Positions 1 through 35,209 of a stretch of 35,209 bases of DNA are shown here, piece after piece; the stretch's first letter is position 1; each line of letters begins with the position of its first letter. The notes under the pieces were generated by a model. That model made no database searches. It had not been told where the DNA came from and saw only the letters and a program-made list of their open reading frames with translations. A program made the translations under genes and the position numbers. Source of the stretch: Acaryochloridaceae cyanobacterium RU_4_10 (GTDB lineage Bacteria; Cyanobacteriota; Cyanobacteriia; Thermosynechococcales; Thermosynechococcaceae); NCBI GenBank assembly GCA_012032135.1, contig JAAURS010000005.1, positions 1 through 35,209 of the forward strand. Reading direction: 5' to 3'.

Positions 1-3
1 AAC

Positions 4-1745
4 TTGCAGAACTGGATGGATGAAAGCCTCAAATCAGGGATTGGCAAAAAACAATCCTCCGCTTCTCATCCCGAGCCAAGCGGACTGGGACTGGGGCTTG
101 ACGGACTTGCTGACTTCGATCCATTGCTCATGGACTCTTACAGCGCTCTGTACATGATGGTGCAGGACGGCTTGGAAGAAATTGCACAAATGGGCGAAAC
201 CATGGGGGATATGACCCTGATCGCCCAGCAAGCCCAAACCAACCAACGCAAAAAACAACAAACCCTCAAACAAGTTCGCAATGACTTATTGTGGGCTAGA
301 ATGATGCCCATTGGGGAGATCCTGCGCCGATTCCCCCGGATGGTGAGAGATTTGGCGTCCCAACATGGCAAAAAAGTTTCCTTCAAACAGTTTGGGGAAA
401 CCACTCCCGTTGATAAAGCCGTGCTAGAACGGCTTTACGACCCCTTGGTTCATTTAATTCGCAATTCCTTTGACCATGGAACTGAAACCCCTGAAGAGCG
501 GGTAGCTCAAGGTAAATCGCCAGAAGCTACTATCGAAATCCGGGCTTATCACCGAGGCAACCAAACCTTCATTGAAATTAAAGATGATGGACGTGGCATT
601 GACCCCGATGTAATTCGGGCTGCTGCCGTGCGCCAAGAGTTTTTGACTCCTGAGGCTGCTGTGACTGCAACGCCCCAGCAACTCTACCAGTTTCTGTTTG
701 AATCCAGTTTCTCAACCCGATCGACGGTGAGTGACTTATCAGGCAGAGGGATGGGCCTCACAGCCGTGAAGATCCAGATTGAAGCGCTCAAAGGCAAAAT
801 TGCGATTGCCTCTGAGCAGGGCAAAGGCACCACCTTTACCATCAGCCTTCCGCTGACCCTCACCATTGCCAAGCTTTTGGTCTTCTCCGTGGATTCCCAC
901 TACATGGCAATTCCCGTAGATACCTTGCTAGCCATCATTTCAGTGGATAACTCAGAACTTCCCGTCATTCAGGGTAGACCCTTCTATCGCTACCAAGACC
1001 GACTCCTGCCGTTGTATCCCCCCTCCTCTTTCTCTCACCATTACCCCCTACCAAAGGGTTTGGCAGAGAAGAAGAGCATCATGTCTTTGTCCCAAAAGAC
1101 AAAGTTCCTCTGCTTTTAGTGGCCAATGGAGATGATGTTCTTGCGTTAGAAGTCGATCGAGTTTTAGACGAACAAGAACTCGTGATTAAACCCTTTGGGA
1201 AAGCAACAACCCCTCCTGATTATCTTTATGGCTGCGCCATTTTAGGAGATGGGACGTTGGTCCCTGTAGTAGATGGTTCTGTCCTCATTCGCAAGTGGAA
1301 AGGGGACCAGGTTGTTCCACCCCCTGTATCTACGCCTAAACAGACTCGCGAGACCTTAAGTTCGCGCATCCCCACCATTTTGGTCATTGATGACTCGTTA
1401 ACCGCTCGGCAAACCCTCACCCTCACCCTCCAGAAGTTTGGATATCAGGTCATTCAAGCAGGAGACGGTCGCGAAGGGATGGAGAAATTGCGTCAAGAAC
1501 CTAGCATTCAAGCGGTCTTTTGCGATGTGGAAATGCCAACGATGAATGGCTTTGAATTTCTAAGCGCCAGCCGCAAGGAATACCCTGCCGAAACGTTACC
1601 CATTATTATGTTGACTTCTCGCAGTGGAGACAAGCATCGCGGCATTGCCAAACTGCTTGGGGCCAATCATTACTTGACCAAGCCCTATCTGGAACAAGAA
1701 TTACTTCAGACGTTACAAGCTTGTTTGGAGCTAGTTAAATGTTAG
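4..1745 (+). CDS. Hybrid chemotaxis histidine kinase CheA/PilL-type (HATPase + CheW-like + C-terminal REC), 5'-truncated by window, frameshifted
   Basis: ORF 4..1119 has the CheA H-box-proximal/N-G boxes (LVHLIRNSFDHGTETPEER, DDGRGID, SDLSGRGMGLTAVK); ORF 1119..1745 in another frame continues the CheW domain (VLALEVDRVLDEQELVIKPFG, YLYGCAILGDGTLVPVVDG) and ends in REC (ILVIDDSLTARQTL...FCDVEMPTMNGFEFL...LTSR). The second frame is open upstream as ...FGREEEHHVFVPKDKVPLLLVANGDDVL. Confidence 0.85.
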
Positions 1746-2329
1746 GAACAAAAACGAAAGCTACAGCCGCCCTCAAAATCATGGTGTTTGAGGTTGAGAA
1801 TCTCTTTCTTGGCATTGAACTCGAAAGCGTTCAGAAAGTGCTTGCCATGCCAATTATCCACAAGGGAGGCAATTCCTTCTTGGGCGTGACTCAGGTAGAG
1901 AACCAACAAATTGTGGTGCTAGACCTCTATCACACCATTTATGGTGTTTCAGGACAGCAGGGCAAAGGCTACTTCATTATTGTCAAAGCGGGCGACAAGC
2001 GCTATGGCCTGACCACCGCCACTTTGCCCACAATGGCCCAAATTCCTCTAACGGATTTTTGTCCGGTGCCCGCAGAATACCGCGATCGCGATACGTTAGG
2101 CATTGCCGATCGAATGGCTCAAGTAGTCCTAAACAAAAATACAGTCTCCACGGTGTTTCTATTGGATCCCATGCGTCTCACGGCCTTAGTTCAGCAATTC
2201 GACCAAGGCACTATGAAACGGGAGCATCAAACACTCACGTCTGTTCGGTTCCCAACTGAAGTTTTAGATCTGCCAGTGCCGCCCAGCGCCGATCCAGTTG
2301 CGGGTGATTTTCAACGGGACTGGGTGTAA
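1739..2329 (+). CDS. CheW-like domain protein
   Basis: MVFEVENLFLGIELESVQKVLAMP...FLGVTQVENQQIVVLDLY resembles CheW; overlaps end of the upstream kinase by 7 bp. Confidence 0.65.
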   Translation: MLGTKTKATAALKIMVFEVENLFLGIELESVQKVLAMPIIHKGGNSFLGVTQVENQQIVVLDLYHTIYGVSGQQGKGYFIIVKAGDKRYGLTTATLPTMAQIPLTDFCPVPAEYRDRDTLGIADRMAQVVLNKNTVSTVFLLDPMRLTALVQQFDQGTMKREHQTLTSVRFPTEVLDLPVPPSADPVAGDFQRDWV

Positions 2330-2759
2330 CGGGAATTCCCAGACAGGCTGTATCACACAGTTGGCGTTGGGGGATTTCTAAGCACAATTGCTGGTACAAC
2401 CAATCCTCAGGATAAAAATATCCATTGGGCTGAAGGGTCTCTACTAACGCAGGATCTTCCGAATCCTCTAAGAGAAGATCCTCCAGTACATCGTCTTCTG
2501 TGGTTTCTCGCAGCCAAATCAACTCTGAGGCTTGGGTAAAAAGACGGTGATTGTATTGCTGGAGGCAGCGATCGCAAATCAAGGTCACAATCGTTTCTGC
2601 ACGGGCATCCACCTGAAGGTAATTGCCGTGGTGGACGACCTTCACCTGACCTTGTACGGGTGTCAACGTCTCTAGGTCAGATAGAGGAGCGTTCACCAGA
2701 ATCACCTCCGTCTGCTGATGAGCGCGGGATAATTGCGGCAAAAAAATGGGTTCCATCAC
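2235..2759 (-). CDS. YceD/DUF177 family protein
   Basis: CDRCLQQY motif, acidic C-terminal half; conserved position in the rnpA-yidC-jag-DUF177 block. Confidence 0.75.
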   Translation of the reverse strand: MMEPIFLPQLSRAHQQTEVILVNAPLSDLETLTPVQGQVKVVHHGNYLQVDARAETIVTLICDRCLQQYNHRLFTQASELIWLRETTEDDVLEDLLLEDSEDPALVETLQPNGYFYPEDWLYQQLCLEIPQRQLCDTACLGIPVTPSPVENHPQLDRRWAALADLKLQLGTEQT

Positions 2760-2762
2760 CCG

Positions 2763-3299
2763 TTACCCCTCAGGCAAAACAGTTCCATCACTCGTTTTGG
2801 GGCCAACCACTAGCTTGCGCTGCGGCTCTTGACCCCGACTAAAAGTTGCTAAATCTGGGGACTCACTCAACAGCGTATGGATCAACCGCCGTTCCGCAGG
2901 GGGGAGAGGAGACATCTCGACTTCTTCCCCTGTCTGCCGCACTTGTGCGGCCACATCCTCTGCCATCTGTGCTAGCGCGAGATAACGCCCCTCTCGATAG
3001 CCCGCCAACTCGACGGTATAAGCCGCTTGAGAGGCAGAATCTTGGCCTAAATTCAGCGTTGCATTGACAAGATACTGAAATCCATCCAGAACCTTGGCCT
3101 GCTCTCCCAGGAAAACGTCAACCTGTTCGGGAGAAAGATCGCCCGAATTTAAGGTCAACCAATGGCCCCCAAAATGATTGAGGCGAGTTAAAGCTGACTC
3201 AGGAGGATCCGTAGAAACAGAGATGGGCAAACCGCAATGGCTCAAAACCGATTTCAGCCAGTCCTCTGCCGCTTTAGCCTGTGGGTTTGCCATATCCAT
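2763..3299 (-). CDS. Jag/KhpB-type R3H domain RNA-binding protein
   Basis: ALAQMAEDVAAQVRQTGEEVEMSPLPPAERRLIHTLLSESPDLATFSRGQEPQRKLVVGP is R3H-like; directly downstream of yidC. Confidence 0.8.
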   Translation of the reverse strand: MDMANPQAKAAEDWLKSVLSHCGLPISVSTDPPESALTRLNHFGGHWLTLNSGDLSPEQVDVFLGEQAKVLDGFQYLVNATLNLGQDSASQAAYTVELAGYREGRYLALAQMAEDVAAQVRQTGEEVEMSPLPPAERRLIHTLLSESPDLATFSRGQEPQRKLVVGPKTSDGTVLPEG

Positions 3300-4491
3300 T
3301 AATTAGAGGGTTTCTTCTTAGGACGATTGGGTTCAAACGGAAGGGCGTCAACTGTAATGGTTGCCCCCTTGCCTTTATTCCGCTTTTCTTCCTCAGCCAC
3401 AATCTTTTGCAGATTTTCCGGTAACGGTTCCTTAGAGAGAATGAAACTTTGAGCCGTCTGGAAAATATTAGCAATCAGCATGTAGAGCAAAACCCCACTC
3501 GGTAGCGGAATGAAAATAAACATTCCTGAAAAAATCACCGGAAGGAATTTATTGACGGCTTGCTGCTGAGAGGGTGCGCTGGTATCTGCACCTTGACCAG
3601 ACAAAAGCTGGTTGATATAGAGCGATACTCCAAACCCCAGAATTAACACCAATACATCCCAGTGAATGGCATTGAAATTAATGGTGCTACTGCCTTCAGT
3701 CGTTAAGTTAGAATCAATGACACCCACATCACCCAAGGCTTTAATAAACAAAAAGCCTTTTTTAGAAGCAATGCCTGGAATAGTACCTTGCAGCGTAACA
3801 TCCCCTGGTTGGAGTGCAGTCAAACGACCCGCTTCATCCAACTTGACGCGATCTTCACCCTTCATGACCTTCCAATGGGGCTGAAGATTAATTTCAGAAT
3901 CCTTCACCAACAAATCCCCTAAGGGCTTACCCGAAGAACTTTGAAACTCCAAGGTTGCAGAAGACCCCACAGCAATTTGGTTGCCTTCAGGAACCAAGGC
4001 CAAAACTGGGTAGTGAATGCCATCTGATACATAAATATTTTGTGGTTTAGTCGTCACGGGGGCGGACTGAACCTGCTGCACTTGATCTTTGGGGACAACC
4101 TGAAGGTTGACGCTGTAATTAATATCAGAAAAAGGTGACCCCCGTAGGGTTGCAAACAACGCAAACAGGATAGGCATCTGAATCACCAAGGGCAGACAAC
4201 CTGCTAGGGGATTCCCAAACTCCTGAATGAGCTTTGCCTGCTCTTCCTGCATCTTGGTGGGATCGTTTTTGTAACGTTCCTGGATTTCTTTTTGACGCTT
4301 TTGCATGATGGGCTGCGCGACCCGCATTTTACGCATGTTGCGAATTTGACCCGCACTAAGCGGGTAGAGCGCAAATCGAACGACCAATGTCAGAGCGACA
4401 ATGGCCAAACCATAGCTAGGCAAGATCCCGTAGAAAAATCCAGGATCGGCAGCATGACGTTATTTGAAAGAAATCCAACCCCAAAATCCAT
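3299..4491 (-). CDS. yidC: Membrane protein insertase YidC/Oxa1 family, single-base frameshift near N-terminus
   Basis: ORF 3299..4423 is YidC-like ([45 protein letters not shown]). Upstream in a different frame, ATG at 4491 encodes [19 protein letters not shown]; adding one T to the T5 run (A5 at 4434-4438 on +) gives a continuous [32 protein letters not shown]. Confidence 0.88.
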
Positions 4492-4576
4492 TGTGCTTAA
4501 AGTTGACCTCAGTATGCAGATATCAAATGTCTACTCTACCCCACCGATGTGGTGCGGTGAAAGTACGGAAACCATC

Positions 4577-4960
4577 CTACGCGGCTGCGGCCACTGTGGA
4601 GGGAACCTTTGCTTTCTCTTCTATATAAGCGGCAATGTCTCTAAACTTTGGCAAAGCCTTTAACTCTAGTTTGCTGCCATCCTTCAGGGTAAGGACCATA
4701 TCGCCCCATAACCCAATGCCCCGAGAAACGGAAACCACTTTTGCAACTTCAGAATAAACAACATCCGTGCGATCGCGTCCCATCCATCCGCTGGTAATGG
4801 TCACGCGCCGACTGCTAATGCGGTAGCGAACCCACAGTGCTCGGACCACTGCACCCGCCGTAATAGGCAAACAAATAATCGTCAGCCCTAACAGGAGACC
4901 GAAAATCAACTCTCCTACGTGAGGCCCACCCTCAAAATAGACGTCCTCTTTAATCGCCAT
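4577..4960 (-). CDS. PH domain-containing protein (conserved between rnpA and yidC in cyanobacteria)
   Basis: Two TM-like stretches followed by YRISSRRVTITSGWMGRDRTDVVYSEVAKVVSV; genomic position. Confidence 0.7.
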   Translation of the reverse strand: MAIKEDVYFEGGPHVGELIFGLLLGLTIICLPITAGAVVRALWVRYRISSRRVTITSGWMGRDRTDVVYSEVAKVVSVSRGIGLWGDMVLTLKDGSKLELKALPKFRDIAAYIEEKAKVPSTVAAAA

Positions 4961-5312
4961 GAAGTATCTCTGCTTGTGTTAACAACTGTTTCAATTGTTG
5001 CAGAAATTCCGCATAATCGCACTGAACTGCATGGGGGTATACCACGATAATGATGTCCCATCCAGACTCAAAATGAGGCAATAACTGCCGTGTTATGGCC
5101 CGTAACTGACGTTTGATTCGATTTCGAATGACCGCTCGTTTGCTTACTTTTTGACTGATAGAAAAGCCAATCCGGGAAGGCAAGGGGGCTAGATCGTTTC
5201 GTCGATGAGAGTAGGCTCGCAACCCCAAAGTTAAGGAATTGCGACGAACGCCGTTTTGATAAACGGTTGAAAAATCTCGTCGGTGGCGAAGGCGGTGATG
5301 CTTGGGCAACAT
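4950..5312 (-). CDS. rnpA: Ribonuclease P protein component
   Basis: MLPKHHRLRHRRDFSTVYQNGVRR ... IGFSISQKVSKRAVIRNRIKRQLRAITR signature; start placed at internal MLPKHH rather than the tracked 5342. Confidence 0.92.
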   Translation of the reverse strand: MLPKHHRLRHRRDFSTVYQNGVRRNSLTLGLRAYSHRRNDLAPLPSRIGFSISQKVSKRAVIRNRIKRQLRAITRQLLPHFESGWDIIIVVYPHAVQCDYAEFLQQLKQLLTQAEILHGD

Positions 5313-5344
5313 TGAGGACCTTGGCTCAACCAGCCCAAACAACT

Positions 5345-5482
5345 CTACACTGCTAAGCGGTGCCGCCCCTTGCGACGGCGGGCTTTAATCACATTTTGGC
5401 CATTTTTGGTTCTCATCCGGGCTCTAAAGCCAGAGGTTCTTTTCCGTTTGCGGCAGGTGCCGCCTAGTGTCCGTTGCGTCAT
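5345..5482 (-). CDS. rpmH: 50S ribosomal protein L34 (missed by the ORF track)
   Basis: Reverse-strand 45-aa [48 protein letters not shown], canonical L34, immediately upstream of rnpA. Confidence 0.95.
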
Positions 5483-5631
5483 GGTGTTTGTAGAAAATGC
5501 AGTGCAAATAGAGTCTTTGCAAAAAGACTCAGACTTTCTAGTTTACAATCCGATCGCCCGTCTTGGGTAGGTTCTGGTTAAAATTAGTGAGCGTCCATTC
5601 GACGTCCCGAGAAGACAACTGAGGTTAGCCT

Positions 5632-7005
5632 GTGGAAATTTCCGTTGAAAGCCTTTGGAATCAAGTTTTAGAACGATTGCAGCTTCAGTTGAGCAGGCCA
5701 ACGTTTGAGACCTGGATCAAAACGGCAAGTGCGGAAAAACTAGAAGGGGATTGTCTGACCATTCATACGCCCAATCCCTTTGCCCGTAACTGGCTGCAAA
5801 AGTATTACATCAAAGCGATTGCAGAGGTGGTGCACGATATTTTGGGCCATCCGGTAGAGATTTACATTGAAATTCATCAAAGTGATGATGAGCCCAGTAT
5901 CGCGATGGCAGAAAGCATGGCCGCACCTCCCCTCAGTGCCTCTCAACAATCTGCGCCTTCTTCTAATTCTCAACGGCATCGCGGGGGGGACCTCAACTCA
6001 AAGTACATGTTCTCAAGGTACGTGGTTGGACCAAACAATCGGATGGCCCATGCGGCTTGTTTGGCCGTGGCGGAGTCTCCAGGACGGGAGTTCAATCCTT
6101 TATTTTTATGCGGCGGGGTTGGGTTGGGTAAAACCCATCTGATGCAGGCGATCGGGCATTATCGAATGGAAATGCATCCAGATGCCAAGATTTTCTATGT
6201 CTCGACGGAGCAGTTCACTAATGACTTAATTGCGGCGATTCGGAAGGATGGGATGCAAAACTTCCGGGATCACTATCGGGCCGTGGATGTGATGTTAGTG
6301 GATGACATTCAGTTCATTGAGGGCAAGGAATATACCCAGGAGGAATTCTTTCATACCTTCAACACCCTCCATGAAGCGGGCAAGCAGGTGGTACTGGCCT
6401 CAGATCGTCCGCCGAGTCAGATTCCTAGGCTTCAGGAACGGCTTTGTTCGAGGTTTTCAATGGGGTTGATTGCAGATATCCAACCCCCAGACCTGGAAAC
6501 TCGAATGGCGATTTTACAAAAGAAGGCTGAGTACGAGAATATCCGCTTGCCCAGGGATGTGATTGAATACATTGCGTCAACCTATACCTCAAACATTCGA
6601 GAACTAGAGGGTGCGTTGATTCGGGCGGTGGCTTATATTTCTATTTCGGGGTTGCCCATGACGGTAGATAATATTGCCCCCATTCTGGCCCCCTCTTCTG
6701 CAAAGTTGATTGCCTCACCGCAAATGATTTTGAAGGCGGTGGCTGAAACCTTTGGCATTCCCATTGAAGAAATTAAAGGAAATTCTCGCCGTCGAGATAT
6801 TAGTACGGCCCGTCAGGTGGGCATGTTTCTGATGCGCCAACATACGGCGTTGAGTCTGCCCAAAATTGGGGAGGAGTTTGGCGGGAAAGACCACTCAACG
6901 GTGTTATACAGTTGTGAAAAGGTGGCAGATCTCCAAAGAACGGATCCGACAGTGGCTCAGAATCTAAGGCAATTACGCGATCGCCTGGCCAATCCGCAAA
7001 CCTAG
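5632..7005 (+). CDS. dnaA: Chromosomal replication initiator protein DnaA (GTG start)
   Basis: [16 protein letters not shown] Walker [24 protein letters not shown]-terminal [16 protein letters not shown] DnaA-box binding motif. Confidence 0.98.
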
Positions 7006-7029
7006 ACTTACGAAGCTACCTATTAAAAA

Positions 7030-7059
7030 AGATGGTAGCTCTTATTAAAGCCACCATCT
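7030..7059 (-). terminator. Intrinsic terminator for the small minus-strand ORF at 7117-7224 (possibly bidirectional with dnaA)
   Basis: Stem AGATGGTaGCT / AGCcACCATCT (one mismatch in 11), 8-nt loop; on the minus strand it is followed by TTTTTT. Confidence 0.6.
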
Positions 7060-7116
7060 CTTTGGGAGGAAAATTTTGAGTGCTGAGAGATGAGAACGAG
7101 GCGGTTCTGGAATCCT

Positions 7117-7224
7117 TTAGTTTTTGGATTGAGAACTTGCCAAGACGGTACTTAAAGCGAAGGCGATGCCGAATTCAACAGCAATGACGCCCCAAAAAAA
7201 GATTGACATAGATTGATGAAACAT
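7117..7224 (-). CDS. Putative 35-aa single-pass membrane small protein
   Basis: MFHQSMSIFFWGVIAVEFGIAFALSTVLASSQSKN*; AAGG Shine-Dalgarno-like sequence 7 nt before ATG (AAGGGTTAACTATG); hydrophobic core; terminator follows. Confidence 0.5.
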   Translation of the reverse strand: MFHQSMSIFFWGVIAVEFGIAFALSTVLASSQSKN

Positions 7225-7289
7225 AGTTAACCCTTGAGTAAATCTCTTTTGGTCTGCATTCATTATGTCGAATAAATTTCTAAAAAACC

Positions 7290-7305
7290 TGCGTAGAAAT
7301 ACGCA
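7290..7305. terminator. Small hairpin with flanking T/A tracts, possible bidirectional terminator
   Basis: TGCGTA-GAAA-TACGCA then TTTTCTT on + ; on - followed by GGTTTTTT. Confidence 0.4.
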
Positions 7306-7403
7306 TTTTCTTAATTATTAAATAAAAGTTTTGGAAATTTCTTTAAGCAGGTTTACCCAATTTAACAAAAGCTTCATCTATGGAAATATTTGCTCTCATA
7401 AAA

Positions 7404-7439
7404 CACATCCTGTAGGGGCGCATGGCCATGCGCCCCTAC
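7404..7439 (-). repeat. Palindromic repeat copy 1 (28-bp perfect palindrome + 8-bp shared flank)
   Basis: GTAGGGGCGCATGGCCATGCGCCCCTAC is self-complementary; reverse complement continues AGGATGTG, matching copy 2 (AGGGTGTG). Confidence 0.9.
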
Positions 7440-7446
7440 CCAAGAA

Positions 7447-8445
7447 TCAAGGACTGAGCGGATAGAGGCAAATCCAAGGACGTCTGACTTCAGCTACTAC
7501 ATTTGCAATGAGCGGATCTGTGCGATCGCCGTTATGTCCCCACACGAGGGCAGTGGTTTTGTCAATTTGAGCAAAGTTGGGCTGGATGTTGAGGTGATGC
7601 TGAAGCCATTGACGGATAGCGCGTCGTTGCAAGGCGAGGGGACTGTGTTGAAGGGTGGGTTGGTCTAAGGCTGCGATTGCAGGTTTTGCGAATTCGCGGA
7701 CCGGAACGATCGCACGCTGGAGCAAACCCCTTGCTTCGCAATCTAGATACTCTGTTTCAGCTTGTAAAATTTCTGCTGTTTGAGCGAGATTCAGATCCAC
7801 CTTTGGATTGAATTGCTGGCGCAAGATCGGCAACAACTCTAAACGAATTTGATTGCGTCGATAGGTCAAATCGTCATTCATAGAGTCTTGCCAGATGGGC
7901 AGTTGGAACTGTTCGCAGAAAGCGGCGGTTTGGGGGCGCGTGATAGTTAAGAGGGGACGAATTAAGTTTGCTTGGAGAGAAAGCGGACGTTGCCAAGCTA
8001 AGGCTTGCAAGCCATCCATCCCACTCCCCCGAAACAAGTTGAACAAAAGGGTTTCTGCGCGATCGCTAGCAGTATGTGCGGTCAACACGGCACTGAACCC
8101 CTCATCTTCTGACAGTTGTTTTAACCTCTCGTAGCGCCACTCTCGGCCTTCTGCCTCGCCTTTAAGAACCGTGGGTGCAGTGAAGCCGTAGTATTTCAGC
8201 CCCCAATCTCGAGCGAGTTGGGTAACGTGGGCGGCGTTTGCCTCAGAGTCAGGCGGCCAACGGTGATTGCAATGGGCGATCGCGAGTTGCCACTGCCATT
8301 TAGGCTGAAGATCTCGCAGGATTTGGAGCAAACACATTGAATCCTGGCCAGCGGAAAATGCTAGCACGATGGACTGTCCTTTTTGGAGCAGTTGGCGTTG
8401 CCGTAAGGTTTGATGCACGGTGGCATGGAGGGGCGTCCAAACCAT
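7447..8445 (-). CDS. tilS: tRNA(Ile)-lysidine synthetase
   Basis: IVLAFSAGQDSMCLLQIL PP-loop, LTAHTASDRAETLLFNLFRGSGMDGLQAL; likely start at MVWTPLHATV. Confidence 0.9.
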   Translation of the reverse strand: MVWTPLHATVHQTLRQRQLLQKGQSIVLAFSAGQDSMCLLQILRDLQPKWQWQLAIAHCNHRWPPDSEANAAHVTQLARDWGLKYYGFTAPTVLKGEAEGREWRYERLKQLSEDEGFSAVLTAHTASDRAETLLFNLFRGSGMDGLQALAWQRPLSLQANLIRPLLTITRPQTAAFCEQFQLPIWQDSMNDDLTYRRNQIRLELLPILRQQFNPKVDLNLAQTAEILQAETEYLDCEARGLLQRAIVPVREFAKPAIAALDQPTLQHSPLALQRRAIRQWLQHHLNIQPNFAQIDKTTALVWGHNGDRTDPLIANVVAEVRRPWICLYPLSP

Positions 8446-9050
8446 TATTCTTGCTCTTGCACTACTCCCCAAACCTCAGTCAGTCTTTGGTCGCGACCGC
8501 AACTAAACCGATAAAAACGATACTTCAGCGAATTGGTTTTGTAATAGTTTTGATGGTAGTCTTCCGCTGGGTAAAATTCACCCGCTGAGACAATTCCCGT
8601 TGCGATCGGCTGTACGCCAGCTTTCTCTAATGCTTGCTTAGATTGCTCTGCTAATTTCTGTTGCCGTTCGTCATGGAAAAAGACACTGGAGCGGTATTGA
8701 TTCCCGCGATCGCAGAACTGTCCTCCCGCATCCAGCGGGTCCACGTTATGCCAAAACACGTCCAGTAGTTGTTCGTAGCTCACTTGTTTGGGATCGTACT
8801 CAACCTCCACAGACTCCGCATGACCCGTTTTCCCAGAGGAGACTTGACGATAGCTGGGGTTGGCGGTTTGTCCTCCGGTATAACCAGAGGTTGTTGACAC
8901 CACTCCTAATAATTCATCAAAAGGTTTTTCCATACACCAGAAACATCCTCCTGCAAACGTAGCCTTTGCAAGGGTTGCCGCCTCCGCAGGTGAATTCCAG
9001 AAGCAGAGAGAGAAGAGAAGGGCGATCGCTACCCAGCGTTTGAAAATCAT
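8445..9050 (-). CDS. msrA: Peptide-methionine (S)-S-oxide reductase with N-terminal signal-like sequence
   Basis: ATFAGGCFWCMEKPFDELLGV, GYTGG, GHAESVEVEYDP; N-terminal MIFKRWVAIALLFSLCFWNSPAEAA looks like a signal peptide. Confidence 0.92.
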   Translation of the reverse strand: MIFKRWVAIALLFSLCFWNSPAEAATLAKATFAGGCFWCMEKPFDELLGVVSTTSGYTGGQTANPSYRQVSSGKTGHAESVEVEYDPKQVSYEQLLDVFWHNVDPLDAGGQFCDRGNQYRSSVFFHDERQQKLAEQSKQALEKAGVQPIATGIVSAGEFYPAEDYHQNYYKTNSLKYRFYRFSCGRDQRLTEVWGVVQEQE

Positions 9051-9062
9051 GAATATCCATCC

Positions 9063-9578
9063 TTAAGCACAGTTCAGCGTTTCACGGGTTTGGCGTCCGG
9101 TGACCGGATTCGTTCCTTTAGCTACAGCACAAAGGGACACTTGGACGGCATCGCGCAAATCGACATCCGTAAAATCGGCTCCTGTAATGATGGCTTCGTC
9201 AAATTGCGTACCAAAGGCGAAGGCCCCCTCTAGAACCGCGTTGGTCAGATTGGCCTGTACCAATCGTGCTGAATCTAGGGTTGCCGCAGACAAATTAGCT
9301 CCTTCAAAGTTGGTATCTTCTAAATTTGCACCAAAAAAGCTGACCTGACGTAAATCAGACCCTTTAAAGTTAGCATTCTTCAAGTTTGCCTTAGTAAAAC
9401 TAGAGTCCGTCAAATTTCGTCCTGAAAAATCAGCATTAACTAGAATTTCTTTGTTATAGTCATTCGCCCACGCTAAATTGTTGCAGGACAGCCACAACAA
9501 AACTGTCAGGAATCCCAACACGATTCGGCGAAACCAGCAGCCAAGGCCAACAAAACACTCCATCGTTCTGTCCTTCAT
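9063..9578 (-). CDS. Secreted/lumenal pentapeptide-repeat protein
   Basis: Hydrophobic N-terminus ending ...AWAND; repeated A(D/N)LXX units (ADFSGRNLTDSSFTKANLKNANFKGSDLRQVSFFGANLEDTNFEGANLSAATL). Confidence 0.88.
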   Translation of the reverse strand: MKDRTMECFVGLGCWFRRIVLGFLTVLLWLSCNNLAWANDYNKEILVNADFSGRNLTDSSFTKANLKNANFKGSDLRQVSFFGANLEDTNFEGANLSAATLDSARLVQANLTNAVLEGAFAFGTQFDEAIITGADFTDVDLRDAVQVSLCAVAKGTNPVTGRQTRETLNCA

Positions 9579-9711
9579 ATATGAGTCATGACAGGATCGA
9601 TCCTATCGAATTGCGGTATTCCAGCGCAGAATCGATCGAGAATGTTTTCTAAGCTTTTAAACCGATTGCTCTGTGCGTTATGGTTAGATCGACAGGATTG
9701 AGAGGCAACCT

Positions 9712-10431
9712 ATGACCGCAACAATTCTCACCACATCCCCTACCGAAATTTTCTATCCCAGCGCCGATGGAGAACCTGTGGCTGAAACCTACGATCATCT
9801 CTACGCTATCCTAACAACGCTAGAAGTCCTTAAGCAAGATCTCCAAGGTAAACAAGCAACTGTATTGGCCAATCAGTTTTTGTACTATGCCCAAGGTTTT
9901 CCCAAGCTGCGGGTTGCACCAGACGTAATGGTCATTTTTGATGTTGCACCAGGGGGACGGGACAACTACAAAATTTGGGAAGAGGGTCAAGTCCCGAGCG
10001 TCATCTTTGAAATGACCTCTCCTAGCACAAAAAGCCAAGATCTTGGATTCAAGCACGATCTGTACAGACAGCTTGAGGTTCGAGAGTACTGGCTCTTTGA
10101 CCCCAAAGGCGAATGGATTGAAGAAAAACTGCGCGGCTATAAACTTCAAGGCGAAACTTACATTCCAATCCTGGATCGCCACAGCGAAGTTTTAAAGTTG
10201 CGTCTTGAAGTTGAAGATAAATTGATTGTTTTTTACCGAGACAGTACTGGAGAAAAATTGCTACTTCCCAATGAGCTCGCCGAAGCTTTGCGGGTTGAGA
10301 CTCAAGCACGGCAGGAGGCTGAGCGTCAAGCAGAGCAGGAGAAACAAAGGGCTGAGCAGGAGAAACAAAGGGCCGAAGATCTTGAAACATTGCTAGAGCA
10401 GTATGAACAGCGTTTTGGCAAGCTCAGTTAA
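9712..10431 (+). CDS. Uma2 family (DUF820) PD-(D/E)XK endonuclease-like protein with C-terminal coiled coil
   Basis: APDVMVIFDV...PSVIFEMTSPSTKSQDLGFKHDLYRQLEVREYWLFDP typical of Uma2; C-terminal EQEKQRA repeats. Confidence 0.88.
   Translation: MTATILTTSPTEIFYPSADGEPVAETYDHLYAILTTLEVLKQDLQGKQATVLANQFLYYAQGFPKLRVAPDVMVIFDVAPGGRDNYKIWEEGQVPSVIFEMTSPSTKSQDLGFKHDLYRQLEVREYWLFDPKGEWIEEKLRGYKLQGETYIPILDRHSEVLKLRLEVEDKLIVFYRDSTGEKLLLPNELAEALRVETQARQEAERQAEQEKQRAEQEKQRAEDLETLLEQYEQRFGKLS
10330..10371 (+). repeat. Two 21-bp in-frame tandem repeats in the Uma2 coiled coil
   Basis: GCWGAGCAGGAGAAACAAAGG x2 (coding AEQEKQR AEQEKQR). Confidence 0.85.
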
Positions 10432-10434
10432 TGT

Positions 10435-10935
10435 ATGGTCAATCAATCTAAATCCCGATCTTCTGTAGTGGGCCAATATGGTGAGGCTTTTGTGGCTCAA
10501 TGGTTAGAGCAACAAGGTTGGTCAATTTTAGCGCGGGGGTGGACCAGTCGGTGGGGAGAACTTGATGTGGTGGCGCTCCAGCAAAAAGGGACTCGTTCCC
10601 CGTCTTGTTTGGCCTTTGTTGAAGTCAAAACTCGGAGCCGAGGAAATTGGGATGAGGATGGGTTGCTGGCTATTACGCCCCAGAAGCAAGCCAAGCTTTG
10701 GAAAACAGCTCGATTATTTTTGGCCAAACATCCGCATTTAGCAGAAGTGCCTTGCCGATTTGATGTGGCGCTTGTAACAGTTCGGGAATTCCCAAACTCT
10801 CAACTTCAAGCTCTTAAGACTCTTATCAATCATGAGTCTCAAGCACCGATCGCTTTGAGAGAACCCTTTACGCTGGATAGATATCAACTGACGCTGCACA
10901 CCTATCTTGAGTCGGCATTTGAACTCAGCGATTAG
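10435..10935 (+). CDS. YraN/UPF0102 family PD-(D/E)XK nuclease-like protein
   Basis: GQYGEAFVAQWLEQQGWSILARGWTSRWGELDVVAL...LAFVEVKTRS; nuclease-like E/D/ExK motif. Confidence 0.88.
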   Translation: MVNQSKSRSSVVGQYGEAFVAQWLEQQGWSILARGWTSRWGELDVVALQQKGTRSPSCLAFVEVKTRSRGNWDEDGLLAITPQKQAKLWKTARLFLAKHPHLAEVPCRFDVALVTVREFPNSQLQALKTLINHESQAPIALREPFTLDRYQLTLHTYLESAFELSD

Positions 10936-10998
10936 GCTCAAGGCCCATTGACAGTCACGCGATCGCCTTAAATGGCTCCTTCTTCAACCCAACTCATC

Positions 10999-11808
10999 TC
11001 ATATCTCAAGTGTTAACTGAACCTGCCTCAAGTCTCGCGCTTCTTCTGGCAATGGCTCAGGCTCGCATGTTTTTGCCGTGCAGTATTTCTGATAGGTACA
11101 ACGATCGCAATGTCCCCCCTCATTCGGTTTCCATTCCGCATCGGCTCTGAGTTTGGTCGCTAAGTCTGAAATCAGCGATCGCACGTCTTCTCTTTGCGCC
11201 TGGGTCACATCAAAGGAGACACATTTACCGGAACGCAGATACAACAACGTCAGACGCTTGAGCGATCTTTGGTAAGTACGCTCTAGGGCTAGGTAATATA
11301 ACCCCAACTGCACATCAATAGAATCCGGTACCGTCTCACTTTTAGTGGTTTTATAGTCGATCAGTTCCAATCCGTCACCCAACCAATCTAGGCGATCGTA
11401 GCGACCGGACAAAGAGAATTCAATATTGTCAAACTGAAGCTCAGCCGTAATTTTGCCTTCAACGCCCAAGGGCTTTTTCATGACGGCATGGGGACGCACA
11501 AACGCATCGTAGTAGCGATAGAGGATTTTACCTCCTTCTAGAAGGGCAGACTCTTCTAGTCCTTTCGCATTCAAAGTCCAAAAGGCATAGCACCACTCCC
11601 AAGATGGTTTTGGATCTTGATAGCTCCAATTGAGATAGATATCGGCAAGTGTTTTGTGTAACACCTTACCCAATTCAGCAGAGCCAAATGCAGACGGAGA
11701 CTTTAGCCCTCGCTCGTACTTGAAATAATAGGACTGAGGGCATTGGCGATAGGTAACAAGTTTTGTGGCGGACAGCGGGTAGGGCATAGTCAGACACCGG
11801 AGAGACAT
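10999..11808 (-). CDS. RecB-like PD-(D/E)XK nuclease, C-terminal Cys cluster
   Basis: SATKLVTYRQCPQSYYFKYERGL, GRYDRLDWLGDGLELIDYKT, CDRCTYQKYC (Cas4/RecB-type FeS-like Cys cluster). Confidence 0.85.
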   Translation of the reverse strand: MSLRCLTMPYPLSATKLVTYRQCPQSYYFKYERGLKSPSAFGSAELGKVLHKTLADIYLNWSYQDPKPSWEWCYAFWTLNAKGLEESALLEGGKILYRYYDAFVRPHAVMKKPLGVEGKITAELQFDNIEFSLSGRYDRLDWLGDGLELIDYKTTKSETVPDSIDVQLGLYYLALERTYQRSLKRLTLLYLRSGKCVSFDVTQAQREDVRSLISDLATKLRADAEWKPNEGGHCDRCTYQKYCTAKTCEPEPLPEEARDLRQVQLTLEI

Positions 11809-11850
11809 TTGGCGCTGTTTTGAACTTCACTTAAAATCGATCTAATTTAT

Positions 11851-12810
11851 CTAATCATCATAAAAAATTTCGGGAGAGAACATATCTCTTAAGGTGAATA
11901 GGTAAGGATTCAGGAGAGCCAGCTTCTCTCTGCCTAGTAGCGCGCTAACTTCCTGTCCAATAAATTGCACCATGAGTCTGACAAGTTCCCAATGAACTTT
12001 TAGTTTGGGATACAGCATGACACAGAGCGGGAATAGTTCATCTTGGAGAATTGCAGGGCTTTCCTCTAAGACGCAAACAATTAAATAGATTTGAAACATC
12101 ACCACATCGCGACGACTTGAATTGAAGACAATGGGGTCATTGAGATTGCCAGTATAGGTTTTATACCCTGGATATATTTGAGCTACGCGTTCGACAATAA
12201 CTTGAGATATATCAGCGCTATAGTCCAGAAGATTTCGTGTGAGGATCAGTTTTGGAGAATTAATTTCATGTTTTCCCGCGGCTGAATAGGCCCTATGCAA
12301 TGGCATGTATAGATGATCGTCAATAATGCTAAAACAGTTTCCTAAAAGTCTTTTTTCTAAGGTCGAAAGGTGTCCCTGCAACATAAGACCCGTGTAATGA
12401 AATTGCATGCTAACAAATCCAATGACTCGAGGATCTTTAGCAGTATATTTCTTGCGGATTTTTGCAATATCGGGACCGATTATGACGGGCAAACGAGAAT
12501 AAGATGTATTTTGAGTATAGAATTCTAGGGCTTTTTCATAAATATTGTAAGCATCTTGAGAAATTTCCCAAGGGTTAATTAAATGGCGATCGATCCCATG
12601 ACGTTGAATCTCATCCCCCAATAATGCTTCGGTTTGCGACCAAGCTTTAAGGCTAACTTGTCGGAGCAAATCTAAAAGTCGATTGGCCGCTCCCGCCTTC
12701 AGTCCTTTTTTGTTGACGGGCGAGTCCGCTAGGTTCTCAGCAGTTGATAAATTATCAACGTATTTACGAGCCCACTGTTGAGCCAAAGGGGAAGGTTCAG
12801 ATAAGGGCAT
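11851..12810 (-). CDS. Hypothetical protein, 319 aa
   Basis: Long ORF with complete start/stop and plausible soluble helical composition; no family recognised. Confidence 0.6.
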   Translation of the reverse strand: MPLSEPSPLAQQWARKYVDNLSTAENLADSPVNKKGLKAGAANRLLDLLRQVSLKAWSQTEALLGDEIQRHGIDRHLINPWEISQDAYNIYEKALEFYTQNTSYSRLPVIIGPDIAKIRKKYTAKDPRVIGFVSMQFHYTGLMLQGHLSTLEKRLLGNCFSIIDDHLYMPLHRAYSAAGKHEINSPKLILTRNLLDYSADISQVIVERVAQIYPGYKTYTGNLNDPIVFNSSRRDVVMFQIYLIVCVLEESPAILQDELFPLCVMLYPKLKVHWELVRLMVQFIGQEVSALLGREKLALLNPYLFTLRDMFSPEIFYDD

Positions 12811-12935
12811 GATTTCAACCTGCTTTCATGAGGAACACCAATCTCAAAGGTTGAGGAATAGTCCTCCAACATAACTCAGTTAGATCTAATTCTAGTGTCT
12901 ATGGCAAGCCATCTAGAAGATTTAACGAGGAAATG

Positions 12936-13541
12936 CTAACAAGATGGAACAAATGCTGACCAAGCAGGCCAATGCTCGATAAGGTTGGCGATCGCGATAT
13001 ATCCATCCGCCCCTGGATGAGCGCCATCTTCGGCTCGTACCGCCGCCAGCCATTCAACGGATTGACCCAGCGATGTAAAGATATTGAGATAGGGCACCTT
13101 TAGGTCTGCGCATAGCTCTCCAAACCGATCGGAGAGGATCTTGGTGCGATCGTTTTGTTCGGCTTCTAAAATGGGGGGCGGCCCCACCATCAAGACCGGG
13201 TATTTTTGCTGGGCAACGCTTAAAATTTGCTTTGTGTGATGCAGTGAATCCGTCAGTTCCACTCGGCGCTGACCCTCTTGAAAGGTGGTATCGTTCGTCC
13301 CAAATGAAAACACCAATCGGTTCGCGTATCCCTCCTTTAAACGATGGGCGGTCTCCAGTTCCCAACGTCGATCGATATCAGCACTGGTATCACCCCGAAT
13401 CCCCAGGTTGTAGTGGGTGACTGCTAACCCTCGCTCCGCCAAGTTGACACATAGAAGCCCCGTCCAACCCAAATAGGTGCGATCGCAGGTACCATTGACA
13501 AACGAATCCCCCACAAAACAAATCCGAATATCCTGGCTCAT
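12936..13541 (-). CDS. SGNH/GDSL-type hydrolase
   Basis: RICFVGDSFVNGTCD (block I GDS), NLGIRGDTSADI, FSFGTNDT, DGAHPGADGY (block V DxxH). Confidence 0.88.
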   Translation of the reverse strand: MSQDIRICFVGDSFVNGTCDRTYLGWTGLLCVNLAERGLAVTHYNLGIRGDTSADIDRRWELETAHRLKEGYANRLVFSFGTNDTTFQEGQRRVELTDSLHHTKQILSVAQQKYPVLMVGPPPILEAEQNDRTKILSDRFGELCADLKVPYLNIFTSLGQSVEWLAAVRAEDGAHPGADGYIAIANLIEHWPAWSAFVPSC

Positions 13542-13573
13542 CAATTGAATCCCGCTCAAGGTCGTCAGCGATC

Positions 13574-14630
13574 GTGACAAAACCCACCTTACCGCAACTT
13601 TCCAAATATGGTTTTTGGCTTCTGCCCGTTCTGATATTGCCCTTGCCTATTTTGGGGTTAGTCCAGTGGCGAAGTAAGACTGAGCCAAACTATACCGTCA
13701 TACCCCAACCTTTAGCGTCTCCCAGTTCAACCTTTTCAACCTTTCCATTTCTAAAAGCCAAGTCGGGTTCGCCCCCCCCAGCCACCCCTTTCCCCCCTCA
13801 CCGCGCCCAAAACCCGCGCCCAAAACTGCGCCTACTCTCTCTAAAGCAGAGCTTGCCCGTAGAAGCGCAATGGCCTTGGCTGCGATGTCACCTAACGTAG
13901 ATTCCTCTGTGGAGATGCATGTGGCGATCGCCAGTGGTGCACCGTCCCTGATCGTGTCTGTCTCCGGGAACGGAAAACTGTTTGACCAAAATGGAACGCC
14001 CCTTCAAACCTTAAAGGCTGGACCAGACTTACACCCTTCAAGCCGGAGATCGAGGGATGAGTTTTGCGGGGGCTGAAACGCCCAGGATTGCTTGGGTTGT
14101 TCCCGACCCAACAAGTGTGGTTTACGTAGGAGAACGCGGGGTATCACGGGACGCTCTTGTTAGTGGCGGATAGCGGCAAACTTTGGGCTGTGAATTATGT
14201 GAATTTACGGCAATATCTTTACAGCGTGGTGGGCGCGGAAGTTTCCCCCAGTTGGCCAATGGCAGCGCTTAAGGCCCAGGCGATCGCAGCTCGGTCTTAT
14301 GCTTTAACTTACTACTTCAAACCTGCCAACAAGCTCTACCATCTGGGCTCAGACGAATATTTCCAAGTCTATAAAGGGATTGAGTCTGAGGCCAATACTA
14401 TCTATAAAGCGGTAAATGAAACGGCTGGCTCCTTTGTAAGCTACCGTGGAGGCATTGTGGAATCCCTTTACGCAGCGTCTGACGACATTGTGTCCGAGGC
14501 ATTCCAAGGTCGCGGTATGAGCCAGCTTGGGGCACTCAGCTTGGCGGAAAAGGGCTATACATACGAACAAATTCTCAAGAATTACTACCCCAAAACTGGA
14601 GTGGGACGCATTGAAATCGATCCCGAATGA
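13574..14630 (+). CDS. SpoIID/LytB domain protein, interrupted by about three frameshifts
   Basis: Three frames in order: membrane anchor MTKPTLPQLSKYGFWLLPVLILPLPILGL; VEMHVAIASGAPSLIVSV; LDQTYTLQAGDRGMSFAGAETPRIAWVVPDPTSVVYVGER; YHGTLLLVADSGKLWAVNYVNLRQYLYSVVGAEVSPSWPMAALKAQAIAARSYAL...GRGMSQLGA. Confidence 0.82.
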
Positions 14631-14632
14631 GG

Positions 14633-15463
14633 TCAGCGACTCAAGAAATGAGGAACTTTTGCATTGAGTTTTCCACTCCAAAACCCTTCCAAATCGAGGG
14701 TGACATACACAAACCCAAACGTCTGAAACTGTCGAACAAGTGCAGGTAAGTTTGTCTGCTGAATAAATTGGGAAATTTGCTCGGCAGGCAACTCGATACG
14801 AGCGGTATCACCCTCAGAACGTACCCGTAAAGTTCTCCACCCCTTAGTTCTCAAATATCGCTCTGCTTGTCCCACCCGTTGCAATTTTTCTGCTGTAATC
14901 AACTCTCCGTAAGGAAATCTCGAGCTAAGGCAGGGTTGCGCGGGTTTGTCCCACGCGGATAACCCCAAGGATTTGGCAAGTTCGCGGACCTCTAGTTTGG
15001 TCATGCCCACCTCCGCTAAGGGCGATCGCGTGCCTCGTTCTTTGGCGGCTTGGATGCCGGGTCGATAGTCTTGGAGGTCATCGGCATTGACTCCATCCAC
15101 TACATAGGCATAGCCCCATTCTTGGGCTAGGGGCTTGAGGGTATCGTAGAGTTCGCTTTTGCAGAAATAACACCGATTGATGGGGTTACTCGTGTATTGT
15201 GGGTTTTCCATTTCATGGGTGTCCACCAACTGATGGGCAATTCCCATCTCAAGGGCTTGGCTTTTAGCCTCTTCTAAATCTTCTGGTAACAGCGATGGTG
15301 AAACGGCGGTGATGGCTAACGTGCGATCGCCTAAAACGTCATGGGCTACTTTGGCCACCAACGTACTGTCAATCCCGCCAGAATAGGCAATCAAAGCCCG
15401 ATCCATCTGGCGAAACAAGTCTTGAAGCTGATGTAGTTTGGTTGACACCTTAGACCCACTCAT
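14633..15463 (-). CDS. larE: ATP-dependent sacrificial sulfur transferase LarE
   Basis: ALIAYSGGIDSTLVAKVAHDVLG PP-loop; NRCYFCKSELYDTL; WDKPAQPCLSSRFPYGE. Confidence 0.9.
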   Translation of the reverse strand: MSGSKVSTKLHQLQDLFRQMDRALIAYSGGIDSTLVAKVAHDVLGDRTLAITAVSPSLLPEDLEEAKSQALEMGIAHQLVDTHEMENPQYTSNPINRCYFCKSELYDTLKPLAQEWGYAYVVDGVNADDLQDYRPGIQAAKERGTRSPLAEVGMTKLEVRELAKSLGLSAWDKPAQPCLSSRFPYGELITAEKLQRVGQAERYLRTKGWRTLRVRSEGDTARIELPAEQISQFIQQTNLPALVRQFQTFGFVYVTLDLEGFWSGKLNAKVPHFLSR

Positions 15464-15601
15464 GGTTTAGGACAATGGCGATCGCAAACACCAAAAACGT
15501 TTGTACTGTGCGAATTCTAACACCGCTTTTTAGTGCGAAGGTATTGGATGGCTGTAAGGCGCTATGCTAGGATAATTGTTTGCTGCAATAATTCTAGACC
15601 T

Positions 15602-15871
15602 ATGGCCCTTCTGCAAGAGAAGAAACAAGAAATTATCGGTGCGTATCAGGTTCATGAGACTGATACGGGATCTGCTGACGTACAAGTGGCAATGCTGACG
15701 GAGAGAATTTCTCGCTTAAGCGATCACCTCAAGACCAACAAAAAAGATCACGGTTCGCGTCGCGGTCTGTTAAAGATGATTGGGCAACGCAAACAACTGT
15801 TGTCTTACATCATGAAGCAAGACAACGATCGTTACCGCCAACTCATTACCCGTCTCGGGATTCGTGGTTAG
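15602..15871 (+). CDS. rpsO: 30S ribosomal protein S15
   Basis: [70 protein letters not shown]; start at 15602 not 15533. Confidence 0.97.
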
Positions 15872-15878
15872 GCCAAAT

Positions 15879-16366
15879 ATGGCTAAATCTAATCCATCTC
15901 AAACGCCTAAGGACAAAGGGAATGGCTTTCAGTCATTGCCCTTTGAGCCGAAGGTTAAGCAAAAAGAGCCGACTGCAAAAAAGTCACCTAAGCCTCCTCG
16001 TTCGCCTAAAGTTGCCCAAAAAGCACAAGGTCGGTCTGGGTCTGCTCAGAGCATTCCTGACGTGGTTAGCAAACGGATGGCGAAGCGGATGGCTCTCTTT
16101 TGTGGTGTGCCAAGCTTGTTGGGTGTGGTAACGTTTCCAACTAGCTATTTCCTCTTTCAGAAAGGGGTCGAACTGCCAAACGTAGCAGTCCTGCTGGTCA
16201 GTCTTGGTTTTTGGGGTTGGGTGTACTGGGGCTGAGCTATGGTGTTCTATCGGCATCTTGGGAAGAAGAGATTGCTGGCACTGCGATCGGTTGGAAGGAA
16301 TTTACGGTGAATGTTGGGCGGGTTTTTGAAAGCTGGAAGATGGCCCGCAACCAACAAAAATCCTAG
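15879..16366 (+). CDS. PAM68 family (DUF3464) photosystem II assembly protein, frameshifted
   Basis: MAKSNPSQTPKDKGNGFQSLPFEPK...SKRMAKRMALFCGVPSLLGVVTF...LPNVAVLLVSLGF; adding one T to the T5 run near 16206-16211 continues as LGLGVLGLSYGVLSASWEEEIAGTAIGWKEFTVNVGRVFESWKMARNQQKS*. Confidence 0.85.
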
Positions 16367-16407
16367 CGTAGTGCTAGACCGCTGTGCGTGGTTGGAGATT
16401 TAGTTAG

Positions 16408-17034
16408 GTGTTTTCTAGCAAAGACCTTACCATTCGCGCCGATATTGCTCCCTTCGACTCCGCTCAGGGAGCAATATCTAGCTGGCTGAGCGGAGCCGAA
16501 GCCAGCGGTAAGTTATTTCCCAGAAATCACCTTATGTCCCTAATGTGTACGCTTAGCCAAATTGCTGAGCAGGCTGTTGCCGCAACCGCTGATGATCCAG
16601 ATGGTGGCCTGAAAATCGACGAACTCTATCGTCTATTAGACGTAAGTGGTACTCAAAACAAGCATATTGCTAATCGACTGAATCGCGATCCAAATGTTTA
16701 CTATTTCCGCCCACGTGAAAGTCCCCTCACAGGTGATGAACCAATCTATGGTCAGTTTTTATCTTTAGCCTACGGCAGCCATGATCCGTATGCCCTTTTG
16801 CAGGACTACGATAATTTGGCGTTGCTTGAAGCATCTATTCTTTCTGATGGCGGTTTTGTTAATCCATTTACCACCTTCTTAATCGCATTTATTGATTTTC
16901 GCGCGGTTTCATATGAGATCACTTATCGTAGCCGTAATAATCCAGTAGTCTTGTTCAACAAACAAAATCAATATGATGGTAGCGATAGCGTTAGAGAAGA
17001 ATACAAGGAACGCCAATTACAATGGCAGCGCTAG
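16408..17034 (+). CDS. Hypothetical protein (start uncertain; MSLMCTLSQIAEQAV at 16534 is an alternative)
   Basis: Open frame with no family recognised; the N-terminal 33 codons are largely made of the hairpin repeat at 16441-16506. Confidence 0.45.
   Translation: MFSSKDLTIRADIAPFDSAQGAISSWLSGAEASGKLFPRNHLMSLMCTLSQIAEQAVAATADDPDGGLKIDELYRLLDVSGTQNKHIANRLNRDPNVYYFRPRESPLTGDEPIYGQFLSLAYGSHDPYALLQDYDNLALLEASILSDGGFVNPFTTFLIAFIDFRAVSYEITYRSRNNPVVLFNKQNQYDGSDSVREEYKERQLQWQR
16441..16506. repeat. Double stem-loop repeat: two hairpins with different stems and complementary 14-nt loops
   Basis: GATATTGCTCCC-ttcgactccgctca-GGGAGCAATATC (16441-16478) followed by GCTGGC-tgagcggagccgaa-GCCAGC (16481-16506); loops complementary at 13/14. 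Confidence 0.9.
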
Positions 17035-17165
17035 AAAGTTACATAACCAGTGCCTGCAACGGACGTTTGGCAATCATGGCCATTGCTTTCTTTTATCTCT
17101 CTGTTCACGCTGGTGAGGCAAACCGTTAACCGACATCAGTATTTTTTGTCTTTGTCGCTGCGGTC

Positions 17166-18025
17166 TTAACTCCCAGCCCCTCCGATCGCAACTGAAGATT
17201 TTTCAGTCACAACACTCTCTCGATTCGCAACGCTGCGCCGCATAGCTTCCACAAATCGGCTGACCCGGATGGGGTCTACCCGATTGGTAACCTGTCCCCC
17301 ACGCTTCAGAGAACTGGCCACAATCGCACCATTAGCCGCTGGAATCAGATCGTGGATATTTTCCCAACTCGCCCCGCTGCCAATAAACAGCGGTACCCCT
17401 TTCGCCGCATCCATCGCTAACTCTAAATCTTCCCGATTGGGAGGCTCCCCGTGCCCCACCCCGAAAGAATAATGCCATCGGCCAGACCCCGTTCGATCGT
17501 TTCCTGCACGGCAGTGGTCAGGTTCGGCGACCCCAACGGACGCGCGTGTTTGACCAGCACATCCGCCAAAATCTGCACATCGCTGCCCAGTTCCCGACGA
17601 TACCTTAATAACTGATGGGCCTGCCCTTCAATCAACCCCTGATCCGTCGCCATCACCCCCGTCAACACATTCACCCGAATGAATTGGGCTCCTACACAAG
17701 CCGCGATCGCCATTGAACTAATCCCATCGTTACGGAGGACATTGATACCCACGGGCAAAGGTACCAAATTCATCACCCGTTGCACGATCAAACTCATTGC
17801 GCTGACCACTGCCGGATCCACGCGATCCTTCGCAAAAGGCGCATCAAAAAAGTTTTCGATGATAATGCCATCCACACCCCCTGCCGCCAGCGCCGCAGCT
17901 TCCTGTTCCGCGCGATCGATGACCACCTTGAGGCTACCGCCCCACCGAGGAGAGGTGGGCAAAGGTAAAAGATGAACGACACCAATAATGGGGTGAGAGG
18001 ACTTAAAGATTTTCTGTAGTACCAC
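17166..18025 (-). CDS. btpA: BtpA family photosystem I biogenesis protein, frameshifted
   Basis: HPIIGVVHLLPLPTSPRWGG, AAALAAGGVDGIIIENFFDAPFAKDRVDP, VNVLTGVMATDQGLIEG; second frame EPPNREDLELAMDAAKGVPLFIGSGASWENI. Joined by adding one G to the G4 run (C4 at 17447-17450 on +). Confidence 0.87.
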
Positions 18026-18211
18026 GGGTGCTTGAGTCGAACTCAGTACAAGAGAATGTAAAAAAGGAAATTTTAAAGGACCCAGACACAGTTAAATGTC
18101 CAGACAAGCCGATTGATATCCAGTCGCTTGCCTTTACAGTATATATTCTGAAGGTTCGCCTAATTGGACTTCCCTTGGTAAGAATCTCTACGGTCGTCAG
18201 ACAATCTTGAT

Positions 18212-18763
18212 ATGCCCTCCACAAACTCCGCAATGGCTCTCGCTGCGATCGCCCTCGGCAGCAATCTTGGAGATTCCCTAGCCATCGTAGAGGCTGCGGC
18301 CCAAACCTTGTCTGGGGATCCAGATATTAGCCTCGTTTCACAATCTCACTGGTACCAAACCGTCGCGATCGGTCCGGTTCAGCCGGATTATGTGAATGGG
18401 TGTGTGGTGGTGAAGACCCGGCGATCGCCTGAATCGCTGTTGCAACTGCTCTTAGCGATCGAACAACAATTTGGACGAGAGCGGACGGAACATTGGGGAC
18501 CGCGTACCCTTGATTTAGATTTACTCCTTTATGATGCAGTCATTCTGCAAACCCCATTTTTAACCTTGCCTCACCCTCGGATGGCCCAACGGGCTTTTGT
18601 CTTAATCCCTTTGGCAGAACTTTTACCCCAGTGGGTAGACCCATTGTCAGGATTGACTATTCTCCAGTTACGCGATCGAGTAGACTGTTCCGGGGTTTCT
18701 CTGATAGCAAACCCTTCTTGTCCTTCCACGCCTCCTAACCCTCATGGCTTTAGAACCCTCTGA
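18212..18763 (+). CDS. folK: 2-amino-4-hydroxy-6-hydroxymethyldihydropteridine diphosphokinase
   Basis: AIALGSNLGDS, QFGRERTEHWGPRTLDLDLLLYD, LPHPRMAQRAFVLIPLAEL. Confidence 0.95.
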   Translation: MPSTNSAMALAAIALGSNLGDSLAIVEAAAQTLSGDPDISLVSQSHWYQTVAIGPVQPDYVNGCVVVKTRRSPESLLQLLLAIEQQFGRERTEHWGPRTLDLDLLLYDAVILQTPFLTLPHPRMAQRAFVLIPLAELLPQWVDPLSGLTILQLRDRVDCSGVSLIANPSCPSTPPNPHGFRTL

Positions 18764-19289
18764 ACTCATCCAGCAGCAAATTTATGTTCGCAGCCGGAAA
18801 TTTGCCTTTGAAACTAGCCGCTTGCGTCTGCCCAATGGCGCCGTTGGCGACTGGTCTTGCATCCGACACCCTGGTGGAGCGCTGGCCGTGCCCGTGACTG
18901 CGGAGGGCAAATTTGTGCTGGTCAAGCAATATCGGTTTGCAGTTCAGGGAAGGCTTTTAGAATTTCCGGCGGGTACGATTGAGTCCCAAGACGATCCGTT
19001 TCAAACCATTCAGCGTGAAATTGAGGAAGAGACGGGGTATCGCGCCCATCGCTGGACCCATTTAGGACAATTTCCGTTGGCTCCAGGCTATTCTGATGAG
19101 TTCATTTATGCGTATCTGGCTCAAGATTTAGAACTTCTGGACAATCCTCCAGCCCAGGATGAAGATGAGGACATTGAACTGGTGCTGATGAGCGCCCAAG
19201 ACTTTGAGGCGGCAGTCCATCGTGGGGATCCTATTGACGCCAAAACGATCGCCAGCTATTTTTTGGCACGTCCCTATCTCAGTTTTTAG
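18744..19289 (+). CDS. NUDIX hydrolase (ADP-ribose pyrophosphatase-like)
   Basis: LLEFPAGTIESQDDPFQTIQREIEEETGYRA Nudix box. Confidence 0.92.
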   Translation: MALEPSELIQQQIYVRSRKFAFETSRLRLPNGAVGDWSCIRHPGGALAVPVTAEGKFVLVKQYRFAVQGRLLEFPAGTIESQDDPFQTIQREIEEETGYRAHRWTHLGQFPLAPGYSDEFIYAYLAQDLELLDNPPAQDEDEDIELVLMSAQDFEAAVHRGDPIDAKTIASYFLARPYLSF

Positions 19290-19328
19290 GATTTGAACGG
19301 TTCTGAGTTGGCTGGAATACAGCATCTC

Positions 19329-19364
19329 GTAGGGGCGCATGGCCATGCGCCCCTACAGGGTGTG
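19329..19364 (+). repeat. Palindromic repeat copy 2 (overlaps stop codon of the minus-strand phosphorylase)
   Basis: GTAGGGGCGCATGGCCATGCGCCCCTACAGGGTGTG; 35/36 identical to the reverse complement of 7404-7439. Confidence 0.9.
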
Positions 19365-20060
19365 ACGCTTGAGGGCTGAAGCAATCTGCTCCAGTTGCTT
19401 TAATCCTTTTAAGGATCCCTGAATTAAGCGCAAAGCATTTCGAGGTTCGCGAATCATATTTGCGGCTAGAGCCATTGGCTTAAGCGTTCCGTTATCGGTC
19501 ATCGCTGCGGATAAATCAGGTAGGTCATGTCGCGAATCATCGCTCACCACGCGCAACATATTGATGGCTACTCCTGTAGACTGGAGCGCGTTCAAAAAGG
19601 CGTAGCCTTCCATATCCACCACTTGGGCACCATAACGGAGGGCTAGGGCTTGTTTCTCCGTGGCTTGGTGCACCATGCGATCGCACATCAAAGAGGTGAC
19701 GGTTGTCACAGTTTTTCCAAGGCGCTCCTGTAAAGTCTTCAATAAGGTTGCATCGCAGTCTAATTGGGGAACGGAGTCAGCGTCTCGCGCGTCAAGACAG
19801 CTCCGATAGAGAACGCGATCTCCAATTCCAAGCTCTGGGACTAAGCTGCCGCAAAGTCCCATTAACAATACGGAAGGAGAATTACCCAAAACGTTTAATT
19901 CTGAATGCTGCCATTGTTGCAGATATGCCTGGATGGCCTGGGGACCCATCGGAATGCTATAGAGCGCAATAGAGGACTGAGGACTATGGTTTAAACCTCT
20001 TTGAACGGCCTTAAACTCAGCCCCTTGAGGGACAAAAATTGCACGAATGGGGCAAGACAT
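19353..20060 (-). CDS. Nucleoside phosphorylase family protein (possibly hopanoid-associated HpnG-like)
   Basis: VLLMGLCGSLVPELGIGDRVLY, VVDMEGYAFLNALQSTGVAINMLRVVSDDSRHDLPDL; divergent to a squalene/phytoene synthase. Start taken at MSCPIRAIFV. Confidence 0.7.
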   Translation of the reverse strand: MSCPIRAIFVPQGAEFKAVQRGLNHSPQSSIALYSIPMGPQAIQAYLQQWQHSELNVLGNSPSVLLMGLCGSLVPELGIGDRVLYRSCLDARDADSVPQLDCDATLLKTLQERLGKTVTTVTSLMCDRMVHQATEKQALALRYGAQVVDMEGYAFLNALQSTGVAINMLRVVSDDSRHDLPDLSAAMTDNGTLKPMALAANMIREPRNALRLIQGSLKGLKQLEQIASALKRHTL

Positions 20061-20343
20061 GGGAATCCTCAATAAATCCTCAGATTTAACCCATACCATA
20101 GAACATCAGACAGTTGAGGGAGCTGTCACAGAAAACAGAGCAATTTAGGGTTGGCTTGTGGTATCTTCCTTCAAGACTAACTCTAAAGATTTTTAAATTT
20201 TTAGCAACTTGTGAAACAAGCCCTTTGATAAAATTTCAACTTTTTGGTTGTACAATTCAGGCTCTAACCCCTCTATGGTTAGTGCGGCGACTGTGGTGAA
20301 TCGCTTATAGATTGTGAGTTTGGTGTTGTAGGAGTGCACGATT

Positions 20344-21396
20344 ATGGTTCAATTAGCCTTGAAGTCTCCGCTCGATCAACGGGAAGTTGAGCGTTTTTGT
20401 CAGGATATCCTTCCTAAAGTATCGCGGACTTTTGCTTTAAGTATTCGCTTTTTGCCTGGTAATTTGGGTCGTTCTGTCCTCTGCGGATATCTGCTCGCAC
20501 GGATTGCGGACACTATTGAAGACGATCCAAAGGCTTCCGTGAATGCAAAAACGGCCTTGCTGGATCAGCTTATTGATTGTTTTGAAGATGAATCCCTGGC
20601 GGATTTTTACCCACAAAAGACTCATTCGGTCACGGGTGACCCCGCCCATCTACACTTGGTTCACCAAACCCATCAAGTGTTTGCGCTCTACCGCAGCTTG
20701 CCCGAGCAATCTCAGCAGACGCTTCAGCATTGGCTCACAGAGATGATTGTGGGCATGAAGAAGTTTGTGAATCTTTATCCCAATGGTCTGCGGGTTAAGA
20801 GTTTAGAAGAATATAAGGAATACTGCTATTACGTGGCCGGAACGGTGGGTTTTTTGCTAACAGACTTGTGGTACGAACATTCTCCGTTTATCGATCGCGC
20901 GACTTATCAAGCCCTGAGAAAGACCTGTGCGGAATTTGGAGAGGCGCTCCAGACGGTCAATATTCTAAAAGATATTGCTTGGGATGCAGAGGAAGAGAAT
21001 GCTATTTACGTTCCTCAAGATGCGTTGGTTGCCCACGGTAGCAGCCACGATAGGCTTCTTGACCCCGCTTATTTAAACCAAAACCATGCGGCAATTAAGT
21101 CTCTGGTTGAGTTGGCTTGGACGGATTTAGACAAAGCCGCTGACTATCTCACCACTTTGCCCCACAGGTGTCTTCCCATCCGGTTATTTTGCATTTTGCC
21201 CCTCATGTTTGCCTATGCCACGCTGCGGGATATTACCCAATCCACGGCGATGCTCCGCGCAGGTGGCAATGTAAAAATTAGCCGCTCTGAGGTGAAGGCT
21301 TTGATTGTGGTCAGTCCGCTAACGGTCGTCAGCAATCTTTTGGTACGCGGGTTGATTAAGATCGTCCGTCACCGTGCCTTTCGGCTGTGGTTCTAG
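20344..21396 (+). CDS. Squalene/phytoene synthase family protein (squalene synthase-like)
   Basis: VSRTFALSIRFLPGNLGRSVLCGYLLARIADTIEDD and ALQTVNILKDIAWDAEEENAIYVP substrate-binding Asp-rich motifs. Confidence 0.9.
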   Translation: MVQLALKSPLDQREVERFCQDILPKVSRTFALSIRFLPGNLGRSVLCGYLLARIADTIEDDPKASVNAKTALLDQLIDCFEDESLADFYPQKTHSVTGDPAHLHLVHQTHQVFALYRSLPEQSQQTLQHWLTEMIVGMKKFVNLYPNGLRVKSLEEYKEYCYYVAGTVGFLLTDLWYEHSPFIDRATYQALRKTCAEFGEALQTVNILKDIAWDAEEENAIYVPQDALVAHGSSHDRLLDPAYLNQNHAAIKSLVELAWTDLDKAADYLTTLPHRCLPIRLFCILPLMFAYATLRDITQSTAMLRAGGNVKISRSEVKALIVVSPLTVVSNLLVRGLIKIVRHRAFRLWF

Positions 21397-21688
21397 TCAA
21401 AAGACGATCGCTCCACTCATACCCCCAAGGACTTGAAGGGGCGATAGCTGATTTATTCCCGAGCGGAATCGATGCCAAGCGATTTTGGTTTTGCGGCCAG
21501 TACTTCCGATCGTAGGTAGTTTGTCTCAATTTCTCACCTGACTTAAGGCGCAATCCTTAAATGCGATCGCACCTTCTCCAGTAGCTCTTTAAAGTGGAAA
21601 GGTTGGAGACAAAGTCCGTCGCACCGCAGGCAAAAGCAAGAAACTAAGCCAGGATTACGGTGAAATCATACTTTAACAGTGTAAATAC

Positions 21689-22360
21689 CTAAGCTTTTAA
21701 GCGATATCCCATGCCTCTTACTGTTTCAAACAGATCGCTACCTAGTTTTTTGCGCAGGTAGCCTACATAGACATCGACAATATTGGAACCAGGATCGTAG
21801 TCATATCCCCAAACTCGATCTAATAATTGTTCGCGGCTCATAACTTGTCCTGGATGGCGGAAAAATGTTTCGGCCAAAACGAACTCGCGGGTGGGCAACT
21901 CAATTTCGCGATCGCCCACTTTTGCCTTACGAGTCCGTAAATCCAGCACAATCTCCCCCACTTGCAACTCTACTACCTCTTGCATCGATCCATTAGATCC
22001 ATTGCTACGCAATCGCGCTCGAATCCGAACCAATAGTTCTTCAAAGCGAAACGGTTTGGTGAGATAATCATCTGCACCTCCTTCAAACCCCGCCACTTTG
22101 TCCTGAATGTCATCTCTTGCTGACAGAATAATAATGGGTAATTGCTCGCCTTGCCCTCGCAATTCTTCCAGTACTTCCAGCCCATCTTTTCCTGGCAGTC
22201 CTAAATCTAAAATCAGCAAGTCAAAATCTCCACCTAGCGCTAAGGCGCTCGCCTCATTTGCATCTGCGGATAGCGTTGGCGTAAAGCCATTGGCTCGCAG
22301 ACCTTTTTCTATAAATGCAGCAATGCGAGGTTCATCTTCAGCGATCAGAATTCGATACAT
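21689..22360 (-). CDS. OmpR-family response regulator
   Basis: MYRILIAEDEPRIAAFIEKGL...LLILDLGLPGKDGLEVLEELR...YLTKPF...winged-helix VWGYDYDPGSNIVDVYVGYLRKKL. Confidence 0.95.
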   Translation of the reverse strand: MYRILIAEDEPRIAAFIEKGLRANGFTPTLSADANEASALALGGDFDLLILDLGLPGKDGLEVLEELRGQGEQLPIIILSARDDIQDKVAGFEGGADDYLTKPFRFEELLVRIRARLRSNGSNGSMQEVVELQVGEIVLDLRTRKAKVGDREIELPTREFVLAETFFRHPGQVMSREQLLDRVWGYDYDPGSNIVDVYVGYLRKKLGSDLFETVRGMGYRLKA

Positions 22361-23897
22361 AGCGCACCGGAGAATGAAGGGATTCAGTGGAGGACTTTCT
22401 AGACAAGACGAGAGTAAAGGTTGCCCCGGTTCCCGGATTGCTGTGAACTGTGACATGTCCGCCATGGGCTTCGGCAATAGCCTTCACAATTGACAAGCCC
22501 AATCCCGATCCATCTGAACGACGACGGGTATGCGTAACTCGCGCAAAGCGCTCAAAAATTCGCTGCTGTTCGGCGAGGGGGATGCCTTCTCCTGTATCTT
22601 TCACCCAAATTTCTAAATTTTGATGATTTAAACGAGATCCCAGCGTAATTGTATCGCCAGACACCGTATGCTGAACTGCATTTTCTGCAAGGTTCATCAT
22701 TGCTTCCGTAATGCGCTGGCGATCGACCCGTATCTTTCCTGAAGCTCGATGCTCCAGATTCCAGTGGCGATCTCCCGACAACCCAGTCGCTTTCAAGTGC
22801 ATTTCCTGCATTAGATCTCCAACTTCAATGTCCTCTGGATGGAGAAAATCAGGTCGTTCTGTCTTTGCAAGGAGCAATAACTCTTCAACAAGACGATTCA
22901 TCCGATCTAGTTCATCAAGGACCAGAGCGACCGTTTCCTCTCGTTCCTGGGGATCGTCTCCCATCAACTCCAAATGACCTCGAACGATGGTAATGGGGGT
23001 TCGCAGCTCGTGGCCTGCATCATTGATAAAGTGGCGTTGCGACTTAAAGGCAGACTCCAGACGATCCATCATCTCGTTAAATGTTTGAGAGAGGTCCGAA
23101 ATTTCACCGTTTCCCTCAGTGGGCAGACGATTGGAGAGATCCGTTTCTGAAATTGAATGCGCCGTTGTGCTCAGCAGCCGGAGGGGAGCCAAAACTCGAC
23201 TGGCTGCCCACCAGATCAGCAGCAATGCCAAGCCCAACGCGAGCAGCTTAATCTGCACCATCACTCCAAAGGCTTCCAAGGCTTCATTCTGCTCTCCCTG
23301 AGTGGTATGGGCTATTACAAAAACGCCTAAAAATTTTCCATTAAATTTAATGGGTTCAGCTCTATGCAAAAGTCCACCATATTGGGAAGCTGAGAGCTTT
23401 TGTTCGCCCTGTTCGGGACGAGTGAGGTTAGCCCACCGAACCATTAGGACTGAATCCTGGCTCAGAATGCCAGGAAGTGCTCTGGGACTAGAGCGAAAAA
23501 ACTTGCCATTGACAAAACTGATGAGAAACATATCATCTTCAGGAATACGGCGCTTCAAGTGAATTTCCAGTAAGGATTCTAATTCCTGAGTGGTGGTAGG
23601 ATAACCCGTTGGTACAGGTTGACCATCCTCCCGCAACCCCTTGATTATGGCTTCATCATCAAGTTTGGGACCTTCTACGAGTAATTGCAGAAAACCCTCC
23701 ATCTCCTCATTGAGGTCTGCGCGCACCCGAGCATCCACCTGCGCCACCACTTGCAAGCGAATCAGGGGAATGGCTAGCCCTACAAACAGAATCATAATGC
23801 CCACATACCAAAGAACAATTCGCGTTCTGGCCTCCCCCCAAAACCTCTGCCATTGAGATGATTTGAGCCGTGGAGGGACTGTGGGGACGGTTGCCAT
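22338..23897 (-). CDS. HAMP-containing sensor histidine kinase
   Basis: FINDAGHELRTPITIVRGHLEL H-box, NLAENAVQHT N-box, DTGEGIPLAEQQRIFERF, GSGLGLSIVKAIAEAHGG; overlaps the response regulator start. Confidence 0.95.
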   Translation of the reverse strand: MATVPTVPPRLKSSQWQRFWGEARTRIVLWYVGIMILFVGLAIPLIRLQVVAQVDARVRADLNEEMEGFLQLLVEGPKLDDEAIIKGLREDGQPVPTGYPTTTQELESLLEIHLKRRIPEDDMFLISFVNGKFFRSSPRALPGILSQDSVLMVRWANLTRPEQGEQKLSASQYGGLLHRAEPIKFNGKFLGVFVIAHTTQGEQNEALEAFGVMVQIKLLALGLALLLIWWAASRVLAPLRLLSTTAHSISETDLSNRLPTEGNGEISDLSQTFNEMMDRLESAFKSQRHFINDAGHELRTPITIVRGHLELMGDDPQEREETVALVLDELDRMNRLVEELLLLAKTERPDFLHPEDIEVGDLMQEMHLKATGLSGDRHWNLEHRASGKIRVDRQRITEAMMNLAENAVQHTVSGDTITLGSRLNHQNLEIWVKDTGEGIPLAEQQRIFERFARVTHTRRRSDGSGLGLSIVKAIAEAHGGHVTVHSNPGTGATFTLVLSRKSSTESLHSPVRYVSNSDR

Positions 23898-24056
23898 AGG
23901 TCGATGTCGCAGATGCTACAGTCAGAAAAACCGAATTTACTCAGTTCTAAAGTAACATTACAACTTGCCAAGGTATGGTCGCAATGAATGCAGTTGAGTC
24001 AGATTCAAGCGATCGCGTTTGCCCGTAGGAGTAATCAAGTGAATCATAAATCACTT

Positions 24057-24995
24057 TCAAGCCGCCACCGAATACATCCGTTGAAGAAGGCTGTCTCTCT
24101 CTTCAGAAGACAGTAGGAGATCGCCTGCTCGTGAATTCATAGCCGCCTGTTGTGGTGACTTGGCCCCAGGAATAGCTACAGGGCGAACGGGGTGAGAGAT
24201 AACATAGCGCAACGCAGCGGTAGCCATCTTTTCGCCTGGTTCTAAACAATCTTGAAGAGCTGTAACCGCTTCGATATCTTGCTTAAATTTCAACTGCTTG
24301 GCTTCATTTTTGTGCCATTTAGCGCGAATCGTATCTGTGAAGACTGTATCAGCACCGTACTTGCCCGAGAGCAAGCCTTGCCCGAGGGGTCCGCGCACGA
24401 GTACCGCAATGCCATGCTCCATACAGTAGGGGAGCATTTGCTTTTCAGCTTTGCGATTTAAGAGAGAGTAATCAAATTCCACAATACGACAGGTGTTGTT
24501 AACATTAAAGCGTTTTAGGACTTCAAAATTGTTGGTTGAAATCCCATAGGCGCGCAGGTGCCCTTTATCCTTAAGCTGTTCAAAGGCTTCCAGGTAAACT
24601 GTGGGGTCTTCAATATCTCCCTCGTGGCACAGCACCGCATCTACGTAGTCTGTTTGCAAACGAAAGAGGGAAGCTTGCAAACAAAGGCGGACGGTATCAC
24701 TATTTTTGGGCAGATCTTCTCCGGTGCGCCGCCCCCAGCTACCAATTTTAGTGACGATGTGGGTGCGATCGCGGATTCCCTTGAGAGCGTTTCCCAGGCG
24801 TTCTTCCGACAATCCTTGCGGGATGCCATAGGCTTCTGCGGTATCGAACAAGTTGACACCGCAATCGAAGGCATTGCGGACGGTTTCGAGGGCTGTACCC
24901 TCCTCAATTTCACCCCACTGATTGCCAATGTTCCAGGTGCCCATTCCAATCGTCGAAACGTTCCAGCCTGTAGTTCCAAATTCACGATATAGCAT
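24057..24995 (-). CDS. Aldo/keto reductase
   Basis: GMGTWNIGNQWG, GVNLFDTAEAYG, VTKIGSW, DYVDAVLCH, VRGPLGQGLLSGKY. Confidence 0.93.
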   Translation of the reverse strand: MLYREFGTTGWNVSTIGMGTWNIGNQWGEIEEGTALETVRNAFDCGVNLFDTAEAYGIPQGLSEERLGNALKGIRDRTHIVTKIGSWGRRTGEDLPKNSDTVRLCLQASLFRLQTDYVDAVLCHEGDIEDPTVYLEAFEQLKDKGHLRAYGISTNNFEVLKRFNVNNTCRIVEFDYSLLNRKAEKQMLPYCMEHGIAVLVRGPLGQGLLSGKYGADTVFTDTIRAKWHKNEAKQLKFKQDIEAVTALQDCLEPGEKMATAALRYVISHPVRPVAIPGAKSPQQAAMNSRAGDLLLSSEERDSLLQRMYSVAA

Positions 24996-25021
24996 GATAG
25001 CTCCTGTAAATGTTCGAGATC

Positions 25022-25730
25022 TTATACTTGTGGCGTTAAAAATTGCTCTTCCAGATGTCTGGTCAAATTTAAAGTTTCCAATTGAGCTGAAAGAATGTCC
25101 GATTGAAAAAAATTCAGAACGCTAATTCCACAGTTGGATTGTTTGAAAGCATGATAGCAGGCAGGTGTAAGATTCAACGCAGTATTTATCAAAGCCCGAT
25201 TGGTGCCCGAATGACTGACTAATAATAAGGTTTGCCCTAGGTGATGAGGCAATATTTCCTGCCAAAATTGTTGCGATCGCCCGTAAAGTTCGCGCACGGG
25301 ATAAAAAGCGCTGTTTGGTATGGGGATCTTCCATTGAAAATTGATGGGGAGATTGTTTCCAACAGCGATACTCTTCCGCAAACTTCGTCCGTACATCTTT
25401 ATGGCAAAGTCCTTGCCAAGCTGGCAAATCGATCTCTCGTAGCTGCCAAACGACATGAACGTTTTGCAGATTGACCGCAGGCGTCATCATTGACAGCATC
25501 TCGCTCGCGGTCTCTTGTGCTCGTCGAAGAGAACTTACGTACAGAGCATCAACAGTCAATCCGCTCAAAAACTTTCCCGTCTGCCGTGCCATCGATTTGC
25601 CCAATTCGGTCAGCACCGATTCGTCACTACTCCCTTGATGTCTTCCCTGCGCGTTAAAGGTACTTTCACCGTGGCGCACCAATATAACTCGTATTTCATC
25701 AGACGAAGGTTTTTCAAACGTCCAAGACAT
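25022..25730 (-). CDS. Histidine phosphatase (phosphoglycerate mutase-like) family protein, frameshifted
   Basis: VILVRHGESTFNAQGRHQGSSDESVLTELG in ORF 25122..25730 and LVSHSGTNRALINTALNLTPACYHAFKQSNCGISVLNF in ORF 25022..25456; shift at the A5/T5 run 25303-25307. Confidence 0.88.
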
Positions 25731-27562
25731 ATTCCGCTCCTTTGTATCCGTTTGACTTGTTTTGTAAGCGATAGAGCGCCGCGTAGCGTCCAGATTGCTG
25801 CATCAACTCTCGATGGGTGCCTTGCTCCAGAATATTGCCCTGTTCCACATACAGAATCCGATCTGCTTGCTCGACCGCACGAAGATTGTGGGAAATCAAG
25901 AAGGTCGTACTCCCTCGTGTCAAACGTTTTAACGCTTCATTTACCGCATATTCGCTTTCGCTATCCAATCCCGTGGTGGGTTCATCGAGAATCACGATAG
26001 GAGAATGTCGGATAGCTGCCCGCGCGATCGCGATGCGCTGGCGCTGTCCTCCCGATACGCTACCCCCCCGCTCTCCGAGAATTGTATCGTAGCCATCGGG
26101 TAGATCCATAATAAAATCATGGGCATTGGCGAGGCGAGCGGCGCGTTCTACTTCCTGGTCAGAAGCACCGAGACGACCGTAGGTAATATTGTCACGGATG
26201 CTCGCTGCAAACAAGACGCTATCCTGCATGACAACGCTGATTTGCTGTCGCAAGGAATCCAGCTTATAGCTGCGAATATCTTTGTCGTCGATGAGAATGC
26301 GGCCTTCTACGGGATCGTAGAGGCGCAGGATTAAACTGACCAGGGTGGATTTGCCACTTCCTGAGGGGCCAACGAGGGCAACTTGCTGACCCGGTTCTAC
26401 GGTCAAGTCCAACCCTTTCAAAATCTGACGGTTTGGAGCATAACCAAAGGAGACATTTTCAAAGCAAACCGCACCATAGAAAGGGTGGGCAACTTTAGCG
26501 CTCGGTAGATCTCGGACATTGGGTTCATAATCGAGAATGTCAATTACCCGCTCACCGGAGGCTGTTGCCTTGGCGATCTGGCCAATTTGCTTGGTAATCT
26601 GCCGCATCGGCTCAAAGGCGGTTTTCAGGTAGTTGACAAAAATCAAGACATCACCCGGTGTGAGGGTTTTCTGGATCGCCAGGAGAGAGCTACGCCAGAC
26701 CACCAGTGCCAGCACAAGCGCCATCAACACTTTTACCAACCCTTCTAAAAAAGTTGCGAGTTTGAGCGATCGCGCTCCTTCATCCAGACTTTTTGTATTC
26801 TGGTAGAGAAAATTTTGCTCCAGCATATCGTGTAGGGAGAGCGCCTGCACGACTTTAATTGCACCTAAGGTTTCACTAGTGGTATCAGCGATCAATCCTT
26901 CAGTACGCCGATGCTTCTTGGTGACTTTACGAATGCGGCTGACGATGCGGGTTGTCGTTAGCGTAAAACAAGGGAAAAACAGCCATAGAAATCAAGGCTA
27001 ACTCCCAATTCAGCCAGAACATTACCCCAATCATTCCGACGATCGTAATCACGTTTGCCAAAAACGGCAGAGCCGTTTTGATCGTCACCAGGCGCAATCG
27101 TTCAATATCGTAGGTGACTCGGGTAATTAAGTCGCCACTTTTGAACTGCTGATGGAAGGACAAAGAAAGTCTTTGAATGTGACTGTACAGGTTACTGCGT
27201 ACCTCAGAAAGTACCTGAATGGCTGCTAGAGCCATGCCGTAGGTGCTCAAGTAGGAAGTGATACTCCGTAGAGCCGCGATCGCGACAATTGCGCAGGCCA
27301 GCAGTGCCAGAAACCAGAGGGGAGATAGCCCCAGGGGTGAATTGTGGGCAGGAACGAGATTTGTGTTTGAGAGCAGGACATCATCAAAAATATATTTCAA
27401 GGGCCAAGGTTCCAGTAATCCCAGCACAGTTTCCACCAGTAGTGCCAGGAGAGAACCGCCAATGAGTATCTGGCGCTTGCGGATTTGTGGCCAGAATTTA
27501 AACAGCATGTGCCAAATGCCAGGAAGGATTCCCTTCAGGTCTTTTTCTGCTTGACTTACCAT
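25714..27562 (-). CDS. ABC exporter (TM + NBD fusion, MsbA-like), frameshifted
   Basis: N-terminal TMD ORF 26927..27562 and C-terminal ORF 25714..26895 with Walker A GPSGSGKST, signature SVSGGQRQRIAIARA, Walker B IVILDEPTTGLD. Removing one T at the A4/T4 run 26966-26969 joins PLF-TLTTTRIVSRIRKVTKKHRRTEGLIADTTSETLG. Confidence 0.92.
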
Positions 27563-27590
27563 GGATTTGAATAAGAGGAAAAGGTTGCTT

Positions 27591-27632
27591 CAAATCCCCC
27601 TTATTCTGGGGAATTTAGGGGGATCTGGTCAG
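27591..27632. repeat. C/G-rich interspersed repeat-like sequence
   Basis: CAAATCCCCCTTATTCTGGGGAATTTAGGGGGATCTGG resembles AAATCCCCCTTA..GGGGGATTTAGGGGGATC repeats recalled from cyanobacterial intergenic regions. Confidence 0.45.
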
Positions 27633-27680
27633 GGGGTGAGGCTCATCAACTTGCTGTGGGTTCAGAAATAGCCTGGTTTG

Positions 27681-28817
27681 CTAGATTGTCTGGCTTTTCA
27701 AATTTCTTGCCATTTTTGAGCTTCTGCGATCGCGCAAACCTAAACTGTGTTTGGCATACTCATGTTTGCGAGCATAGCGATCGCTAATGAAGTTATTGAT
27801 GGGACGTTCAAACACCTGTAGCCAGTCGGCAAACTGATTGCGCTTTTCTTTCCAGGGGAAACGGCTGATAATTGGGCGCATCAGGGCGCGATAGCGTCGT
27901 CGTCCCAGTCGGTTATAGCGGCGTTCGAAGTACCAATCTTCTTCCACATCCCACTTTTTGCGGAAATGGTCAAAGCTGGCTAAATCCCAAGCATCACTCC
28001 AGCGCAAACCGAAGTAGGTGTAATCGTACCAATCAAATTCAGCTCCGGTCATATAGGTGACGATGCTCTGGCGTTCGCAGTAGACTGTGCCGCCAGCCTT
28101 GGCTGCGCATAAACAGAGGTCGATGTGCTCGCGGGTACTGAGCAAGTTCTCATCTAGTAAACCATGCTCATCGAAGAAGGACTTACGCACCAGCGCCGTA
28201 TGGAATTCCACAAATTCACACTGAAACCGGGTCAATTCTTCAGGAATTTTTGAGACTCGCTTACCTTCCAGATAGCTTTTTTGCACGGCATAGCGTCCTG
28301 TTTTGCCATTTTCAGTACGCACTTCAATGTAGGTTTTACCGCCACCATTGTGCACAACCTCATGGATGGGAGAATCGATACAGGTCAATGTCCCGACCAC
28401 CGTTGCGTCTGTTTCTTCAGCGCATTCTACCAATTTATGTAACCAGCCGCGTTGGACCAGAACATCATTATCAACAAACACAATATACTTGCTGTTTGCC
28501 GCTTGTATCCCGATATTACGAGCGCGATTGGGCGAAAGAAAATGCTCGGTGCGAATCAGCTTGAATTGCTTCTCTCGGGATTGTGCTTCTAGATAGGCTT
28601 TCAGTTCTGGAGACGAGCCCCCATCTACATACACGAGTTCAAAGGGATAATTGGTGTCGGTGTAGATGCTCTCTAAAGATTGTTTTGAGTAGCTAAAGCG
28701 TTCCCGTGGCACCACCACAATGGTTACCATGGGTTGCTCTAGGGTCGCTGTTGATGTTAGATGTTTTTGGGAGAGTGTGGTTGTCATATTCATCGTCCTC
28801 ATGTTCATCGTCCTCAT
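27681..28817 (-). CDS. Glycosyltransferase family 2
   Basis: MVTIVVVPRERFSYSKQSLESIYTDTNYPFELVYVDGGSSPELKAYL...NRARNIGIQAANSKYIVFVDNDVLVQRGWL. Confidence 0.9.
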   Translation of the reverse strand: MRTMNMRTMNMTTTLSQKHLTSTATLEQPMVTIVVVPRERFSYSKQSLESIYTDTNYPFELVYVDGGSSPELKAYLEAQSREKQFKLIRTEHFLSPNRARNIGIQAANSKYIVFVDNDVLVQRGWLHKLVECAEETDATVVGTLTCIDSPIHEVVHNGGGKTYIEVRTENGKTGRYAVQKSYLEGKRVSKIPEELTRFQCEFVEFHTALVRKSFFDEHGLLDENLLSTREHIDLCLCAAKAGGTVYCERQSIVTYMTGAEFDWYDYTYFGLRWSDAWDLASFDHFRKKWDVEEDWYFERRYNRLGRRRYRALMRPIISRFPWKEKRNQFADWLQVFERPINNFISDRYARKHEYAKHSLGLRDRRSSKMARNLKSQTI

Positions 28818-28818
28818 G
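28789..28818 (-). repeat. 15-bp tandem duplication covering the start codons/SD of the GT2 gene
   Basis: TTCATCGTCCTCATG x2 on +; minus strand ATGAGGACGATGAAC ATGAGGACGATGAAT ATGACAACC (MRTMN MRTMN MTTT). Confidence 0.9.
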
Positions 28819-28870
28819 GTCGTTTTTCAGGTTTCATAGTAGAGGGTGATTTCACTTCACCCTCCAAACG

Positions 28871-30063
28871 TTATGCAGCAACGACAGGTTGCTCTATCAA
28901 AGTCTGCAAGAGATCCGTCGTTTTTTGAGCACCTTGCAGTTCAAAGGATCTGAAGGGCTGCACACTGCGCGGTGCTTCAAGGGCCTGAACAATTCGATCG
29001 ACGAGTTGTTTAGGCTGGAGATCTTCAGGCTGTAATAGCCTTAAAATCCCCATACTTTGCAATTTTTCAGCTCTTATGGTTTGCTCCCAATCTTTACTGG
29101 ATGGGAGAATCATCGCGTTTACCTCGGTACGGAGAATGTTCATGGTGGTGTTATACCCGCCCAAACTGATGGAAAGACTGGCTTCCTGCATATAGGCGAG
29201 CAGGTTTGGGGTAAACTTGCGCAGGGTGAGGTTGGAAGATTCTGATGCAGCCTGCATGCAAAGTGAAAAATTTTCAGTGGGGATGAAGGGTCCTGTAAAC
29301 ACCTGTAGATGATGCTGGGGAAGGTGTTTCTTCAGCATCGGGCTGGCTGCAATTGCTGCTTCGAGTAAATGATGGCCGAGCTGCCCGCCACCAATACTGA
29401 CCAGAATCATTGGCCGATTCCGTGAAAAATCAGCAACATCTTCTTCACTCCAGACCGATTCCTTCAATAGGGGTTGCGCTACAAATCCTGTATAGTGAAT
29501 CGGGCAATGGATATCTGACACTGCTGGGAAACTTTCTTCCAAGCGATGAAAGTGAGGATCGGAATGAACCAGCAGTAAATCAAAATATTGATTCAGTCGC
29601 TGACAGGTTGTGGCGATCGCTGCATTGCGATCTGCATAAGGTTGTGCCATTACCACATCCCGCAGACTACAGATTACTTTCACAGGCTTACGAGAGGCTT
29701 TCACCCGCTCTAGTAAAGGAATCGATTCAAATTCAAATTGATATTTTTTGAAGGGATATCCCTCTATAATCAGGTAGTTTGGTTGAAAAGACTCAAAGAC
29801 CTGAAGTAACTTTTCAGTGCGTTGCTGTTTCACCGTTTCTAAATCTTGGGATGGTCAGCAACTTTCACCTGACGGTTTTCAGAGAGGAGGAGGGGTAGTG
29901 TCACTACCTCTACGTTTTCTGGAAGGGTCAACCCTTCTACATCTGTGCCGCCCTTGACGAAACACACCTGAAATTCAGTGGCTAAACTGCGCATCAGTTC
30001 CACGCTACGCACCAGGTGCCCCATACCCAGATGATATTGACAATAAAATAAAATCTTCTTCAT
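28871..30063 (-). CDS. MurG/GT28-like glycosyltransferase, copy A, frameshifted
   Basis: N-terminal ORF 29839..30063 (MKKILFYCQYHLGMGHLVRSVELMRSL) and C-terminal ORF 28871..29833 (ISLGGYNTTMNILRTEVNAMILPSSKDWEQTIRAEKLQSMGIL). One extra C at C3 (G3 29848-29850 on +) gives VADHPQDLETVKQQRTEKLLQ, aligning with paralog 30083..31291. Confidence 0.87.
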
Positions 30064-30082
30064 TTTCTCTCACCTCCTGAAG

Positions 30083-31291
30083 TTAAGCAGCAACCAGATC
30101 GGGCTGGAGTAAGGTTTGTAAAATCGTGGATGCTTTCTGTGCACCGTTGAGCAGCAGTGAATGCGGATGACTCGTGGGCGCTTGAGTTAAATAATTCACG
30201 ATCGCCTGCGCCAAGTGTGTGGGTTCCAAATCCTCTGGGTCAAGAACTTTTAAGAGATTCAGTCGTTCTAGCTTTTCAGCGCGAATGGCCTGCTCGCGAT
30301 CCTTATTAGAGGGATAAATCATCGCCCGTACCCCTGTTTTTAACAGATTCATTGTCGTGTTATACCCGCCCAAACTGATGGATAAATCTGCCTGTTGCAG
30401 AAAGGCCATTAAATTAGGTGTAAATCGACGAAGAGTCAGATTGGACAATCCTTGAGAATATTGCATAAAGCGATCGTATTGCGCTTCTTCCATCAAGGGT
30501 CCGGCAAACATAATAATGCGGTGGGGAATTTTCTCTGCCAGCAGAGGAGCTGCTTGAATCATACTCTCCAACAAATCGTGACCTAGTCTACCTCCTCCAA
30601 CACTGACCACAATCGTCGGTGCAGGATGATTGAGGAGTGTTCGATCTGCTACGGGTAGTTCAACATCCGGTTCTGATTGCACTACGTATCCGGTGTAGTG
30701 GATCGGACAGTTTAAATCAACTTGTTGGGTTAAGTTATGTTCAAACCGATGAACTAGGGGATCGGAATGGAGCAGGATGGCATCATAATACTGGTCGGTA
30801 AAGGCACAGCGGCGCTGTTCTTCCCAGGTGCGATCGGTAAATTCTTTGACCATAATGATATCGCGCAGACTACAAATAATCTGGGTAGGATAGCCAGATT
30901 GTTTGACATGCGCTAGCAAGGGTTCCATTTCAAAGGCAAGAGCCATTTTTTTACTAAATGGATAGCCTTCCGTAATCAGACAATCTGGTTGAAATTGGTC
31001 ATAGGTTTGAATCAGCAGTTGCTTCCTACATTCCTTCGCTTCTGCTAAAGTCATCGTGCTGCCAACCACTTGCAGTTGTTTACTCACCTGATTGGATTCA
31101 GAAACCACCACCTGAAGGATCGGCAATTGCACAACCGCTACGGATGGAGGGAGTTCAAATCCCGCTATTTTTTGTCCCCCATCAATTAAGCAAACCTGGA
31201 AATCTTTGGCCAGTGCCCGAATCAGTTCTGTGGTCCGCACTAGGTGGCCCACCCCCAATAAGTTTTGACAGTAGAAAAGTATCTTTTTCAT
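30083..31291 (-). CDS. MurG/GT28-like glycosyltransferase, copy B
   Basis: MKKILFYCQNLLGVGHLVRTTELIRALAKDFQVCLIDGG ... ISLGGYNTTMNLLKTGVRAMIYPSNKDREQAIRAEKLERLNLL. Confidence 0.88.
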   Translation of the reverse strand: MKKILFYCQNLLGVGHLVRTTELIRALAKDFQVCLIDGGQKIAGFELPPSVAVVQLPILQVVVSESNQVSKQLQVVGSTMTLAEAKECRKQLLIQTYDQFQPDCLITEGYPFSKKMALAFEMEPLLAHVKQSGYPTQIICSLRDIIMVKEFTDRTWEEQRRCAFTDQYYDAILLHSDPLVHRFEHNLTQQVDLNCPIHYTGYVVQSEPDVELPVADRTLLNHPAPTIVVSVGGGRLGHDLLESMIQAAPLLAEKIPHRIIMFAGPLMEEAQYDRFMQYSQGLSNLTLRRFTPNLMAFLQQADLSISLGGYNTTMNLLKTGVRAMIYPSNKDREQAIRAEKLERLNLLKVLDPEDLEPTHLAQAIVNYLTQAPTSHPHSLLLNGAQKASTILQTLLQPDLVAA

Positions 31292-31366
31292 GGAATTTAC
31301 TCTTAAGAAGCAATGTATTTAGTTGATGACGCTTTATACTCGATATTCAGCGTCTATTGTTTGGGA

Positions 31367-32605
31367 CTAGGCACAAAGATATTCAGCAACCTGCTGCATG
31401 GACTTTTTTCGATCTTCAGCAACGATCTTGGGAACGAGTGTCGTAATCTGCTGGACAATGCGAGGTAGGGCCTCCAAGTCTAGCTTGTCAATATTTGATA
31501 TGTAGGCATGAGGGTGGTTGAGCTGATTCAATACGTGCCTCATCAATTTTTCAGGCGTGAGGTCTTCTGGAAAAATTGGGGTCAATATACCCAATTGGCT
31601 CATCTTCTCAGCCCGAATCAGTTGCTCCTGAGAGGGTCTGACCCGAGGAACGATAATAGATGGCTTGCGAGCGGAGAGGATTTCACAGAAGGTGTTATAG
31701 CCACCCATGGCAACTACAGTATCTACCGCTTCCATGTAGCTCATCAGGTCATCGGTAAACTCCAGCATGTGAACATTGGGCAGCAGTTCTGCGATTTGGA
31801 ATAACCGCTCGCGCTCCTCCTGAGGCATCTCTGGGCCTGAAACCACGAAGCTTTTCAGCGGGTAATGAGGTGGCAGAAGTGCCAAGCCCCGCAGATAGCT
31901 GTGTAGCAACGGATACCCATCTTCACCACCCCCTGCTGTTACCAGCACCCGGCGATCGCTGGGTGATATACCAAACTCCTTCAGTAAAGTGTTTCGATCC
32001 TGGAGGCCAGCCGGACGACGGATATAGCCGCAGAATCTGACCCTTGTGGCAACGGCGGGGGGGAATTGGTATTCTAGACAGGGGTCAAATACCTCTGGTG
32101 AACCTACCACCAACACTCGATCGTAAAAGTGTTGGATCGCCTGGTAGTTATCCTGTTCGCGCCATTCTGCGATCGTGCGATCGGGATGGTCGAGAATATC
32201 GCGCAGAAGAAGCACCCACTTGGTTTCAGGCAGATTCTCCTTGAGCGCATCGATCGTTTCCTTAAGTTCATCCTTCATACCATAGGGCTTCTTATCAACC
32301 AGAACCATATCTGGCTTGAAACTTAAAGCCGTGGTTAAAATGAGATCCCCCCGCAATTGAACTGTTGCCTCTGTATCCATCTTTAGATACTTGGCAGCCA
32401 GTTTTCCTTCCTCACCTCTATTTAGGCAAGGCAGCTTAATGTAGTCGAGCCCTTGAGGTAGCCGAAAGCCGTGTAGCATTGGCGACCCCGATAACAGTAA
32501 AACGGATAAATTTGGAATCGTCTCCAGTAGGTACTGACAAATTTCCAACATTCTGCGGATATTGCCCAGACCGTATGCATCGTGAGAATAAACCAGCAGT
32601 TTCAT
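31367..32605 (-). CDS. MurG/GT28-like glycosyltransferase, copy C (divergent)
   Basis: MKLLVYSHDAYGLGNIRRMLEICQYLLE ... VAMGGYNTFCEILSARKPSIIVPRVRPSQEQLIRAEKMSQLGIL. Confidence 0.87.
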   Translation of the reverse strand: MKLLVYSHDAYGLGNIRRMLEICQYLLETIPNLSVLLLSGSPMLHGFRLPQGLDYIKLPCLNRGEEGKLAAKYLKMDTEATVQLRGDLILTTALSFKPDMVLVDKKPYGMKDELKETIDALKENLPETKWVLLLRDILDHPDRTIAEWREQDNYQAIQHFYDRVLVVGSPEVFDPCLEYQFPPAVATRVRFCGYIRRPAGLQDRNTLLKEFGISPSDRRVLVTAGGGEDGYPLLHSYLRGLALLPPHYPLKSFVVSGPEMPQEERERLFQIAELLPNVHMLEFTDDLMSYMEAVDTVVAMGGYNTFCEILSARKPSIIVPRVRPSQEQLIRAEKMSQLGILTPIFPEDLTPEKLMRHVLNQLNHPHAYISNIDKLDLEALPRIVQQITTLVPKIVAEDRKKSMQQVAEYLCA

Positions 32606-32691
32606 AAAAATTCTCCTGGTGGGAGTGAAAGAGTAGAGAATCAGTGAACATTACTTCATTGATTGACCTTGTCAATAAGGTCGCAAACCCT

Positions 32692-32720
32692 TATGAAGCC
32701 TCTATGAAGATTTCATGAGA
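32692..32720 (+). promoter_or_regulatory. Three 11-bp-spaced direct repeats, candidate OmpR-family regulator site
   Basis: TATGAAG (32692), TATGAAG (32703), CATGAGA (32714), exactly 11 bp apart in the divergent intergenic region. Confidence 0.4.
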
Positions 32721-32788
32721 TAAGTCTCACGGAAAGGAGGAAACTTTTTAGCATCAAGCTGTCTCCAACCCACACATTCATCGTTATC

Positions 32789-34665
32789 ATGGAAACATCC
32801 CCATCAGGAGCATCCAATTTGCGCGATCTCTATTTCACGTCCCTAGATCGACTCGTCGAAAACATCCTTAAAGGACAATTGCCCTCCAAGGAACTGGTGT
32901 ATCGTCAACTGGCTCAAGAGTTAGAGCCAGATACAACTGACATTTTTGAGCAATGTCTTCAAGAGCGGTTAACTGAGACGCAAAAGATCCTAGATGAAAC
33001 CACCGACGAATTAAAGCAAGCTAAAGCCATCCGTCGCCTCAGAGCCCTCAAAACCATTCAAGGAGAATGGACGCGCTACCAAACCGACCAGGATGCCAAC
33101 AGTGCGATCGCACTGCCGCGCAAGGTATTCTGAGTAGCAGTTCGGGACAGTACTTTACGGCTTGGGTAAAGGTCTTAGATGCGAGTCAGGATAACCCTCT
33201 CACCCTAGAACAATTCAAACAACTCTCCACCACCCTGACCCAAACGCTCTCCCTAATGGGTAGCAATGAAGATCTCCAGCAGACAATCGTGGGGATACGG
33301 ACGGGATTGGCTTCATGGAAGGCACTAGAACCCCATCTCATCAGTTGGATGTACGAGCAAGGCCGCAGTAACCTTGGCTTTGAAGGCATTCCAGGTCAGC
33401 GAGGACCGTGGCAATTGTGGTCTCGGCAGACTAACAATCCCCTGCTCCGATCTTTATTTCAAGGATTGGCTCTCGATCGACCGATTGCTGAAAGTATCCA
33501 CACTCAAATCGATTCCCTGCAAGATTGGGTTGACTTAGCAATGACACTCCAACTCACTCAGAAGGGCTTAGTGAATTGGTTTGAACAACAACCCTACGAT
33601 TCCAAATGGGGCACCCAACAGGCAATCGCAACGTTTCTGACTTTTGCAGTTCTGTGGGGAGAACTGTCCGCAAGTATCGGTCGAGAGGCTATGGTGAATG
33701 TTAACAACCGCGAATCCTTGAGCCAAGGTAGTTTTCAGATGGCACTGCAAACCCTACGGTCTTTTACTCAGAAGACTTATTTTCCTATGTATGGTGGGGT
33801 GTTTGCGCTACTCTCTGGACGCTACCTGCAAGATGCGCTGACCTATTTGGATGAATCCCTGCGTCAGGCAGAAGGGACTCAAGAGAAAGCACGAATGCTC
33901 ACCTTGCTGGGGTACTCTCAACGGGCAATGGGCCAACTGGAGCAAGCGCTAGCGTTTCACCAACAAGCCCTTGAAATTGCCCAAGCCGCCGCAGATACGA
34001 CCTGTGAAATTGCAAATCTGAATCATATCAGCCGCACCTATCTGGCTCAAAGACGCTATGAGGATGCCATTCATGACAGCCAACGGGCATTGATTTTGGC
34101 TCGGCAACATGGCGATCGTGCGGGGGAGGCGAATGCACTGACGAATCTAGGGTACGCTCAAATTTTGACGGCGCAGCAACTGGAACGACTGGCCCCTGAA
34201 GCGTCGGAGGTGTCGATCGGGTATCTCAAGGAAGGACTGCGGTTATCCGAACAATTGGGCGATCGCCAAAGTCAGGCGCTGTGTTGCAATAGTTTGGGAA
34301 TTGCCTACGGGTTACTAGAGCAACATACTGAAGCGATTCCCTACTTGCAACAAGGGCTTCAGGCAGCCCAACGATCTGGAGATCTCTATCTGCAAGGATT
34401 GAATTGGGCGTATTTGGCAGAAAGCTATTTTAGGCTAGGCGATCGTATCCAAGCGATGATAGCTGCTTTGCTAGGGCTGTATGGGTTGTCGGAAATTCAA
34501 GCACCCGAACAACGTCAACCGAAGGGACTCTTAGATATTTTGCGAGGGCAGTTGGGGACTGAAGCGTTTCAGGAAGCGCTACGACAATGTCGCGCAAGTC
34601 TATTGCCATTAATTGGTGTGGATGGGTTTGACCATGTTGTGGAGTTGCTTGCGATCGCATCCTAA
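32789..34665 (+). CDS. TPR-repeat protein, frameshifted near 33110-33125
   Basis: N-terminal ORF 32789..33133; C-terminal ORF from 33067 continues ...AAQGILSSSSGQYFTAWVKVLDASQDNPLTLEQF and contains TPR motifs (MLGYSQRAMGQLEQALAFHQQALEIA, AIPYLQQGLQAAQRSGD). Confidence 0.8.
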
Positions 34666-34667
34666 TC

Positions 34668-34829
34668 TCAAGTACCTTCTCCAACCCATTGACGAAATTG
34701 TTTGACTAATTGGGTTTCTCCGATCGTATTTCTCTGGGACAGAAATCTAAGAATTGCTTCAGATGTTAAAAAGGGCAGGGTTTTGCTGTTGTTTTGAGGT
34801 TGGTATTCACCGTTTTGTAAGCTAAGCAT
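34668..34829 (-). pseudogene. 53-aa ORF, possible C-terminal remnant of a Uma2-like protein
   Basis: MLSLQNGEYQPQNNSKTLPFLTSEAILRFLSQRNTIGETQLVKQFRQWVGEGT*; pattern resembles Uma2 C-termini; not in ORF track. Confidence 0.3.
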
Positions 34830-34999
34830 CGTTAGGGTTTTGCCATTTCAACCCAATCCCAGTCCACTACAAGCACAGCAATAGATTCACCCAAACCTGT
34901 CGTTTCCCCATCAATTCCCAATGTTTACAAAATAGCCAAAGCAACTACTCTCTTAATTGAGGGGCAAGGGTCTGGATCTGGTGTCATAAGAACCTCGTA

Positions 35000-35038
35000 G
35001 TTTTTCATCCCACCGCTTTCAAGGGTGGGATGAAAAAC
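35000..35038. other. Perfect 15-bp inverted repeat hairpin
   Basis: GTTTTTCATCCCACC-GCTTTCAAG-GGTGGGATGAAAAAC. Confidence 0.9.
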
Positions 35039-35209
35039 AAGCTAGCGCTTTTAAGCGCTTGTAGATTTGGATCGAGCATAGCTATAGCCCAAATCAATCC
35101 CCTTGTGGGGTGGGGCCAGTTACTGGCCCCAAGGCGAGGAAATTGTTGTATCCTCAGGTCTCCCTTGCGGGGTAATGTTTGCCTCAAGATTGTTATTGGT
35201 CGGTACTAT
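35000..35209 (-). mobile_element. Candidate 3' end of an IS200/IS605 TnpB-type element (C-terminal coding tail, omega/reRNA-like region, right-end hairpin), truncated by window
   Basis: Minus-strand open frame 35209->35120 ...EANITPQGRPEDTTISSPWGQ* followed by consecutive hairpins and a strong terminal hairpin. Confidence 0.4.

Follow-up and report, generated by a model that had tools for sequence, protein, structure and literature searches.

Why should two neighboring hairpins carry different stems around loops that are reverse complements of each other? The question is raised by positions 16441 to 16506 of the window, by which we mean the whole stretch of 35,209 nucleotides analyzed. The initial annotation had placed the two hairpins at these positions, and the sequence confirms both the placement and the complementarity of the loops, with a single mismatch between loop 2 and the reverse complement of loop 1. 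It is likely that the hairpins form the interior of a non-autonomous MITE, which carries them as a REPIN-like and SDR-like doublet, and that their common core is a dispersed repeat of the REP/SDR type. The copy in the window is referred to as C266, and its genome (4.48 Mb, 77% complete) as G000. The following features were assigned:

16404..16406, no strand assigned: left target-site duplication (TSD) TTA, read from the sequence; exact TAA/TTA duplications are found at most of those copies that have identical flanking triplets.
16407..16531, no strand assigned: complete MITE-like element of 125 bp, GGTG...CACC, recognized by its TIRs, its TSD and full-length relatives elsewhere and in G002, G008, and G043.
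16407..16431, plus strand: left TIR, imperfect, GGTGTTTTCTAGCAAAGACCTTACC, read from the sequence and paired in the RNA fold.
16441..16478, no strand assigned: hairpin 1, with a 12-bp stem (16441-16452, GATATTGCTCCC; 16467-16478, GGGAGCAATATC) and the loop core TTCGACTCCGCTCA (16453-16466); C58, C238, and C315 have the same or nearly the same stem, around loops that differ or are inverted.
16481..16506, no strand assigned: hairpin 2, with a 6-bp stem (16481-16486, GCTGGC; 16501-16506, GCCAGC) and the loop TGAGCGGAGCCGAA (16487-16500); the stem recurs in G002, G008, and G043.
16507..16531, minus strand: right TIR, GGTAAGTTATTTCCCAGAAATCACC in plus-strand reading, read from the sequence and paired in the RNA fold.
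16532..16534, no strand assigned: right TSD TTA, its last base being the A of the following ATG.

Bacterial MITEs, such as Nezha of cyanobacteria, measure 100-150 bp, have TIRs and a short AT-rich TSD, carry no ORF of their own, and are mostly intergenic. The 125-bp element has no coding capacity of its own, its imperfect 25-nt TIRs pair with each other in the RNA fold, and its TSD is perfect (TTA/TTA). When 191 bp around the hairpins served as the query, the window genome yielded several near-complete copies and many partial ones, and further copies were found in at least four other cyanobacterial genomes (G002, G008, G043, and G045). We extracted 22 copies to compare their ends, TIRs, and flanking triplets. 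The ends read GG...CC, the TIRs are imperfect and span ~25 nt, and the target duplication has a constant length of 3 bp (TAA/TTA), the flanking triplets being identical in 13 copies and different, mostly by one base, in the other nine. Full-length relatives have TIRs, the double-hairpin layout, and TSDs in common, and the family comprises copies at unrelated sites as well as sites without the element, as in a multi-copy MITE. Sites without the element were found by searching the joined flanks of four insertions in G000-G003 and G008. Two insertions of G002 (C7 and C176) have element-free counterparts in the orthologous intergenic regions of G000 and G001; C176 is the clearer case, with conserved genes on both sides, the intergenic region at C7 having diverged. 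For the window copy, G001 contains PAM68 but differs in the downstream neighborhood and gene and thus offers no orthologous site.

Judging from the TIR and TSD anatomy, the element probably owes its mobility to a DDE-type transposase provided in trans. A TIR-pattern search of five draft genomes found no autonomous parent with these TIRs. Two 1.6-kb TIR pairs in G045 were considered as an autonomous element and rejected, as they represent separate MITEs around ordinary genes with no recognizable transposase. In the same genome (loci L212-L221), 127 ends carry the same TIR (TWAGGNGATTTCYNG). The interiors read at these loci are quite different (ACCGGAAGGGCGAAGCATCC...) and form mosaics of small repeats, so that one TIR family encloses several interiors.

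The hairpins had been described as lying in the apparent N-terminus of a hypothetical ORF. This does not hold: the GTG at 16408 falls within the inserted element, and the first ATG past it, at 16534, overlaps the right TSD. For the ORF starting there (16534-17034), directly downstream of the element, we found neither a Pfam or NCBIfam match nor a homologue in 28 relatives, and it is probably not a conserved gene. Neighboring genes in the window encode PAM68, BtpA, ribosomal protein S15, and a member of the squalene/phytoene-synthase family, a gene content that points to a cyanobacterium. The PAM68 (DUF3464) gene (15864-16366) has a frameshift near 16208-16215, its C-terminal half (LGLGVLGLSYGVLSASWEEE...) lying in another frame when compared with the intact gene of G001; this may be an assembly error or a pseudogene. 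A second apparent frameshift within 2 kb affects BtpA (17166-18025), which is split into two overlapping ORFs matching profile positions 3-185 and 184-253. Searches of the window returned no Rfam match and no tRNA or tmRNA.

Small palindromic repeats are common in bacteria, and we investigated how far the 14-nt core extends beyond the element. Pattern searches of the window genome returned 18 exact occurrences of the core TTCGRCTCCGCTCA and none of the reversed-pattern control. The core with its flank is present in 13 of 58 relatives, with stems such as GGGY/RCCC, GCTGGT/ACCAGC, TGTCCCC/GGGGACA, and ACAG/CTGT. A scan of a genome collection for the exact core yielded at least 117 loci, in Bacteroidota, Verrucomicrobiota, Acidobacteriota, Spirochaetes, Chloroflexi, Nitrospirae, and others. 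The core thus recurs across bacteria, as the initial annotation had stated, and its further suggestion that the flanks may be inverted repeats more often than in controls also proved right: with one copy per contig taken from the matches listed, the inner stem was perfect over 3 bp or more for 79 of 114 contigs, whereas in 2000 trials with re-dealt right flanks the number of such contigs averaged 9.3 and never exceeded 21. Stem sequences differ from copy to copy, both between and within genomes, yet remain paired. A literature search for the core sequences returned no paper, which is weak evidence as figures are not searchable, and shorter pieces gave unrelated papers. In this text search, we found no paper in which the present loop core is common to several phyla with free stems.

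Many Bacteroidota copies have the form N3-core-N3'-TGACA. Among the matches listed, seven Bacteroidota genomes each hold 3 to 7 distinct fully paired triplets, 16 overall, these figures being counts of listed variants rather than of all copies, with identical strings partly left out. In six of the seven genomes, the number of fully paired triplets among the listed variants is at least as high as the highest value from 2000 within-genome permutations. The weakest case is G074, where 8 of 16 are fully paired and a permutation reached 9; in G072, one permutation matched the observed 7. Local arrays were observed as well. A Flavobacteriaceae Hp32 contig (L142, 1332-2434) holds 13 core copies in both orientations within 8 kb, several of them regularly spaced, and in G055 (C205, C225, C345, and C373) GGGT-core-ACCCTC hairpins form tandem pairs 40-90 bp apart.

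Cores are also found inserted into cores. Hairpin loops of 14, 38, 62, and 86 nt occur in the window genome, which thus contains all four stages of a series. The 86-nt loop of C70 shortens to 62 nt when one CCC-core-GTCCAAG unit (24 nt) is taken out and to 38 nt when the same unit is taken out again; the 38-nt loop becomes the 14-nt core once another 24 nt, located between TTCGGCT and CCGCTCA, are deleted. The insertion place of these 23/24-nt core-bearing units is the middle of other cores. In G002, a 23-nt version of the unit, with the core TTCGACAAGCTCA, interrupts cores (three exact copies and two variants). G045, a member of another family, has eleven related copies of a 24-nt unit, NC-core-GCACAAGT, which enters the core at the same position but within a GGGT/ACCC hairpin. 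Where copies share flanks, the unit may have inserted once and then been spread with the host repeat, so that there are fewer events than copies. Such insertions into the center of existing cores indicate that the core sequence is, or once was, mobile. Another small insert, TACCCTNCGGGAGGCAAGCCA or similar, lies in the loop core or replaces part of it at L020 (C315), L028 (C235), and L042 (C404). In the window genome, a core-GNACAAG unit is also located between GGCGA and TCGCC arms (L278, L288, and L296), which apparently form hairpins of a third, unrelated family with the unit in their loop.

Loops can be inverted within their stems. C238 and the window copy have hairpin 1 stems that are letter-for-letter identical, with the loop inverted in C238, and in C363 it is the loop of hairpin 2 that is inverted. 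These inversions bear on an earlier suggestion that the two hairpins form a kissing-loop pair. The two window loops can indeed pair, but complementarity is not strictly kept among copies, the inverted hairpin 1 loop of C238 making its two loops near-identical instead. Template switching within inverted repeats has been reported to restore stem pairing, to homogenize arms, and to invert loops (Monttinen and Loytynoja 2022, PMC8794818). Template switching during replication inside the hairpin, together with retention of foldable copies, may explain why the arms remain complementary while drifting and why loops sometimes flip, and is probably the most economical account of both. Arm homogenization and loop inversion are predicted by the published process, which was described for RNA genes, unlike the mobile repeats analyzed here.

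The whole element is predicted to fold much more stably than its shuffles both as RNA (z -5.4) and as DNA (z -4.5), with 0 of 200 shuffles as good in either case. The RNA fold contains the TIR stem and both hairpins, whereas in the best DNA structure the two cores pair with each other. As the two predictions differ, they represent two mutually exclusive folds, as described for REPINs (PMC3116915). The inverted, REPIN-like hairpin doublet would be expected to adopt a three-way-junction fold.

We next consider where the paired arms come from. According to the initial annotation, they could be made by target copying. In such a mechanism, the core would insert alone and a new inverted arm would be copied from the flanking target, giving each site its own stem. 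Stems that vary widely among loci and genomes while being complementary far above chance are consistent with this mechanism, as are the several different paired 3-bp stems held by Bacteroidota genomes. In the MITE family, however, stems are inherited at unrelated sites. The hairpin 2 stem GCTGGC/GCCAGC is present in most copies of G000, G002, G008, and G043, and the hairpin 1 stem changes by lineage, yet is paired or nearly so (GATATTGCTCCC/GGGAGCAATATC in G000; GAGATTGTGCCC/GGGTACAATCTC, with one G-T pair, in G002; GTGCCC/GGGCAC in G008; TTGCCC/GGGCAA in G043). Since the same arms, accompanied by the same TIRs and 3-bp TSDs, are common to different insertion sites, they did not arise by copying of the target. 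Nor are the hairpins present at the element-free orthologous sites (C7 and C176). The two window stems differ because they belong to two different core-bearing hairpins, both inherited with the MITE. The variable triplets of the Bacteroidota copies are located inside a constant outer TGACA and are thus internal to the repeat rather than fresh target, and the nested 24-nt units were inserted without newly made flanking arms. We therefore regard target copying as very unlikely.

Two further explanations start from the folded structure. If the element acted as a functional RNA, for instance in mRNA processing, selection would maintain its structure, and the loops would kiss each other or contact another RNA or a protein. 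This would account for the strong RNA fold (z -5.4), for loops that are complementary in copies of G000, G002, and G008, and for compensatory changes in the stems. Such a role appears improbable given the inverted loops of C238 and C363, the replacement of loops by other small inserts in otherwise similar copies (C315 and C404), scattered positions that vary by species, and a window that has no Rfam match. A REP or REPIN moved by a RAYT, a Y1 tyrosine transposase recognizing the hairpins, is somewhat more plausible but still unlikely. The doublet is inverted, long-hairpin and clover folds are alternatives, G000 and most relatives encode Y1 transposases, and the Bacteroidota copies carry a TGTC-like tag as in CGTC REPs; in addition, GTAG-15 REP dimers of Anabaena variabilis were reported inside long palindromes (PMC3733652). 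Our search does not support RAYT membership, as no core hairpin lies within ~1.5 kb of 30 Y1 loci from 12 genomes, where we found one weak palindromic near-match and one 13-nt near-match. The window hairpins moreover lack a GTAG or CGTC tag, and the unit as a whole has long TIRs and a 3-bp TSD.

A MITE with an inherited hairpin doublet thus remains our preferred reading. We tentatively propose, as a more speculative extension, that the 23/24-nt unit NC-TTCGRCTNCGCTCA-GNNCAAG could be a minimal mobile element that targets the center of its own core. The pan-bacterial core might then be the recognition signal of one widespread, putative enzyme acting on a single-stranded intermediate, and the arms would be remade by template switching, with loop and stem evolving independently. 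The locus family bears on the spread of ~24-nt units and on the upkeep of their perfect stems. It provides three directly testable records: nested insertion is preserved at every intermediate stage within a single genome, loops are inverted inside identical stems, and one loop sequence occurs across phyla with stems that vary freely yet are paired. A loop that serves as a recognition signal would point to a common enzyme acting on single-stranded hairpins.

We compared the element and its core to known systems. The element resembles bacterial MITEs, and by description Nezha, in its size, TIRs, short AT-rich TSD, lack of an own ORF, and mostly intergenic location; it differs from them in its REP-like doublet interior, and no parent IS was found in the five draft genomes searched. 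The repeats SDR1-SDR8 of Nostoc punctiforme, the subject of work by Elhai and colleagues in 2008, are reportedly 21-27 nt long, carry compensatory mutations, are embedded in minitransposons, and are nested within themselves. Our unit resembles them in size, compensatory changes, self-nesting, and minitransposon setting (24-nt steps of 14/38/62/86, the 23-nt version of G002, and a location inside MITE loops). Judged by size and nesting, it is likely that the unit belongs with the SDRs. Unlike them, the 23/24-nt unit comes from a different cyanobacterial lineage, and its core extends far outside cyanobacteria. In REPINs, an inverted hairpin doublet is the dispersing unit and can adopt clover and long-hairpin folds (Bertels and Rainey 2011, PMC3116915). 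The window element has a similar doublet and similar predicted folds, but it also has TIRs and a TSD, and we found no RAYT linkage at the Y1 loci searched. Cyanobacterial GTAG-15 repeats have loops of 9-15 nt and form dimers inside long palindromes, and CGTC repeats were reported without a dedicated transposase (Di Nocera et al. 2013, PMC3733652). As in our system, the GTAG and CGTC REPs are short dispersed hairpins with complementary stem changes, inverted dimers, and dimers nested in longer palindromes, and the TGTC-like tag of the Bacteroidota copies is shared with CGTC REPs. The window hairpins, by contrast, are untagged and reside inside an element with TIRs and a TSD. Going by the descriptions, our repeats are also set apart by a fixed loop and a variable stem, many GTAG families having loops of only 2-3 nt. 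The GTAG-15 repeats, with their 9-15-nt loops and their dimers within long palindromes, represent a close precedent.
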